A stretch of 61,969 nucleotides of DNA. It comes from Hyphomonas pacifica. GTDB taxonomy: Bacteria; Pseudomonadota; Alphaproteobacteria; Caulobacterales; Hyphomonadaceae. The notes beneath the pieces are model-generated. The model was not told where the DNA came from, ran no database searches, and saw only the letters and a list, made by a program, of their open reading frames with translations. The position numbers and the translations under genes are program-made. The DNA lies in NCBI RefSeq assembly GCF_000682675.1, contig NZ_AWFA01000013.1, forward strand, positions 1-61,969, read 5' to 3'. Positions 1 to 61,969 of the stretch are shown one piece after another; within the stretch, counting starts at the first letter, position 1, and each line of letters starts with the position of its first letter.

Positions 1-3
1 AGT

Positions 4-79
4 CATCCTTCAATTTCGCTCAGGATGAGCTAATTTCTTGGGGCGATGGAGCGCTCATGCTGAGCGAAGTCGAAGGATG
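4..79. repeat. Imperfect intergenic palindrome (CATCCTTC...AGGATGA type)
   Basis: Two 26-base arms at 4-29 and 54-79 are inverted copies of each other with three mismatches. The first arm can itself fold, because it begins CATCCTT and ends AGGATGA. Elements of this look are seen as dispersed intergenic repeats in several alphaproteobacteria. It lies just past the stop of the small minus-strand lipoprotein gene and could help end its transcript. I saw no second copy in the window by eye. Confidence 0.6.
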
Positions 80-86
80 TGCGGGC

Positions 87-371
87 CTATTCCATGATGG
101 AATAGATTTCCGGTGTGCAGGTGCCTTCGGTGATGAGGTCTCGTTTGACGGTGAGCGTTTCGCCCACGGCTGGCGTGGTTTCCAGTTCGCTCAGCGACAT
201 GCGGAATTCGCCATCCGGGCCGTCGAAGGTGATGCCCGCGTCATCCACTGCCTTGACGGTCACATCGAAGACGGTGCTGTCATAGCTGCAAGGGCCGCCA
301 ACGACAGGGCCGCGCGGGTCGCAGGCCACGAGGGGAATGAGCAGGCCAAGGGCCAGAAGTGAAATGCGCAT
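87..371 (-). CDS. Small lipoprotein of unknown function
   Basis: A 94-residue protein starting MRISLLALGLLIPLVAC: a charged start, hydrophobic stretch and lipobox ending LVAC at residue 17, so it should be lipidated and anchored in the envelope. The mature part has two cysteines (in GPCSYD and EGTCTPE) that could form a disulphide. I chose the ATG at 371 because a GGGAGGA ribosome binding site lies just upstream and the lipoprotein signal starts there; the longer reading to 428 lacks a sensible N terminus. No family recognised. It is divergent from the hydroxyacid oxidase gene, with about 110 bases between them that should hold both promoters. Confidence 0.75.
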   Translation of the reverse strand: MRISLLALGLLIPLVACDPRGPVVGGPCSYDSTVFDVTVKAVDDAGITFDGPDGEFRMSLSELETTPAVGETLTVKRDLITEGTCTPEIYSIME

Positions 372-480
372 GATGTGTCCTCCCACATGGTTCAGGGGAG
401 AAGCTATCCCCGTTCGGTCTTTTCGCAAAGCAGCAAGACTTCTGATTGCGTGACTGCCGAATTGTGCCTAGTCTTGATCC

Positions 481-1629
481 ATGAGCCGGGTCAGGAATGC
501 CATAAACATCAGCGACTTGCGGGCAGCGGCCAAGCGCCGTCTGCCGCGCATGGTGTTCGATTATATCGACGGCGGGTCGGAGGATGAATACACGCTGCGT
601 GGCTCGGTCGAGCGGTTTGCCGATTATGGCTGGCAGTGGAACTCTCTGGTCGATTCCTCGCAGATTGATACAAGCTGCACCGTGTTCGGACAGACGGTTG
701 CCCAGCCCTTCTTTATTTCTCCGACAGCGGCCTCGCGCCTGTTCCATCCCAGGAAGGGCGAGCTGGCCGTGGCGGCGGCGGCGCAGAAGGCGGGCATTGC
801 CTATAGCGTCTCGACGCTGGGCAGCCAGACGCTGGAAGACATTGCCGGTGTTGCGCCGGACGTGCCGAAATTCATTCAGCTCTATGTCTGGAAGGATCGC
901 GGGATCGTTCGCGATTTCATGGCTCGCGCCAAGGAAGCCGGCTATACCGGCTGTATCCTGACGGTGGATGCCACGGTGGCGGGCCAGCGCGAACGCGACC
1001 CGCGCAACGGTTTTTCCGTGCCACCGAAGATCAACCGCAAAACCGCGACGCAAGCGCTGGCCAAGCCCGGCTATCTGCTGGACATGCTGACCTCATCCAA
1101 GATCGGGCCGGCCAATTTCGAGCAGGTCGATACGGGCGGGCGCGATGTGATGGGCGTGATCAATGAGCTGTTCGACCCAACGATGAGCTGGAAGGATCTC
1201 GATTGGTTCATCAATGAATGGGGCGGGCCATTTGCCGTCAAAGGCCTCAGCACGGCAGAGGATGCACGGCGCACAGTGGACAGCGGCGCCAGCACGGTGT
1301 GGGTCTCGAACCATGGCGGGCGGCAGATTGATACGTCCGTGCCCGTCATAGACCTGTTGCCGGAAATCCGCGAGGCGGTTGGCGCAGGCGTGGAGATCAT
1401 CGCCGATGGCGGTGTGCGCCGGGGCGCGCATGTGCTGAAGCTGATCGCGCGCGGGGCCAACAGCGTTGCACTGGGCCGGGCCTATCTGTTCGGACTGGCC
1501 GCCGGCGGCGAGGCGGGTGTGACGCGCGCGCTGGACATATTGGCGGCGGACGTCCGGCGCGGGCTTGCCTTGCTGGGTGTCAATCGCGTGTCGGATCTGG
1601 ACGGTCGGCTGCTGCGCCAGTTGCGCTAG
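481..1629 (+). CDS. FMN-dependent alpha-hydroxyacid oxidase/dehydrogenase (L-lactate dehydrogenase family)
   Basis: This 382-residue protein is a TIM-barrel flavoprotein of the LldD/glycolate oxidase family, which oxidises L-2-hydroxyacids to 2-oxoacids and passes electrons to quinone, cytochrome or oxygen. Family landmarks are visible: the N-terminal RLPRMVFDYIDGGSEDE, PFFISPTAASRLFHP, the active-site region VSNHGGRQID with the His and Arg that bind substrate, and the phosphate-binding IIADGGVRRGAHVLKLIARGA. Length is normal. Its stop overlaps the stop of the convergent FAD-linked D-2-hydroxyacid dehydrogenase by three bases, so the locus encodes enzymes for both enantiomeric series. The exact substrate (lactate, glycolate, mandelate) cannot be read from the sequence. 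Confidence 0.9.
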   Translation: MSRVRNAINISDLRAAAKRRLPRMVFDYIDGGSEDEYTLRGSVERFADYGWQWNSLVDSSQIDTSCTVFGQTVAQPFFISPTAASRLFHPRKGELAVAAAAQKAGIAYSVSTLGSQTLEDIAGVAPDVPKFIQLYVWKDRGIVRDFMARAKEAGYTGCILTVDATVAGQRERDPRNGFSVPPKINRKTATQALAKPGYLLDMLTSSKIGPANFEQVDTGGRDVMGVINELFDPTMSWKDLDWFINEWGGPFAVKGLSTAEDARRTVDSGASTVWVSNHGGRQIDTSVPVIDLLPEIREAVGAGVEIIADGGVRRGAHVLKLIARGANSVALGRAYLFGLAAGGEAGVTRALDILAADVRRGLALLGVNRVSDLDGRLLRQLR

Positions 1630-3035
1630 GTGCTGATCACGCGCTGGGGGTTCATGATATTGTTTGGATCAATCGCGCGCTTGATGGCGCGCATGGTATC
1701 TGTTGCGGCCTTAGGACGGATGCGTTCCAGCTCATCCCGCTTCAGGCGGCCGACGCCATGTTCGGCGCTGATGGAGCCGTCAAAGGCCATCACCTGATCA
1801 TAGATGATGCGGAAGACCGCCGATTGCTGACCGGCGAGGACATGCTCGCGCGCATCGGCTGGTTCGCAGACGGAGTAATGGAGGTTCCCGTCGCCGACAT
1901 GGCCGAAGATGACGAATTCCGCGCTGGGGATCAGGCCTTTGATGGCGGCATTGCAGCTGTCGATAAAGTCCGGAATGCGGCTGACGGGTACGGAGATGTC
2001 CTGGTTCAGGGCGGTGCCATAGCCGCGCTTGGAGAGCGGAATGGTCTCGCGGATGTGCCAGAAGCTGTCTGCTTGGGCGACGCTTTCGGCGATAACGGCA
2101 TCCTTGACCAGCTCTGCCTCATAGGCCGCGCCGAGCGCCTCTTCCAGCACCTCGCGGGCATGTTCGGCGCGCGACATGGAGACTTCGATCAGGACGCGCC
2201 AGGGCAGATCTGACGGCAGGGGATCGCGCGTATCCGGAACATCTGCCTGCACCATGGCGACGGCATTGGCGGGGATGATCTCGAAACTGGTGACGGTGTC
2301 GCCCGCATGATCGCGCACGAGGGCGAGCAGGGTGACGACATCTCCGGCGCTCTCGCAGGTGACCCAGGCGCTGGCACGCTGGACCTTCGGGAACAGTTTT
2401 AGGGTTGCGGCGGTGATGATGCCGAGTGTGCCCTCGGCGCCCGCGAAAAGGTGTTTCAGGTCGTAGCCGGTATTGTTCTTGCGCAGGCCGGAGAGGCCGT
2501 TCCAGATCTCTCCCGTCGGCAGCACGACTTCGAGGCCGAGGATCAGATCGCGCATCATGCCATAGCGCAGCACGGCGACGCCGCCGGCATTGGTGGAGAT
2601 AAGCCCGCCAATCGTGGCGGTACCTTCCGAGCCGAGCGAGAGCGGGAAGAGGCGTTTCGCATCATCAGCGGCCTGCTGGGCCGTGACGAGTGGCGCGCCG
2701 GCCTCGATCACCAGGGAATTGTTGAAGGCATCGACCGAGCGGATGGCCGTCATGCGCTGCATAGAAATACAGATCTCGCCATGCGGGGTGCCTGCATCGA
2801 CGAGGCCGGTATTCCCCCCCTGGGGCGTGATGGCGACGCCGTGCTGGTTGCACAGTTTGACGAGGGCGGCGGTCTGCTCCGTCGTTTCCGGTCTGGCGAG
2901 AAAAGGTGTTTCGCCCTGATAGGTGCCGCGCCAGGGGGAGGCGACCTTGGCGAGGTCTTCCGGATCTTCGCTCCACCCTTTCGGGCCGAGAATGTCTTTG
3001 GCGGCGGAGAGGAAATCTTGGCTGAGCTGGGTCAT
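1626..3035 (-). CDS. FAD-binding oxidase, D-lactate / D-2-hydroxyglutarate dehydrogenase type
   Basis: A 469-residue enzyme of the vanillyl-alcohol-oxidase/PCMH superfamily. The FAD-binding half contains PQGGNTGLVDAG and GGLISTNAGGVAVLRYG; the C-terminal FAD-oxidase half has the metal-binding GHVGDGNLH and the closing SAEHGVGRLKRDEL. Such enzymes oxidise D-2-hydroxyacids to 2-oxoacids. Its ATG overlaps the TGA of the PaiB-like gene upstream in an ATGA arrangement (3032-3035), so the two are translationally coupled; it is the last gene of the minus-strand run starting at 6601. Specificity for D-lactate versus D-2-hydroxyglutarate is not resolved; the soluble look and size fit either. Confidence 0.9.
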   Translation of the reverse strand: MTQLSQDFLSAAKDILGPKGWSEDPEDLAKVASPWRGTYQGETPFLARPETTEQTAALVKLCNQHGVAITPQGGNTGLVDAGTPHGEICISMQRMTAIRSVDAFNNSLVIEAGAPLVTAQQAADDAKRLFPLSLGSEGTATIGGLISTNAGGVAVLRYGMMRDLILGLEVVLPTGEIWNGLSGLRKNNTGYDLKHLFAGAEGTLGIITAATLKLFPKVQRASAWVTCESAGDVVTLLALVRDHAGDTVTSFEIIPANAVAMVQADVPDTRDPLPSDLPWRVLIEVSMSRAEHAREVLEEALGAAYEAELVKDAVIAESVAQADSFWHIRETIPLSKRGYGTALNQDISVPVSRIPDFIDSCNAAIKGLIPSAEFVIFGHVGDGNLHYSVCEPADAREHVLAGQQSAVFRIIYDQVMAFDGSISAEHGVGRLKRDELERIRPKAATDTMRAIKRAIDPNNIMNPQRVIST

Positions 3036-3655
3036 GGTTTCAATTTATGCATTTCGTCGGCAATTGCGAGGCCGAGCGGATCGGCCTGTTCGTTCAGGGC
3101 GGAGATTACGCCAGCGCGGGCGGCTTCGGGTTTGTTCTGATTCAGCTTGCGGATGCCTTCAAAGCGCGTGGGCGTCAGCTGGAAGCCGGTGATGGCAGTG
3201 AGCATGCGGGTGAACTTTGCGGGGTCCATCTTGTCCCGTGTCCAGGCGGGCTTTGGGGCAAGTTTGCCCTCGTACACGGCGGAAAGATCGTCCAGCAGCC
3301 GGGGGGTGGCGTCAGCGGTGAGTGGCGTTACCGGGCCTTCGGCCTCAACAGAGATATAGTTCCAGGTGCCGACCTGATCGGGCTGGCCGTACCAGTCCGG
3401 CGAGACATAGGCGTGCGGGCCGGTGAAGACGACAAGCGTTTGGCCTGTCTGTTTCAGCGCCTCGGTTGCCGGGTTGGCATTGGCAAGGTGGAAGCGGAGG
3501 TGAATGTCAGCACCAGCTTCATCCAGCAGGACAGGCGCATGCGCGGCGATCGGGCGATTGTTCAGACTGCTGATGATAAGCGCGAAGGCATTCTGCCGTG
3601 CAGTTTCCAGCAGCAGTGCCCGGTCATGCTCATGGAAGACGCGGGAAGGGTGCAT
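3032..3655 (-). CDS. PaiB-like FMN-binding protein
   Basis: A 207-residue protein starting MHPSRVFHEHD, typical of the PaiB family of FMN-binding split-barrel proteins (described as negative transcriptional regulators in Bacillus, though many members are simply flavin proteins). Family features include the ALIISSLNNRPIAAHAPVLLD strand region, FTGPHAYVSPDWYG and VGTWNYISVEAEG. I chose the ATG at 3655, four bases after the stop of the Sua5-type gene; a longer reading into that gene is not needed. Downstream it overlaps the FAD-linked dehydrogenase by four bases. A flavin protein lodged between tRNA modification and hydroxyacid oxidation genes has no obvious shared role. Confidence 0.87.
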   Translation of the reverse strand: MHPSRVFHEHDRALLLETARQNAFALIISSLNNRPIAAHAPVLLDEAGADIHLRFHLANANPATEALKQTGQTLVVFTGPHAYVSPDWYGQPDQVGTWNYISVEAEGPVTPLTADATPRLLDDLSAVYEGKLAPKPAWTRDKMDPAKFTRMLTAITGFQLTPTRFEGIRKLNQNKPEAARAGVISALNEQADPLGLAIADEMHKLKP

Positions 3656-3659
3656 GGCG

Positions 3660-4598
3660 TCAGTCCCGATGGGCCGCGCGGGCGAGACGGTCATTAATCG
3701 CTTCACCGAGGCCTTCATTCGGGATGGGGGCAACGGCGATCCGGTCAAACCGCGCATCAAGGGCGCGCAGCATGGCGAAGAGTTTTGTGGCGGCCTCCGC
3801 GAGATCTCCATTCGGGGAGAGGTTGAGGCCGGTATGGACGCTTGAGCCGAAGCCGAGCCAGGCTTCGCCCTCTTGCGGAGCCTCGGCATTGAGACGCAGG
3901 GCCGCGTCTGGGGCGTAATGGCTTTTCAGCTGGCCGGGGGCGACGATGGAGTCATCCGTATGCAGCGCGAGGCGACCGCCGACGGCTGCGTTGAGGGCCG
4001 CAGTTTCGATGCCGCCCGTGCGCAGCAGGGTGGGTGTCTCCCCTGCAAACGAGACGATGGAGGATTCGATGCCGGTGGCGCAGGGGCCGCCATCAATGAT
4101 CAGGTCGATCCGGTCTCCCAGATCTTCCATCACATGCTGGGCGCGGGTGGGGCTGACATGGCCGGAACGGTTGGCGGACGGCGCGACGACGGGCTGGCCG
4201 AAGGCGGCGATCAGGCCCTGGGCCGCAGGGTGGCGCGGATAGCGGATGCCGATTGTGTCCAGGCCTGCGCGGGCGAGATCACACACACTGCCAGTGGCGG
4301 CGCGAGGCAGGACCAGCGTCAGCGGACCTGGCCAGAAATGGCGCGCGACGGTTTCAGCCTCTTCCGACAGCACGGCTTCCTGCTTTGCCATGTCCATGGC
4401 GGCAACATGGGCGATCAGCGGATTGAAATGCGGACGGCCCTTTGCCTCATACAGGCGGGCGACGGCGTCCGGATTGGAGGCATCACAGGCGAGGCCATAG
4501 ACAGTCTCGGTCGGCATGGCGACGAGGCCGCCCTCGCGGAGGATTTCCGCGGCGAGGGCCAGCGTCTGGGGCAGCACGGGGACAATCTGCGCAGTCAT
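3660..4598 (-). CDS. L-threonylcarbamoyladenylate synthase (Sua5/TsaC long form)
   Basis: This 312-residue protein makes threonylcarbamoyl-AMP from threonine, bicarbonate and ATP, the first step of the t6A37 modification in ANN-decoding tRNAs. The YrdC domain is clear: GGLVAMPTETVYGLACDA, the KGRPHFNPLIAHV motif, WPGPLTLVLPR, IGIRYPRHP and APSANRSGHVSPTRA. The extra C-terminal Sua5 domain (from about residue 200) makes this the Sua5 rather than the short TsaC form; the linker SHYAPDAALRL is present. I chose the ATG at 4598; a GTG nine codons upstream is an alternative. It lies between the b561-YceI fusion and the PaiB-like gene in a likely operon. Confidence 0.93.
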   Translation of the reverse strand: MTAQIVPVLPQTLALAAEILREGGLVAMPTETVYGLACDASNPDAVARLYEAKGRPHFNPLIAHVAAMDMAKQEAVLSEEAETVARHFWPGPLTLVLPRAATGSVCDLARAGLDTIGIRYPRHPAAQGLIAAFGQPVVAPSANRSGHVSPTRAQHVMEDLGDRIDLIIDGGPCATGIESSIVSFAGETPTLLRTGGIETAALNAAVGGRLALHTDDSIVAPGQLKSHYAPDAALRLNAEAPQEGEAWLGFGSSVHTGLNLSPNGDLAEAATKLFAMLRALDARFDRIAVAPIPNEGLGEAINDRLARAAHRD

Positions 4599-4647
4599 GA
4601 GCCCGGGCTTACCACCAGTAGGCACGACCCGGAAGGCGCGCGCCTCA

Positions 4648-5838
4648 CTATTTGCGGGTCGCTGTGCCGGTCACGGTGACGGTGATATCCTGGCCAACCC
4701 AGCTGCCGGAGGGGTCTGAGGACTGGCCAAGGTCCAGCGCCTTGCGGTTCAGCACGGCAGAGCCATCCAGGGTCGCGGTGTCGCCGTCGATCTGTAGCGT
4801 GAAATTCAGCGGCACGGTTTGCGTGATAGATTTGATGCTGATCTCTGCGTCCGCGACATAGCCATCAGCCGTTTCGCGGAAATTGGTCAGGTGGATATTG
4901 GCGTCCGGATGCGCGTTCGTGTCGAACCATTCGGCGCCCTTGAGACTGTCATTGTAGAGCTTCTTGCCTGCATCTGCAGACGCGGTGCGCACGGTGACGC
5001 GCACGTCTGAGTTGGCGAGATCGTCCGGATAGAAGGCGACATCGGCGGTCCAGTCATCAAAGGTGCCGGTGAATTCCTTCTTGTCATAAATGCCGGTGAA
5101 GCGGATTTCGGAAGTGTCGTAGTTCACGTCCCAGTTTGACTGGATGCCTGTTTCGGCGAGGGTCGGTTCAGAGCTTTGCGCGGTTGAGCCGCCCGAGCCC
5201 ATCAGCGGGATGGCCGCGATGGCGCCAAACAGAATGATGGCAGAGCCGAAGGCGACAGGATAGCCGCGGGCCGGGCGCCAGGGCCCGTCTGTCTTGCCAA
5301 GAAGGCCGGGAACCATACGTTTGACGACGCCTTTCTCGGCACCGATTTCATGCTTCACCGCGCCTGCAACGTGCAGGCCCAGAAGGACGATCAGCACCCA
5401 TGCGCCTTTCGAGTGGATATTCTCGATAATCACGTGGGCGATGTCGGAATGCAGGAAGCCCGGTACAGGAAGGTGCGGCCAGCTGATCGTGCCGTACAGC
5501 ACGGTCGGCACCTTGAACTTCGAGGTCGATACCAGGAGCCAGCCTGCCAGCGGCAGAATCACCATCAGCCAGTAGAACGCCATATGCACCAGATGCGAGG
5601 CCAGCTTTTCGCGGGGCGGCATGTCATCGGGCAGCGGTGGCGGCGGATTGCGCCATCTCCACAGGATACGCACGGCTGTCAGAAACAGGATCGTGATGCC
5701 GATTGATTTGTGCAACTGGAAGCGCACTTCATTGTCATCCATGTTCCAGCCGAGCCAGATCATGAACAAAAGAAGGGCCGCCATCACCCAGTGAAGGATG
5801 ATGGCGACGATGGTGTATCTTGAAGATTCTGCCTGCAT
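4648..5838 (-). CDS. Cytochrome b561 - YceI fusion protein
   Basis: A 396-residue two-domain membrane protein. Residues about 1-185 are a four-helix cytochrome b561 of the bacterial type, with candidate haem ligands His16 (LHWVMA), His43 (QLHKSIG), His142 and His156 (LHVAG). A further hydrophobic helix at about 193-213 leads to a Ser/Gly linker, and residues about 235-396 form a YceI-like lipocalin-fold domain that should sit in the periplasm. YceI proteins bind polyisoprenoid lipids and b561 proteins exchange electrons with quinones, so the fusion may deliver or oxidise an isoprenoid quinone at the membrane surface (inference). A YceI lipoprotein is encoded 16 bases upstream. Confidence 0.9.
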   Translation of the reverse strand: MQAESSRYTIVAIILHWVMAALLLFMIWLGWNMDDNEVRFQLHKSIGITILFLTAVRILWRWRNPPPPLPDDMPPREKLASHLVHMAFYWLMVILPLAGWLLVSTSKFKVPTVLYGTISWPHLPVPGFLHSDIAHVIIENIHSKGAWVLIVLLGLHVAGAVKHEIGAEKGVVKRMVPGLLGKTDGPWRPARGYPVAFGSAIILFGAIAAIPLMGSGGSTAQSSEPTLAETGIQSNWDVNYDTSEIRFTGIYDKKEFTGTFDDWTADVAFYPDDLANSDVRVTVRTASADAGKKLYNDSLKGAEWFDTNAHPDANIHLTNFRETADGYVADAEISIKSITQTVPLNFTLQIDGDTATLDGSAVLNRKALDLGQSSDPSGSWVGQDITVTVTGTATRK

Positions 5839-5854
5839 GGCGAGTCAGATACCC

Positions 5855-6601
5855 TTATTCGGAGGCTGCGTCAGCCAGTTCGAACTCGGTTTCGATCACA
5901 ATTTCGATATCATCACCGAGATTCGGCACCATGATGTCGAGGCCATAGTCGGAGCGCTTGAACGACCCCGTGGCGGAGAAGCCGATTTTCGGCGTATCGG
6001 GCGCCCAGGGGAAGGTGGTCGTGCCGTTATAGGTGACGTCCAGCGTGACCGGCTTGGTAACGCCCCGGAAGGTCAGGTCGCCGGTGACGGTGCCGGTGTT
6101 CGGGCCGGTGGTTGTCACGTCGGTGGACTTGAACGTGATGGTCGGGAATTCGCCAGCATTGAAATAGTCTTCGCTCTGGCTGATTTCCTGATCGAACGAG
6201 TCGTAGGGCGAATCGGGGTGGCCGGCCTTGAAGTCTGCCGGATAGTCGGTCTCGACGGACGTTGGGTCGATGGTCACGTCCAGGGAGGTGGCGGAGGCGT
6301 CATCGGGGTTGAAAACCAGCGTGCCGTCGACCGAATTGAGACGGGCCGTGTAGTTGGACAGGCCGAAATGGTTCACCTTCCAGATCAGGGAGGTGTGGGT
6401 CGGGTCCATCTTGTAGGTGCCAGCCGGTCCCATTTCCGGGGCTTCAGCGGTTTCTCCGGCCGGGGCAGCCGTCGGTTCAGCCGTTGTGGTGGCCGGGGCT
6501 TCCTGGGTTGTGGTTTCCTGGGATTGTGCCGGAGCAGTGGTTTCGGCTGCACCGCAGGCCGCAAGGGCCAGTACGGATGCGGAAAGCAGAATGTTGCGCA
6601 T
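5855..6601 (-). CDS. YceI family lipoprotein
   Basis: A 248-residue envelope protein. The N terminus MRNILLSASVLALAACG is a lipoprotein signal with lipobox LAAC (Cys16), followed by a 50-residue Thr/Ala/Pro/Glu-rich linker and then a YceI domain starting near GTYKMDPTHTSLIWKVNHFG. YceI domains are eight-stranded lipocalin-like barrels that hold a long isoprenoid such as ubiquinone-8 in E. coli homologues. A CAGGAGA ribosome binding site precedes the ATG. It is first in the minus-strand run and the next gene carries a second YceI domain fused to cytochrome b561, so the two probably act on the same lipid ligand. The promoter must lie in 6602-6725, shared with the divergent acyl-CoA dehydrogenase gene. 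Confidence 0.93.
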   Translation of the reverse strand: MRNILLSASVLALAACGAAETTAPAQSQETTTQEAPATTTAEPTAAPAGETAEAPEMGPAGTYKMDPTHTSLIWKVNHFGLSNYTARLNSVDGTLVFNPDDASATSLDVTIDPTSVETDYPADFKAGHPDSPYDSFDQEISQSEDYFNAGEFPTITFKSTDVTTTGPNTGTVTGDLTFRGVTKPVTLDVTYNGTTTFPWAPDTPKIGFSATGSFKRSDYGLDIMVPNLGDDIEIVIETEFELADAASE

Positions 6602-6725
6602 AAAAATCGTCTCCTGAAGGGTGTGGTATTGCGTCTGGGGTGATTATAGGGCGCAGTTGGCGACATGCCAGTGGCACGCTAAGGGCTAGCGTGGATATGA
6701 CTTATGTGGATTCTGGGAGAAATAG

Positions 6726-8498
6726 ATGGCCTATAATGCCCCGCTCGATGATATGGCGTTTGCGCTTCAGTCCGTTGCCGGGCTGCCCAAACTGCAGGGA
6801 CTTGAGGCTTTCGAGAATTATGACCCGGACCTGATCACCCCGATTCTGGATGAGGCGAACAAGCTGGCGCGGGATGTTCTGGCGCCGCTGAACCAGCCTG
6901 GCGATGCACATGGCGCAGTGCTGACGGATGAGGGCGTGAAGGCCGCCCCTGGCTTTGCCGAGGCCTATGCCCAGTTCCGCGATGGTGGCTGGATGGGGCT
7001 GTCCGCGCCCGAGGAATGGGGCGGGCAGGGGCTGCCGAAAGCCCTGGCGCTGGCCGTGATGGAGATGTTCCATTCCGCAAACATGGCGTTCGGCCTGTGT
7101 CCGATGCTGAGCTTCGGTGCGATTGAAGCGCTGCTGGCGCACGGCACGGATGCGCAGAAACAGACCTATCTGCCCAATCTGGTCTCCGGCACCTGGACCG
7201 GCACGATGAATCTGACAGAGCCGCAGGCGGGCTCCGATGTTGGCGCGCTTAAGACAAAGGCTGTGCCACAGGAAGACGGCAGCTATGCCATCAGCGGGCA
7301 GAAGATCTACATCACCTGGGGTGATCATGACGTTGCCGAGAATATCATACACCTCGTGCTGGCGCGCCTGCCGGATGCCCCTGCGGGCTCTCGCGGTGTG
7401 TCGCTATTCCTGGTGCCGAAATTCTTGGTCAAGGAAGATGGCAGTTTGGGCGAGCGCAATGGCGTTAAATGTATCGGCCTTGAGAAGAAGATGGGCATTC
7501 ATGCCTCCCCGACCTGCGTGATGGAATATGAAGACGCAACGGGCTGGCTGATTGGTCAGGAGAACAAGGGCCTGGCCTGCATGTTCACGATGATGAACTC
7601 GGCCCGCCTTAATGTCGGCCTGGAAGGTGTCGCCGTGGGCGAAGCGGCCTATCAGGCGGCATTCGACTATGCGCAGGAACGCAAACAGGGCAAGGCGCAG
7701 GGCGTCGATGGCCCGGCCCCGATCCTGCATCATGCCGATGTGCGCCGTACACTGACGACGATGCGCGCCCGCGTCGCAGCGGCCCGGGCGATCTGCTATG
7801 CCTGCGGTGTGGCAGCAGACCTTGCCGAAGCTGCGCCGGATGAGAGCACACGCGCATCGGCCAAGTTGCGCGAAGACCTGCTGACGCCGATTGCCAAGGC
7901 CTGGTCTACCGATATGGGCGTCGATGTGGCGAGCCTGGGCGTGCAGATCCATGGCGGCATGGGTTTCATGAACGAGACGCTGGCTGCGCAGCTCTATCGC
8001 GACGCGCGGATTGCACCGATTTATGAAGGCACGAACGGCATTCAGGCGATTGATCTGGTTGGCCGCAAACTGTCCGGCACGAATGGCGAGTCCATGCGCG
8101 TGATGCTGGGAGAGGTTGAGGCCACGGCGGCGAGCGCGCGGGCGACGAATGATCCGCAGCTGGTTCAGATTGCTGACCGCCTGAGAGAAGGCGCCGAGGC
8201 ACTTCGTCAGGCCACGGACTGGATGCTGGAGGCCATGAAACAGCGCGACCAGGACAAGGCACTGGCCGGGGCGACAGCCTATCTGGCACTGGCCGGAGAT
8301 GTCATCGGCGGTCACTTCCTGACGCAGGCGGCGGTCTCTGCACGCGGCGAGGAGGGCGGCTTCCGCGCACGTCAGCTGGCGCTGGCAGGCTTTTTTGCCG
8401 AGACCGTACTGGCCACCGCGCCGGGCCGCGTTTCCGGCATCACGCAGGGTGGCGACAGCTTCCTCGACAATAGCGAAGCGCTGTTCGGGATTGCCTAG
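6726..8498 (+). CDS. Acyl-CoA dehydrogenase (long, about 590-residue form)
   Basis: A 590-residue FAD enzyme catalysing alpha,beta-dehydrogenation of acyl-CoA in fatty-acid beta-oxidation. Landmarks are TGTMNLTEPQAGSDVGALKTKA (FAD/substrate region), KIYITWGDHDVAENIIHLVLAR, GLEKKMGIHASPTC, GVDVASLGVQIHGGMGFMNE and the catalytic-base region RIAPIYEGTNGIQAIDLVGRKL. The extra C-terminal helical domain makes this the long form common in alphaproteobacteria and beta-oxidation loci. A GGGAGA site precedes the ATG. It converges with the MFS exporter gene with only three bases between stops. Confidence 0.95.
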   Translation: MAYNAPLDDMAFALQSVAGLPKLQGLEAFENYDPDLITPILDEANKLARDVLAPLNQPGDAHGAVLTDEGVKAAPGFAEAYAQFRDGGWMGLSAPEEWGGQGLPKALALAVMEMFHSANMAFGLCPMLSFGAIEALLAHGTDAQKQTYLPNLVSGTWTGTMNLTEPQAGSDVGALKTKAVPQEDGSYAISGQKIYITWGDHDVAENIIHLVLARLPDAPAGSRGVSLFLVPKFLVKEDGSLGERNGVKCIGLEKKMGIHASPTCVMEYEDATGWLIGQENKGLACMFTMMNSARLNVGLEGVAVGEAAYQAAFDYAQERKQGKAQGVDGPAPILHHADVRRTLTTMRARVAAARAICYACGVAADLAEAAPDESTRASAKLREDLLTPIAKAWSTDMGVDVASLGVQIHGGMGFMNETLAAQLYRDARIAPIYEGTNGIQAIDLVGRKLSGTNGESMRVMLGEVEATAASARATNDPQLVQIADRLREGAEALRQATDWMLEAMKQRDQDKALAGATAYLALAGDVIGGHFLTQAAVSARGEEGGFRARQLALAGFFAETVLATAPGRVSGITQGGDSFLDNSEALFGIA

Positions 8499-8501
8499 GT
8501 C

Positions 8502-9677
8502 TTACAACTCAAGCTTTGGCAGGGCGATCAGGCACAGTACGGACGCGCAGGAGGCGGCTGAGGCCATGCCGGCCAGCGGTGCCATGCCGAGCGTGACAAA
8601 GGGGGAGGCGATGGCGGTGCCAGCGGCTGTTGTTGTCAGGATGGCGACAAGCACTAGAGCCGCCCCGCGGGCATCGTCTCCGCGGGCAGCCACCACGGCG
8701 CGGTAAAAGCCGGGAGGCCCGCGAAGGCCGAGACCCAGATTGACCGGAATGAACAGGAGGGCGAGCGCCAGTGGCTCTGCCCCGCCGGTCAGTGCGTAGA
8801 CGAGGATGCTGACCAGCCCGCCGGCGGAGATCAGCGAGCCGAGCAGGATCATGCGCTCCTGCCCGAAGCGCTCGGCGAGCTTTCCGGCAAGGTTCGATCC
8901 GACGATGAACAGGGTGATACCGGTGACTTGCATGATGATAAAGTCGCTGAGCTCTCCATCGAGGCCCTTGGTGATCATGGCAGGTGCGCCGAACACGAAG
9001 ATCAGCAGGCCGCCCAGCGTCAAGGCCTGGCTGAGGCAGTAGCGCAGATAGACCGGGTTCATCATGTGGCGCACATAGCTGCCCGCGCTGCGGGTGGAGG
9101 GCGGCACAGGCATGCGGTGGCGCAGCGCGGCGATCAGCATGGCGACGAGCAGGCTGAGGACGCCAATTACCAGAAACGAGCTTTTCCAGCCAAAGGCGAC
9201 CAGCAGCCACACGCCGGCAATCGGGGCGAGGGCTGGCACCAGCGATTCCACACTGCCCATGAAGCCGAGGGCACCGACGGCCTTCTGCTGGCTGAACATG
9301 ACGCGGATCATGCCCGGCGCGAAAACGGCGGCGGCGGATCCTGTCAGGCCCTGCAGGAAGCGCAGGCCGACCAGAACAGGCAGGTTGGGCGCGGCCATGC
9401 AGGCCAGCGAAATCAGTGCATAGGCGATGAGAGAGACGATCAGCAGGATGCGCTGGTCCAGATGCGCGCCCAACTCTCCAAAGCCGAGCAAGCCGACACA
9501 GGTGCCCATCACGAAAGCCGCCAGAACGAACTGCGCGAGCGCCTGGGATCCGCCGAGCGTTTCCGGCAGGTCCGGCACGGCGGGCAGCACCAGATCCGTT
9601 CCGGCAATGCCCAGCGTCGTGCCGAGAATCAGCAGCGCAAAGGCCAGCAAGGGCGCGGAGGATTTTGTCTCGCTCAT
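8502..9677 (-). CDS. MFS exporter, Bcr/CflA drug-resistance type
   Basis: A 391-residue protein with about twelve hydrophobic segments, a major-facilitator antiporter. The start MSETKSSAPLLAFALLILGTTLGIAGTDLVLPAVPDL and the GFGELGAHLDQRILLIVSL motif-A region resemble Bcr/CflA proton-driven exporters; RFLQGLTGSAAAVFAPGMIR is a typical loop/helix motif. I prefer the ATG at 9677; the longer reading to 9743 adds a non-membrane leader without support. Substrate unknown. The gene is divergent from the DUF3833 lipoprotein gene; the shared region contains two direct copies of GACCATA (9738-9744 and 9751-9757) that could be regulatory. Confidence 0.88.
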   Translation of the reverse strand: MSETKSSAPLLAFALLILGTTLGIAGTDLVLPAVPDLPETLGGSQALAQFVLAAFVMGTCVGLLGFGELGAHLDQRILLIVSLIAYALISLACMAAPNLPVLVGLRFLQGLTGSAAAVFAPGMIRVMFSQQKAVGALGFMGSVESLVPALAPIAGVWLLVAFGWKSSFLVIGVLSLLVAMLIAALRHRMPVPPSTRSAGSYVRHMMNPVYLRYCLSQALTLGGLLIFVFGAPAMITKGLDGELSDFIIMQVTGITLFIVGSNLAGKLAERFGQERMILLGSLISAGGLVSILVYALTGGAEPLALALLFIPVNLGLGLRGPPGFYRAVVAARGDDARGAALVLVAILTTTAAGTAIASPFVTLGMAPLAGMASAASCASVLCLIALPKLEL

Positions 9678-9841
9678 GGGGCAGGCAGGTCCAGTCTCTG
9701 AAGGGCCGGGCTTATGAGGGAATCGCCGGGCAATGCCGACCATATGTTATGACCATAGGGTAACACGGACATGACGTGGCCACAGCGAGCCCCCAAAAGC
9801 GCTGAACGGATCCGATGACTGCGATGTCTCGTAGAAGAGGC

Positions 9842-10381
9842 ATGAAAAAGCAACTTCCCGCCTTCGCCGCCCTCGCTCTCATCACGGCCTGCGCGACCCG
9901 GCCGCCTGTGCCGGACGATGCGGGAGGCAAGACCTTTGTCATCGAACGCGATCTGGCCGGCGCCCATGTGGCGCGCGGAGAGTTCAAGTCGATCACCGGC
10001 GTGCACCGCGTCTTCACGGCGCAGCTGACCGGCAGCTGGGACGGTGAGATGTTCACCCTGGTCGAGGACTTCGCCTATGATGATGGCGAAACGGACCAGA
10101 AAACCTGGAAGCTCGAGCGCGTCGCGCCGGGCGAATACACCGGCACACGCGAAGACGTGGTCGGCACGGCGCGCGGCTATCAGGATGGGCGCGCCTTCCG
10201 TCTGGAATATGATGTCCGGTTGCCGTCCAAAGATGGCAAGGGACGTAAGGTCCGCTTCCGGGATGTGCTGGTCAATGATGGCAGCGGAAACGTGCTGAAC
10301 ACGGCGACCGTCGGCTGGTTCGGTTTCCGTGTTGGATCGGTCTGGCTGGTGATGGAACCGGTGCAGCAAGATATGGAATAG
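9842..10381 (+). CDS. DUF3833-like lipoprotein
   Basis: A 179-residue protein with the lipoprotein signal MKKQLPAFAALALITACAT (lipobox ITAC). The mature domain (FVIERDLAGAHVARGEFKSI, DGEMFTLVEDFAYDDGE, TWKLERVAPGEYTGTREDV, GWFGFRVGSVWLVM) matches my recollection of the DUF3833 family, a beta-rich envelope protein of unknown role common in proteobacteria. I chose the ATG at 9842, where the signal sequence starts; an in-frame ATG at 9815 is the alternative. Confidence 0.82.
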   Translation: MKKQLPAFAALALITACATRPPVPDDAGGKTFVIERDLAGAHVARGEFKSITGVHRVFTAQLTGSWDGEMFTLVEDFAYDDGETDQKTWKLERVAPGEYTGTREDVVGTARGYQDGRAFRLEYDVRLPSKDGKGRKVRFRDVLVNDGSGNVLNTATVGWFGFRVGSVWLVMEPVQQDME

Positions 10382-10541
10382 GCCCGCTGAGCAGACACCT
10401 ATAGCAAAAAGCAGCGTCCCGTGGGAGGTGGCCTAACCTGTTCTGATTGCCTGGCGAAAGGCCGAAACACTGATCCATATGTTGCGACGACAGGGTCACG
10501 CAGATATGACGGTGCCAATTGTGCAGGAGGCGCGTACGCCC

Positions 10542-11606
10542 ATGAGCTGGACCAAGACATATACCGGCGCGGAAGCTCTCCGGATCAACAAATGGCTCGC
10601 GGAAGAGGGTGTTTGCTCTCGCCGCGAGGCCGACGCCCTGATCCTGAAGGGCCTGGTCAAGGTTGACGACGAGACGGCGGTGGCTGGTCAGAAGATCATG
10701 GCCGGGCAGACGCTGACCATGGCAGGCAAGGCCGGGCGGCAGCTGGACAATCAGATTTCCCTAATCTTTCACAAGCCGGTGGGCATCGTGTCCGGCACGC
10801 CGGAAGAGGGCGAAATCCCTGCCGTGCGCCTGATCACGCGCGACAGCCTGTCCGGCAAGGCACGCGCCATTCCGGGCCGCTACAACAAGCTGGCACCGCT
10901 GGGCCGGCTCGACAAGGATTCGCGCGGCCTGCTGATCATGTCAGAGGATGGCGTGCTGGCGAAGGCCGTGATCGGCCCTGAGAGCGAGTTGGACAAGGAA
11001 TATATCGTCAAGGTGAAGGGCGATGTGACGCCCGAGAAGCTGGCGAAACTGCGCCACGGGCTGGAACTGGACGGGCGCCAGCTGAAGCCCGCCATTGTGG
11101 AACAGCTGAAGCCGCAGGAACTGAAATTCATCCTGCGGGAAGGGCGCAACCGTCAGATCCGCCGGATGTGCCAGCTGGTCGATTTGCGCGTGGTGGATCT
11201 GATGCGTACGCGCATCGGGCCGCTGGAACTGGCCGGACTGCCGGAAGGCAAATGGCGTCCGATTGGCGGACGGGAACGTGCGGCTCTGCTGAAGGGCGAT
11301 GCGCCCCGGCCCCGTACGCCGCGTCCGGATGAGGACCGGCCAGATCGCGAGCGGCCTGATCGGGGACGGCCTGAGCGTTCCGAGCGCCGCGATGGCCCGC
11401 CCAGAGGCGACCGCCCCGCGCGGGGTGAGCGGCCAAGCGGCCCGCGTTCAGGCAAGCCAGGGGGCAAACCGGGTGGCAAGTTCGGTGGCAAGCCGGACCG
11501 TTCAGAGCGCTCAGACGGTAAGCCCGACAATACAGTCTCCCCGCTGAAAGGCGAAAAGTTCAAGCGCACCAAGCTGGGCCCGCGCAAGCGGACGCCGATC
11601 AAGTGA
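10542..11606 (+). CDS. 23S rRNA pseudouridine synthase, RluF/RsuA family, with long charged C-terminal tail
   Basis: A 354-residue enzyme. An S4 RNA-binding domain (RINKWLAEEGVCSRREADALI) is followed by the pseudouridine synthase core with the catalytic Asp in LGRLDKDSRGLLI and the RsuA-family signature REGRNRQIRRMCQLVDL. The combination is most like RluF (U2604 of 23S rRNA), but RluB/RluE are not excluded. About 100 C-terminal residues are low-complexity, rich in Arg, Asp, Pro and Gly (repeats such as RPDRERPDRGRPERSERR and GKPGGKPGGK) and end with a basic patch; probably a disordered RNA-binding tail. An AGGAGG site at 10525-10530 supports the ATG at 10542. Its TGA overlaps the GTG of gluconokinase. 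Confidence 0.9.
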   Translation: MSWTKTYTGAEALRINKWLAEEGVCSRREADALILKGLVKVDDETAVAGQKIMAGQTLTMAGKAGRQLDNQISLIFHKPVGIVSGTPEEGEIPAVRLITRDSLSGKARAIPGRYNKLAPLGRLDKDSRGLLIMSEDGVLAKAVIGPESELDKEYIVKVKGDVTPEKLAKLRHGLELDGRQLKPAIVEQLKPQELKFILREGRNRQIRRMCQLVDLRVVDLMRTRIGPLELAGLPEGKWRPIGGRERAALLKGDAPRPRTPRPDEDRPDRERPDRGRPERSERRDGPPRGDRPARGERPSGPRSGKPGGKPGGKFGGKPDRSERSDGKPDNTVSPLKGEKFKRTKLGPRKRTPIK

Positions 11607-12097
11607 GAGAGCTGATCATCATCATGGGCGTCGCCGGCAGCGGAAAGACGTCCATAGCGTCCGCGTTGGCGAGGCAGATGGGTTGGCCTTTCATTGAGGC
11701 TGATGAGCATCACTCCATCGCCAACAAGACAAAGATGGCCGCCGGCACGCCATTGACCGATGAGGACCGGGCGAGCTGGGTCGACAGCATGTGTGCGGCG
11801 TCTTCTGCCATGCCGGAGCCTCGAATCGTGCTGGCCTGCTCGGCGCTGACCCCCTTTGTGCAGGCCGGGCTGAGAGAGGGCAGCGGTCGCCGCAGCAGAT
11901 TTGTGATGCTGGACGTTCCGAAAGCGGAACTCGCCCGACGGATTGCGGCGCGGGCCGACCATTTCATGCCGGTTAGCCTGCTGGACAGCCAGCTGGAGGC
12001 ACTGTCAGTGCCGGAGGATGCCCTGCGCATTGCCGCTGACAGAAAGCCGGAAGACATCCTCGCGGACATCGTGTCAGCCCTGGAGGCCGAAGCCTGA
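11603..12097 (+). CDS. gntK: Gluconokinase
   Basis: A 164-residue P-loop kinase that phosphorylates D-gluconate to 6-phosphogluconate for the Entner-Doudoroff or pentose phosphate pathways. Evidence: Walker A GVAGSGKTS near the N terminus, then FIEADEHHSIANKTKMAAGTPLTDEDRASW, the substrate-binding stretch characteristic of gluconate kinases, and ACSALTPFVQ replacing the usual CSALK-YR region. The GTG start overlaps the stop of the pseudouridine synthase gene by four bases (GTGA), so it is translationally coupled to it. No other gluconate gene is nearby. Confidence 0.88.
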   Translation: MRELIIIMGVAGSGKTSIASALARQMGWPFIEADEHHSIANKTKMAAGTPLTDEDRASWVDSMCAASSAMPEPRIVLACSALTPFVQAGLREGSGRRSRFVMLDVPKAELARRIAARADHFMPVSLLDSQLEALSVPEDALRIAADRKPEDILADIVSALEAEA

Positions 12098-12145
12098 CCT
12101 TGCGGTACGGCTCGACGGCGTCATGGATGCCAGTATCATTCTGCA

Positions 12146-13210
12146 ATGGATGGATTTGAAACTGCCCCGCCGAAGCGGCCCAGGCTGGACTACCCCTTCG
12201 GGCGGACCGAGCCGGAAATCGGCAAGAGCGTGCAGATTGCAGAGCGTATCGAATGGGTGGCCATGCCGCTCAATTTCTCTCTTAAATTCATCAATAACTG
12301 GCTGATTGATGATGGCGACGGGTGGACGATTGTCGATACTGGTATTGCCTATGACGAGACGCGGGAGGCGTGGCGCAATCTGCTGGCTGAGCGCGTAACG
12401 CCGGACAAGCCGCTGAAGCGTGTGATCGTTACGCACATGCACCCCGATCATGTTGGAACGGCAGGCTGGCTGTGCCACAAATACGGGGCCGAGCTGTGGA
12501 TGACGCGGCTGGAATACACAACCTGCCGGATGCTGGTGGCCGATACGGGTCGCGAGGCGCCGGAGGTGGGTGTCGACTTTTATCGCCGGGCTGGATGGTC
12601 CAACGCGCAGCTGGAGACCTACAAGGAACGCTTCGGCAATTTCGGTCGGGGCGTGACGCGTATTCCCGAATCCTTCTTCCGGCTTTCGGATGGCGACACG
12701 TTCGAGATGGGCGGAAAAAGCTGGGAAGTGATCACCGGGAGTGGTCATTCGCCGGAACATGCCTGTCTTTACTGCGCTGAGCTGAATATCGTCATTTCGG
12801 GCGACCAGCTGTTGCCGCGCATTTCCTCCAATGTCTCCGTCCACCCGACCGAGCCGAAGGCCGACCCGCTGGATGACTGGATCCAAAGCTGTGAGAAACT
12901 GAAGCGCCGCCTGCCGGAAGACGTGCTGGTTCTGCCCGCGCATAATGAGCCGTTCCGGGGCGCCCATCACAGGCTGCAGCATCTGATCGACGGCCATTTT
13001 GTGACGCTGGAGCGGCTGAAGGACAAGCTGGCGCGCGGGCCGATGAAAGTGACGGATACGTTCACCACCATGTTCGCCCGGGCGATTGGGGATGATGTGA
13101 TCCATATGGCTACGGGCGAGGCGTTGGCGCACCTGAATTACCTGATCCACCGCGGGGATGTGCGGGTCAGACAGGACGAGCATGGCGCGGACCTCTACAA
13201 CCTGGCCTGA
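12146..13210 (+). CDS. Metallo-beta-lactamase-fold hydrolase
   Basis: A 354-residue MBL-fold protein. The metal-binding motif THMHPDHVG, the downstream GSGHSPEHAC and SGDQLLPRISSN, and the final LPAHNEPF give the His/Asp ligands for a two-metal site. It begins with an extra 35 residues before the first strand (EWVAMPLNFSLKFINNWLIDDGDGW). The family includes glyoxalase II-like, lactonase-like and other hydrolases; members of this length and look are usually annotated only as MBL-fold hydrolases. The substrate is not inferable. It follows gluconokinase by 48 bases, in the same direction. Confidence 0.88.
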   Translation: MDGFETAPPKRPRLDYPFGRTEPEIGKSVQIAERIEWVAMPLNFSLKFINNWLIDDGDGWTIVDTGIAYDETREAWRNLLAERVTPDKPLKRVIVTHMHPDHVGTAGWLCHKYGAELWMTRLEYTTCRMLVADTGREAPEVGVDFYRRAGWSNAQLETYKERFGNFGRGVTRIPESFFRLSDGDTFEMGGKSWEVITGSGHSPEHACLYCAELNIVISGDQLLPRISSNVSVHPTEPKADPLDDWIQSCEKLKRRLPEDVLVLPAHNEPFRGAHHRLQHLIDGHFVTLERLKDKLARGPMKVTDTFTTMFARAIGDDVIHMATGEALAHLNYLIHRGDVRVRQDEHGADLYNLA

Positions 13211-13328
13211 CCTGTCTTATGTGGCCTTTGCGAGGCTTTTACAGCATACGGGCAGTTTACACCTTCGCAATCATGGCACCTATCGTCTAAACAGGTCGCA
13301 CGTTGCGACGACGAGAGACGAGGTTCCG

Positions 13329-14183
13329 ATGACATCAGATGGCAGCACCGCCACGCAGGACGAGGCGGAAAAAGACCTGACTCTCGGCAGTAAACTGAAG
13401 CGCGAATTGCGGGAATGGGCGATGACCCTGGCCGTTTTCGTACCGGCCTTCATGCTGTTTACAGGCCTGGCCTATGAGCAGCGGGTGATTCCCTCTGAAA
13501 GTATGGTGCCGACGCTGCAGGTGACAGACCGTGTGGCTGTGACCAAGTTTGCCTATGGTTATGACCGCTATTCGCTGCCCTTCTCGCTGGGCCGTTTCAT
13601 CCCGCTGCCGGCCGGCCGGATCTTTGCCCGGATGCCGAAACGTGGCGATGTCATTGTGTTCGAACACCCGCATACGGGCCGCGTCATGATCAAGCGTCTG
13701 ATTGGCCTGCCGGGCGATACGGTGCAGATGATCGGCGAGCAGCTGTATCTGAATGGCGAACCTGTCGAGAGCGAACTGGTGCGCAAGGTGCGCTACACGC
13801 CGCACGGGACAAACATCCTGCGCACAGCCTTTGAGTGGCATGAAACGATAGGCGACAAGAGCTGGGCCACCTATCGCGGCAACAAAGGCGACTGGGGCGA
13901 CAATACGGATCTGTTCGTTGTGCCTGATGGCTATGTCTTCATGATGGGCGACAATCGCGACAATTCTCTCGACAGCCGATTCCCAAGCGGGCACTGCCCG
14001 GCGGAGAATGGCGTCATCGACCGGGCCGGATGTCCGCTGCGCGTGCCTGCGGAAGAGGCATCCATCGGTTTTGTACCGCTGGATCACCTGATCGGACGGG
14101 CAGATACGGTGCTGATGAGCTTCTATTCCTGCAAGCTGCAGGATGATGAGAAATGTGCAAAGCGGGTCTGGAAAGGCCTCTGA
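13329..14183 (+). CDS. lepB: Signal peptidase I
   Basis: A 284-residue inner-membrane serine protease that removes signal peptides from exported proteins. One N-terminal membrane helix (about residues 31-48) precedes the periplasmic domain. The catalytic Ser58 lies in IPSESMVPTL and the general-base Lys122 in VMIKRLIGLPGD; MMGDNRDNSLDSR is the box E signature. A region of extra residues (SGHCPAENGVIDRAGCP) carries a Cys pair. I selected the ATG at 13329, preceded by GACGAGG; a longer reading that begins inside the MBL gene is unlikely. A weak hairpin at 14233-14263 may terminate the transcript. Confidence 0.95.
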   Translation: MTSDGSTATQDEAEKDLTLGSKLKRELREWAMTLAVFVPAFMLFTGLAYEQRVIPSESMVPTLQVTDRVAVTKFAYGYDRYSLPFSLGRFIPLPAGRIFARMPKRGDVIVFEHPHTGRVMIKRLIGLPGDTVQMIGEQLYLNGEPVESELVRKVRYTPHGTNILRTAFEWHETIGDKSWATYRGNKGDWGDNTDLFVVPDGYVFMMGDNRDNSLDSRFPSGHCPAENGVIDRAGCPLRVPAEEASIGFVPLDHLIGRADTVLMSFYSCKLQDDEKCAKRVWKGL

Positions 14184-14232
14184 GCGCTGCTTCAGCCCAC
14201 AAGCGGGCGCATGTCTGAGTTGAAAGGTACCT

Positions 14233-14263
14233 TGCCGTGCCGGGGCAACCCCGTTAGGGCAAT
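14233..14263 (+). terminator. Possible terminator after lepB
   Basis: A two-part stem: outer TTGCC (14233-14237) with GGCAA (14259-14263), and inner CGGGG (14242-14246) with CCCCG (14250-14254), followed by TTCCTTT. The stem is bulged, so efficiency is doubtful, but it sits in the 128-base gap after lepB. Confidence 0.4.
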
Positions 14264-14311
14264 TCCTTTAGTGTTACGCGCGGGTCTCCGCAGGAACGAG
14301 TATACGATTTA

Positions 14312-14914
14312 ATGGCGATGCCAGACCCGACATCGACAGACCGGAAACGCGGACCCATAATTGTGTCTCGTCATGGCCGCCCGGCCCTGGACCGGACAGC
14401 TGGGCCGCGCCTGAACTGGCGCGAGTATCGTGACTGGTGGGATCGCTATGAAGCTGGTGCCCTGGCCGAAGGGCAGGTTGCCCCGGAAGAGCTGAAAAAG
14501 GCTGTCGCAGACGCAGACCTTGTCTTTGCCTCTGCGCGCCTGAGAGCGCAGCAGACGGCTGCGCGCGCTGCGCCGCACATGCAGGCGGAATATGACGCGG
14601 TGTTCAATGAAGCGCCATTGCCGCCACCGCTGCTGCCGGGGGTGCGTTACCTGCCGAAGACATGGAACATTCTGGCCCGTGCGGCTTGGCTGAACGGCCA
14701 TGCGCTGGACGGGGAAAGCGTGAAGGCCGCTCGCCAGCGGGCCGCAGAGGCTGCGCAGAAACTGCATGATGCTTCAGAGGATACGAAAGTCTATCTGGCA
14801 GCTCATGGCTGGTTCAACCGCATGCTGAGACCGGAACTTAAGAAGCTTGGCTGGAAATGCGCCTATGATGGCGGAGACAGCTATTGGAGCTTTCGGGTTT
14901 ACGAATATCGGTGA
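14312..14914 (+). CDS. Histidine phosphatase family protein
   Basis: A 200-residue protein of the phosphoglycerate-mutase-like fold. The catalytic phospho-acceptor motif is IVSRHGRPALD (near residue 18), and a second active-site His lies in LAAHGWFNRMLRPELKKLGW; Arg of ASARLRAQQTAARAA fits the phosphate pocket. The middle is family-atypical. No signal peptide. It could be a small-molecule or phosphoprotein phosphatase; the substrate is unknown. It stands alone between lepB and the xseB-ispA-dxs cluster. Confidence 0.82.
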   Translation: MAMPDPTSTDRKRGPIIVSRHGRPALDRTAGPRLNWREYRDWWDRYEAGALAEGQVAPEELKKAVADADLVFASARLRAQQTAARAAPHMQAEYDAVFNEAPLPPPLLPGVRYLPKTWNILARAAWLNGHALDGESVKAARQRAAEAAQKLHDASEDTKVYLAAHGWFNRMLRPELKKLGWKCAYDGGDSYWSFRVYEYR

Positions 14915-14992
14915 AACCCGCCTTCAAATGGTTGTGGAGCCCAGACCGGGGCTCTAGTGTCATCTGAAATTCTGAGAAGCGAGACCTGAGGC

Positions 14993-15238
14993 ATGGCTGA
15001 CGCAAAAGAGAAACCCGTCGAAAAGCTGACATTCGAGGAAGCCCTGGCTGAACTCGAAGGCATTGTGCGCCAACTGGAAGCCGGTGAAGTCGAGCTGGAG
15101 AAGTCCATCGCGATCTATGAGCGGGGCGCAGCCCTGAAGGCGCATTGCGACGCCCGCCTGAAATCCGCAGAGCTGAAGGTGGAGCAGATCGTGCAGGGGG
15201 CCAACGGGCCAGCCACTGAAGCTGCCAGCTTCGACTAG
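14993..15238 (+). CDS. xseB: Exodeoxyribonuclease VII small subunit
   Basis: An 81-residue protein with the family pattern KLTFEEALAELEGIVRQLEAGEVELEKSIAIYERGAALKAHCDARLKSAE, two long helices that coat the large subunit of the single-strand-specific exonuclease VII. The order xseB-ispA-dxs is a standard alphaproteobacterial arrangement. The large subunit gene is in this same window but about 38 kb away on the other strand (52763-54190). Confidence 0.95.
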   Translation: MADAKEKPVEKLTFEEALAELEGIVRQLEAGEVELEKSIAIYERGAALKAHCDARLKSAELKVEQIVQGANGPATEAASFD

Positions 15239-15251
15239 AGAGGGGCCCCGC

Positions 15252-16148
15252 ATGGCGGACGTTGTCGACTTTGAACAGCGCCTGAAAGAGGTTGCCGACA
15301 AGGTAACGGTCGCGCTGGACCAGCTGATCCCGCCTGCGAGTGGACCTGAAGCGGACCTGATGCGCGCAATGCGCCATGCCGCGCTGGCCAATGGCAAGCG
15401 GATGCGGCCTTTCTTCCTGCTGGAAACCGGCGCGATGTTCGAAGCGCCCGAGAAGAGCCTGCTGCGCGCGGCGGCGGCACTGGAATGCGTGCACTGTTAC
15501 TCATTGGTGCATGATGATTTACCCTGCATGGATGATGATGATTTCCGGCGCGGCCAGCCGACCGTGCACAAGGCCTTTGATGAGGCGACGGCGGTGCTGG
15601 CCGGGGATGCCCTGCTGACACTGGCCTTCAAGATTCTCGCCTCTACCGAGACCCATGATGATGCCGGGATCCGCACCTTGCTGATTGAGCGTCTGGCCGA
15701 TTCTTCCGGCGCGCGCGGCATGGTGGGCGGTCAGATGATCGACATGCTGGAGAGCGACAGCCCCCGTGATCTGAACACGATTACTCGTATGCAGCGCCTG
15801 AAGACAGGCGCGCTGATCTCTTATGCGACAGAGGCTGGCGCGATCATCGGCCGGGCGCGGGAGGCTGAGCGCAACGCACTGGCAGGCTTCTCCAATGATC
15901 TAGGGCTGGCCTATCAGATTGCCGATGATCTGCTGGATGCGACAGGCCATGAGGAAAAGGTCGGCAAGCCGTTGCGGACCGATGAAGAGGCCGGAAAAGC
16001 CAATTTTGTGACTATTCTGGGTGTGGACGGCGCGCGGCAGCGGGTGCGTATTCTTGCTGCACAAGCGAAGGAGCACCTCGCAATTTTCCGCGAAAAGGCC
16101 CATATACTGCTGCAATCGGTCGATTTTGTACTCGACAGAACACATTAA
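15252..16148 (+). CDS. ispA: Farnesyl diphosphate synthase (short-chain polyprenyl synthase)
   Basis: A 298-residue prenyltransferase that condenses DMAPP and IPP to geranyl and farnesyl diphosphate. The first Asp-rich motif is [18 protein letters not shown] and the second [26 protein letters not shown] and GGQMIDMLE are also conserved. Length is usual for bacterial FPP synthase. A GAGAGGGG site lies upstream of the ATG, 13 bases after xseB. With dxs next door it supplies isoprenoids for quinone, undecaprenyl and related products. Confidence 0.94.
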
Positions 16149-16189
16149 TCAGGACGTCAGAAGACCGAAACAAAAGGTCCAGAGAAAAT

Positions 16190-18112
16190 ATGACCGAGAC
16201 ACGACCGAACCGCTTGCTGGATGCGATCAACTCGCCGGACGACTTGAAAGGTCGCTCGCGGGCGGAGCTCAAGCAGATTGCCGACGAAGTCCGCAATGAA
16301 GTGATTGACGTCGTGTCTGTAACCGGCGGGCACCTTGGCTCAGGCCTTGGCGTGGTCGAGCTGACCGTGGCCATCCACTCTGTGTTCGATGCCCCGGCGG
16401 ACAAGCTGATCTTTGACGTTGGCCACCAGTGCTATCCGCACAAGATACTGACGGGCCGCAAGGACCAAATGCGTACGCTTCGCCAGCCCGGCGGTCTGTC
16501 CGGCTTCACCAAGCGCGCCGAAAGCGAATATGATCCGTTTGGCGCAGCACATGCCTCGACCTCGATTTCCGCCGGCCACGGCTTTGCCAAGGCGCGCGAC
16601 CTGCAGAATGGCGACAATCATGTCATTGCGGTGATCGGCGACGGCTCCATGTCTGCGGGCATGGCTTATGAGGCGATGAATAATGCCGGGGCCGACAAGT
16701 CCCGCCTGATCGTGATCCTGAATGATAATGACATGTCGATTGCCCCGCCGGTTGGCGCGATGAGCAATCACCTGTCGAAGCTGGTCTCCTCACGGCCCTA
16801 TCGCGGGCTGCGCAAGATTGCCAAGAAGATGGTTTCGCCGATGGGGCTGGAAAGCCCGGCGCGACGCGCGGAGGAATATCTGCGCGGCTTTGCCATGGGC
16901 GGCACCATGTTCGAGGAGCTGGGCTTTTACTATATCGGCCCGATTGACGGGCATGATCTGGATACGCTGATCCCGATCCTTGAGAATGTGAAGGCGATGC
17001 GGGAAGGCCCGATCCTGATTCACGTCGTCACGCAGAAGGGCAAGGGCTATGCCCCGGCCGAGAATTCCGCGGACAAGTATCACGGCGTCTCAAAATTCTC
17101 CGTGATTACGGGCGAGCAGTCCAAGCCCAAGCCCAAGGCGCTGGCCTATCAGAAAGTGTTCGGTCAGACGCTGGCCAAGCTGGCCGAGACGGATGACAAG
17201 ATCTGCGCGATCACGGCGGCGATGCCGTCCGGCACATCAACCGATGTATTTGCCAGGAAATTCCCTGAGCGTCATTTCGATGTCGGCATTGCCGAACAGC
17301 ATGCGGTGACGTTTGCGGCTGGTCTGGCCGCCGATGGGATGCGCCCTTTCGCGGCGATCTATTCCACCTTCCTGCAGCGCGGCTATGATCAGGTTGTCCA
17401 TGATGTGGCGATTCAGAAGCTGCCGGTGCGCTTTGCGATCGACCGGGCGGGCCTGGTCGGTGCAGACGGCGCGACCCATGCGGGCAGTTTTGATATTGGC
17501 TATCTCGGCGCGCTGCCGGGCATGATCTGCATGGCGGCAGCTGATGAGGCCGATCTTGCGCGTATGGTGGTGACCGCTACCCAGATTGACGATGGGCCGT
17601 CCGCTTTCCGCTATCCGCGCGGCGAAGGCATCGGCATCGAGATTCCGGAAAACCCGCAGCCGCTGGAAATCGGCAAAGGACGCATCATGCGCGAAGGCAC
17701 GACGGTTGCTATCCTGTCCTACGGCACACGCTTGGTGGAGGCCGGGAAGGCCGCTGACCTGCTGGCCGCGCAGGGCCTGTCCGCGACCGTGGCGGATGCG
17801 CGCTTTGCCAAGCCGCTGGACGCCGACCTGGTCGAGCGGTTGGCGCGTGAGCATGAAGTGCTGATCACGATTGAAGAAGGTGCCACAGGCGGCTTTGGCA
17901 GCTTTGTGCTGGAGCATCTGGCCAAGGCGGGTGCGCTGGACAAGGGCCTGAAGATCCGTCCGATGACTCTGCCGGACGTGTTCCAGGATCAGGATACGCC
18001 GTACATGATGTATGAGGCAGCAGGCCTCAACGCCCGTCACATTGCCGCTCGCGCCATCGAGGCCTTGGGCCGGGGCGACATCGCAGAGATCAACCGACTG
18101 GCCAGTGCCTGA
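16190..18112 (+). CDS. dxs: 1-deoxy-D-xylulose-5-phosphate synthase
   Basis: A 640-residue thiamine-diphosphate enzyme that makes DXP from pyruvate and glyceraldehyde 3-phosphate, the entry step of the MEP isoprenoid pathway. Visible motifs: [35 protein letters not shown], the TPP motif [18 protein letters not shown] with [13 protein letters not shown], and the acidic catalytic region [18 protein letters not shown]. The C-terminal transketolase domain is complete. It follows ispA by 41 bases in the same direction; no riboswitch is visible in the gap. Confidence 0.96.
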
Positions 18113-18169
18113 GTTTCTGACTGAAAAGCAATTTGCCGCCGGGCGCGAACACGTCTTATGTGCCGCACC

Positions 18170-18784
18170 ATGCGATATATTTCTCTTTCAACCGTTGCGG
18201 CAGCAGCCTTGCTGCTGGCCGCATGCGCCACAGCGCCGGAAGCGACGGATACGGGCCCTCCGCCGGAAACCGTCATTGCTCAGGCGATTGCGGAGACGAA
18301 CCCCTATCAGGCCGAAGACTCCCTGACAGAATTGCTGGCCAGATCCAGCTTGACGAACGCTCAGCGCGCTGAAGCACTCTATCACCGTGGCAGCTTGCGC
18401 CGACAGGGCGCGGATGATCGCCGCGGTGCGGTGGAAGACTTTGAAGCCATGCTTGCACTTGCCCCGGAGCATCCGCTGGCGGCAAATGCCAAGGCAGAGC
18501 TGGAATACGCCCGCAAGGATGTTGCAGCGATAGAGGCTTCCATGAACCGCTTCCTGACATTGGCACAATGGTTTGATGGCACATGGGTGCTGGGCGACCA
18601 TGAACTGGCGGTCGAGCGCTACAAGAAGTCTGGCTTGGCCCCGACGCCGGAGCAGGTGAAGACGTTGCGCGAGGCGGGGTATATCTGTCAGACGGGCGCG
18701 AGCGAGTCTCCGCTTGAGAAATTTGCCGGTGAGCGGGACGATCTTGATGGTATGGATTGGTGTGCTGAAGAGCTGACCAGCTGA
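18170..18784 (+). CDS. TPR-like lipoprotein A
   Basis: A 204-residue lipoprotein starting MRYISLSTVAAAALLLAACA (lipobox LAAC). The mature part has helical TPR-like segments (AEALYHRGSLRRQGADDRRGAVEDFEAMLALAPEHPLA) and a C-terminal GYICQTG with a second Cys near the end (DWCAEE). The next gene encodes a protein with the same plan, including a repeat beginning LT.LL and the closing GY[IL]C, so the two look like a tandem duplication. An in-frame ATG four codons upstream (18158) is possible. Function unknown; it may be an envelope scaffold or assembly factor. Confidence 0.8.
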   Translation: MRYISLSTVAAAALLLAACATAPEATDTGPPPETVIAQAIAETNPYQAEDSLTELLARSSLTNAQRAEALYHRGSLRRQGADDRRGAVEDFEAMLALAPEHPLAANAKAELEYARKDVAAIEASMNRFLTLAQWFDGTWVLGDHELAVERYKKSGLAPTPEQVKTLREAGYICQTGASESPLEKFAGERDDLDGMDWCAEELTS

Positions 18785-18881
18785 AAAGTCACACAAAATC
18801 CACAATAAGGCCCTGTGCGCGCACAGCTTGTGTCTGTACGAACAGGGAAGATCACAGCCCAGTCCTGATGGAGACACCCTT

Positions 18882-19529
18882 ATGATTCGTTCCGGCCTTG
18901 TCTTTGCCGCTTCAGCCCTCGTGCTGGCGGCCTGTTCTACTGCGCCCTCCACGACGGACAGCGCGGCGACCCCTGCGGTGACCCAGCCCGTTGATGAGTT
19001 TGCCCTTGCGATGCAGACGGTGAACCAACTGGTCGATGCAGGAAATACCCAGACGGCGATTGACCGGCTGACCCAGCTTGCCGGTGATCCGGACCTTAGC
19101 CAGGAAGAGCTGGCTGAAACCCTGCTGCGCCGGGGCGAGCTTCGCTTCAGCGAACAGGGCTATGACTTGATGGGCGCGATCAGCGACTTCGAAGAGATCA
19201 TCAACGATCTGCCGCAGACCGAGGCTTATTCCGCAGCCGTTCCGATGCTGGATATTGCCCGCGGCAAGGCGACATCTCTGAACACGCTGCTGGTGCAGCC
19301 GGAAACCACCCGTCAGGAGAAGTTCAACATCCTCATGGAACTGGGCCAGCATCAGGAAGCGATCGACCTGATGATCCAGAGCAATTTGACACCGGACAAT
19401 GACACGCTCGTGGCCATGTACCAGATCGGCTATCTCTGTGAGGGCGATGAGCTGACCGGCCGCGAATATGACGCGATCGAGCCGGACGGCACCGAACGAA
19501 CCCTGCGATTCTGCGATTTCGGGAAATAA
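18882..19529 (+). CDS. TPR-like lipoprotein B (paralogue of preceding gene)
   Basis: A 215-residue lipoprotein: signal MIRSGLVFAASALVLAAC with lipobox LAAC, an acidic Thr/Ala spacer, then TPR-like helices (LAETLLRRGELRFSEQGYDLMGAISDFEEIIND). The C terminus has GYLCEGDE and LRFCDFG, a Cys pair spaced like that of the preceding protein. I chose the ATG at 18882 because the signal sequence begins there. A strong hairpin overlaps its stop codon and should end the transcript. Confidence 0.8.
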   Translation: MIRSGLVFAASALVLAACSTAPSTTDSAATPAVTQPVDEFALAMQTVNQLVDAGNTQTAIDRLTQLAGDPDLSQEELAETLLRRGELRFSEQGYDLMGAISDFEEIINDLPQTEAYSAAVPMLDIARGKATSLNTLLVQPETTRQEKFNILMELGQHQEAIDLMIQSNLTPDNDTLVAMYQIGYLCEGDELTGREYDAIEPDGTERTLRFCDFGK

Positions 19530-19547
19530 GGGCGCCGCGCCCTTATT
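19525..19547 (+). terminator. Terminator of the lipoprotein pair
   Basis: A perfect 9-base-pair stem, AATAAGGGC (19525-19533) with GCCCTTATT (19539-19547), five-base loop, overlapping the TAA stop. The 3' arm ends in TTATT followed by CTT. Confidence 0.75.
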
Positions 19548-19566
19548 CTTCCAGATTCTGCAAAAT

Positions 19567-19607
19567 ATGGCCCCTGAACTCCTCAGCCTGAGCGGTTCAG
19601 GGGCCAT
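19567..19607. terminator. Second, longer hairpin (13-bp stem), possibly bidirectional
   Basis: ATGGCCCCTGAAC (19567-19579) pairs perfectly with 19595-19607; the loop itself can form CTCA/TGAG. Runs of A precede it (caaaatat), so a minus-strand transcript would see a T-rich tail. It follows the first terminator by only 19 bases. Confidence 0.6.
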
Positions 19608-19721
19608 TGTGTCGCAGATATTGAGATTTAGCTGAAAATTCTCCGCTGATCACCGAGTTTTGTCTTCAATCCTCAGCCTTGGCGTGATTGTGTGTGTGAA
19701 ACATATAATCAGAGGAAACCC

Positions 19722-21470
19722 ATGCCCGCCGATACTCTGCCGAACTGGCCCGCCATGTCGATTGCCCAAGCCAATGAGATGCTGGCGGGGCCGGGCTCTC
19801 CGCTCGAGCTGGAAGATGCCGTCATCAATGGCGTCGAGATGAAGGTCTACAAGAACGCTCCGTCGACGATCCCGTCTGTCCTGGCGCTGGCTGAAGCCCA
19901 GTTCCCTGACCGGGACTATATCGTCTACGAGGATGAACGTGTCACCTTCAAGGCAATGGCAAAGGCCGTGCGCGCCCTGGCCGCCGTGATGCGCGATACC
20001 TATGGCGTCCAGAAGGGGGACCGGATCGCCGTTGTGATGCGCAACTATCCGCAATGGCCCGTCGCCTTCTATGCGGCGCTCAGCCTGGGGGCGATTGCTA
20101 CGCCGATGAACTCCTGGTGGACGGGCGAAGAGCTGGAATATGGCCTATCCTTCGCTGAGGTGAGGCTAGCTGTGGTCGATCCGCAGATCTTTGAGCGCGT
20201 GCGCGGACATTGGGACACTCTGCCGAACCTGGAGCATATGATCATCGCCCGGGATTTCGATGAAGAGCACAATGATCCCAGGATCAGCTCTCTGGAAGAC
20301 TATATCGGTGACGCCAATAGCTGGCAGGATTTGCCGGAAGGCAGCTGGCCGGAGATTGATCTTGGCCCGGAAGATAGTGCTACAATCATGTATACATCCG
20401 GTACGACAGGAAAACCGAAGGGGGCCCTTGCAACGCACCGCGCTGTTATATCGAATATGTTCAATTCCATGACATGTCAGGCTCGCATGTTCCTGCGCAA
20501 GGGAGAGGCCCCGCCACAGCCGGACCCGGCCGATCGGCGCGCCACCCTGCTGGCCATTCCTTTCTTCCATGCGACGGGCTCGTTCGCGATCTTGCTGCCG
20601 TCTGCCCTGCGCGGTGACAAGATCGTCTCCATGTACAAATGGGACGCGGACAAGGCGCTGCCGATCATCGAGAAGGAAAAGGTTTCCGCTGTGGGCGGCG
20701 TGCCGACCATTGCCTGGCAGATCCTGGAACATCCGGACCGGGACAAATACGATCTCTCCTCGATTCAGGCCATATCCTATGGTGGCGCGCCCTCTGCACC
20801 GGAACTGGTCTCCACAATCAAGAAACGCTTTCCGGAAGCTGCGCCCGGCAATGGCTGGGGCATGACGGAGACCTGCGCCACGGCAACGCTGAACATTGGC
20901 GAGGACTATGTGAACCGTCCTTCCAGTGCCGGCGCGCCGCCCAAGGCTGTTGTGCTGAAAATCTGTGATCCGGACGGCAATGAAGTGCCGAGCGGTGAAG
21001 TGGGCGAGCTGTGGTGCAAAGGCCCGATGAATTGCAAGAAGTACTGGAACCGTCCGGACGCGACGGCTGAGACCTTTCGCGATGGCTGGGTTGTGACCGG
21101 AGACCTTGCGCGCCTGGATGAAGAGGGATTCCTCTATCTGGTAGACCGCGCCAAGGACATGCTGATCCGGGGCGGCGAGAATGTCTACTGCATCGAGGTC
21201 GAGAACGCCCTTTATGAGCATCCGGCTATCATGGATGCTGCGGTCGTTGGCATTCCTCACAAGGTACTCGGTGAAGAAGTGGGTGCCGTCGTACAACTGA
21301 AGCCCGGTATGAGCGTTACAGAGGAAGAGCTACGTCACCATGCAGCGAAACATCTTGCTGCATTCAAGGTGCCGGTCGAAATTCACTTCATGGACGAGCC
21401 ACTGCCGCGCAATGCAAACGGCAAGATCCTGAAGCCCGTTCTGCGGGAGCAGTTCAAACCCAGAGGATAA
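19722..21470 (+). CDS. Acyl-CoA ligase (ANL superfamily)
   Basis: A 582-residue adenylate-forming enzyme that activates a carboxylic acid to its CoA thioester via an acyl-AMP. The P-loop YTSGTTGKPKGALATH, the A5 motif NGWGMTETCA, the hinge/A8 region GDLARLDEEGFLYLVDRAKDMLIRGGENVYCIEVE and the catalytic Lys of PRNANGKILKPVLR are all present. The ATG at 19722 is preceded by AGAGGAAACC. Six bases later comes an aldo-keto reductase and then a DUF938 methyltransferase, so this is an operon for an unknown acid, perhaps a xenobiotic or fatty acid. Chain-length specificity is not inferable. Confidence 0.92.
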   Translation: MPADTLPNWPAMSIAQANEMLAGPGSPLELEDAVINGVEMKVYKNAPSTIPSVLALAEAQFPDRDYIVYEDERVTFKAMAKAVRALAAVMRDTYGVQKGDRIAVVMRNYPQWPVAFYAALSLGAIATPMNSWWTGEELEYGLSFAEVRLAVVDPQIFERVRGHWDTLPNLEHMIIARDFDEEHNDPRISSLEDYIGDANSWQDLPEGSWPEIDLGPEDSATIMYTSGTTGKPKGALATHRAVISNMFNSMTCQARMFLRKGEAPPQPDPADRRATLLAIPFFHATGSFAILLPSALRGDKIVSMYKWDADKALPIIEKEKVSAVGGVPTIAWQILEHPDRDKYDLSSIQAISYGGAPSAPELVSTIKKRFPEAAPGNGWGMTETCATATLNIGEDYVNRPSSAGAPPKAVVLKICDPDGNEVPSGEVGELWCKGPMNCKKYWNRPDATAETFRDGWVVTGDLARLDEEGFLYLVDRAKDMLIRGGENVYCIEVENALYEHPAIMDAAVVGIPHKVLGEEVGAVVQLKPGMSVTEEELRHHAAKHLAAFKVPVEIHFMDEPLPRNANGKILKPVLREQFKPRG

Positions 21471-21476
21471 GTCCAC

Positions 21477-22487
21477 ATGGTATCCAAGCGACGCATCGGA
21501 GACAGCCATGTCTATCCGGTAGGTCTCGGCTGCATGAACATCACGCATGCCTATGGTCCGCCCCTGCCGGAAGATGAGGCTAAAGCCCTGCTCTTGCGGG
21601 CGGTGGACATGGGCTATGACTTTCTGGACACGGCCACGCTGTACGGCTTTGGCCGCAGTGAGGAGCTGATCGGCGAGGCCCTCAAAGATCGGCGCAATGA
21701 GTATTTCCTGGCCAGCAAGTGCGTGCTGGGCTTCAAGGATGGTCAGCGCACGCTGGACGCCCGGCCGGAGGTGATCAAGGCGGCCTGCGAGGCCAGCCTG
21801 AAACGTCTGCAAACGGACGTGATTGACCTCTACTACATGCACAGACCAGACCCGAATGTGCCAATCGAGGACTCGGTTGGCGCGTTGTCAGAGCTGGTTC
21901 AGGAAGGCAAGATCCGCATGATCGGCCTGTCTGAAATGGGAGATGCGCATCTGCGCAGGGCCCATGCGGTGCACCCGATTGCGGCGATGCAAAGCGAATA
22001 TTCCCTGTGGGTGCGCAATCCGGAAATAGCCATCAAGGCGGCGTGTGAGGAACTGGGCGTGGCACTGGTGGCGTTCTCTCCCGTCGGACGTGGCTTTCTG
22101 GCGGACCCGCCTGTGGATCCGGCGAAATTCCATGAGAGCGATCTGCGCGGCACGATCTTCCCGCGCTTTTTTCCGGAGAACTATCCCGGCAATCTGCCGC
22201 TGCTGGAAGAGGCCCGCGCCTGCGCAGGCGATATGGGATGCAGCGTGGCACAGCTCGCGCTCGCCTGGACGCTGGCCAAGGGCGGGAATGTCATCCCGAT
22301 CCCCGGCACGACCAGCCTTAAGCACCTCGAAGAGAACTGGAAAGCGGGCGGCATTCAGCTGTCGGACGAAATGGTAGCACGTCTGGATGCCCACTTCCTA
22401 CCTGAGAAGGCCGTCGGCCCCCGCTACAATCAGGTCGGCCAGTCTGTGGTTAGCACGGAAATGTACGCGTTCGAGACCTCGCAGTGA
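21477..22487 (+). CDS. Aldo/keto reductase
   Basis: A 336-residue NADPH-dependent oxidoreductase of the AKR TIM-barrel family. The catalytic tetrad is visible: Asp and Tyr in DFLDTATLYGFGRSEELIG, Lys in FLASKCVLG, and His in YYMHRPD; the cofactor end has GNVIPIPGTTSLKHLEEN. Its look (MHRPDPNVPIEDSVGALSELVQEGKIRMIGLSE) is that of the pyridoxal reductase/YakC-like AKR13 group. The stop overlaps the GTG start of the DUF938 gene, and AGAGGA precedes the ATG. Confidence 0.92.
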   Translation: MVSKRRIGDSHVYPVGLGCMNITHAYGPPLPEDEAKALLLRAVDMGYDFLDTATLYGFGRSEELIGEALKDRRNEYFLASKCVLGFKDGQRTLDARPEVIKAACEASLKRLQTDVIDLYYMHRPDPNVPIEDSVGALSELVQEGKIRMIGLSEMGDAHLRRAHAVHPIAAMQSEYSLWVRNPEIAIKAACEELGVALVAFSPVGRGFLADPPVDPAKFHESDLRGTIFPRFFPENYPGNLPLLEEARACAGDMGCSVAQLALAWTLAKGGNVIPIPGTTSLKHLEENWKAGGIQLSDEMVARLDAHFLPEKAVGPRYNQVGQSVVSTEMYAFETSQ

Positions 22488-23176
22488 GCGACGATTCCGA
22501 CAAGACCTTTCAAAAGACCAACGACGGCAAGCCGGTCGCTATGGAAGCGCGCGATCAAGCGGAGGATGGCCGGCGCTATTCGCCTTCGGTTGCGCGCAAT
22601 CGTGAACCGATCCTTGAGGTTTTCCGCGAGCATGTTGGCGAGACAGGGCAGGTTCTGGAGATTGCCTCCGGCACTGGCGAACACGGCGCCTTCCTGACGA
22701 AAGCTCTGCCGCAGCTGAACTGGACCTATTCGGACATTGATGCGGTAAGCCGTGAGAGTCAGGCTGCGTGGCGGCGGGCCGCTTTGCATGAGCGGCTGCA
22801 TGGTCCCTACACCGTCGATGCCTCGGCCCATTCATGGGGCCCGGTTGAGTATCCGGGCCATTGGGATGTGATCGTGTCGATGAACATGATCCACATTGCG
22901 CCTTTTGAGGTTGCGCTGGGGCTGATCGGCGGGGCGGGACGCCTGCTGAAACCCAAGGGTAAACTATTCCTCTACGGACCGTTCGCGCGTCATGGAGAGA
23001 TTGCGCCGTCCAATGCGGAATTCAGCGCCAATCTGAAATCGCGTGATCCGCGCTGGGGCGTGCGGGATCTGGATCAGCAGATCGTTCCGCTGGCGGAAGA
23101 AGTAGGGCTGAGACTGCAGCAGGTCATCGAAATGCCGGCCAACAATCTCAGCGTGGTGTTGCAGCGTCAGGCCTGA
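22484..23176 (+). CDS. DUF938 SAM-dependent methyltransferase-like protein
   Basis: A 230-residue protein of the DUF938 family with a class I methyltransferase fold: RRYSPSVARNREPILEVFREHVGETGQVLEIASGTGEHGAFLTKALPQLNW contains the SAM-binding glycine motif (EIASGTGEHG). Further family motifs are WDVIVSMNMIHIAPFE and KPKGKLFLYGPFARHGE. The GTG start overlaps the aldo-keto reductase stop by four bases (GTGA), and its end overlaps the convergent metG end by ten bases. Substrate unknown. Confidence 0.88.
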   Translation: MSDDSDKTFQKTNDGKPVAMEARDQAEDGRRYSPSVARNREPILEVFREHVGETGQVLEIASGTGEHGAFLTKALPQLNWTYSDIDAVSRESQAAWRRAALHERLHGPYTVDASAHSWGPVEYPGHWDVIVSMNMIHIAPFEVALGLIGGAGRLLKPKGKLFLYGPFARHGEIAPSNAEFSANLKSRDPRWGVRDLDQQIVPLAEEVGLRLQQVIEMPANNLSVVLQRQA

Positions 23177-24897
23177 TCGCCGCCGCCGAACTGTTCGGCC
23201 CATTCTTCGACCTGGGAATCCTCTATCTTCTGGAACAGGACGTCCGGCGGGCTGATCTCGTGGCCATGCGGCAGGGCGTCCAGCAGGGCCTCGATATCAC
23301 CGAACTGGAAGCTGCGCTTGTCTTCTGGAATGCCGAGGGCATCGAGAATCTTCTTGCCTGCGTCCGGGATGATCGGTTGCGCGATGATGCCGAACAGGGC
23401 CGCAAGGTTCAGGCCGGTGCGCACGCCAATCGCGGCGGCGTCGACATCGGTCTTGTACTTCACCCAGGGCTCGGCCTTGGTGAGGTATTCGTTTCCGGCG
23501 GCCCAGATGGCGCGCGTCTCTGCGGCGGCCTTGCGGAACTCCATGGCCTCATAATGCTCGATCAGGCGCGGCAGGCGCTCTTTCAGCTCCGCGACCATCC
23601 AGGCCTCAGCATCGCCCGACGTGCCGGCATCCGGAACCTTGCCGTCGAATTTTGACGCCGTGTATTTGGTGATCCGGTTCACGAAATTGCCGAGCACATT
23701 GGCAAGGTCTGAGTTCACTGCGCTCTGGAAGCCTTCCCAGGTGAAGGCCGCGTCAGAGCCTTCCGGCGCATTCGCGATCAGATACCAGCGCCAGTAATCC
23801 GCCGGCAGCAGCGACAGAGCCTGGTCCATGAAGACGCCGCGCTTGTTGGAAGTGGAGAACTTGCCGCCATACCAGGTGACCCAGTTGAAGGCCTTCAGCT
23901 TGTCGACTGTTTTCCATGGCTCGCCAGAGCCGAGCAGGGTGACGGGGAAGCTGACCGTGTGGAAGGCGACATTGTCCTTGCCCATGAACTGGACGTATTC
24001 GGTCTCGTCCGCGCCCTTGTCGGTGCGCCAAAGCGCTTCCCAGTCGCCGCCCGTTGCCTCGGCCCATTCCTGCGTCGCAGAGATGTAGCCGATCGGCGCG
24101 TCGAACCAGACATAGAAGACTTTCTCTTCAAAGCCGGGGCGGGGATTACCGTCTGCATCCGTCACGTCGATGCCCCAGCTGAGGTCGCGCGTGATGGAGC
24201 GGGCGATCAGGCCCTCATCCAGCCATTTATTGGCGATGGAGACCGCCAGGTTCGGCCAGTTCTTACCCTTGCTGTTGACCCATTCGCGGATGCGGTCCTG
24301 CATCTGGGTTTGCAGCAGGTAGAGATGGTTGGTCTCGCGGATCTCGATATTCTTGCTGCCGGAAACAGAAGAGTACGGGTCGATCAGATCGACCGGGTCC
24401 AGCAGGCGTCCGCAATTGTCGCACTGGTCGCCGCGCGCCTTTTCAAAGCCGCAGGTTGGGCAGGTGCCCTCGACATACCGGTCCGGCAGGAAGCGGCCAT
24501 CATCAATGGAGTAGACCTGTTTGGAGGTACGCTCCTCGATCAGGCCATTGGCTTCCAGGGCCTGCGCGAAATGCTGCGTGGCTTTGCGGTTGGCCGGGCG
24601 GGATGTGCGCCCGAACCAGTCGAAGGACAGGTTAAAGCCCTCTCCGGCCTTACGCTGGATTTCATACTGCTCATCACAATATTCCTGGACGCTGATGCCG
24701 GCAGCCTGCGCGGCGAGTTCGGCGGGTGTGCCATGCTCGTCCGTGGCGCAGATATAGGTCACCTCATGGCCCATAAGGCGCATCATACGGGAGTAGACAT
24801 CCGCAGGCAGCATGGAGCCTGCGAGATTGCCGAGATGCTTGACGCCGTTGATGTAGGGCAGGGCAGAGGTGACGAGAATGCGCCGGGCTTTTGTCAT
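23167..24897 (-). CDS. metG: Methionyl-tRNA synthetase
   Basis: A 576-residue class I synthetase that charges tRNA-Met. The HIGH region appears as ALPYINGVKHLGNLAGS, a zinc module with four Cys is at GTCPTCGFEKARGDQCDNCG, and the KMSKS counterpart is GGKFSTSNKRGVF, typical of the MetG1 subfamily. The C-terminal EMAP/Trbp111 dimerisation domain is absent, as in many MetG1 enzymes. I chose the ATG at 24897 (MTKARRILVTSALPY); the longer reading to 24942 begins at a weaker codon without a ribosome binding site. Confidence 0.95.
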   Translation of the reverse strand: MTKARRILVTSALPYINGVKHLGNLAGSMLPADVYSRMMRLMGHEVTYICATDEHGTPAELAAQAAGISVQEYCDEQYEIQRKAGEGFNLSFDWFGRTSRPANRKATQHFAQALEANGLIEERTSKQVYSIDDGRFLPDRYVEGTCPTCGFEKARGDQCDNCGRLLDPVDLIDPYSSVSGSKNIEIRETNHLYLLQTQMQDRIREWVNSKGKNWPNLAVSIANKWLDEGLIARSITRDLSWGIDVTDADGNPRPGFEEKVFYVWFDAPIGYISATQEWAEATGGDWEALWRTDKGADETEYVQFMGKDNVAFHTVSFPVTLLGSGEPWKTVDKLKAFNWVTWYGGKFSTSNKRGVFMDQALSLLPADYWRWYLIANAPEGSDAAFTWEGFQSAVNSDLANVLGNFVNRITKYTASKFDGKVPDAGTSGDAEAWMVAELKERLPRLIEHYEAMEFRKAAAETRAIWAAGNEYLTKAEPWVKYKTDVDAAAIGVRTGLNLAALFGIIAQPIIPDAGKKILDALGIPEDKRSFQFGDIEALLDALPHGHEISPPDVLFQKIEDSQVEEWAEQFGGGDQA

Positions 24898-25028
24898 GGA
24901 GATGAGGTCTTTCCAAATAGCTTTAACGGCAGGGTAAATCACACATCCCTGCTATTGTGCACCTTTTAGCGGCGCGCGCCGGAAAAGAAAGAATTGTGGC
25001 ACGGGAAATAACATGCGGACATAAAGAA

Positions 25029-25060
25029 GCCCCCGAACGGGCTGCAGGCCATTCGGGGGC
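25029..25060 (-). terminator. Terminator of the OmpA-like gene
   Basis: A perfect 9-base-pair stem GCCCCCGAA (25029-25037) with TTCGGGGGC (25052-25060), 14-base loop. On the minus strand the 3' arm is followed by TTCTTTAT, so it should end the transcript of the gene at 25121-25597. Confidence 0.8.
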
Positions 25061-25120
25061 ATAGGGTGGTTTCGGGACGCGGTGACAACCCGAAACCGCT
25101 GGGAGGAAACTGGGAAAGCG

Positions 25121-25597
25121 TTACAGGCCGTAGCCGGTTTTAGCCTTGACCGTCAGGTCCACACGGCGCGCCATCGGCATGGCCATTGTGTCAGACAGGC
25201 GTGTTTCGGAGACCGGCACGAAATCTGTGCGGATGTCCTGCGGGCGGATGCCGCGTGCGGTGAGGGCGTCCAGAACCACGGCGGCGCGGTCCTCAGACAG
25301 GCGGGCCGTTGGGCCGGTACTATCGGCATCTGCGGAAACGATGGTCGCCTGGATATCAGAAATGGTGCAGCCCGCCAGCTGGTCGCCCGCAGTATTCAAC
25401 GCGCGCATGGAATAGGAAGACAGCGAAGCATCCTTATTGGAGAAGTAGACGGTGATCTGCATGTCCTCACAATTCTTTTCATAAGGGACTTTCACCGGTT
25501 CCATCGGCGGCGCCTTGGGGGCGTCCGACATTGCGGGAAAGGCCAGTGCAATCGCGCCGATGCTCAGACCGGCTATAAACTGTGCGCGTTTCATCAT
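25121..25597 (-). CDS. Periplasmic OmpA-like domain protein
   Basis: A 158-residue exported protein. The signal peptide is MMKRAQFIAGLSIGAIALAFPAMSDA with cleavage expected after the Ala-rich region. The rest resembles a diverged OmpA C-terminal domain: ITVYFSNKDASLSSYSMRALNTAG for the first strand-helix, and RAAVVLDALTARGIRPQDIRTDFVPVSETR followed by MARRVDLTVKAKTGYG, as in NRRVEI of OmpA proteins. The usual peptidoglycan-contacting Asp/Arg are not obvious. AAGGAAGA precedes the start; ATG at 25597 or 25594. It has its own terminator downstream. Confidence 0.72.
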   Translation of the reverse strand: MMKRAQFIAGLSIGAIALAFPAMSDAPKAPPMEPVKVPYEKNCEDMQITVYFSNKDASLSSYSMRALNTAGDQLAGCTISDIQATIVSADADSTGPTARLSEDRAAVVLDALTARGIRPQDIRTDFVPVSETRLSDTMAMPMARRVDLTVKAKTGYGL

Positions 25598-25897
25598 CTT
25601 CTTCCTTCAGGCTCTATGTGCCTCTTGGGACACCCATCATCGCCACCTTGTTTGTGGTCTTGAGGGTGTAGGTACGCGCGCTTTGGGGCGGAAATGTGCG
25701 GGGGATGAGGCGAATGGGGCAGTCATGGGGAAATAGAAAGGAATCTGCGTGCACGGGGCTGAGACCTGTTTCGCTGGGGTGAAAGCTGCGTTTTCTGCGG
25801 GATGACCTGCCGGAACAGGCAATTACGGGTCATTTCGACTGGAATGTGCGCTTGCGCGCCGCGCCCGATCACAGTAGTGACACGGTTTCCAGCAATG
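25598..25897. other. 300-base intergenic region before tRNA-Thr
   Basis: Between the minus-strand OmpA-like gene and tRNA-Thr. It should contain promoters for both. I see no coding region, repeat or strong hairpin. Confidence 0.5.
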
Positions 25898-25973
25898 GCC
25901 GGCTTAGCTCAGCTGGTAGAGCATCTGATTTGTAATCAGAGGGTCGGGGGTTCGAGTCCCTCAGCCGGCACCA
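25898..25973 (+). tRNA. tRNA-Thr (anticodon TGT)
   Basis: A 76-nucleotide cloverleaf: acceptor GCCGGCT pairs with AGCCGGC, D stem GCTC/GAGC, anticodon stem TCTGA/TCAGA with loop TTTGTAA giving anticodon TGT, T loop TTCGAGT, discriminator A, and an encoded CCA (25971-25973). Decodes ACA and wobble partners. No duplicate of its 3' end was seen nearby. Confidence 0.97.
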
Positions 25974-26017
25974 TCTTACCCGTACAGCAGTGCGGCGGCT
26001 GTAGCGCAGGATCCGAA

Positions 26018-27010
26018 ATGGCAAAAGATCGTATAGATTGGGACAAGCTGCGCGTCTTTGTCGTCGTTGCCGAGCTGGGGAGCATGACGGCTGCTGCTGC
26101 CCGCCTGAAGGAGTCCACCCCCACTGTCAGCCGCAAGATTGACGAGTTGGAGAAGAGCCTGGACAGCCAGCTGTTCCAGCGGTCAACGCGGGGTATGGAG
26201 CTGACCGAAGCAGGCAAGACCACGCTGCGCTACGCCCGCCAGATGGAAGAAGCGGCCAGCCATGTGCTCAGCAAGGCGTCGGGTCATCAGGACAAGATAC
26301 AGGGCCGCGTCACAATTGGCAGCGGAGATGGCATTGGCCCGCTCTGGATCGGTCGGCAACTGCGCGAATTCAGAGACAAGCATCCGCGCATACAGGTGCG
26401 CATGCGCGTGCAGGATCACAATCTGGATCTTTTGAATGATGAGGCGGATGTCGTGATCCGCTTCACGGAACCGCGGGAGCCGGAAATTATCTCGCATAAG
26501 CTTGGTACGGCGCACTACATGGCTTTTGCTGCGCAATCATATCTGGATATGCAGGAAAGCCTGCCGTCGAGCATCTTTGAGTATCACCATCATCGCTGTA
26601 TCCTGCATGAGGCCTATGCCCATCAGATTGAGCGGTGGGCCCCTAAGGCAGTTGAGCTGACCAAGATGATCGACTTTGCGGTCATCACCAATTCCGCCAC
26701 GGCAATGATTGAGCTGTGCCGTCAGGGCGGCGGGATCGCCATGCTGCCGAGCTATATTGCCGAGATCTATCCGGACCTCGTTCCGCTGGATATTTCCGAA
26801 GTGGCACCGATCCAGTTCTGGATTTCCTACACCGAGGATGCACGTAGAAATCCTGCGGCTGTGGCGGCGATTGAATGGATTCGGGGGCTGTTTGACTACA
26901 GGGTAACACCGTGGTTCCGCGATGGCTTCATTCACCCCAAGGAAGTGATGCCATCTCGTGAGGGGCAGCAAGTCGGAGATCTCCAAGAGGATATCTCTAG
27001 GATAGCCTAG
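26018..27010 (+). CDS. LysR-family transcriptional regulator
   Basis: A 330-residue regulator. The N-terminal winged helix-turn-helix is clear (WDKLRVFVVVAELGSMTAAAARLKESTPTVSRKIDELEKSL, then RSTRGMELTEAG), followed by a type 2 periplasmic-binding effector domain (GRVTIGSGDGIGPLWIGRQLREF, DVVIRFTEPREPEI, GGIAMLPSYIAEIYPDLVPL). It starts 45 bases after tRNA-Thr, so the ATG at 26018 is the first sensible start. The target is unknown: the usual divergent neighbour is replaced by the tRNA, and the downstream GNAT gene is broken. Confidence 0.9.
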   Translation: MAKDRIDWDKLRVFVVVAELGSMTAAAARLKESTPTVSRKIDELEKSLDSQLFQRSTRGMELTEAGKTTLRYARQMEEAASHVLSKASGHQDKIQGRVTIGSGDGIGPLWIGRQLREFRDKHPRIQVRMRVQDHNLDLLNDEADVVIRFTEPREPEIISHKLGTAHYMAFAAQSYLDMQESLPSSIFEYHHHRCILHEAYAHQIERWAPKAVELTKMIDFAVITNSATAMIELCRQGGGIAMLPSYIAEIYPDLVPLDISEVAPIQFWISYTEDARRNPAAVAAIEWIRGLFDYRVTPWFRDGFIHPKEVMPSREGQQVGDLQEDISRIA

Positions 27011-27110
27011 GGAACAGATCAGAGATCGGCGATCTCGCAAGCCTGTGTATGGTCAGCTTCCTCTCTCCAATGACCTTTCAAGCCGCTTCGATTGGTTGTG
27101 GGGGCAAGTG

Positions 27111-27578
27111 ATGCTGATCCGCAATTTTGAACCGGGCGACGCCCCAGCGCTTGCGGCGCTGTTTCATGCATCTGTGCACGAGGCCGGCACGCGAGACTAT
27201 TCTTCCGAACAGGTGGCAGCCTGGAGTGCTTCAGAGCCCTATGCAGCCAGATACTTGAGGCAGGCTGAAGGCAGGACATTTCTGGTAGCTGTTGATGATA
27301 GTGGTATTATTGTCGGCTAGGGCGACCTAGAAGAGAACGGTGATATTGACCATCTCTACTGCCGACCAGATTTGGTTGGCACCGGGGTAGGGTCAGCCAT
27401 TTATGCCGCTTTAGAAGCAGTAGCCAGGAAAACGGGTATCGCCGTTCTGTTTGTCGAAGCGAGCGAGGGAGCGCGTCTACTTTTTGAACGACGCGGCTTC
27501 AATTTTGAGGGGCGAAACGACTTGATGATAGATGGTGTAGCTATCCACAACTACCGTATGTCCAAGTCGATTGCGTAG
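27111..27578 (+). pseudogene. GNAT acetyltransferase interrupted by one in-frame amber codon
   Basis: Read as one frame, 27111-27578 encodes a 155-residue GNAT protein: LIRNFEPGDAPALAALFHASVHE at the start and, after the break, GDLEENGDIDHLYCRPDLVGTGVGSAIYAALE with the acetyl-CoA-binding GTGVGS, then VEASEGARLLFERRGF. A TAG at 27318-27320 (codon 70) splits it; there is no frameshift. The stop sits where related proteins usually have an aromatic residue in GFGDLE-like motifs, so one base change would restore the protein. Either a recent nonsense mutation, a sequencing error, or readthrough. Substrate unknown. Confidence 0.85.
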
Positions 27579-27620
27579 AATTTTCGTGCTTATATAGCGA
27601 GAAAGGGCAGGCGGTATCTG

Positions 27621-27649
27621 ACAGGCCTCCAACATCAGTGGAGGCCTGT
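27621..27649. terminator. Hairpin between GNAT and XRE genes
   Basis: A perfect 10-base-pair stem ACAGGCCTCC (27621-27630) with 27640-27649, nine-base loop. It lies between the convergent GNAT pseudogene and the XRE gene, so it may serve both strands, though there is no strong T tract. Confidence 0.55.
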
Positions 27650-27675
27650 TGGATAAGTATGTTGCCGCTAGGCCG

Positions 27676-28056
27676 CTAGTCGGCGGACATGACCTTCAGA
27701 ACCTTGGCCATCATGCCGAGGCGTTCCGTCGATCCTGTGCGATCAATCCAGGAATGACATTCCGCCCGGGCCCTGGCAGACGGGTCTGCTGTCTTGTTTT
27801 GCGCCTGGTTTTCGTCTTCGAACAGGCTGGCGATCGGCACGCGAAGCACGTCTGCCACATTGGACAGCATGCCAGCAGAAAGGCGGTTCGTGCCTGTTTC
27901 GTATTTCTGCAATTGCTGGTGACTGATGCCGAGCTCGTTGCCGAGTTCGGCGAGCGTCATGTTGCGATCCAGTCTAAGGCGCCGGATCTTTTCTCCTACC
28001 ATCTGGTCGATAGCGGTAGGGGCTCGGGAAGTAGATTGTCTTACAATTTTGGGCAC
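27676..28056 (-). CDS. XRE-family transcriptional regulator
   Basis: A 126-residue protein with a central helix-turn-helix of the lambda-Cro type: IRRLRLDRNMTLAELGNELGISHQQLQKYETGTNRLSAGMLSNVADVLRVPIASLF. The C-terminal tail RARAECHSWIDRTGSTERLGMMAKVLKVMSAD has no recognised domain. GTG start at 28056. Proteins of this form are common alphaproteobacterial housekeeping or stress regulators and are often self-regulated. An inverted repeat immediately upstream (28059-28080) is a candidate operator. The surrounding 28.06-28.31 kb DNA is AT-rich compared with its neighbours. Confidence 0.87.
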   Translation of the reverse strand: MPKIVRQSTSRAPTAIDQMVGEKIRRLRLDRNMTLAELGNELGISHQQLQKYETGTNRLSAGMLSNVADVLRVPIASLFEDENQAQNKTADPSARARAECHSWIDRTGSTERLGMMAKVLKVMSAD

Positions 28057-28058
28057 GT

Positions 28059-28080
28059 CATAACTCCATCAGAAGTTATG
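28059..28080. promoter_or_regulatory. Candidate operator of the XRE gene
   Basis: CATAACT (28059-28065) and AGTTATG (28074-28080) form a perfect inverted repeat with eight bases between arms, starting two bases upstream of the XRE start codon. A related palindrome CATAA-CA-TTATG is at 28140-28151. The whole 28057-28314 gap is AT-rich and contains a further inverted repeat, TATTTTAG/CTAAAATA, at 28247-28276. Confidence 0.5.
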
Positions 28081-28314
28081 TCTTTTCTCGCTCCGGATGT
28101 TATAGCAACCGATCAGGTACTAAAAAACATGGAACGGTACATAACATTATGAAACGGATATGGACTCCGGCGTTACCGTAATTTACGTTATCCTATGTCA
28201 ATTCAGCTGACAGACGATGTAACCGTTTGTATTTTTGAGTGTTTTGTATTTTAGAAAGAAAATAGACACTAAAATAGCCAGTATGTTGGAAAATCGGCCT
28301 ACGGTTGAAGTGCC

Positions 28315-31300
28315 TTAGTAGTCCTTCTTCCACTTTACCGAGACCTTTGCCTCGCCATTAGTGGTTGTCTCAGATGTCACTGATATTTGTGGTCTCGGCT
28401 CCCATTCGACCTCTACGGAGCTGCCTGAAGCACCTGCTGAGTTCAGTTCGAGGTACACATCATCAGCCAGATACTGGCCCACGCCCACTTCTGCGGCACC
28501 TGAATCGTTCGTTCCAAAAGACAATCTGTCGATCCCGAGCGCAGATTGTAGCTCGGCAGTGGGGTCAAAACCGGTCCCCTTGCCGCTGAGACGTGCGATG
28601 GAGTTGGCCAGCTGTGCGGCTTCCAGGGCAGACAGGTCAACCGAAGAGCGGCCGAAGAGGAGCCGGGAGAGTATTTCGTCCTGTGGCAGTTCCGGGGTAC
28701 TGCTCAGCTCGAATTTCGGATTGGTGGGCGATCCTGTGAGCGCCACGCTGGCTGTGAAGCCATTCACAGTGCGGTCAGCCTGTACATCAAGGCGCGCGCG
28801 GGTGATTGGACCGTTAAAGGTGACGCCACCCTTGTCAAATACGAAGGGGCGACCGGCCAGGTCCAGCGTGCCTCGGCGCAGTGTCGCCTCTCCATTGAGG
28901 CGCGGTGAGGCTGGTGTGCCGGTAAGCTTCAGGTCCAGTCCCCATTCGCTTTCCAGGCCACGCCCCCAGAGGAAGACGCGACGCCCGGCATCAATCTGCA
29001 AGTTCAAAGACAACGACTGTCTCAGCTTGCTTTCGCCCTCAGGCTTGGAGGCGTCTTCGACCCAGCGCACATTGATTGCCTGCGGTCGCGAAGAGGGCAA
29101 ATTGTCCAGAGAGAAACGGGCATTCTGGATGTTGATCCGGCCTTCCACATCGCGGGAAGTTTCATCACCGGTCAGGCTGATCTCGCCACCTGCACGCAGC
29201 GTGTCGCCGTCGCGATTATATAGTAGCAGATTGGTGAAGGAGACGCCGAGGTCATTCTTGTTGCGAGAGAGCGTGCCTGAGAATTTGGTTGAGCCGCCAT
29301 CGGCGCCGTTTGCCTTGCCGTCAATAGCCAGTTGAAGGTCCTTGTAGGCGGCATCCAGCGACAGATCCGTCAGGCGCATGCCTGTCGTGCCGAATTCGTA
29401 GATGCCCTTGCGAATGTCTGCTGTCGCTTCAAAGACCGGCTTTTTCAAAGTGCCTGTCAGGGTCGCTTTGGCATCAATCTGTCCGCCGATGTCGTGCCCA
29501 TACGCCAGTGCCACCGAGCGCAGCGCTGCAAGGTCTCCGGTCACGACGGTTTGCCCCTTCACGGGCTCGGTCAGGGAGGGGCGGGCGATATCACCTGGCC
29601 GTGCATTGATCGGGATGGTCAGATCGCTGACGAGTTTAAGCTCCCCGCCATATGAGCTGACTTCATTCAGCACCAGCTTGCCGTTTCCGAGACGCCCGGT
29701 GATGTCCAGCGCGAAGGTTTCCTCAACGCCCGGGAGAGGGCCATTGGCGGCAATGACAAACTGGCCGCGAGGATTCTCTCCAAAGGGATAAAGGTCTCCG
29801 CCGCCGCTGAGCACGGCGTCCGGCGCCGACAGCCCCATGGCCGCCAGCACGGGTTCCAGGCTCAGCTTGTTGATCTTGAAGGTCAGGCGGGAGTCGTCTT
29901 TTTCCTCTTCGACATCAGCCTCGATCAGTCCGCCAAGAACCAGAAGGTTCAGGTCAACCGCTGGCGCATCCCCGAGCCGCCAGGTGATCGGGCTTTGGGA
30001 TTTGATAGGCTCGCCCAACAGTGTGCCATCCATCTCCAGCTGGCCATTGGGATAGTCGCCGTCAAAACTGGCAGAGCCCAGCACGTTCAGCTGGGTCGGC
30101 CGCTTGTCATGCGCGCGCTGCACTTCGATGGAAAAATTATAGCCTTCCGGCGCATTGCGGGCCTGTCCGCTGATCGTGTCAAAGCGCAGGCCCTGTGAGA
30201 GCCAAATATCATTGATTGTGCCTGAGGCAGATACCGCGAGCGTATCTTCCTTTTCGCGGCGCAGACTGATGTCCAGATTGAACGCCCCGATGTGGCGATC
30301 GCCGAAACTCAGCCTCTCTCCGCTTGCAACGAAATCTGCATTCAGGCCGCTGTCATTGCCATAGATCAGACCGCCGGATAGGTTGACTGTATCATATGTA
30401 CCCTGAGTATCTTGCAGTGAGAAGACGCCATCCGCCCAGGACAGCTGGCTGGTAATATCGATGGCATTACCGCCCTTCATGCCTTTCAGCGTGATCGGGC
30501 CGGTCCATCCCGCCGGTGTATTGTCCAGTCTTAGGCTGGTTTCAAGATCAGTCAGGTCAACACCATTGCGACTTAGTATGCCGCCCTGTGAGGTGAGACT
30601 GATCGTGTCGACACCGCCTTGCCCGATGATCTGCACCTTGCCTTCAGACAGGTTGATTTCAGTGCCAGACAGGATCGTTGTGTCGGTCTGGGTGAAGCCA
30701 GCATTGAGGGTTATCTTCCCCTTCGGTCCATAGGTGCCCGTGCCGTTCAGTACCAGAACGCCGCCTTCGATGGCGATGTGCTGCAGCTGGTAGGTCTCGC
30801 CCGCCTTCACCACATTGGCGCGAAGGCGCGGCGTATCACTGACCAGCTGTGCCACTGTGCGATTGAAGGCCTCAACGCCTTTCAGGTTCACATCCGCATT
30901 AATTTGAGGCGCAGAGAATGTACCGGTGATACCGACCTTGCCGGATGCTGCCAGCTCAGGGGTTGAGGCCAGCAAGCCGGAGACCTGATTCAGCTGGGTC
31001 TCCAGATTGAGGGCTTTCTGGCGTGTGTCGATGGTGCCATTGGCGGCAAGGCTGCCGCGCGCCAGCTGCGCCGTGGAGGGCGAGAGGGTCAGCACACCTG
31101 TGGTGCGGTCATAGCTGCCGGAGACGTCCAGATTCGGGGCCTTGCCAATCAGGCGGCTGGCCGTCTTGCTGTTTTTCAGAATGCCGGTTCCGGTCAGGGC
31201 TGCGGTGAGGTTCACGGCCTCGCCCTTGCTGAAAACCTGTAGCGGGCCCTCCAGCGTGTCGAAGGGCAGGGAGCTGCCGGCATTGGCGGTCAGCACGGCT

Positions 31301-32430
31301 GTACCATTTGCGGAAAGGCTTTCGCCAGGTTCTGAGATCTGGCCCTCGAACGCGACTCCCGCTTCGAAATTGGCGAGATCTTTCAGGCCGAAGAATTCCA
31401 GATCTACATCCAGCGGGCCATCAAACCGGCTGCGCTTTCCATCTTTGTAAATGCCCGCGAGCTTCAGATGACCGGTGGTGAAATCGCTGGTCAGGGTGAA
31501 CGGTGTGCGCTTCTCCTGAATGTCTGCGTCCAGCTTCAACACCGCAGCGGTGCCGACCAGATCCTTGATCGTGTCGGACACGGGCAGGTGACTTGCATCC
31601 AGATTGGCGCTGGCCAGAAGATTGCCGGAGGTGATCTTTGCTGTGATTTCAGCGGTCTTGTCTCCGGCGATCTTTAGCACGGCAAAGCCGTCGCCTTCAT
31701 CCATTGTGCCGCTGGCGCTGGCTTTCAGATTTGCGCTCTCACCCTGGGCCAGACCGACAAGCGTGGCGATGGTGCCGCCAGATGGCGCGTCGATGTCTGC
31801 TTCGATATTGAAGGCACCGCTCGCGCGGCGTTGCAGATTGGCCGTTATCTTGTCTCCTGCGCCTTCCAGCGGCAGGGCATCCAGCGAAGCCGTCAGGGTA
31901 CGGTCTTGCGGAAACTTGAGGTGTCCCTCTATGTGGAAGGCGGCCTTGGGCCCGGCAACGCCTTCTTCCAGCCTCAGCTCTCCGATCCGCAAATCTGCCA
32001 GTGAGACCGACCAGTTTCCGGATGAGGATGAACTGGGTGTCTCTGGTGTGAGAACCGGTTTGCGGATGACATGAATTTTCTCCGCGCTGACCAGGTTCAA
32101 ATCCAGCTTGCGAGAGATCAACGCCATGGGAGACCAGGCGAGTTGCAGATCGCTGGCTTCCAGCCAGACGCCCTGTTCGTCCGTCAGGGTCAGGCGCGCA
32201 ACCTTCATGTCTTTCAGTGGATCGCCCGACAGGCCCTCAATCTCGATCGTACCGACCCGGCCCACCTTGCGACCATCAATCTGCGCCTCGACGAAATTGC
32301 GACCGCCGTCGGTTTTCGTCCAGATGCGCGCGCCGCCAATCAGCAGCGCCAGCACAAGTAGGATGCCAACTACCAACGCCAGCCAGATATGCTTGCGCAA
32401 GAAAGAGAGGAAGGGGCGTGCGCCTGGCAT
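28315..32430 (-). CDS. tamB: TamB, translocation and assembly module inner-membrane subunit
   Basis: A 1371-residue protein with one N-terminal membrane helix (HIWLALVVGILLVLALLIGGARIW) and a very long beta-rich periplasmic part of AsmA/TamB type repeated strands, ending in the DUF490/TamB C-terminal domain (FGTNDSGAAEVGVGQYLADDVYLEL, EVEWEPRPQISVTSET). Such proteins bridge the periplasm as a hydrophobic groove and transport phospholipid or assist TamA-dependent insertion of outer-membrane proteins. Its ATG overlaps the TGA of tamA by one base (TGATG), so the two are translationally coupled. Confidence 0.94.
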   Translation of the reverse strand: MPGARPFLSFLRKHIWLALVVGILLVLALLIGGARIWTKTDGGRNFVEAQIDGRKVGRVGTIEIEGLSGDPLKDMKVARLTLTDEQGVWLEASDLQLAWSPMALISRKLDLNLVSAEKIHVIRKPVLTPETPSSSSSGNWSVSLADLRIGELRLEEGVAGPKAAFHIEGHLKFPQDRTLTASLDALPLEGAGDKITANLQRRASGAFNIEADIDAPSGGTIATLVGLAQGESANLKASASGTMDEGDGFAVLKIAGDKTAEITAKITSGNLLASANLDASHLPVSDTIKDLVGTAAVLKLDADIQEKRTPFTLTSDFTTGHLKLAGIYKDGKRSRFDGPLDVDLEFFGLKDLANFEAGVAFEGQISEPGESLSANGTAVLTANAGSSLPFDTLEGPLQVFSKGEAVNLTAALTGTGILKNSKTASRLIGKAPNLDVSGSYDRTTGVLTLSPSTAQLARGSLAANGTIDTRQKALNLETQLNQVSGLLASTPELAASGKVGITGTFSAPQINADVNLKGVEAFNRTVAQLVSDTPRLRANVVKAGETYQLQHIAIEGGVLVLNGTGTYGPKGKITLNAGFTQTDTTILSGTEINLSEGKVQIIGQGGVDTISLTSQGGILSRNGVDLTDLETSLRLDNTPAGWTGPITLKGMKGGNAIDITSQLSWADGVFSLQDTQGTYDTVNLSGGLIYGNDSGLNADFVASGERLSFGDRHIGAFNLDISLRREKEDTLAVSASGTINDIWLSQGLRFDTISGQARNAPEGYNFSIEVQRAHDKRPTQLNVLGSASFDGDYPNGQLEMDGTLLGEPIKSQSPITWRLGDAPAVDLNLLVLGGLIEADVEEEKDDSRLTFKINKLSLEPVLAAMGLSAPDAVLSGGGDLYPFGENPRGQFVIAANGPLPGVEETFALDITGRLGNGKLVLNEVSSYGGELKLVSDLTIPINARPGDIARPSLTEPVKGQTVVTGDLAALRSVALAYGHDIGGQIDAKATLTGTLKKPVFEATADIRKGIYEFGTTGMRLTDLSLDAAYKDLQLAIDGKANGADGGSTKFSGTLSRNKNDLGVSFTNLLLYNRDGDTLRAGGEISLTGDETSRDVEGRINIQNARFSLDNLPSSRPQAINVRWVEDASKPEGESKLRQSLSLNLQIDAGRRVFLWGRGLESEWGLDLKLTGTPASPRLNGEATLRRGTLDLAGRPFVFDKGGVTFNGPITRARLDVQADRTVNGFTASVALTGSPTNPKFELSSTPELPQDEILSRLLFGRSSVDLSALEAAQLANSIARLSGKGTGFDPTAELQSALGIDRLSFGTNDSGAAEVGVGQYLADDVYLELNSAGASGSSVEVEWEPRPQISVTSETTTNGEAKVSVKWKKDY

Positions 32431-34280
32431 CAGAAGGCCTGCCCGATAGAGATGTAAAGCTGCACCGGCTCGTCACCGTCGCGCGGGTTCAGCGGTGTGG
32501 CAATGTCCAGGCGGACTGGGCCGAAGCCTGGATAAAATCGTACACCCAGGCCAAAGGCAGAGCGCATGTTTTCCGCTGCGGCGGAAAGGTCTGACTCGGC
32601 CGCGCCAGCATCAATGAAGGCGACATAACCCCAGCGCTCGGATTTGCGCCAGCGCAGCTCCCCGGAGACATTCAGCATCGCGTCACCGCCAATCGGTTCG
32701 CCCAGCGGGTCCTTCGGCGAAAGGGACTGGTATTCATAACCGCGCACCGTGCCACCGCCGCCGGAATAGAATTTCCGGTCCACTGGCACGCTGTCATCGC
32801 CCAGGAAACTACCAGCCTCCAGACGCAGCGCACCGACGAGGCGCTCGGCGACCTTCGTGTAGGTCGAAACAGAGCCCTGAATACGGGTATAGGAAGCGAC
32901 GACGCCTGTCCCGAAGGAAAAGCCCGGCTCAACGCCCAGATAGGCGCGGTTGCCGGTTTGCGGGTCCAGCGGATCCTTGACCGTGTCATAGGTCGCGCCC
33001 AGCGGAAAAGACAGCGTCACCTGATCCTGCAGACTGTTGATACCTTGCGCGCGTAATTCGTAATCAGTTGACCGTGTGGCGTCGACAGCCGCGCCAGCCG
33101 ACAGGGTGAAATTCTTGTTGAGGGGCTGGGACAAATTGGCGGCAACTTTTATGCCCTTCAGATCATAGGCGTCTGTTTCCTCATCGCGCACGCCGGCCTC
33201 TGCCGTAAGAGTGCGGCCATAGCGCCCGATGTTCGGGCGCTTGTAGGTGGCCTTCAGGTGCCGGGCGAGTGTCGCATACTGTGCCTCGACCGAAACCGTA
33301 TCGGCCATGCCCATCAGGTTGCGGCGTTCCCAACTGGCATTCGCGCCTGCGCCGTCTGTGGTGGAATAGCTGACACCTGCGCCAATCGTGCGGCGTTTGC
33401 CTTCGGATAATTGCAGGTCTACCGTGTGGGTGCCGTTTGCATCCGGTCGCTCATGTATGTCCACACCGATGCCATCGAACAGGCCCGTACTGCGAACACG
33501 CGTGCGCAGGGTTTCCATTTTCTCGGGTGAGTAGAGGTCTCCCTCGTCCCAGTTTTGCAGTACACGGATAGCCTTGTCCTTGGTGCGCAGCCCCTCCGGA
33601 ATGGTCATCTCGCCCAGGCGGACCAGCTCTCCGGGTTTCAGGGAGTAGGTCAGCTCGACAGTCTTTTCCGCGCGAGAAGCGAGGGCGTCGATGCCATCAC
33701 TTTCTGCGAAGGCATAGCCAGAGCTTTTCAGCTGCCTCAGCAACAGGGTTTCCAGCGCTTCAATATTGGGCGTGCGTGCCCACGCGCCGGGCCTCAGCGT
33801 ATCAAGGTCTGCGCGGATACGCTCCTGAGCCTGCGGGGTCAGATCATCCGTGCCGGTGACGTCAATTGAGGCGATTCGGAAGCGCTCTCCCAGGCTGACA
33901 TCCAGACGCGGACGTGTGTCTGTGGATTCTACCAGTTCCGGAGACACTATGGCGGCGAAATAGCCTTCCGATGCTAGATATTCCTGCAGCGTATTGGCGG
34001 CCTGTGTAGCCCGGCGGCGCGCTTCCAGAACGCTGCCAGCCTTTTCGCCGCGTATCTGCAGCGCGCTTTCTGCGCCGCGTTCCAGGTTTTCCGGCAGGCC
34101 ATCTACGGTAACAGGCATATAGGTCCCGTCAGCGCCTTCTCCGTTAGCGGAATCTCCCCGAAATGTAGCGCAGGCGGATGTGGCTGTGAGCAGCAGGCAG
34201 CACAAGGCGGTCCTGTTCCAGGACAGCTGCCGAGTGGATGCAGGGCGTTCTGCCCAGTTTACCATAGTGTCGCCCATCAT
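32430..34280 (-). CDS. tamA: TamA, BamA-family outer-membrane barrel
   Basis: A 616-residue outer-membrane protein of the Omp85 family with N-terminal POTRA domains (about residues 55-290, e.g. GERFRIASIDVTGTDDLTPQ and ALETLLLRQLKSSGYAFAESDG) and a C-terminal 16-stranded barrel ending in LYISIGQAF, the usual terminal Phe. The Omp85 signature VRGYEYQSLSPKDPLG is present. An internal Cys (LLLTATSACAT) follows the hydrophobic part of the leader. The start is 34280; an ATG five codons inside is equally good. First gene of the tamA-tamB pair; divergent from the exchanger gene across a 209-base gap. Confidence 0.93.
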   Translation of the reverse strand: MMGDTMVNWAERPASTRQLSWNRTALCCLLLTATSACATFRGDSANGEGADGTYMPVTVDGLPENLERGAESALQIRGEKAGSVLEARRRATQAANTLQEYLASEGYFAAIVSPELVESTDTRPRLDVSLGERFRIASIDVTGTDDLTPQAQERIRADLDTLRPGAWARTPNIEALETLLLRQLKSSGYAFAESDGIDALASRAEKTVELTYSLKPGELVRLGEMTIPEGLRTKDKAIRVLQNWDEGDLYSPEKMETLRTRVRSTGLFDGIGVDIHERPDANGTHTVDLQLSEGKRRTIGAGVSYSTTDGAGANASWERRNLMGMADTVSVEAQYATLARHLKATYKRPNIGRYGRTLTAEAGVRDEETDAYDLKGIKVAANLSQPLNKNFTLSAGAAVDATRSTDYELRAQGINSLQDQVTLSFPLGATYDTVKDPLDPQTGNRAYLGVEPGFSFGTGVVASYTRIQGSVSTYTKVAERLVGALRLEAGSFLGDDSVPVDRKFYSGGGGTVRGYEYQSLSPKDPLGEPIGGDAMLNVSGELRWRKSERWGYVAFIDAGAAESDLSAAAENMRSAFGLGVRFYPGFGPVRLDIATPLNPRDGDEPVQLYISIGQAF

Positions 34281-34489
34281 GCTGTGTTTAGGGTGATTTG
34301 TGCCTGATTAAGCTGAGTACAGGGTGAACGATATTGAGAAAATTTGTCTCATCTGCGCCATGCGCTGTATTTTTCACGGAAACTACGCCTCATCCCAAGA
34401 TTATCCAGGCTTAAGCGCAAGTCGGCCTGATTGCACAGTTTCGTGGACTCCCCATATCATAAGGCTAACTCTTTCCTGCGAGGAAATGC

Positions 34490-35521
34490 ATGACATATCT
34501 TATGGTACTTGGCGGCCTTGTGCTCCTGTTTCTCGGAGGAGAAGGCTTGGTCAGGGGCTCTGTCAGTGTCGCTCGCAAGCTCAACATTTCGGAACTGGTG
34601 ATTGGCCTTACTTTGGTCGGCTTCGGAACATCCGTGCCGGAACTGGTAACCAGTTTGCGCGCCATTAATTCAGGCGCGGTTGGTATTGCAGTCGGGAACG
34701 TTATTGGGTCGAATATTGCGAACATCCTGCTCGTGCTGGGTGTCGCGGCCGTGATCCATCCTATTGTCACCAATCCCCGCGCCTTGATGCGCGATACAGG
34801 GGTGATGATCTTGGTCACTATGCTGCTTTGCTTCATGATCTGGTTTGACCTGTTTACGCGCGGCGCAGGCATCGCACTCACCGTCTGCCTGATCGGCTAC
34901 ATCATCTTCTCGCTGGTCGCAGACCAGAAACAGCCGGATGACGTGGCCCACATGCATGCCGAAGAGGGCGAAACGGTTGAGGCCAATTATGGCGTCGGCA
35001 TAGGTATCCTGATCGCGATTGCGGGCTTGGCAGGCGTTGTCTATGGCGCGAAGCTGCTGGTGGATGGCTCAGTTTCCATCGCGCGCGATTTTGGCATCAG
35101 CGAGACCGTGATCGGGCTGACCATTGTCGCCATCGGCACCAGCCTGCCAGAACTCGCAACCTCAGCCATCGCGGCGTTCCGCGGCAAGGCCGATGTCGCG
35201 CTCGGCAACATCATTGGTTCGAACATTTTCAACATACTGGGCATTCTGGGCGTCACCGCCCTGGTGCATCCGTTCAGCGTCCGCCAGCCTGTGTCCGGCG
35301 ATGTTGCGGCCGGGGCCATGGTGCAGGGAGAAACGGTCAGCCTGATCAGCGTTGGCGATATTTCCGCACTGATCCTGTCTGTTGCGCTGATGGTGCTTTT
35401 TGCCATCACGGCCCGGCGCATTGGGCGCTGGGAAGGGGGCATTCTCCTTTTGGGATATGCGCTCTATATGGGCCTGACATTCAACCTTATTCCAGTACCG
35501 GCACTGATCTCTCATGGCTGA
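34490..35521 (+). CDS. Sodium/calcium exchanger family protein
   Basis: A 343-residue integral membrane protein of the CaCA family (YrbG type). Two homologous halves each carry the alpha-repeat: [21 protein letters not shown] with [18 protein letters not shown], and [46 protein letters not shown]. Around ten membrane helices. It exchanges Ca2+ for Na+ or H+ across the inner membrane. A G-rich TTTCCTGCGAGGAAAT precedes the ATG. Its end overlaps the start of queF by eight bases, an unusual coupling. Confidence 0.93.
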
Positions 35522-35981
35522 CAATCCGATCTATCAGAACCTTGGCCAACTCGGCCAGCACACCGCACAACCGCAAAGCCCGGAAGAGGCAGAGCTGGAG
35601 CGGGTCTCCAACCCGCATGCGGGAGAGCTCTATCTCACGCGCTTTGTTGCGCCGGAGTTCACTTCGCTGTGCCCCGTCACTGGCCAGCCGGATTTCGCCC
35701 ATCTCGTGATTGACTATGCGCCGGGCGACTGGCTGGTGGAATCGAAAAGCCTGAAGCTATACCTCACCAGCTTCCGCAATCATGGCGCGTTCCATGAGGA
35801 ATGCACCGTCTCCATTGGCAAGAAGATTTTTGAATTCACCGAGGCAAAATGGCTGCGCATCAGCGGCTATTGGTATCCGCGCGGGGGTATCCCGATCGAC
35901 GTCTTCTGGCAGTCCGGCGAGGTGCCGAAAGGGCTTTATGTGCCCGACACCGGCGTCGCCTCCTATCGCGGGCGCGGCTAA
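35514..35981 (+). CDS. queF: preQ0 reductase (7-cyano-7-deazaguanine reductase)
   Basis: A 155-residue T-fold enzyme that reduces preQ0 to preQ1 with NADPH for queuosine synthesis. The catalytic Cys53 in [11 protein letters not shown] and Asp60, and the QueF signature [26 protein letters not shown], are intact; length and pattern match the single-domain (type I) form. It overlaps the exchanger gene by eight bases. No other queuosine gene lies in the window. Its stop is four bases from the convergent end of the Cys-rich gene. Confidence 0.95.
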
Positions 35982-35984
35982 GGC

Positions 35985-38915
35985 CTAGCGGCAGGAGGCT
36001 TGAATCTCCGATTTGGGGATGGGCGTCGGGCCGCAATTGCAGTTGTAGCCTTCCGGACAGAGCGGCTTTTTCGGGGGCGGCGGCGTTTCCGGTTCCGGCG
36101 GCTGATAGGTCGAGACCGGGGCTTGCGGCACTTCCGCTGACGGAATCTTCTCATAGGTCAGCACGGGTTCGACGACGTCGTAGAAGCCACTATCGCCTTC
36201 AGCGGATTCACCGCCATGAGATTCGCCGGCAGCGTCGCGCTGCGCCCTGGCGCTGTCCGTGTTGGCCAGCCACTGGTCCATACAGCCCTGCTGCTGGCCA
36301 TAGCTCTGCGCATTCGAGAGACAGGCGGAATAATAGGCGCCGGAATTGCGGTAGTAGAAATCGTCTGCGGCGCTGTTGCTGGACTGCGCTGCCTGCCGCT
36401 CGGCGCGTGCAGCCCGGCGGAGGGCGCGTTGTTCGGCATTGTACTGGCTGGTCGCCTTGCCGATGGTGGCGCTGTAGCTGTCCAGCGTATCTGCCTCCGC
36501 TTCCAGCTTGCCGCGATGGGCTTCAAAGCGTGACAGCATCAGCGCCGCACGCCAGCGCATCGGATCGGTCGGCGGCTTCGCTCTGTACGCGGCAAGGAAG
36601 GCGTTCACCTCTGCCAACTGGTTATTGAACGCATCCTGCTGGCAGTCATACCAGGCGATCCGGCGTTTCAGCGCATTCTTCTCGCGGCGGAGTGAATAGT
36701 CATCCACCATATTGTCGAAGTCCTCGAAACCCATGCCGGCGGTAGAGACGTAGGGCCGCTCTCCGCATCGGGAGGACCAGAGTGGTGTCTCCGGGGAATC
36801 ATTTAGCGCAATACGCATCGCCTGTGCCACGTCCGGCGTGATCGCGCCGCCATAGAGCGAGGCCATGGTGGTGCGTTGCAGGGCGTGGGCGGTGAGGGTG
36901 TCGCTTTCGAAGGGAATAAAGAGGCTGGACCCGCAGCACAGCCCGTTCGCGCCTGACGTTTCCTTGCCATGGGCGAGGAAAGCGTAGAGGCTGCCTTGCG
37001 CGATGTCCTGCCAGTCATCTCCCCAGGGGATCTCGAAAAAGCTGGCGGTCTCGACCTGCCATTTGCCGGCGGCTTCATCCCAGGCGGCGCGGTGCTCCAT
37101 GCGGGCGGCACCGATCTGGTCGGGAAACGCCCCTTCGCCTGCGGTGTACTCCTCCGGCGTGGTACCTTCCTTGAACACATAGACGCTATAAACCCCGTTC
37201 CGGAAGGTTGCATTAACGGGATCGACCGGGGACAGGATGACGAAGCCACGGTCCTGCAGAACCAGACGGAATGCGTTTTGCCCGACCGCTGTGCGCACTT
37301 CGGCAAGGCCTTTGATTTCCGGGAACAGAGACGCGCCGACAGGCCCGGAATACGCCGTTTGCAGAGGGGCGTCTGGGTTCAGGGCATTGGCGATGTGTCC
37401 CGTGTTCGACCGGTCGAGATAGGTGTCACTCTGCCAGACGCGGAAGGTCTCGGAGAGTTGGGTACCTGAAACAGACCAGCTGCCAGCGCTCACCCTTTCA
37501 TCCGCCTTGGACTCCATCAGCACGGCCGAGCACAGCAGCTTGTGATGTGCCGGCGCGTCCGGCAGGCGCTCGCAGGCTGCCTTGAGCTGGGGCCGCGCAT
37601 ATTCTCCGCCACAGCGCTTGACGAAATCGGTGAAGGCCAGTGCGCCATTCCCGGCATCAATGGCGAGTCCAAGCGCGGCCGATTCCGGGCCAGCACAGAT
37701 GTCGTAGGCGGCAAGGGGCACGACCCGCTTGCGGGCTGCGAGTGCCTGTTTCGTAGCCATGCGCGCTGCGACCCGTTCTGGTGTCATCTTCTGTTCGAAG
37801 GCGTCGAGCTTCTCGCATGTGTCCATCTTGTTCCGGAACAGGCAGGACTTGCGGTAAAGGCTGCGGACCAGCTGCGCATCGGCATCGATATCGCCTTCGG
37901 CTTCAATCCATTCGCCCCACTCATCGCAGGCGACCGGGTTCGCCATTTCCAGGCAGGCGCGCTCATACAGGTCGCGCGAATTATCATAGTAGGTGTACCG
38001 CAGCGGCGCGTATTTGGTGAGCCTGGCTGCGCTCTGGCAGCCCTGTGAGCTGCCCAGCGCGCAGGCTTTCATCAGCAATTCACGTTTGTTCACGCCAGCC
38101 GGGGCATCGCTGTAGGAGATCTGTTGTTCCAGCGCGAAGCCAAGCTCGAAACAGCTTTTCGGATCGCCCGCATTGCAGGCGTCGAGCTGGTACTGGGTCT
38201 TCTCCTGCGTCGTCTTGGCAGAATATTGTTTCCGGGCAATTTTGCGTGCCGGATGATCGTCCGGCAGATCTGTGACCAGCAGATAGCTTTTGCTCAGCCA
38301 GAGTAGGCTTGCCCGTTCCTTCGCGGCAGCGAACGCGTCTGCATCGGTGCCATTGAAGAGTTCCGCGCGTTCACAGGCTTTGGTTTGGCCCAGTCGGCAG
38401 GCGGTGTCGTAATGGGCCGCTGCAGCGTCGAAGTCCGGTGGCATTGTGACACCTGCGCTAAGCTGATCGGCGGCAGTCAGGCAGAGCTGCGCCGAGCCGC
38501 GTTCGCAGCCAAGCACGGCCATCTCATAGCCGGTGTCCGGGCTTGCCTGTTCCGGCCGGAAGTCATCGCCAAGCGTCCAGCGGGCCTTTAGTTCTGCGGC
38601 TCCTGCGGCGGCCAAGCATTCCGCCTCACCGCCCTCCCGGCAGCCCTTTTCCAGCAAAACCGCGATTTCCGGCGCGTTGAGGATGTATTTCTGGTTGGCG
38701 ATGTTGCGGCCCAACTGGGCGGCTTTCGTACAGGCCGCAGCGGCGCCGGCATCGCAGGCCTCGATATAGGTTCGGACCTGTTTCTCGTCCTTTTGGCGAG
38801 CGGCTTTCTCCATCAGTGCCTCAGCCTTCGCGGAGACTTCCGGGGTGGCATGGGCTGGCGCGCTGAGACATATCACCAGCGCTCCGAGCGCTGTCACGAT
38901 GGCCGCAGATTTCAT
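35985..38915 (-). CDS. Large exported protein with Cys-paired Sel1-like repeats
   Basis: A 976-residue protein with a signal peptide (MKSAAIVTALGALVICLSAPAHA). Residues about 50-380 contain eight helical repeats with paired cysteines (e.g. EACDAGAAAACTKAAQLG, KGCREGGEAECLAAAGAAEL, LGCERGSAQLCLTAADQL, YDTACRLGQTKACERAELF, KACALGSSQGCQSAARL), the pattern of Sel1/Hcp-type repeats stabilised by disulphides. The middle (about 400-740) has no recognised domain; a long Arg/Ala-rich helix follows, then a Pro-rich segment and a Cys-rich end (LCPEGYNCNCGP). The ATG at 38915 has an AGGAGAG site. Function unknown; an envelope scaffold is plausible. Confidence 0.85.
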   Translation of the reverse strand: MKSAAIVTALGALVICLSAPAHATPEVSAKAEALMEKAARQKDEKQVRTYIEACDAGAAAACTKAAQLGRNIANQKYILNAPEIAVLLEKGCREGGEAECLAAAGAAELKARWTLGDDFRPEQASPDTGYEMAVLGCERGSAQLCLTAADQLSAGVTMPPDFDAAAAHYDTACRLGQTKACERAELFNGTDADAFAAAKERASLLWLSKSYLLVTDLPDDHPARKIARKQYSAKTTQEKTQYQLDACNAGDPKSCFELGFALEQQISYSDAPAGVNKRELLMKACALGSSQGCQSAARLTKYAPLRYTYYDNSRDLYERACLEMANPVACDEWGEWIEAEGDIDADAQLVRSLYRKSCLFRNKMDTCEKLDAFEQKMTPERVAARMATKQALAARKRVVPLAAYDICAGPESAALGLAIDAGNGALAFTDFVKRCGGEYARPQLKAACERLPDAPAHHKLLCSAVLMESKADERVSAGSWSVSGTQLSETFRVWQSDTYLDRSNTGHIANALNPDAPLQTAYSGPVGASLFPEIKGLAEVRTAVGQNAFRLVLQDRGFVILSPVDPVNATFRNGVYSVYVFKEGTTPEEYTAGEGAFPDQIGAARMEHRAAWDEAAGKWQVETASFFEIPWGDDWQDIAQGSLYAFLAHGKETSGANGLCCGSSLFIPFESDTLTAHALQRTTMASLYGGAITPDVAQAMRIALNDSPETPLWSSRCGERPYVSTAGMGFEDFDNMVDDYSLRREKNALKRRIAWYDCQQDAFNNQLAEVNAFLAAYRAKPPTDPMRWRAALMLSRFEAHRGKLEAEADTLDSYSATIGKATSQYNAEQRALRRAARAERQAAQSSNSAADDFYYRNSGAYYSACLSNAQSYGQQQGCMDQWLANTDSARAQRDAAGESHGGESAEGDSGFYDVVEPVLTYEKIPSAEVPQAPVSTYQPPEPETPPPPKKPLCPEGYNCNCGPTPIPKSEIQASCR

Positions 38916-39058
38916 CAATCTCTCCTGGTGTCCCTCTCATGGGAGCCGAAGAGATGGATGGCACCCATTTCACATCCTTCCCGGATGCAAAATGAATGGA
39001 AGCCGAACATAGGTTAAAAACCGGGAAATTTCCGATAGTTTTCAGCCGGGAAGGGCGT

Positions 39059-39688
39059 TTATTCGCCCCAGCGGGTCACGATGTGGCCGATGTCGGCGCG
39101 GGCGCGTTCTGGCGGGTTTACCTTTGATGTGCCGAGATAGATGAAGCCGGCGACGCGTTCGCTGCCGGTCAGGCCCAGCACATTGGCGACCTGCGCGTCA
39201 AAGGCGGGCCACTCGCTCAGCCATGATCCGGCAAACCCGCTGGCATTGGCGGCCAGTAGCAGATTGTAGCAGACGGCCCCGGCAGAGAGTTCCTGCTCCC
39301 AGACAGGCGTGCGGCCATCATCGACAGGAGACGAGATCACCGCCACCATGACCGGCGCACGCAGGGGCAGGCCGGCGGCCTCTATCAGGTCTTTCGATTC
39401 CACGTCCTTCTTGGTCTCACCCACAATACGCGCCAGTTGTTTGCCGAATTTTGCCCGTGCTTCACCCTCAAACACAATGAAGCGCCAGGGGGACAGCTTG
39501 CGGTGATCCGGCACGCGCGCGGCGATGGTCAGGATTTCGTCCAGCTCTTCAGGGCTCGGCCCCGGTTCACCAATGAATTGCTTGCCGGCCGACCGGCGCA
39601 AGGCCAGCAGCTGACGCGCTTCGGCGCTGGGGCGGACAGGCAGCATCGGCGTACCGACCGGCGGCGCGGGGGGGAATGTCTTCGTCAT
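39059..39688 (-). CDS. Nitroreductase-family flavoprotein
   Basis: A 209-residue FMN-dependent NAD(P)H oxidoreductase. The N terminus RRSAGKQFIGEPGPSPEELDEILTIAARVPDHRKLSPWRFIVFEG holds the flavin-binding residues, and AGAVCYNLLLAANASGFAGSWLSEWP and IYLGTSKVNPPERARADI are the other family motifs. These enzymes reduce nitroaromatics, quinones or flavins. It is 130 bases from the TetR gene, divergently arranged, so it shares the operator region; it could be co-regulated. Confidence 0.9.
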   Translation of the reverse strand: MTKTFPPAPPVGTPMLPVRPSAEARQLLALRRSAGKQFIGEPGPSPEELDEILTIAARVPDHRKLSPWRFIVFEGEARAKFGKQLARIVGETKKDVESKDLIEAAGLPLRAPVMVAVISSPVDDGRTPVWEQELSAGAVCYNLLLAANASGFAGSWLSEWPAFDAQVANVLGLTGSERVAGFIYLGTSKVNPPERARADIGHIVTRWGE

Positions 39689-39774
39689 TCTGGCTAGATA
39701 GGCGCGTATCCGTCACAGGGGAACCGCCATCCTAAAATAACAGACTTGCCGGAAATGCATGGACAGAGTAGTTT

Positions 39775-39802
39775 AGTGAACAGTGTTCACTTTTCGAACA
39801 CT
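39775..39802. promoter_or_regulatory. Palindromic operator for the TetR-family regulator
   Basis: AGTGAACA (39775-39782), a central G, and TGTTCACT (39784-39791) form a perfect 17-base palindrome. It overlaps a second inverted repeat, AGTGTTC (39782-39788) with GAACACT (39796-39802). Sited 20 bases upstream of the TetR ATG, it is well placed to repress the TetR-RND operon and possibly the divergent nitroreductase gene. Confidence 0.8.
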
Positions 39803-39821
39803 CATTTTCCCAAGGTGGGCC

Positions 39822-40523
39822 ATGCAGACTGACATTCCCGTTGAGAAAACCCCGGCCGGGCGCCGTCGCAAGCGCGTGCGGGATTCCATCATCGCTGCTG
39901 CGGAGAAGGTCTTCGCGCGCGAGGGGGAAAGCGGCCTGTCGATCCGCCGCCTGGCAGAGGAAATCGACTATTCGCCGTCTGCTATCTACAAATATTTCGA
40001 GTCCAAGGAAGAACTGATCGATCAGTTGAAAGAGGCTTTCTTCGAGCGCCTGATGGATCGCGTGGACACGAGTTCCAATGCTGACCGCCCATTTGAAGAC
40101 CGGGCACGGGCCTGCCTCATCACTTATGTCGAAACGGCAACCAACCGGCCTTACCATTACGCCGCCGCCTTTTCTTCCATCGAGCAGAAGGATGAGTGCA
40201 CCCCGGCCGCGCCCAAGAACTGGGACGAGTTCATGACCACAAACAAGGGCAAGGCCTTCAGTGTTCTGGTCAACATGGTAGAAGAGGGTCAGGCGCTGGG
40301 CATGTTCGATCGCGCGCTGGAGCCGGTTCACGCGGCCAAATCCCTCTGGGCGTCGCTGCACGGACTGGCGCAGCTGGTCATCCATGTTCCACATTTTGAG
40401 CGGCTGATCCCGGATGATGGCTCAGCCACCACAACAGATTTTATAACATTTCACGCCAATCTGCTGATCCGGGGGTTGCAGGCCCAACCGGCGTCAGTGG
40501 CGAAAGATATAAAGACGGGGTAG
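39822..40523 (+). CDS. TetR/AcrR-family repressor of the efflux operon
   Basis: A 233-residue regulator. The N-terminal domain (RDSIIAAAEKVFAREGESGLSIRRLAEEIDYSPSAIYKYFESKEELIDQLK) is a classic TetR helix-turn-helix; the remainder is the ligand-binding helical domain. I chose the ATG at 39822, where AAGGTGGG gives a ribosome binding site; a longer reading would run into the operator. Its stop is five bases from the membrane-fusion gene, so it is the first gene of the operon and probably controls itself through the palindrome at 39775-39802. Confidence 0.92.
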   Translation: MQTDIPVEKTPAGRRRKRVRDSIIAAAEKVFAREGESGLSIRRLAEEIDYSPSAIYKYFESKEELIDQLKEAFFERLMDRVDTSSNADRPFEDRARACLITYVETATNRPYHYAAAFSSIEQKDECTPAAPKNWDEFMTTNKGKAFSVLVNMVEEGQALGMFDRALEPVHAAKSLWASLHGLAQLVIHVPHFERLIPDDGSATTTDFITFHANLLIRGLQAQPASVAKDIKTG

Positions 40524-40528
40524 GGGCC

Positions 40529-41713
40529 ATGAGCGAAACAGATAACATGACCGGAGATATCGTGCGGGAGAAGCGGCCAGGTCTGGCAAAGGGACTGATA
40601 TTCCTTGTGCTGCTGGTTCTGGCTGTTGTGGCGATGCTGTTCGGTGCAACACTGCTGCGCAGTGTGGAAGGGCCGAAAGTGGCGGTCAATGCGCCTGTGC
40701 CATTGACGGTGTCGGTACGCCCGGTGGAGTTGACCGAGGCCTTTACCCTGCAGGAGACTTATTCCGGCCTGGCAGAAGCGCGCCGCACCAGCCAACTTGG
40801 CTTTTCCACAGGCGGACGGATAGAAGACATTGCTGTTGACGTCGGCGATACGGTGAAAGCCGGGCAGACCCTGGCGCGCCTTGATACGCGCGGCCTGCGG
40901 GCACAGCTGGTCTCGGCAGAGGCAGTTGTGGAAGAGGCGCGCGCCGCCCATTCCTTGGCGATGAACACGGTTGGGCGCCAGCGCCGGCTGAGCCTTCAGG
41001 GTCATGTCTCACCGCAAGCGGTGGATGAGGCAGAGGCTCAGGCAGGCACCGCGCTCGCCCGCGTCGAAGCCGCCAAGGCACAGGCCGACATTCTTCGTGT
41101 GCAGATTGATCTTGCGCGTATTACCGCTCCGTTTGACGGCGTGGTCACCGCCCGCACCTCTGATGAAGGCGCCATTGCCGGGGCGGGGCAGCCCTTGCTG
41201 CAACTGGTCGAGACCGGCCATCTGGAAGCGCGCATCGGCCTGCCAGCGGCAACCGCCGCTCGCCTACAGTCCGGGGAAGCCTATGATTTAAGCGCCGATA
41301 CCGGCACAGTAGAGGCCACTTTGCGCAGCGTAACGGGCGTGATTGACCCTAATCAGCGTACGGTGGCGGCCATGTTCGACATTGCCAATTCCGGCGAGCT
41401 GGCATCAGGCGCGGTCGTGCGGCTGTCCATGGCGCGAGACATTGATGAGCCGGGCTTCTGGGTGCCGGTGAAATCCCTTTCCACCGCATCGCGCGGTCTG
41501 TGGACGGTGTATGTTGCAGCGCCCGTCAATGGTGGGTTCAAGGTTGAGCCTCGACCGGTCGAGATGGTGCACACAGACGGGGAGCGCGCCTTCGTGCGCG
41601 GTCCGGTGACGGAAGGCGAACTGATCATCATAGACGGCCTGCAACGCGTCGTGCCCGGAATGCTGGTTGAGCCGCGTGACAGCCAGCAGGCTGCCACGGT
41701 TAATGGCGGCTAG
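40529..41713 (+). CDS. RND efflux periplasmic adaptor (membrane fusion protein)
   Basis: A 394-residue adaptor linking the inner-membrane pump to an outer-membrane channel. One N-terminal membrane anchor (GLIFLVLLVLAVVAMLFGATLL), then lipoyl-type half-motifs GFSTGGRIEDIAVDVGDTVKAGQTLARLDTRGL and ITAPFDGVVTARTSDEGAIAGAGQPLLQLVE around a helical hairpin rich in Ala/Glu. The last part carries the beta-barrel and membrane-proximal domains. The ATG is preceded by GGGGCC-like spacing after TetR. No TolC-type channel is encoded nearby. Confidence 0.93.
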   Translation: MSETDNMTGDIVREKRPGLAKGLIFLVLLVLAVVAMLFGATLLRSVEGPKVAVNAPVPLTVSVRPVELTEAFTLQETYSGLAEARRTSQLGFSTGGRIEDIAVDVGDTVKAGQTLARLDTRGLRAQLVSAEAVVEEARAAHSLAMNTVGRQRRLSLQGHVSPQAVDEAEAQAGTALARVEAAKAQADILRVQIDLARITAPFDGVVTARTSDEGAIAGAGQPLLQLVETGHLEARIGLPAATAARLQSGEAYDLSADTGTVEATLRSVTGVIDPNQRTVAAMFDIANSGELASGAVVRLSMARDIDEPGFWVPVKSLSTASRGLWTVYVAAPVNGGFKVEPRPVEMVHTDGERAFVRGPVTEGELIIIDGLQRVVPGMLVEPRDSQQAATVNGG

Positions 41714-41727
41714 GGAGCGCCCGCGTC

Positions 41728-44700
41728 ATGTCCACGCTTTTTTTCAAGCTGCCCCGGCTCGCTGTTCTGGCCATTCTCGTCGTCCTGATGGGCGGCCTTG
41801 GTGCCATGCTGACGCTCGGTCGTCAGGAAGACCCGACCCTGATCGAACGGTATGGCTATGTTCTGACGACCTATCCCGGCGCAGATGCCGAACGGGTCGA
41901 GGCGCTGGTGTCCGAACCTTTGGAAGCGGCGCTGATGGAGCTGCCGGAAGTCGATGAGGTCAGTTCGGCCAGCCGGAATGGCTTCTCCCAGATTGCCTTG
42001 CAGATCCGCGACGACCTGAGCGAATCCGAGGTCGATGATGCCTGGACACTGATCCGGGCAAAGGTTGAGACCGCGCGCTCCGAATTTCCGGAAGGAACGG
42101 GTATTCCGGAAGTGAACCGGCAATATGTCGGTGCAGCCACTCTGGTAATCGGCCTGACCTGGGAAGGTGAAGCCGAGCCGCCCCTGACCGTGATCCGCCG
42201 GATGGCGCTGGATCTTGAAGACCGCTTTCAGCGCCTTCCGGGCACGGAGCTGACCGATACGTTCGGCATGCCGGATGAGGAAGTGCGCGTCGTCATAGAC
42301 CCGCAGGTCCTGTCTGCTGCGGGCCTGTCCTTCCGTCAGGCGGCCGGGCTGATTGCCTCTGCCGACAGCAAGACGCCGGCCGGCCGTCTCAGAAGTTCCG
42401 GCGGTACTATTGGCCTGCAGGTCGGTGGGGAATTCGACAGCATCGCCCGCATCCGCGAAGTGCCGCTGCTGCAACGCCAGGATGGCTCTGCCGTTCGGGT
42501 GGGCGATGTCGCGCGGGTCGAGAAAGGTTTTGCCGATCCGCTGCCGCGCAAGGCCTTGGAAAACAACAAGCGTACCGTGCTGATCGGCGTCTATATTTCG
42601 CCCAATCAGCGCGTCGACAAATGGGCTGAAAATGCCCGTGCCATCGTGCATGATTACGCCGCCAACACGCCGCCCGGCCTGAAGATTGAAACCGTGTTCG
42701 ACCAGAGTGTCTACACGACGGACCGACTGAACGGGCTTGCGAAGAATTTGATGTTCTCGGCGCTGATCGTGTTCGTCGTGCTGTTCATCACCATGGGGTG
42801 GCGCTCGGCCATCGTGGTTGGCACGGCCATTCCGCTGACGGTCAGCCTCGTCCTGATCCTGTTCAATGTGTTCGGCCATCCGCTGCACCAGATGTCGGTG
42901 ACGGGCCTCGTCATTTCGCTCGGTCTACTGATCGATAATGCCATTGTCGTGGTGGATGATTTTGATCAGCTGCGTGGCAAGGGCTTTTCGCGGATGGAGG
43001 CGATCCGTAAATCACTTCGTCACTTGGCTGCGCCGCTCGCCGCCTCGACGCTGACCACGGCACTCGCCTTTGCGCCGATTGCCATGCTGCCCGGCGGGGC
43101 GGGTGAGTTTGTCGGCATGATCGGCCTGTCGGTCGTGTTCTCGATAACCGCCTCCTTCATCGTCTCGATCACCGTCATTCCCGCCATGGCGGGCTGGTTT
43201 GACCGCCAGCGCTCCTGGGAAACCGGCAATGCCAAGCGTCCGCGGCGTTGGTGGCGAGATGGCGTGCACAGCGATTTCCTGTCTGATGGCTATCGTACGA
43301 CGGTTGAGGCCGTGTTGCGCTTTCCGCCGTTGGGCATCGTGCTCAGCATTTTCCCGGCGCTGCTCGGCTTTTACCTGGTCGGTCAATTGCCGACACAATT
43401 CTTTCCGCAGACGGAACGCGACCAGTTTCAGGTCTCGATGCAACTCGCGCCAGAAGCCGACATTTCCGACACCGAAAGTGTCGTGCGCCGCGCGACGGAA
43501 ATGATCCAGTCCGTTGAGGGCGTCAAATCCGTCACTTGGGTGCTGGGCGAACCGTCCCCACGTGTCTATTACAATGCCATCAACAATACCGAAGGCGTTG
43601 AGGGCTTTGCTTCTGGCTGGGTACAGCTGGATGGCAATCAGCGCACGCGCCAGACCGTGGGTGAGGTACAGCGCATACTGCGTGAGGAATTCCCCAGCGC
43701 GCGGTTTCTGGCTTTGCCGTTTGAGCAGGGGCCGCCCGCCGATGCACCAATTGAGTTCCGTATCATGGGTGATGATTTCGACACGCTGAACATGATCGGC
43801 GATCATACCCGCGCGATCCTGAGCCAGACGCCCGGCGTCACCTACTCCGTCGCCTCGCTGCAACTCGGCGCACCGACCATTCGTTTGCAAGCAGATGAAG
43901 CGGCCACCGCCCTTGTAGGCGAGCGTCTGACAGACATTGCCGCAGACCTCAGCGCCGAACTGGAAGGCGTGCGGGCAGGCTCCGTGCTTGAAGGCACTGA
44001 GGAGCTTCCCGTGAAGGTCATCGCGCCGATGTCCCGGCGTACCGGCATGTCAGACCTGCGCTCGGCCGCGGTCGGGCAGGGCACGGGCACGCCGATTGCT
44101 GCGCTGGGCGAAGTAACGCTGACGCCGGAAACGGCCGTCATTACACGCCGCAACGGACAGCGCATGAACCAGATCCTTGCTTTTCTTGATCCGTACACGC
44201 TGCCCGCGCCAGTTCTGGAGGACTATCAAAAACGCCTTGAGGCCAGCGATTTCCATGTGCCCGCAGGCTATGAGATTGTGATCGGTGGAGAAGCGGAGAA
44301 CTCCAGCGATGCCATTGGCAATCTTGCTGCGGTCGGCATCCCCCTCGTCATGGTGATGGCGGGCGCCATCATGCTGGTGTTCAACTCCTTCCGCATGATG
44401 CTGTTGGTGCTCACCACGGGCTTCCTGTCCCTCGGTCTCGCCTTTTTCGGTGTGTGGCTGTTCAATCTGCCCTTCGGCTTCAATGCGATCATTGGCGGCT
44501 TTGGCCTGTTCGGCATCGCGATCAACGGCTCCATCGTCGTCTTGTCTCTCTTGAGGGCCAGTCCCGAGGCGATGGCGGATGATGTCATCGCCCAGCGGGA
44601 AATCGTCGTCGATGCGACGCGCCACATCGTGGCCACCACGCTGACCACAATGGGCGGTTTCGTGCCGATTCTTCTGTCTGGCGACGCGTTCTGGATGCCG

Positions 44701-44847
44701 CTGGCGGCGGGGATTTCCGGTGGTGTGGCCGGGTCAGCCCTGTTGGCGCTGTATTTCACGCCAGCGGTCTTCCGCATCACGACACTGAAGCCGGTACGGC
44801 GCACCTTCACCTATCTGTTTAATCGCAAGGAAATGTCGGCGAGCTAA
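41728..44847 (+). CDS. RND efflux pump inner-membrane permease
   Basis: A 1039-residue AcrB-family proton-driven exporter with twelve predicted helices and two large periplasmic loops. The start is MSTLFFKLPRLAVLAILVVLMGG. The fourth-helix proton-relay motif reads GLLIDNAIVVVDD: the first Asp is kept but the second, Asp408 in AcrB, is Asn. This sub-group is common in proteobacteria but differs from the textbook pump. Periplasmic loops have typical PN1/PC2 strands. Substrates unknown; TetR, adaptor and pump form a compact operon. Confidence 0.93.
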   Translation: MSTLFFKLPRLAVLAILVVLMGGLGAMLTLGRQEDPTLIERYGYVLTTYPGADAERVEALVSEPLEAALMELPEVDEVSSASRNGFSQIALQIRDDLSESEVDDAWTLIRAKVETARSEFPEGTGIPEVNRQYVGAATLVIGLTWEGEAEPPLTVIRRMALDLEDRFQRLPGTELTDTFGMPDEEVRVVIDPQVLSAAGLSFRQAAGLIASADSKTPAGRLRSSGGTIGLQVGGEFDSIARIREVPLLQRQDGSAVRVGDVARVEKGFADPLPRKALENNKRTVLIGVYISPNQRVDKWAENARAIVHDYAANTPPGLKIETVFDQSVYTTDRLNGLAKNLMFSALIVFVVLFITMGWRSAIVVGTAIPLTVSLVLILFNVFGHPLHQMSVTGLVISLGLLIDNAIVVVDDFDQLRGKGFSRMEAIRKSLRHLAAPLAASTLTTALAFAPIAMLPGGAGEFVGMIGLSVVFSITASFIVSITVIPAMAGWFDRQRSWETGNAKRPRRWWRDGVHSDFLSDGYRTTVEAVLRFPPLGIVLSIFPALLGFYLVGQLPTQFFPQTERDQFQVSMQLAPEADISDTESVVRRATEMIQSVEGVKSVTWVLGEPSPRVYYNAINNTEGVEGFASGWVQLDGNQRTRQTVGEVQRILREEFPSARFLALPFEQGPPADAPIEFRIMGDDFDTLNMIGDHTRAILSQTPGVTYSVASLQLGAPTIRLQADEAATALVGERLTDIAADLSAELEGVRAGSVLEGTEELPVKVIAPMSRRTGMSDLRSAAVGQGTGTPIAALGEVTLTPETAVITRRNGQRMNQILAFLDPYTLPAPVLEDYQKRLEASDFHVPAGYEIVIGGEAENSSDAIGNLAAVGIPLVMVMAGAIMLVFNSFRMMLLVLTTGFLSLGLAFFGVWLFNLPFGFNAIIGGFGLFGIAINGSIVVLSLLRASPEAMADDVIAQREIVVDATRHIVATTLTTMGGFVPILLSGDAFWMPLAAGISGGVAGSALLALYFTPAVFRITTLKPVRRTFTYLFNRKEMSAS

Positions 44848-44922
44848 TCAAGGATCAGGTCTTGCCACTTGGGAAGTGATCCCCCATCTCGCTTGGATCA
44901 GGGAAAGAAAGGGACCCCCGAC

Positions 44923-45735
44923 ATGCCAGAGAACCCGGATATCGGCGCCCCCGCGCCTGCCTGGAGCCGTCTGCGTTTCGAGGCCCGTGCCGCTGCAGCA
45001 GATGAACCGACCCTGTCGAGCTATCTGAACTCTGCGATTCTGGCGCATTCCACGCTGTGCCAGGCGCTGTCTTTCCATCTGGCGGAAAAGCTGGGCAGCC
45101 CGGTGATGAGCACCCAGCAGATCCGGCATGTCCTGTCCGAAGCCTATAATGCAGACCGCACACTGGTAGAGGCCGCCGAGGCCGACATGCAGGCGGTGCT
45201 TGAACGAGACCCGGCCTGCCGCGGCATGTTGCAGCCTTTCCTGTTCTTCAAGGGCTTCCTGGCGCTGCAGACCTATCGCGTCGCGCATCAGCTCTGGGGT
45301 GAGGGTCGCGAGACACTGGCCTTCTACTTCCAGAGCCGCGCTTCGGAACTGTTCGGCGTAGACGCCCACCCCGCCGCCCGCATCGGCAAGTCTGTCATGC
45401 TGGACCATGCCTCTGGCATCACGATCGGCGAGACGGCGGTGGTGGGCGATGGCTGCTCTCTGCTGCACGGCGTCACGCTGGGCGGCACCGGCAAGGAAGT
45501 CGGCGACCGTCACCCGAAAATCGGCAAGGGCGTGCTGCTCTCTGTAGGCGCAAAAGTGCTGGGCAACATCACGATTGGCGATGAGGCGAAGGTGGCCGCA
45601 GGCAGCGTGGTGCTGAAAGACGTGCCTGCGCATTGCACTGTGGCAGGCGTTCCAGCGAAGATTGTCAGCGGGCCATCCTGCTGCCATCCGGCTGAAACAA
45701 TGGATCAGACGATTCCCGACGAAGCGTCTAAATAA
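44923..45735 (+). CDS. cysE: Serine O-acetyltransferase
   Basis: A 270-residue left-handed beta-helix enzyme that acetylates L-serine with acetyl-CoA, the first committed step of cysteine synthesis. The helical N-terminal domain (SRLRFEARAAAADEPTLSSYLNSAILAHSTL) precedes hexapeptide repeats with the catalytic His in MLDHASGITIGETAVVG and in LLHGVTLGGTG. KDVPAHCTVAGVPAKIV ends the repeats. I chose the ATG at 44923, with an AAAGGGA site upstream. Its C-terminal end (AETMDQTIPDEASK) is short; feedback inhibition by cysteine normally depends on that tail. Confidence 0.94.
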   Translation: MPENPDIGAPAPAWSRLRFEARAAAADEPTLSSYLNSAILAHSTLCQALSFHLAEKLGSPVMSTQQIRHVLSEAYNADRTLVEAAEADMQAVLERDPACRGMLQPFLFFKGFLALQTYRVAHQLWGEGRETLAFYFQSRASELFGVDAHPAARIGKSVMLDHASGITIGETAVVGDGCSLLHGVTLGGTGKEVGDRHPKIGKGVLLSVGAKVLGNITIGDEAKVAAGSVVLKDVPAHCTVAGVPAKIVSGPSCCHPAETMDQTIPDEASK

Positions 45736-45748
45736 TTGCGATATTCCC

Positions 45749-45786
45749 CTGTTGCGTGCCGACGAGATCAGTAATTCACGCAACAG
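45749..45786. repeat. Inverted repeat after cysE
   Basis: CTGTTGCGTG (45749-45758) and CACGCAACAG (45777-45786) are perfect inverted copies with 18 bases between them. It is 14 bases past the cysE stop and 156 before the OmpA gene. Either a terminator without a T tract, or an operator for the downstream gene. The rest of the 206-base gap is AT-rich. Confidence 0.5.
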
Positions 45787-45941
45787 ACGAATTATCCACA
45801 AGCATTCACTGTTTTATTGCTTTGCTGGACGTTTCATTTCGGGATCGCAATATTGTTGCCTGTTTAGCTTTCAGTTACCATTCTGACTTGCGTCTCAGTA
45901 GGGACGAAGCGTGATTCCACGTTCCAGAAGGGGGCTGTCGG

Positions 45942-47087
45942 GTGAGCTATGAGGAGGAAAACGAAGGCCGTCTGCGCCGCACGCGTAAAGTGCGCCGCAT
46001 GCAGGCAGAGCGTTTGCCCTTCATGCCTTATGCCGCCGGTCCCATTATTGCCTTGGGACTGCTTGTTCTTTTTGCAGTCTGGCCATTTGCCTCCGGCGTG
46101 ATTGAGCGGTCGGCAGAGCGCGCGGCTATTGAGGCGCTTGCTGGAGCAGGTGCTGGCTGGGCCCGCCCGCGCGTTTCCGGGCAATGGATCACTCTGGAAG
46201 GCACGCCGCCCTCTGAAGAGGCCGCCGAGTCTGCCCTGCAGGCGGTTCGACAGGCCAAGGCCCGCACTTTGCTGGGGCCGGCCCGCCCTGTCACCCGTGT
46301 GAGGGACCGGTTTACGCGTAATGAGGCGGTCGAGACGCCAAAAGACATGCCCAATGGCTGGTCTTTCCGCCTGGCCGACGGTGTGCTGACGCTGGACGGT
46401 GACATGCCGGACAATGATGTGCGCGACGAGGTGCTGAAAGCCGCCCGCGCCGAGATCGCCCCGCCGCGCCTGATCAGCATCCGTGATAGCCTGACCATTA
46501 CGAATGAGCCGCTGCCGGAGGGCTACACCTCTGTTGCCCTGCGCGGCATTGATACCGTTACGCGCTGTGATCGCGGTGTGGCGAGCTTTAGCTCCAACCG
46601 CTTCTCCATTAGCTGTGAGCTGCCAGGTGCAGATGCCGCGGGCGTACGCGAGATTGCACTGGCCCCCATCGCCCTGGGAGAGATCGGCGCGGTGGACATC
46701 ATGGCGCGTGAAGCCGTGGCGAGTTGCGAATCCTCTCTTTCGGAATTGCTGTCTGGCGCTCAGATCAAGTTCAATTCCTCCAGCGCGGCGATTGATGCCT
46801 CCAGCTCTGACTTGCTGGATGAGGTGACGGAGGCAGTGCGCGCCTGCCCCGGTAATCTACGAATTGAGGGGCATACGGACAGTACCGGTCTCGACGAGAC
46901 CAATCGCCGACTTAGCCAGGCGCGGGCAGAAGCCGTGCGCAATGCCCTCATCGCGCGCGGTGTTCCGGCAACACGCCTTGTCGCGGCGGGCTATGGCGCC
47001 ACTCGTCCCATCGGATCCAATCAGACGGCTGATGGCCGCGCCCAGAACCGACGCATAGAAATACGGGTGATCCGTGTTTCAGAATGA
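45942..47087 (+). CDS. Inner-membrane BON + OmpA peptidoglycan-binding protein
   Basis: A 381-residue protein starting at GTG. A 28-residue, Arg-rich cytoplasmic segment is followed by one membrane helix (about residues 30-50, AAGPIIALGLLVLFAVWPFA). The periplasmic part has a BON-like region (about 60-190: VSGQWITLEGTPPSEEAAESAL and ADGVLTLDGDMPDND) and a C-terminal OmpA domain (about 260-381) with IEGHTDSTGLDETNRRLSQARAEAVRNAL and NRRIEIRV, which bind peptidoglycan diaminopimelate. Thus it ties the inner membrane to the cell wall. The coiled-coil gene follows after 30 bases in the same direction. Confidence 0.87.
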   Translation: MSYEEENEGRLRRTRKVRRMQAERLPFMPYAAGPIIALGLLVLFAVWPFASGVIERSAERAAIEALAGAGAGWARPRVSGQWITLEGTPPSEEAAESALQAVRQAKARTLLGPARPVTRVRDRFTRNEAVETPKDMPNGWSFRLADGVLTLDGDMPDNDVRDEVLKAARAEIAPPRLISIRDSLTITNEPLPEGYTSVALRGIDTVTRCDRGVASFSSNRFSISCELPGADAAGVREIALAPIALGEIGAVDIMAREAVASCESSLSELLSGAQIKFNSSSAAIDASSSDLLDEVTEAVRACPGNLRIEGHTDSTGLDETNRRLSQARAEAVRNALIARGVPATRLVAAGYGATRPIGSNQTADGRAQNRRIEIRVIRVSE

Positions 47088-47117
47088 TTTCCTCCTGAGA
47101 CTCTGAAAGTAACGACC

Positions 47118-48962
47118 ATGTGGTATCTCATTATCCAGATCCTCGTACTCATGATCTTCGCGGCCGTTGCGGGCGCAGCGCTGGCCTATTGGTGGATGAG
47201 AAACCGCTATGAAGATGTCACGGAAAGCTATGAGGACATGCTGGAGCGGTCCACGCATGATGCGCTGCCGCCCCCTGCGACGCGAGCGGATTTGCAGGCC
47301 TTTGTTTCGGGTCTGGAAGCGCGGCTCGAGTCTCGTCTGGAGGCGCTGCCAGCCCTGGTCACGCGGGAGGAGCTGGACACTGGCCTTCGCGGTATTGGTG
47401 CCCAGATTGCTTCGATCCCGCAGCCTGAAAAGCCGGAACAGCCGGATCTTACCCCCATCACCACGCATCTCGAAACCGTCTCGCATCGTCTGGAAGGTAT
47501 CACCGGAAATGTGGAAGGCATGCGTGCCCATCTCACGGCAGAGGGTGAGGAAAGCGCCTTCACTCCGCTGATGGACCGCCTGTCACAGATTGAGGCCGCT
47601 GTTGGCGAACTGAAGAATACAGAATTGAACTCAGTCGAAGGCCATCTCGAAAGTCTGGACGCCCGCATCTCCCGCATTGAGGATGGCGTGAACCTGCTGA
47701 TGAGTGTGGAGCTGCCCAAGCCGCCGGAGATTCCGGAAGTGGACCTCGGCCCAGTGCACAGCGCGCTGGCCAGCATCCAGCTTGCCATTGAAAGCATCGA
47801 CGTGCCGATCACGGATTTGGACCCCATCCGGCAGGATTTCGGCCAGATGGAATCTCGCCTGGCGGAGTTTGCCGAAGGTCTCGATGCGCAGCGCAAGGCA
47901 GACAATGAAAGCATGACCATCCGTCTACAGACATTGTCCTCCTCTCTAGCCTCTCTCCGCGTGCCAGATGTGGATGGCCTGCGCGAACGTCTCTCCAAAC
48001 TGGAGAACGTCATCACCGCTCTGTCGGAACAGAAGTCGGACCTCGGCCCGATCACTGAAACATTGCGCGAAATCGACAAGCAGATGCGCAACCCCTCTGA
48101 TGACATGCGCAAAATGTCTACGCGCCTCGCGGACCTGGAAGGCGGCACGGCGGCGGTTCACGCAAAGCTGGTGCTGCTGGAGAATACCGTGTCCGGAATG
48201 CGGCCAGAGCCGGTGGACCTGTCTCCCGTACAAATCCGCATCGCGCATCTGGAAACGGCAATTTCCTCCTTGCGGGGCGAGCTGCAATCCCTGCCGGATG
48301 TCACGCCGCTAGAGCGCCGCATAGCAGGCCTTCAGGAATCTGTCCTCTCCCTGCGAGAGCCGGACCTGTCGGGCCTGACAAATTCCCTGCGCAAGATGGA
48401 AGCGCGGATGAATCTCGGCGCGGTGGAAGACCGGCTGAATGCCATCGAATATGCGCTGTCATCGCTGACGCATTTCGTGCGTACACGGCCAGACCCGGTC
48501 GACTACTCTTTCCGCACGCCCGCCGCGATGCCGGTCTATGACGAACAGTCCGGGCCCACCTTCACATTGCCAGAGAAGAAGACCCCGGCCTCACCGCCGT
48601 CTCCGCCACCGCCACCCCCTCCGGCGAAGCCGCCTGCGCCTGAAGTCACCACAGGCGATCCGGTCGAGGCCGCCATGCGCCCGGATGACAAGGCAAACCT
48701 TCTGGTCGAAGCCGCCTTCGGGGAGGGTGACGATCTGGAGCTGATCAATGGCGTCGGCCCGATGCTGTGCGAGCTGCTGAACGATATCGGCGTCTACTAT
48801 TTCTGGCAGGTCGCCGAATGGGGCGAAGACGAAATTGAATGGGTCGATGGCAAGCTGGAGCACTTCAAGGGCCGCATTGAGCGCGATGACTGGGTCGGCC
48901 AGGCCAGGCTGCTGGCCCAGCGCCCGGACGTCGCCAAACGCCCGCGTCCCCACGCAGAGTGA
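47118..48962 (+). CDS. Membrane-anchored coiled-coil repeat protein with C-terminal helix-hairpin-helix-like region
   Basis: A 614-residue protein. One N-terminal membrane helix (residues about 3-25) followed by basic RNR suggests a cytoplasmic body. Residues about 105-450 are coiled-coil with at least eight units starting D-[LV]-x-[PG]-[LIV] (PDLTPI at 109, VDLGPV at 208, TDLDPI at 232, PDVDGL at 283, SDLGPI at 307, VDLSPV at 366, PDVTPL at 393, PDLSGL at 415) each running into a helical L..IE..I pattern. A Pro-rich linker (490-510) leads to ELINGVGPMLCELLNDIGVYYFWQVAEWGEDEIEWVDGKL, which looks like the helix-hairpin-helix of the flap-endonuclease-like domain. No family name recognised. Confidence 0.85.
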   Translation: MWYLIIQILVLMIFAAVAGAALAYWWMRNRYEDVTESYEDMLERSTHDALPPPATRADLQAFVSGLEARLESRLEALPALVTREELDTGLRGIGAQIASIPQPEKPEQPDLTPITTHLETVSHRLEGITGNVEGMRAHLTAEGEESAFTPLMDRLSQIEAAVGELKNTELNSVEGHLESLDARISRIEDGVNLLMSVELPKPPEIPEVDLGPVHSALASIQLAIESIDVPITDLDPIRQDFGQMESRLAEFAEGLDAQRKADNESMTIRLQTLSSSLASLRVPDVDGLRERLSKLENVITALSEQKSDLGPITETLREIDKQMRNPSDDMRKMSTRLADLEGGTAAVHAKLVLLENTVSGMRPEPVDLSPVQIRIAHLETAISSLRGELQSLPDVTPLERRIAGLQESVLSLREPDLSGLTNSLRKMEARMNLGAVEDRLNAIEYALSSLTHFVRTRPDPVDYSFRTPAAMPVYDEQSGPTFTLPEKKTPASPPSPPPPPPPAKPPAPEVTTGDPVEAAMRPDDKANLLVEAAFGEGDDLELINGVGPMLCELLNDIGVYYFWQVAEWGEDEIEWVDGKLEHFKGRIERDDWVGQARLLAQRPDVAKRPRPHAE

Positions 48963-49129
48963 CGGAGTGAGGGGCGACGACAAGGGGCAGGGCTGGTTTT
49001 GCTGCTGCGCGTGACAGCTGAGACGACCGCCCTATATCAGGCACATGGCCTGATTGCAGGCAGACCGGTTGCAACGGCACCGAAAATCTCTAGGTTGCGC
49101 CGCGAACACCGAACAAAAGGAGCCGCGTA

Positions 49130-49339
49130 ATGGAGCGCGAAGAAACGTTGCGTCTTGAGGCGTACCTGAAAGAAAAACTGCATCCGGGCCTGCGCCTGGT
49201 ACCCCGCGACAAGACAGACGATTCCGTTGAGTGCTATCTCGGCGCTGAATTTCTGGCCGTTGTCTACAAGGATGTTGATGAGGGCGAGACCTCTTACCAG
49301 TTCCAGATGACGGTTCTGCAAGAAGACATCAAAGGCTAA
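49130..49339 (+). CDS. DUF3126 family protein
   Basis: A 69-residue cytosolic protein (LRLEAYLKEKLHPGLRLVPRDKTDDSVECYLGAEFLAVVYKDVDEGETSYQFQMTVL) matching the small DUF3126 family that is nearly confined to alphaproteobacteria. Function unknown. A strong AAAAGGAG site precedes the ATG. Single gene; its stop is four bases from the convergent end of the next gene. Confidence 0.85.
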   Translation: MEREETLRLEAYLKEKLHPGLRLVPRDKTDDSVECYLGAEFLAVVYKDVDEGETSYQFQMTVLQEDIKG

Positions 49340-49343
49340 GGCC

Positions 49344-49772
49344 CTACCAGGGCAGAGCTTGCAGGTTCGGCGCGGTCCATTCGCGGCGGGCTTCGGGGCT
49401 GAACAGGTTTTCCCGGCTCCAATAGGAGAGAATCCAGTCCGGTTGCCCGCAGGGCCCGGCGAGCAGATCCGACAGGATCACGTGGAGCGGCGTGCCTTTG
49501 GGCGCGCCGCTTAGCGCATGGGCGACCGCACGGAGGGAGGCGAGGGTGATCGTTTCGTGATAGCCTTCGGTGTCAGTGTTACGGCCCCCGACGGATTCAT
49601 TATAAGCGCGGATAATGGCCGGCATGTCGCGGAAGGCCGCGGCCTCATCCTCCGCGACGAGAGAGAGGGCGGCGGCCCAGTGGGCGGCATGGGTCCATTT
49701 CTCCTTCGGCAGGGTGCGGGCGCGGAAGGCCGCCGTCAGCGCGGCGATGTCGGCGTCAGTTTCAAAGCTCAT
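49344..49772 (-). CDS. Conserved-type hypothetical protein
   Basis: A 142-residue soluble protein with a distinctive EKWTHAAHWAAALSLV segment near residue 25 and GYHETITLASLRAVAHAL later; His residues in these motifs hint at a metal site (inference). I recognise no named family, though similar hypothetical proteins are frequent in alphaproteobacteria. AAGGAA precedes the ATG. A minus-strand terminator-like hairpin (49810-49834) lies only 38 bases upstream of the start, i.e. in what could be its leader. Confidence 0.75.
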   Translation of the reverse strand: MSFETDADIAALTAAFRARTLPKEKWTHAAHWAAALSLVAEDEAAAFRDMPAIIRAYNESVGGRNTDTEGYHETITLASLRAVAHALSGAPKGTPLHVILSDLLAGPCGQPDWILSYWSRENLFSPEARREWTAPNLQALPW

Positions 49773-49809
49773 TGTTTCAGTTCCTTGTTTTATGGCGGGA
49801 CCAAAACGA

Positions 49810-49834
49810 AAGCCCCGCCGGGGTGGCGGGGCTT
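49810..49834 (-). terminator. Rho-independent terminator (minus strand)
   Basis: AAGCCCCGCC (49810-49819) pairs perfectly with GGCGGGGCTT (49825-49834), five-base loop. On the minus strand the 3' arm is followed by TCGTTTTGG. No annotated minus-strand gene ends here, so it must end an unannotated RNA or act as an attenuator in the leader of the gene at 49344-49772. Confidence 0.75.
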
Positions 49835-50078
49835 GTCGGGTCGATTGCTTGTCAGACGTGCGCGTCAGTCAGGCAGTCGCCAGGCACAAGCACGCGCCGG
49901 CAGAATGTGCCGGGTTTGTTGCTGCAGGGGGATCGCGTGTCTGTGCATGAGGCTGAGGTAGCGATTCCGTGTCGGGCTGGCAAGCTCGTATTTGTGCGTA
50001 GAGGGAGGCCCTGCCTCGATTCCTTCCGTTCACCCTGGCCTGCGCCGAGGCGGCGGAGCGGACGAGCTTGCCCTGGCC

Positions 50079-50102
50079 GGCGTTTGGTCTGCAACAGCAT
50101 TT
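50079..50102. repeat. 24-base exact match to xseA (53242-53265)
   Basis: The 24 bases at 50079-50102 occur again, in the same orientation, at 53242-53265 inside the minus-strand xseA gene (codons for MLLQTKR). Flanks differ. Because xseA is read from the minus strand, a plus-strand RNA through 50079-50102 would be perfectly complementary to xseA mRNA. Confidence 0.8.
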
Positions 50103-50109
50103 GGGCTGA

Positions 50110-50148
50110 AAACGCCCTCTCCTGTAGTGAATGCAGCGGAGGGCGTTT
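50110..50148. terminator. Terminator-like hairpin, usable on either strand
   Basis: AAACGCCCTC (50110-50119) pairs perfectly with GAGGGCGTTT (50139-50148), 19-base loop. The plus-strand tail is TTTCG; the minus-strand tail is TTTTC. Confidence 0.65.
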
Positions 50149-50222
50149 CGCCGTTGTGTTCTGCCAAAGAGCAGGCCTGCCCTGACGGAAGATCTCCGGC
50201 TCGGACAAAACACCTCACTTAT

Positions 50223-50240
50223 TGAGACTGATTATCACTT
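50223..50240 (+). promoter_or_regulatory. Fur-like box upstream of the TonB-dependent receptor
   Basis: TGAGACTGATTATCACTT contains the palindromic core TGAT-T-ATCA (50229-50237), resembling the TGATAATNATTATCA type of Fur site. It lies about 70 bases upstream of the receptor ATG, a plausible place for iron repression. Alphaproteobacteria may use Fur/Irr/RirA variants, so the regulator is uncertain. Confidence 0.5.
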
Positions 50241-50308
50241 GCAGTTACTTTTGCGGCCTGTTAGGCGCGGGCCGCGAATGAGTGACTAAAAGTTGAGGAG
50301 CAGACTGA

Positions 50309-52348
50309 ATGTTGAGGGGTACAATCTTGTGCGGGGCGGCTGTCATGGCGCTGGCCATGGGTGCAGCGGCACAGGGCGCGGATGATGCGGAGCTGATCGA
50401 GGATGTGGTCGTCGTGGTCGGGGAAACGACGAACGTCTTGATTGATGCAGACCAGATCGAGAAGACGCAAGCCAATGATCTGGCAGACATTTTCCGCCAG
50501 ACGCCCTCTGTCTCTGTCGGCGGTTCTATCGGCATTGCGCAGAAGGTTTATGTGCGCGGCCTGGAAGATACGCTGCTGAATGTCACGGTGGATGGCGCGC
50601 CGCAGACGGGCACCCTGTTCCACCATATCGGCCGGGTACAGATCGAACCGGAACTCCTGAAAAGGGTTGAGCTGCAGGCTGGCGCGGGCGAGGCGACGGC
50701 AGGCTTTGGCGCAGTCGGCGGGGCGATCCGCTTCCGCACCAAGAGTGCCAGTGACCTGCTGGAAGATGGCCAGCGGTTTGGCGGCATGGTTCGCGGCAGC
50801 TGGTTCAGCAATGACGGCTACAAGGCCAGCTTGACCGGCTATGGCAAGCTGACCGAGAACTGGGATCTCCTCGGCTCGCTCGTCTATGTTGACCGCGATA
50901 ACATGAAGGATGGCGATGGCGACACGCTCTACGCCACTGCGGCCGAACAGATGCTGGGCTTTATCAAACTGTCCGGCGAGCTTGCGCCGGATCACTATGT
51001 CTCCGTAAGTTATGAGCGGCGTGAAGAAGAGGGGGATTTCAGTGCACGTCCAAACTGGCCGGCCCTGGAAAACGATACGCTGTTCCCCTCGGAAGCCGTG
51101 CGCGAAACGATTGTCGGGAATTACCGTAACGAGCTGAGCGACATGCTGAACATGGATGCGACGGCCTATTACACGACCTCCGAATTCCAGCAGAACCGCT
51201 TCGACCGCTGGGGCATGTATGGTGGCGATCTGGAAACCTATGGCTTTGACCTGCGCAATACCAGCAAGTTCGGTGCACACCGTCTCGTCTACGGTATTGA
51301 GCATCGCAACGACACCGTCTCCAGTGAGTATCAGGCCGAAGATTCCGTCTGGCAGGATTGGGCGTGGGACCCGAATATTGGCGCGTTCAGGGAAGAGGGA
51401 AAGCTCTGGGCCGGCTATATTCAGGGGCATTTTCAGCTGACGGACAAATTCCTGCTCAGCGCCGGTGGCCGGTATGATTCCTATGAACTGGACCTCGTCA
51501 CCTATGATGAGAAAACCTCCAGCGACGGCTTCAGCGGAAACATTGGCGTGCTGTATGACCTGACGCCAGACCTTGCGCTCTCCGCGGGCTATGCGCAGGC
51601 CTTCCGCGGCAAGGAAGTCGGCGATTCCTTCACGCTGGAAAAGCAGCCGGGCCGCCTGCGCCTGCAGCCGGGTCTCGACCCCGAACGCGTCGACAATACT
51701 GAGGCCGGTCTCGTCTATGACAATGGCCAGCTGCGCGCTGGGGCATCTGTGTTCTCGATGAAGATTGATGATGTGATCATGGACCAGCTGGGCGGCCTCG
51801 GCGCGCCGCAGGATTCCACCTATTATGAAAATGTCGGCGAGTTTGAAACGGAAGGTGTCGAACTGCGCCTCGGCTATAGCTGGCAAAGCCTGTCGGCTGA
51901 CCTCTTCTACACCGCTTATGATTCAGAGCTGAACGGTCATGATGTCGAAGGCTATGAGGAAATCGGCCTGGCAAACACATCCGGCGACCAGTGGAACTTC
52001 AATATCGCCTGGATGCCTACCGACACGCTTAATCTGGGCCTGAATGTGCGCCATGTGGAAGATCTGAACGATATTGTCGTGCTGTACCGGGCGGTGGAGC
52101 TGGGCTGGATCGACTCCCTGCAAACCGTCGACAAGCCGGGCTATACGGTTACAGATATCTATGCCGAATGGCGTCCGGAGGCCATGCCGGGTCTGCGCCT
52201 GAATGTCGGTGTACAGAATCTGTTTGACGAGCTTTACCGCGACCATGCCAGCGTGGCCGACTATAATGCCATCCCCGGCTGGGAAGTCATTGCTGGCGTC
52301 TATGAGGCGGGACGCGATGTTCGCATCTCGATCGGCTACGACTTCTGA
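50309..52348 (+). CDS. TonB-dependent outer-membrane receptor
   Basis: A 679-residue receptor that imports a scarce ligand (siderophore, haem or other metal complex) using TonB energy. The signal peptide MLRGTILCGAAVMALAMGAAAQG precedes a short acidic stretch with DVVVVVGETT as a possible TonB box; the plug has IEKTQANDLADIFRQTPSVSVGG and YVRGLEDTLLNVTVDGAPQTG; the barrel ends in VRISIGYDF with the terminal Phe. A GAGGAG site lies nearby. The PepSY remnant overlapping its stop suggests iron-siderophore use, and a Fur-like box is upstream. Confidence 0.92.
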   Translation: MLRGTILCGAAVMALAMGAAAQGADDAELIEDVVVVVGETTNVLIDADQIEKTQANDLADIFRQTPSVSVGGSIGIAQKVYVRGLEDTLLNVTVDGAPQTGTLFHHIGRVQIEPELLKRVELQAGAGEATAGFGAVGGAIRFRTKSASDLLEDGQRFGGMVRGSWFSNDGYKASLTGYGKLTENWDLLGSLVYVDRDNMKDGDGDTLYATAAEQMLGFIKLSGELAPDHYVSVSYERREEEGDFSARPNWPALENDTLFPSEAVRETIVGNYRNELSDMLNMDATAYYTTSEFQQNRFDRWGMYGGDLETYGFDLRNTSKFGAHRLVYGIEHRNDTVSSEYQAEDSVWQDWAWDPNIGAFREEGKLWAGYIQGHFQLTDKFLLSAGGRYDSYELDLVTYDEKTSSDGFSGNIGVLYDLTPDLALSAGYAQAFRGKEVGDSFTLEKQPGRLRLQPGLDPERVDNTEAGLVYDNGQLRAGASVFSMKIDDVIMDQLGGLGAPQDSTYYENVGEFETEGVELRLGYSWQSLSADLFYTAYDSELNGHDVEGYEEIGLANTSGDQWNFNIAWMPTDTLNLGLNVRHVEDLNDIVVLYRAVELGWIDSLQTVDKPGYTVTDIYAEWRPEAMPGLRLNVGVQNLFDELYRDHASVADYNAIPGWEVIAGVYEAGRDVRISIGYDF

Positions 52349-52745
52349 TGAGGTTGTCGCTGATCTCCAGCATCCGGCGGCCGGGCTTTCGGGTCCGGCC
52401 GCTGTTGGGTTTCTGGCACCGCTGGTTTGGCCTGTTTGCGGCCTTGTGGCTGGCGTTGATGGCGATCACGGGCTCAGCGGTCGTCTATTATGAAGAGCTG
52501 GGCAGCTGGCTGAATCCGGATCTGAGGCAAGTGGAGGTCATTAACCCGGCCTTGCCGCCAGAGACCTGGCTTGGCGCGGCCAAGGCGGAATATCCGTAAA
52601 GGCATTCGGCGGTGTCGGGCGGGCGGTTATATTTGTATCCGGAGTAGCGCTCTTCATGCTCTGCGTGACAGACATCCTGATCTGGTGGCGCAAATTCAAG
52701 GCGCGCGCGAAGCGCCGGAAGACAGTGCGGACCCAGTCAGTCTGA
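52348..52745 (+). pseudogene. PepSY-domain membrane protein, deletion remnant
   Basis: The ATG overlaps the receptor stop by one base. The first 83 residues form a normal PepSY-TM start (LLGFWHRWFGLFAALWLALMAITGSAVVYYEELGSWLNPDL). A TAA follows at 52597-52599, but the +1 frame immediately continues with FGGVGRAVIFVSGVALFMLCVTDILIWWRKFKARAKRRK, the typical last helix and tail of the same family, to a TGA at 52743-52745. Intact relatives are three to four times longer, so the middle was deleted with a frameshift. The full protein would reduce or process siderophore-bound iron at the inner membrane. Confidence 0.85.
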
Positions 52746-52762
52746 TATTTGGAAAGGGCGGC

Positions 52763-54190
52763 TTAGAACAGGCTGCCCTGATCGCCCTTGGGTGCGGGTT
52801 TTGGCTTGGGTTTCTCCGCTTTCGGGGCGGGCGTTGGCGCGGAGGGCGAGGGTGGCGGCGCGCTGCCATCCGGCCGGGCCATGACATCGCCATCCCCAAA
52901 GCTGACCTTGAAGGCGGAGGACTTTGCCGCCACGCCAGCCGAGCGGATGAGGTTTCCATCTGTATCCCGAACAATTGCATAGCCGCGCTTCAGGGTGGAC
53001 TGATAGGACAATGTCTCCAGCAGCTTTCCCTGGTTGGCAAGCGCCGTCTTGCGGCTGTCGATCAGGCGCATCAGGGCCGGGCGGGCGCGCACCGCCGTGT
53101 CACGCAGGCGCTGTTTCGAAGACCGGATTTCGCCGCGCAGGCTGGCCGGACTCAGCGATTGTCGAGACAGGCGCAGGCGGGCCTTTTGGACAAGTGCCAG
53201 TGCCGCTTTCGGCAAATTCCCGCTGGCATAGTCCAGCCGCTGGCGTTTGGTCTGCAACAGCATTTCCGGGCGCGGCAGACGGGCAGCGGCCAGCTTGTCC
53301 CTTGCCTGTCCCGTGCGGCGGGCCAGGGCGCGCTTCAGGCGCTCACCATGCTCTCCGGTCAGCAGCAACAGTTCGGATCGCACCGGCACAGCAATTTCGG
53401 CAGCGCCGGTCGGCGTGGGCGCGCGGGCGTCGGAGACATAATCGATCAGTGTCGTGTCCGTCTCGTGGCCAACGGCGGAGATCAGCGGAATCTCGCTCTC
53501 AAAGGCCGCGCGGACAACGTTCTCTTCATTGAAGGGCCAGAGGTCTTCAATCGAGCCACCGCCGCGGGCGACGATCAGGACGTCAGGCCGGTCAGCGCCG
53601 GTCAAGGCGTTGAAGCCCTGGATGCCCGCCGTGATCTGCCCGGCGGCCTGATCCCCCTGCACAAGCGCGGGCCAGACGATGACGCGGACGGGGAAGCGGT
53701 CGCGGATTCGGTGCAGAATATCGCGAATCACCGCACCGGTGGGGCTGGTCACCACGCCGATCGTCTTCGGCAGGAAGGGCAGCTTTTTCTTGTGCTCGGG
53801 CGCGAAGAGGCCCTCGGCGGCGAATTTCTTCTTGCGCTCTTCCAAGAGGGCCATCAGCGCGCCAGCGCCCGCCGGGCGCATGGAGGAGGCCAGCATCTGA
53901 TAGTTTGAGCGACCTTCATAAATGGAGAGACGCCCGGTGGCGATCACCTCCAGCCCCTCTTCCGGCCGGAAGGGCAGACGGTCGACCTGGCCTTTCCACA
54001 TCACCGTGTTGAGCACGGCCTTTTCGTCTTTCAGGTCACAATACATGTGGCCGGATCGGGCAATGGTGACGCGGCCCAGCTCTCCGCGCACGACGACATG
54101 GTCAAAATTGGTCTCAACCGTCCGCTTCAGGCTGGCGGCGAGATCGGAAACCGACAGGGCGGCGTCATTTGAGGTTGGCGGTGTTGGCAT
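52763..54190 (-). CDS. xseA: Exodeoxyribonuclease VII large subunit
   Basis: A 475-residue nuclease subunit. The N-terminal OB-fold (VETNFDHVVVRGELGRVTIARSGHMYCDLKDEKAVLNTVMWKG) is followed by the catalytic domain with PFLPKTIGVVTSPTGAVIRDILHRIRDRFPVRVIVWPALVQGDQA and DVLIVARGGGSIEDLWPFNEE, then VGHETDTTLIDYVSDARAPTPTGAAE, and a long helical C-terminal arm. It pairs with XseB, encoded far away at 14993-15238. It contains the 24-base stretch shared with the intergenic region (50079-50102). The C-terminal tail is Pro/Lys-rich. Confidence 0.95.
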   Translation of the reverse strand: MPTPPTSNDAALSVSDLAASLKRTVETNFDHVVVRGELGRVTIARSGHMYCDLKDEKAVLNTVMWKGQVDRLPFRPEEGLEVIATGRLSIYEGRSNYQMLASSMRPAGAGALMALLEERKKKFAAEGLFAPEHKKKLPFLPKTIGVVTSPTGAVIRDILHRIRDRFPVRVIVWPALVQGDQAAGQITAGIQGFNALTGADRPDVLIVARGGGSIEDLWPFNEENVVRAAFESEIPLISAVGHETDTTLIDYVSDARAPTPTGAAEIAVPVRSELLLLTGEHGERLKRALARRTGQARDKLAAARLPRPEMLLQTKRQRLDYASGNLPKAALALVQKARLRLSRQSLSPASLRGEIRSSKQRLRDTAVRARPALMRLIDSRKTALANQGKLLETLSYQSTLKRGYAIVRDTDGNLIRSAGVAAKSSAFKVSFGDGDVMARPDGSAPPPSPSAPTPAPKAEKPKPKPAPKGDQGSLF

Positions 54191-54322
54191 CTGCCTGTTT
54201 TGGACGCGGTTGGCAGCTGGGGCAAGAGGCCGAATGCGTCTCTACCTTTCGATGCATGGTCATAGTCGCTTAACTCCTTGCGGGCAGAATATAGGCGCAT
54301 GGATTCGGAGGGGGACTGAAGG

Positions 54323-55324
54323 ATGGCAGACACGCTTCCTCTAACAGCGGGAACAGGCGGTTTTGACCTGGTCCAGGCAGCCGACCAATGGATCCAGCCC
54401 CTTATGGTTCTGGACCGGGAATTCCGCTTCGTTTACGCCAATCGCGCCTATTTGCGGATCATGGGGAAAGCGTGGAAAGACCTGAATGCCCGGTACTTTT
54501 TCGACGTTTTCTATCACGAGCCCAAAAAGCGGGCGGAGGTGGAGGAGGCCTTCCGGAGTACATTTGATGGCGAACTGACCTATCTGGCCGAACATCCTTA
54601 TGAGCTGGAACATCCGGATGGCTCAATCCATGTCCGCACCTGGCAATGGGTGCAAAAGCCCTTCCGGGGGGCTGAAGGGATTGTGACCCACATTGTCCAG
54701 CGCTGCGAAGACGTGACCGACCGTGTTGAGCTGAAGCGCCAGAACGAGATCATGTCGAATGAACTGGCCCACAGGATCAAGAACATGTTCTCCGTCATCA
54801 TGGCTACGGCCCGAATCTCTGGTTCGGTCGCGAGTGACCTGGACGGGTTCATTGACGAGTTCAATGACCGCCTCGTCTCCATGAGTCGGGTCTATTCAAA
54901 GCTGACGACCAATGACTGGTATGGTCTGCCGCTGAGGCATCTGCTGGAAGAGGAGATCCGGGCCGTGACACGGCGCGATGATTCCCGCTATTGCCTAAGC
55001 GGTCCGGACATTACGCTGAGCCTGAAATCCACCAAGGATGGTGCACTGATCATTCATGAACTGGCGTCGAATGCGAGCAAGTATGGCTGTTTCAGCCAGC
55101 CGGACGGGCGGCTGGATGTTACCTGGTATATTGAGGACGAACATCTGGTGGTCGTATGGGAAGAAAGCGACCTGACAGGCGTACGTCCGCCATCCCGCAA
55201 GGGCTTTGGCAGCATCCTGTTCCACATGCTGCCCAATCTGAAGGTCACGCGGGACTTCCGCGACACCGGACTGGTGCTAACAGTGCGCAGCCCGATTTCC
55301 ATTTCGATCTTTGACGACGCCTGA
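54323..55324 (+). CDS. PAS-domain sensor histidine kinase, HWE/HisKA_2 type
   Basis: A 333-residue cytosolic kinase. An N-terminal PAS domain (VLDREFRFVYANRAYLRIMGK to VTHIVQRCEDVTD) is followed by the H-box NELAHRIKNMFSVIMATARIS with the phospho-acceptor His, the N-box IHELASNASKYGCFSQPDGRL and a VVWEES motif (W-x-E), the marks of HWE kinases. No membrane segment or receiver. These kinases typically feed the alphaproteobacterial general stress or light/redox responses through separate regulators. It is tail-to-tail with the hybrid kinase at 55349. Confidence 0.88.
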   Translation: MADTLPLTAGTGGFDLVQAADQWIQPLMVLDREFRFVYANRAYLRIMGKAWKDLNARYFFDVFYHEPKKRAEVEEAFRSTFDGELTYLAEHPYELEHPDGSIHVRTWQWVQKPFRGAEGIVTHIVQRCEDVTDRVELKRQNEIMSNELAHRIKNMFSVIMATARISGSVASDLDGFIDEFNDRLVSMSRVYSKLTTNDWYGLPLRHLLEEEIRAVTRRDDSRYCLSGPDITLSLKSTKDGALIIHELASNASKYGCFSQPDGRLDVTWYIEDEHLVVVWEESDLTGVRPPSRKGFGSILFHMLPNLKVTRDFRDTGLVLTVRSPISISIFDDA

Positions 55325-55348
55325 ATTCACTGCGCCCGTGGTATCAGA

Positions 55349-57205
55349 TCAGTTCCGGTGGGCGGCGGCATGTTCCGTAAGCAGATTGGTCATGTGAGCA
55401 ATCAGTCGTTGGGTCAGAATCGGTTTCGTCAGGAACGGGCTGCTTTCATAGGCTTTGCCCGCCGCGTCACGTGAGCTGCCCGAGACTGTGACGAAGGGAA
55501 TACCCGCATTCATGAGGCGCTCAGCGATCGGGTCTGCTGTCTCGCCCGCAAGGTCTACATCAACGACCGCGCCGTGGCATTGCACATTGTCCAGCAATTG
55601 CAGCGCCTCATAGACTGAGCCGACCGGGCCGATCACTTCATAGCCGCAATCTTCAAGCGCCGCGGCGACATCTATTGCGATGATGGCTTCATCTTCCACA
55701 ACCAGAATGCGCGTACGCTGCTCGGTAGCCTGCGAAGCAGATGTTGTCACCTGGGCAGGTGTCACAATTTCATCTGTATCGTGATATTTTTCCGTGTGCT
55801 GGAAATCGTCCTCAAAGATGCGGTCATCAATGCTGCGCAGATGCCATCTCACACCCTCTGGCAGGAATTCCAGATTTACAGGCTGGCCAAAGGCTATGCG
55901 GGCCATTTTCTCGATTACGGTGGAGCCGAAGCCGCGCCGTTCAGGCACCGTGACACGCGGGCCGCCCTGTTCACTCCAGGTAATGTCGAACTTGCCGGTT
56001 CCGTTCTTCAGGACTTTCCATTCAATCGTAACCGTGCCGGTGTCATTGGACAGGGCACCATACTTTCCGGCATTTGTGGCTAGTTCGTGCAGGGCCATGC
56101 CCAGGGATTGGGCGGCGGCCGATGTGAGGCGCACATGCGGGCCTTTCAGGAAAATCCGGGTTCCGATCAAATCCTTGAAGTGGGCCAGCTGTGAATCGAC
56201 GATCTCATCCACCCGCGCCCCGCGCCAGCCGGAATGGACAAGAAGGTCCTGACTAGAGGCAAGAGACTGCATTCGCTCTGAAAAGCGAGGCATGAAGTCT
56301 TCGTGCGTGCTGGCCGTCTGGCGGGCGATGGCCTGGACCAGCGTGATCATGTTCTTGGAGCGGTGATTGACCTCGTTCATCAGGAACTGGATCTGCTCCT
56401 CATGACGTTTCTGCTCTGTAATGTCGGTATTCGTGCCAAACCACAGGGCCAGGTTGCGATTCCTGTCATGCACGGGCATGGCGCGCGAGAGGAACCACCG
56501 GAACTTGCCGTCAGCGCCCCGCAAGGGGAAGGTTTCCTCCCATGGGTCGCCTGTGTCCCAGGAATGCTGAAGGCTTTTCGTGACCCGGTCGATATGATCC
56601 GGATGGTGCAGTTTTTGCCAGCCCCATCCTTTCACCTCATCCAGAGTTGTTCCAGTATAGTCATACCAGCGCTTGTTATACCAGAAGATCAGGCCTTCCT
56701 TGTCAGCCATCCAGGCCAGTTGGGGAAGGTTGTCTGCAAGAGCTTCGAACCGTTCCTGGCTTTCCTGCAATTGCTGCTGGCTTTCATATTCTTTGGTGAT
56801 GTCCCGCACAATCTTGGAGGCGCCGACGATTTTGCCCTCATCATCATGGATAGGGGAAATCGTGACCATGATGCGTAGCTTGCGATCATCCTTGTGGAGG
56901 CGGATGGTTTCGTGATCGCGGACAGTCTTGCCAACCCGGATGCTGGACAGGATGTCATCTGCTTCCTGTTGCCGGTCCGCCGGAATCAGCACGCGGATGG
57001 AGCGGCCGATCATCTCTTCAGGCTTGTAGCCGAACACACGCTCTGCGGCTGGATTCCAGCTCGCAATGGTGCCGTCCAGCGCCGTCGAGATGATGGCGTC
57101 TGAGGAAGACTGAATAATTGCACCGAGCCAGGAACCTTCCGAGGCCGATACTATCGGGGGGCTAGCTGCCGGACTGGGAGCAGTTGGGCGTTTAGTGCGC
57201 GCCAT
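55349..57205 (-). CDS. Hybrid PAS-PAS-HWE histidine kinase with C-terminal receiver
   Basis: A 618-residue sensor. Two PAS domains (IIQSSSDAIISTALDGTIASWNPAAERVFGY and ALADNLPQLAWMADKEGLIFWYNKRWYDYTG) each end with a PAC region (VRDITKEYE; WFGTNTDITEQ). The kinase core has HRSKNMITLVQAIARQTAS, HELATNAGKYGALSNDTGTV and ITWSEQGGPRV, then a receiver domain RILVVEDEAIIAIDVAAALEDCGYEVIGPVGSVYEALQLL with phosphorylation Asp in AVVDVDLAGE and Lys in FLTKPIL. I chose the ATG at 57205. The receiver has no output domain, so it probably acts as a phosphate sink or intermediate. Confidence 0.9.
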   Translation of the reverse strand: MARTKRPTAPSPAASPPIVSASEGSWLGAIIQSSSDAIISTALDGTIASWNPAAERVFGYKPEEMIGRSIRVLIPADRQQEADDILSSIRVGKTVRDHETIRLHKDDRKLRIMVTISPIHDDEGKIVGASKIVRDITKEYESQQQLQESQERFEALADNLPQLAWMADKEGLIFWYNKRWYDYTGTTLDEVKGWGWQKLHHPDHIDRVTKSLQHSWDTGDPWEETFPLRGADGKFRWFLSRAMPVHDRNRNLALWFGTNTDITEQKRHEEQIQFLMNEVNHRSKNMITLVQAIARQTASTHEDFMPRFSERMQSLASSQDLLVHSGWRGARVDEIVDSQLAHFKDLIGTRIFLKGPHVRLTSAAAQSLGMALHELATNAGKYGALSNDTGTVTIEWKVLKNGTGKFDITWSEQGGPRVTVPERRGFGSTVIEKMARIAFGQPVNLEFLPEGVRWHLRSIDDRIFEDDFQHTEKYHDTDEIVTPAQVTTSASQATEQRTRILVVEDEAIIAIDVAAALEDCGYEVIGPVGSVYEALQLLDNVQCHGAVVDVDLAGETADPIAERLMNAGIPFVTVSGSSRDAAGKAYESSPFLTKPILTQRLIAHMTNLLTEHAAAHRN

Positions 57206-57422
57206 AAGGGGGGGCTCCCGCAATCAATATTAAGGCGTTCTGGGACGCCGCATAATGCGAGAATAATACCAGCTATTCTGTTAGCTTGTCCATAACCCTG
57301 ATCAAGCCGCACTGCGTGCCGAAGAATACGGCTAAAGGAGAAAGTCTGTTGTTTAATATAGCTATTTCACCCAACCGCGCCCCGAGGGACAGGGACGGCA
57401 AGGTCGATAGGCAGGTGTTAAA

Positions 57423-57444
57423 GGGAGGGGGCTTCGCCCCTCCC
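57423..57444 (-). terminator. Terminator of the TadG-like gene
   Basis: GGGAGGGG (57423-57430) pairs with CCCCTCCC (57437-57444) around a six-base GCTTCG loop; the minus-strand tail is TTTAAC. It lies eight bases past the stop of the TadG-like gene. Confidence 0.8.
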
Positions 57445-57452
57445 CCCGCGGA

Positions 57453-58853
57453 TCAGTAACGAATACGCAAGTCCGAAATGGACTGGGCGATATTCGTGTA
57501 GGCATCTTTCAGCTCGTCAGCGTTTTCCGGCTCAAACGCAAAATCGGGCCCGCTGGCGCAATAATTCAGGATGGCCTTGCCTCCGCTCGGCGCCTGGAAT
57601 GCAACAGTATAAATCTTGATGCCTCGAGCCTTGATGGCATCGCACAGCTTTTTGGACTGGCCGAACGAGTTGCCATTGCTGGTGTTGTACTGGGCGTTGA
57701 ATTCCCCGTCTGTCATCAGGATCATGGCCTTGGCGGTATCGGGTTCGGCATAATCCCATGGCTTGGAGGTGGCGGGCCAGATGGACTTCCATTCCGGCGC
57801 GATCAGATACCAGCCCCAGGCGATGCCGAGATGGCCGGCGGTGCCGCCGCTGGCAGGCAGGTTCTGGATATAGGTATTCAACAGTGTCTTGTTGGAGGTC
57901 AGCGCGACGGGCGGCGGCGAGTTGCACGCACGGTCAGGGGTCCAACGATCACGGGACTCATTATAGGTTGCGCCAGTGGCTTCGATCCAGGCGAACGGTC
58001 CAGGGGCTGCATCGGTAAGGGCTTCACTGCCGAGGCGTTCCTTGACGCAGGTATTGTTGATCGTCGTGGTCGTGGTGCGCTCTTCCAATCTAAAGTCTGT
58101 GACCCATATGTTCCTGCACCCCCACCAGTTACAAACACTCTCATAGTGCCCGCCATCCGGAACGTTTTCGTAATAGGTGTCCTCATAGGTGCGGATCCGG
58201 TTTTTGCCCGTGACCGGCGTGAAGTATGGACCGGCATCCATGCCATAGGAGTATGAGACCATGCCGATGCGAACATCACCGGTATCGATCAGCGTGGAAT
58301 CATCAGGCAGCAGCACCTGAACGGCCAGTTCGGCAGCATCCTTGAGGGCTTCGTTCCGGCTACCGGCCATAGAGCCGGATGTGTCGAAGACAAAGGCAAC
58401 GTCCACCTTGCCGATACCGTAAACCGAAGCAGAGGAGACGGCATAGTTGATGTGGTCCACGCCAGCCAGCTGCATGATCGCTGTGTCCTGGCTACAGAGA
58501 ACCCTGACGGAAATGTCCTGGGTGGCGTTGGATATTGTCGAGACAGGATCCTGACATCCCCCCATGCCTGTGGCGAGGAGGGAGGAATTGATATAGTTTT
58601 TGATGTAGTTCTTGATCTCGGTGTCGTTCTTGCCGTCCTGCATCTCGCGGGCCCCGGCGATCACCGCGCTGTCGATGATATGCTGGACACGGTTCTTGCT
58701 GGTGTTGACCTGTTGCAGGTCAATGGCGAAGCCCATCAGCAGGAAGATCGGGATGACCGACATTGCGAAAATGATGGCGACATTGCCGTCTTCACGCGTG
58801 CGCGCCTGGTGCCAGGCGGTTGCGAAGAGTTTGGAAAGTTTACCCAGATACAT
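57453..58853 (-). CDS. TadE/TadG-like pilus-assembly protein with von Willebrand A domain
   Basis: A 466-residue protein. The N terminus has a TadE/TadG-like hydrophobic segment (DGNVAIIFAMSVIPIFLLMGFAIDLQQV) followed by QHIIDSAVIAGAREM, then a VWA domain with a MIDAS DxSxS in VAFVFDTSGSMAG and ILMTDGEFNAQ. Several Cys residues (e.g. CQDP, CSQD, CNWWGC) may pair in the periplasm. TadG-type proteins help assemble Flp/Tad adhesive pili at the cell envelope. The ATG at 58853 begins MYLGKLSKL. No other tad gene is in the window. A terminator follows. Confidence 0.87.
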   Translation of the reverse strand: MYLGKLSKLFATAWHQARTREDGNVAIIFAMSVIPIFLLMGFAIDLQQVNTSKNRVQHIIDSAVIAGAREMQDGKNDTEIKNYIKNYINSSLLATGMGGCQDPVSTISNATQDISVRVLCSQDTAIMQLAGVDHINYAVSSASVYGIGKVDVAFVFDTSGSMAGSRNEALKDAAELAVQVLLPDDSTLIDTGDVRIGMVSYSYGMDAGPYFTPVTGKNRIRTYEDTYYENVPDGGHYESVCNWWGCRNIWVTDFRLEERTTTTTINNTCVKERLGSEALTDAAPGPFAWIEATGATYNESRDRWTPDRACNSPPPVALTSNKTLLNTYIQNLPASGGTAGHLGIAWGWYLIAPEWKSIWPATSKPWDYAEPDTAKAMILMTDGEFNAQYNTSNGNSFGQSKKLCDAIKARGIKIYTVAFQAPSGGKAILNYCASGPDFAFEPENADELKDAYTNIAQSISDLRIRY

Positions 58854-59038
58854 GTTTCCCACCCCAGAGAAGGCCGGATGCGGCCTATTACGGTTCGCGC
58901 GCACACTCGCATATCTGGATAACTCCACGGTGAAAGCGGGGGGCAGGTTTTCAAATCGGGCAGTAAGAAAGCCTTAACCAGCACAAAGGGCGTGAGGGCA
59001 GGGCACTCACGCGGAGACAGGCTGGTTTGGGGGCGGAT

Positions 59039-59737
59039 TCAGGATGTGTTCGGCCAGCGCAGTTCAGCGGTTTCGTCATGGAGGGCAAGGGCCGCATCCT
59101 GTTGCAAATACTTCAGATGGCGGGCGTAGAATACGGCCGGGTCAAGCCGCTGGACCGGTCGGGATGGACCGCTCAGAAGACGGCGCATTTTTGTAAGGTA
59201 AAACGCGGCATTATCCAGCGCGTGGTTAATTGCGAGCAGTCGGCGGACCAGCGGTCCGGACGCAATGAGGTCATCCGGCGTGGACGGATAGTCGCGCAGA
59301 TCTACGGCCGTGTCCTCATCCAGGAACCGGATGCGGGGGCCTGTGCGGAAGGCTGATGGCGGAGGTGTGCTGGCGCGCTTAAGGCCGTCTTGCGGCTCGG
59401 TCAGGCGGAAGTGCGGGATGGGAAAGGCCGGGCGAGAGGGGGCTGACGCGGGGCCGGTAGGGTCTGTTTGGAAGTGGGCCGTGCCGGGGCCGGACCTGCG
59501 GGCGGGCGCTGGCAGAGTGCCAAGCTCAAGCGCCTGCAGGAAGAAGACCCGGCGCAGGACAGGCTCAATAAAGGCGAGCAGATTGCGGATTTCGCCATGC
59601 GTTTTGCGGGGCAGGAAGGGCTTTACCGGAGCGGGATAGAGGCCCAGCCGCGCTTGTGCGGACCCGGCCAGATAGCCGATCGCATCCCACCAGAAGCGGA
59701 CAAGGCTGACAATATGGCGGGCGGGGCGATAGGTCAT
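59039..59737 (-). CDS. Hypothetical protein
   Basis: A 232-residue soluble protein: MTYRPARHIVSLVRFWWDAIGYLAG at the start, a Pro-rich middle (about 95-150), and a helical C-terminal part FYLTKMRRLLSGPSRPVQRLDPAVFYARHLKYLQQDAALALHD. No signal peptide or recognised domain. I start at the ATG at 59737; an in-frame upstream extension to 59983 is Pro/Arg-rich and implausible. Divergent from purD with about 250 bases between, which should hold both promoters. Confidence 0.6.
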   Translation of the reverse strand: MTYRPARHIVSLVRFWWDAIGYLAGSAQARLGLYPAPVKPFLPRKTHGEIRNLLAFIEPVLRRVFFLQALELGTLPAPARRSGPGTAHFQTDPTGPASAPSRPAFPIPHFRLTEPQDGLKRASTPPPSAFRTGPRIRFLDEDTAVDLRDYPSTPDDLIASGPLVRRLLAINHALDNAAFYLTKMRRLLSGPSRPVQRLDPAVFYARHLKYLQQDAALALHDETAELRWPNTS

Positions 59738-59991
59738 GTCCGGAAGAATGCAGGGCGCGGCTCTGCGCAGGATTGGGCCGGGCGGAAATGGAGGGCGAAG
59801 CTGGGCGGTGCATTGATCAGATAGGAAAAATATTACCCGGCACCGTTCGGATAGCGGGGAAAATGCGGCAATTATTCCCGGAGTGGCGAGGGGGCTCGCG
59901 GCGCCCCAGGGCTTATCAAAGGCCACTGAGAGCATCAAAGGCGCGCATACAGGCTTGATCTCCGGCGCGGACCCGCGCATCAACCGGCCTC

Positions 59992-61290
59992 ATGAACATA
60001 CTTCTCATCGGATCGGGCGGGCGTGAACACGCCTTGGCATGGAAAATGGCGCAGTCGGCGCTGGTGGACATGGTGCATTCCACACCGGGCAATCCCGGCA
60101 TGGATGATGTTGGCCCCTGTTTTGATGTGGCCGTGACGGACATCGACAAGCTTGTGCAGCTGACCCTGCAGGTGGAGCCGGACCTGGTGGTCATCGGGCC
60201 GGAAGCGCCGCTGGCGGCGGGCCTGGCCGATGTGCTGCGGGCGCGCGGCTTCGATGTGTTCGGGCCCAGTGCTCAGGCCGCGCAGCTTGAAAGCTCCAAG
60301 GCCTTCTCCAAGGCGCGGATGAAGGAATATGGCGTGCCGACGGCGGCCTATGGCGAGTTCACCGATCCGGTGCTGGCCAAGTCTTACCTGCGCACGCTGG
60401 ATGCGCCCTATGTGCTGAAGGCCGATGGCCTGGCCGCCGGCAAGGGCGTCGTGATCGCCCCGACGCTGGAAGAGGCAGACGCCGAGATTGACGAGATGCT
60501 GTCCGGCAAGTTCGGCGATGCCTCCGCGACGCTGGTGATCGAGGAATTCATGCATGGCGAGGAAGCCAGCATTTTCGTGATTACGGACGGCACGGGCGCG
60601 GTCTATCTGCCTGCCGCGCAGGACCACAAGCGCGCCGGCGATGGCGACACCGGCCCGAATACGGGCGGCATGGGCGCCTATGCCCCGGCCCCGGTGGTGA
60701 CCGACGAGATCCTCGCCCGCGTGAAAAAAGAGATCGTGCAGCCGATGCTGAAAGGCATGAAGCGCGACGGCATGCCGTATCAAGGCGTGCTGTATGTTGG
60801 CATCATGGTGACGGCGGACGGCCCGAAAGTGGTGGAGTTCAATGCCCGCTTCGGAGACCCGGAATGCCAGGTTCTGATGAAGGGCCTCTCAGGCGACATC
60901 GTGCCGGCAATCCTGGGTGCGGCGACGGGGGGGCTGGAAGGTAATGAAGAAGCGTTCGAGGCGCTGTTGGAGCTGGACCGGTTCGAGCCGACGGCGACGA
61001 TTGTTCTGGCCACGGAAGGCTATCCGGGCAGCTATGCCAAGGGCTCGGTCATTCGCGGCGTAAAGACGGCAAACGATCTGCCGGGCGTCACCGTATTTCA
61101 TGCGGGCACGGACATGGATGAGGGCGGCGTGCTGGTCGCCAATGGCGGACGCGTGCTGAACGTGACGGCCAGCGGCGAGACGTTAAAAGAGGCCGTGGAG
61201 CGCGCCTATGCCGGCGTGAACGCCATCGACTGGCCGGAAGGCTTCTGCCGCCGCGACATTGGCTGGCGGGCATTGGGAGAGACGACATGA
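59992..61290 (+). CDS. purD: Phosphoribosylamine-glycine ligase (GAR synthetase)
   Basis: A 432-residue ATP-grasp enzyme of purine synthesis that joins 5-phosphoribosylamine to glycine. Motifs include MNILLIGSGGREHALAWKMAQS, FGPSAQAAQLESSKAFSKARMKEYGVPTA, KADGLAAGKGV, EEFMHGEEASIF, AQDHKRAGDGDTGPNTGGMGAYAPAPV and VVEFNARFGDPECQVLM with the metal-binding residues. Length is normal. Its TGA overlaps the ATG of the DUF1993 gene (ATGA), so the pair is coupled. Confidence 0.96.
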   Translation: MNILLIGSGGREHALAWKMAQSALVDMVHSTPGNPGMDDVGPCFDVAVTDIDKLVQLTLQVEPDLVVIGPEAPLAAGLADVLRARGFDVFGPSAQAAQLESSKAFSKARMKEYGVPTAAYGEFTDPVLAKSYLRTLDAPYVLKADGLAAGKGVVIAPTLEEADAEIDEMLSGKFGDASATLVIEEFMHGEEASIFVITDGTGAVYLPAAQDHKRAGDGDTGPNTGGMGAYAPAPVVTDEILARVKKEIVQPMLKGMKRDGMPYQGVLYVGIMVTADGPKVVEFNARFGDPECQVLMKGLSGDIVPAILGAATGGLEGNEEAFEALLELDRFEPTATIVLATEGYPGSYAKGSVIRGVKTANDLPGVTVFHAGTDMDEGGVLVANGGRVLNVTASGETLKEAVERAYAGVNAIDWPEGFCRRDIGWRALGETT

Positions 61291-61817
61291 ACCTTCATGA
61301 TCTGGTCGTGACGGCCCCGAAACAGATGCTGCTGGCGCTTGCCGGGCAGCTGAAGAAGGCTGCGGCCTGGGGCGAGACAAATGATGTGTCTACGGACGAG
61401 TTGCTGCAAAAACGCCTGGCACCGGACATGTTTCCCCTGCTGATGCAGGTGAAGTTCATCTCCCTGCAGGCACGCGAGACCGTGTGGCGTCTGCGCGGCG
61501 ATGAGGTGGAGATGTGGGAGTCCGGCGACACGATGGACGAGATGGTCGCCCTGATCGCGCGTACCGTGTCGATGCTGGACGATGTAAAGCCGGAAGAGTT
61601 TGACGGCGCGGAAGAGCGGGTCATCTCTGTCACCCTGCCCAATGCGATGATGTTTGAGCTGAAAGGTGCAGACTTTGTGCGCGACTGGGCCATTCCGCAA
61701 TTTCATTTCCACGCGGTCACGGCTTACGCCATTCTGCGCAATGCCGGGGTGGATCTGGGCAAGGCGGATTATGTGCCGCACATGCTGCCCCATCTGCGCC
61801 CGGTGACCACAGCCTAG
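61287..61817 (+). CDS. DUF1993 family protein
   Basis: A 176-residue protein with the DUF1993 pattern: AAAWGETNDVSTDELLQKRLAPDMFPLLMQVKFISLQARETVWRL and DFVRDWAIPQFHFHAVTAYAILRNAGVDLGKADY. The family belongs to the DinB/helical-bundle superfamily and is usually predicted to be a metal-dependent enzyme; the FHFHAVTAY His residues could be ligands (inference). Start overlaps the purD stop by four bases. Confidence 0.88.
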   Translation: MNLHDLVVTAPKQMLLALAGQLKKAAAWGETNDVSTDELLQKRLAPDMFPLLMQVKFISLQARETVWRLRGDEVEMWESGDTMDEMVALIARTVSMLDDVKPEEFDGAEERVISVTLPNAMMFELKGADFVRDWAIPQFHFHAVTAYAILRNAGVDLGKADYVPHMLPHLRPVTTA

Positions 61818-61934
61818 TTTCACCTCATCCCCCCTTGGGGGCATGCGGCGGGACGCGGCCGGGCGTAGTGTCTGGTCATGTTCCGAAGAGGCGCTACAGT
61901 GCATGGCACCTGAGCATGGCGTGGAGAGAGGTCT

Positions 61935-61969
61935 TTGATTCGATATCTGATGCTGGCCATGCTGGTGGC
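61935..61969 (+). CDS. Possible 5' end of another gene, cut by the window
   Basis: A TTG at 61935 (and an ATG at 61950 in the same frame) opens a reading M-I-R-Y-L-M-L-A-M-L-V that runs off the edge and looks like a signal peptide. GAGAGAGG lies a few bases upstream. Too short to call with certainty. Confidence 0.3.
   Translation, partial: MIRYLMLAMLV

Follow-up and report, generated by a model that had tools for sequence, protein, structure and literature searches.

A conserved gene pair in Hyphomonas pacifica encodes an OmpA-type inner-membrane protein and a coiled-coil helix-hairpin-helix protein, a possible wall-anchored tether

Among described proteins, ArfA/OmpATb (Rv0899) resembles the first product of the locus reported here (P1) in joining a membrane anchor to BON units and an OmpA domain, the BON units of P1 being assigned by structural model only. 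The remaining genes of the ompATb operon encode membrane proteins different from the second product of our locus (P2), and we know of no cytoplasmic coiled-coil/helix-hairpin-helix (HhH) partner for ArfA/OmpATb. MotB/ZorB-type complexes, too, are fixed to the wall from the inner membrane by an OmpA-type domain, and the Zorya partner ZorA likewise has a long cytoplasmic tail. The stators of MotAB, ExbBD and Zorya contain a multi-TM partner, whereas P2 has one predicted transmembrane (TM) helix, and no MotA_ExbB family indicative of such a channel was among the 25 of 32 Pfam matches listed for P2. A defence system was considered and rejected; the PADLOC matches are those of the OmpA part to ZorB and, weakly, of the coiled coils to LmuB, DruC and JetC. 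An architecture like that of P1, BON+BON+OmpA, forms cluster 7 in Table 1 of the DolP paper, with 161 alphaproteobacterial proteins (PMC7806268).

For P2, the nearest likeness is protein-O of the Dinoroseobacter RC-LH1 complex (PMC12079452), which shares an N-terminal membrane part, a flexible linker and a homologous C-terminal domain, but differs in having a two-helix membrane hairpin located in the photosystem and a short linker; none of five protein-O-like genes examined had an OmpA gene beside it. The same HhH domain occurs in extensions of NuoE, ribosomal L21 and S2 and PhaH (NCBIfam PRK12373, PRK12278, PRK12311 and NF045508), to which P2 matches over the C-terminal model parts only and below each cut-off, and the copies of this type that were examined lack the membrane helix of P2. 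A sequence-related HhH domain is also found in AR2 of NusA, the best PDB match of the HhH profile outside the host proteins (E 6e-4), which spans profile positions 15-57 without the GRIxRDxWVxQA part. AR2 is an acidic, protein-binding HhH domain, and NusA, unlike P2, is a soluble transcription factor. Among the titles and abstract starts listed in a literature search that covered few subscription journals, none described the P1-P2 gene pair.

The window analysed here is a stretch of 61,969 nucleotides of Hyphomonas pacifica (contig NZ_AWFA01000013.1), and all features lie on its forward (+) strand. P1 (45942..47087) has 381 aa and a GTG start, and its initial M-S likewise opens two aligned same-genus homologues. 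An OmpA peptidoglycan-binding domain at residues 277-370 (46770..47051) is certain from the sequence: PF00691 matches with E 7e-22 and 78 bits against a gathering score of 27.2. D313 and R328, which we take to be the conserved DAP-contacting Asp and Arg of OmpA-type domains, and the nearby C262 and C302 are invariant across 50 aligned homologues. This alignment (A8) was drawn from 56 candidates by omitting six (L224, L227, L249, L089, L101 and L102); forms longer than 650 aa had been dropped beforehand, and the degenerate partner at locus L134 was never included. The AlphaFold2 model made from these 50 sequences (mean pLDDT 89) places a membrane helix at residues 28-68 (46023..46145; hydropathy peak from residue 35), followed by three beta-beta-alpha-beta units within residues 75-255 and then the OmpA domain. 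The BON-like units are predicted at residues 75-124 (46164..46313), 140-186 (46359..46499, with a sub-threshold BON_like match at 149-175) and 195-255 (46524..46706). In the Pfam search, window P1 itself stays below the gathering scores for both BON (PF04972; 15.4 bits against 27) and BON_like (15.2 against 24.1), while a paralogous P1 in the same genome scores 46.2 bits for BON, above the cut-off of 27. Foldseek aligned 257 columns of the model to Rv0899 (2l26) with rmsd 13 and TM 0.26, values which mean that the alignment is not one rigid match; the search was made with the whole protein, and the modelled units, about three in number, may be BON-like folds. In some lineages (e.g. locus L247) a cleavable signal peptide might take the place of the anchor.

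P2 (47118..48962, 614 aa) starts after a spacing of 30 bp. Hydropathy, alignment and charge predict an N-terminal membrane helix, N-out, at residues 1-26 (47118..47195), and alignment A6 shows a conserved juxtamembrane segment at residues 27-39 (47196..47234); among the 26 selected homologues in A6, M1, L4 and G19 are invariant and W25, D33 and V34 are conserved in at least 90%. The following stalk region carries a net charge of -30 and contains an array of nine D[LV]x[PG] units (47445..48437; spacings 99, 24, 51, 24, 31, 28, 27 and 22 aa), whereas 2000 shuffles of residues 31-520 averaged 0.8 such motifs and never gave more than 5; repeat number differs among homologues. P2 exceeds the cut-offs of Baculo_PEP_C and NPV_P10, and these and its other Pfam matches of this kind are read as probably reflecting coiled-coil composition. 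A proline-rich linker (residues 471-530, 48528..48707) leads to the C-terminal acidic HhH domain with its GRIxRDxW motif (residues 531-603, 48708..48926). The first-pass annotation of this DNA, which had described membrane helices, BON and OmpA domains, at least eight such repeats and an HhH-like region near residues 540-600 of P2, thus holds for the position of both ORFs and for the domain content, with BON sub-threshold in window P1.

TM segments were called by hydropathy only and orientation was taken from flanking charge. For P2, 57 of 58 homologues are N-out/C-in. For P1 the charge of 15-residue flanks was indecisive (29/57); when 32 residues are summed, the net charge points to N-in for 40 of 41. 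These counts support the opposite orientations claimed earlier, in which P1 would be N-in and P2 N-out/C-in.

The HhH assignment rests on profiles and on a model (mean pLDDT 87). Residues 531-603 match protein-O chain 8yy9_O (E 6e-21) as well as 9wqv_a (E 1e-19) and carry the signature DDL...GxGP...GRIxR[DE]xW over about 73 aa. HHH_5 is absent from the 25 of 32 Pfam matches listed for P2, and on homologous domains it scores weakly, with one above the cut-off (a phasin, 27.8 against 27). A Foldseek search with the model of the domain yielded nothing below E 0.001, and N-termini of RadA/Rad51 as well as Y-family polymerases are among the weak hits by profile and by fold. No nuclease family, flap-endonuclease or 5' nuclease included, was among the matches listed (25 of 32 Pfam, 25 of 28 NCBIfam). 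The net charge of the domain is -11 in window P2 and -5 in its paralogue, with a median of -3 and a range of -11 to +4 over 62 OmpA-paired copies. The domain also forms the C-terminal end of NuoE, ribosomal L21, S1 and S2, phasin, PHB depolymerases, ABC ATPases and the photosynthetic protein-O, and the source genome has six matches (P2, a second pair, NuoE, phasin, L21 and S1). The GRIxR and R[DE]xW halves are kept, respectively, in 21 and 21 of 21 NuoE copies, 12 and 13 of 13 S2, 8 and 9 of 10 L21, 5 and 5 of 5 RC-O and 59 and 59 of 62 paired P2 copies, and in neither case in the one S1. A 2025 structural paper terms the role of the domain obscure (PMC12079452).

The pair is conserved. Within the genus, P1 and P2 genes are adjacent (on one contig and strand, their matches separated by no more than 794 bp) in 35 of the 36 genomes with both genes, H. 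pacifica included; in the exception, G010, they lie on different contigs, and G029 has matches to shared domains only. In a set of named genomes, 84 HhH ORFs at 80 loci were found, with an OmpA ORF directly upstream at 40 by profile and at a 41st, L134, by reading, where the OmpA-like partner is degenerate. All 41 TM-bearing HhH genes outside Rhodobacterales have this OmpA-type gene directly upstream, and all 16 in Rhodobacterales records are unpaired; the unpaired ORFs counted as lacking a TM helix include three that run off the contig end (L110, L112, L141), in which one could be missed. Conservation of the neighbourhood, the absence of which the first-pass annotation had named among the findings that would refute its proposal, is thereby supported. 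At the 41 paired loci, the P2 family is common to 39 and the P1 family to 35, and the search for a third partner in flanks of up to 4 kb per side gave no further gene common to many of them, the next family occurring in 6.

In regions chosen from class and phylum genomes, an OmpA neighbour was present at 13 of 23 TM-HhH genes and 1 of the 66 remaining HhH genes (Fisher p 1e-8). This lone exception turned out to encode a TM helix as well, its ORF start having been over-extended, giving 14/24 against 0/65; 14/24 is not a random-sample rate because these regions were hand-chosen (20 of 27 matches, plus 59 useful from at least roughly 150). The set omits six pairs from further families of the order and a pair, L062, from a different family of the class, and L060/L076 are counted as a pair despite lying on two contigs. 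TM-HhH genes lacking an OmpA neighbour number 10 of 24 in these regions and 4 of 10 in a further set, in which L270 and L273 repeat named loci. Three bins labelled gammaproteobacterial show the reversed order, HhH then OmpA (L260, L262, L267), and many genomes carry the HhH domain without the pair being seen. Profiles of the P1 and P2 N-termini (A1 and A6) had matches in 6 of 142 genomes of the class and in 4 of 398 of the phylum; they under-report, as pairs known elsewhere show, and the HhH profile was therefore used.

Alongside these observations on sequences, domains, charge-based topology and gene-pair conservation, we propose, giving it an even chance, that P1 and P2 are two halves of one envelope module, a wall-anchored inner-membrane tether. 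P1 would sit in the inner membrane and grip peptidoglycan through its periplasmic OmpA domain, its BON-like units acting as a spacer or touching lipid. P2 would lie beside it in the opposite orientation, probably in contact through the membrane helices, with its coiled-coil stalk extending into the cytoplasm and the small, mostly acidic HhH domain at the tip docking a cytoplasmic protein or complex. Such a module could fix its partner to a wall-anchored point or report the position of the wall to it.

The spread of the HhH domain raises the alternative of a shared docking tag, by which P2 would recruit HhH-tagged ribosomes, complex I and PHA granules to the wall through tag-tag contact or a common receptor. 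In line with this are the six matches in the source genome, the signature halves kept in NuoE, S2, L21, RC-O and paired P2 copies, and at least two HhH matches in 15 of 19 pair-holding genomes. We nevertheless regard it as unlikely. The S1 copy lacks both motif halves, and four genomes of family f17 listed as 100% complete (G316, G434, G531, G554; for G434, 14 of 17 candidates were scored) have a single HhH match at E 1e-6, which is the paired one, so that tag-to-tag docking can hardly be general. In four other single-match f17 genomes (G277, G342, G527, G570) the domain is on a TM protein with no OmpA neighbour, the nine copies detected in three bins labelled gammaproteobacterial all belong to TM proteins, and the copies examined in family f144 are soluble.

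That the pair is instead an envelope sensor, with the BON/OmpA part of P1 sensing wall or lipid state and P2 relaying it to a cytoplasmic regulator, seems quite improbable to us. A BON domain of DolP, according to its paper, binds anionic phospholipid (PMC7806268), and a single-TM pair of opposite topology could relay signals, but the matches listed for P1 and P2 included no kinase, cyclase, anti-sigma or protease family that we would take for more than likeness to coiled coils or OmpA, and no regulator gene was widely common to the flanks of the named loci. Mere co-transcription of two proteins acting separately would agree with the existence of unpaired TM-HhH genes; we consider it very unlikely, as the genes stay together in different families, also where their order is reversed, and between unrelated flanks. 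DNA, one cytoplasmic partner suggested in the first-pass annotation, is not borne out, and a nucleoid tied to the wall by a DNA-binding P2 HhH is highly improbable: HhH folds often bind DNA, a G-h-G hairpin is present, RadA/Rad51 N-termini and Y-family polymerases turn up among the weak matches, and some paired homologues carry a slight positive charge (up to +4), but the charge of -11 makes DNA an unlikely partner, the paralogue, the median of paired copies and the stalk are also negative, the same domain sits on NuoE, L21, S2, PHB depolymerase and ABC ATPases, and no nuclease family was among the matches listed for P2.

Returning to the tether, a wider and quite tentative possibility, which we would not call likely, is that a cytoplasmic HhH docking domain shared by alphaproteobacteria and some gammaproteobacteria serves to position large assemblies in them, P1-P2 being its wall-anchored form: a trans-envelope linker with its reach set by coiled-coil repeat number, holding a conserved cytoplasmic partner at fixed wall points. 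To our knowledge, few bacterial systems provide a mechanical link between cell wall and cytoplasm, and P1-P2, if this is true, would be a bacterial counterpart of nuclear-envelope tethers. The pair is small and spread over several families, and cultured genera, Hyphomonas among them, have it; identifying the partner of the P2 HhH domain would also probe the role of this domain on ribosomal, complex I, PHA-granule and photosystem proteins.

The pair in the window comprises two intact ORFs on the forward strand, P1 (45942-47087, 381 aa) and P2 (47118-48962, 614 aa), separated by 30 bp. The OmpA domain of P1 scored well above the Pfam threshold and both BON matches fell below it; the BON match exceeds the threshold in a P1 paralogue elsewhere in the same genome. 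The AlphaFold2 model of P1 (50-sequence alignment; mean pLDDT 89, pTM 0.62) has a long helix at residues 28-68, followed by three units of beta-beta-alpha-beta topology and then by the OmpA domain. D313, R328 and the cysteines C262 and C302 are invariant in all 50 aligned homologues, and we take D313 and R328 to be the Asp/Arg pair contacting diaminopimelate. Foldseek with this model retrieved OmpA domains and also Rv0899, the latter over 257 columns but with an rmsd of 13. The architecture of P1 resembles ArfA/Rv0899 (PMC6151718), BON+BON+OmpA proteins like P1 are on record (PMC7806268, Table 1, cluster 7), and one BON domain of DolP can bind anionic phospholipid, which does not hold for all BON domains (PMC7806268). 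A separate 158-aa ORF at 25121-25597 (-) gave a weak OmpA-like match (E 1e-5).

P2 starts with a membrane helix (residues 1-26) adjoined by a conserved juxtamembrane stretch, continues with nine D[LV]x[PG] repeats against 0.8 expected, mostly spaced by 22-31 residues, and ends in a Pro-rich linker and a helix-hairpin-helix (HhH) domain at residues 531-603. The two-gene layout, repeats and domains described in the first-pass annotation are confirmed, the BON units as BON-like ones. Its cytoplasmic placement of the P2 C-terminus agrees with a C-in prediction for 57 of 58 homologues, and its periplasmic placement of the P1 domains with an N-in prediction from flank charge in 40/41 cases with 32-residue flanks, but in 29/57 with 15-residue flanks. 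P2 homologues range from 160 to 860 aa, with 1-20 repeat motifs in the 40 named ones from the best 80 of 568 profile matches; such variation in stalk length, while both ends are kept, fits a spacer joining two functional ends.

In the genus, both genes occur in 36 genomes (own included), and in 35 of these they lie on the same contig and strand with matches at most 794 bp apart, so that the neighbourhood survey proposed earlier came out in favour of the pair. The exception (genome G010) has them on different contigs, and another genome (G029) gave matches to the shared domains only. A further pair, divergent from this one, lies on a different contig of the window's genome (L031:1099-4856); in it a 484-aa OmpA protein with BON above the Pfam cut-off overlaps by 4 bases a 768-aa TM/HhH protein with a very acidic linker. 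In their cytoplasmic linkers, this locus and L033, L034, L037 and L041 have in common a motif of the type WRN[RK]xLxxR; none was seen in the window's P2. Elsewhere in the order, tandem pairs were found in 6 of 24 searched genomes (L033-L038), the other 18 having been partly examined. Other families of the class have pairs at nine loci (L062, L077, L224, L234, L239, L247, L248, L251, L253) and, with two or three HhH, at four more (L210, L221, L227, L249). Of the OmpA-paired proteins with 2-3 tandem HhH (these four and L224), several have at least two hydrophobic stretches.

In named genomes, the best 80 loci out of 568 confirmed HhH matches contained 84 HhH ORFs; they come from Hyphomonas species, one bin of Henriciella, bins of Gammaproteobacteria, Burkholderiales, Myxococcota and Bacteroidetes, Rhodobacterales and others. 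An OmpA ORF lies directly upstream of 40, and a degenerate OmpA-like one, recognised by reading, upstream of another (L134), giving 41 paired loci. Sixteen further TM-bearing ORFs, all Rhodobacterales and unpaired, look like protein-O by the position of their hydrophobic stretch, one (L113) having been read directly; the remaining 27, three of which run off a contig end, have no visible TM. The P2 family is common to 39 of the 41 paired loci, the P1 family to 35 and any flanking family to at most six, which indicates a self-contained module. The window's pair is flanked by a serine acetyltransferase-like ORF, by reading (44869-45735 (+)), and a 69-aa ORF (49130-49339 (+)), presumably DUF3126-like.

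In class and phylum regions hand-picked from profile matches, an OmpA neighbour accompanied 13/23 TM-HhH ORFs as called vs 1/66 other HhH ORFs (Fisher p 1e-8; NuoE 0/21, S2 0/13, L21 0/10, RC-O 0/5, S1 0/1, phasin 0/1, others 1/15). The lone paired case among the other HhH ORFs is in fact a TM-HhH gene whose ORF start was called too early, and the corrected counts are therefore 14/24 and 0/65. A second TM-HhH paralogue has its OmpA gene downstream at three loci (L260, L262, L267), in bins titled Gammaproteobacteria or Woeseiaceae; a third in gammaproteobacterial bins (L261, L263, L266) had no OmpA gene nearby, as was the case for L265.

At E 1e-6 the HhH domain was detected in 96 of 398 genomes of the phylum, of which 95 belong to the window's class; at E 1e-5 an even sample of 142 genomes across the class gave 13 with the domain. 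Pfam or NCBIfam confirmed as hosts NuoE, L21, S1, S2, a phasin, PHB depolymerases and ABC ATPases of LivG-like and OppD/F-like type, and further hosts were recognised by their resemblance to these proteins or to protein-O. In the window's own genome it is the last domain of a phasin, of two ribosomal proteins (L21 and an S1-like one) and of NuoE (L066, L067, L068, L050); in other class genomes it takes this place in PHB depolymerases, in LivG-like ATPases and in a fused OppD/F-like ATPase (L204, L230, L220, L231, L232). GRIxR and R[DE]xW, the two halves of the motif, are each retained by the majority of copies in all host classes save the single S1 copy. Wang et al. 2025 (PMC12079452) describe the protein-O and NuoE termini as alike and their function as "obscure". 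Own hosts aside, the best PDB profile match was NusA AR2 (E 6e-4), then eL32 and RadA. Fold comparison of the HhH model (48708-48926) ranked first, as a weak match (E 0.2), chain BS from the large subunit of the Trypanosoma brucei mitoribosome; this may be what mitochondria retain of the alphaproteobacterial tag on a ribosomal protein.

A wall-anchored tether is the most economical reading of P1 and P2, and one that might equally prove right or wrong. The OmpA domain of P1 would hold peptidoglycan, the two membrane helices would pair, the P2 stalk would reach into the cytoplasm and the terminal HhH would dock a partner. The tether of the first-pass annotation is supported in part, by the conserved pair and predicted topology; DNA as its cytoplasmic partner is not, since the HhH charge (-11 in the window, median -3 over 62 paired copies) argues against it and for a protein. 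Candidates are RNA polymerase alpha (by analogy with NusA AR2), ribosomes, or P2 itself. That P2 captures other HhH-tagged machines is improbable. In Hyphomonas the pair co-exists with several HhH-tagged proteins, and such capture is possible there; as a general mechanism it is ruled out, because the only detected HhH sits in the pair in four genomes of family f17, by our guess sphingomonad-like (G316, G434, G531, G554), and on an unpaired TM protein in four more, while all nine detected copies in three gammaproteobacterial bins (G577, G578, G582) are on TM proteins.

None of the papers listed by the literature searches described the pair, and a study of how a stalked budding bacterium controls its cell cycle (PMC7200025) contained none of four terms searched. 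P1-P2 would belong with the wall-binding inner-membrane complexes, as a variant with a putative cytoplasmic docking end of which the searches gave no description.
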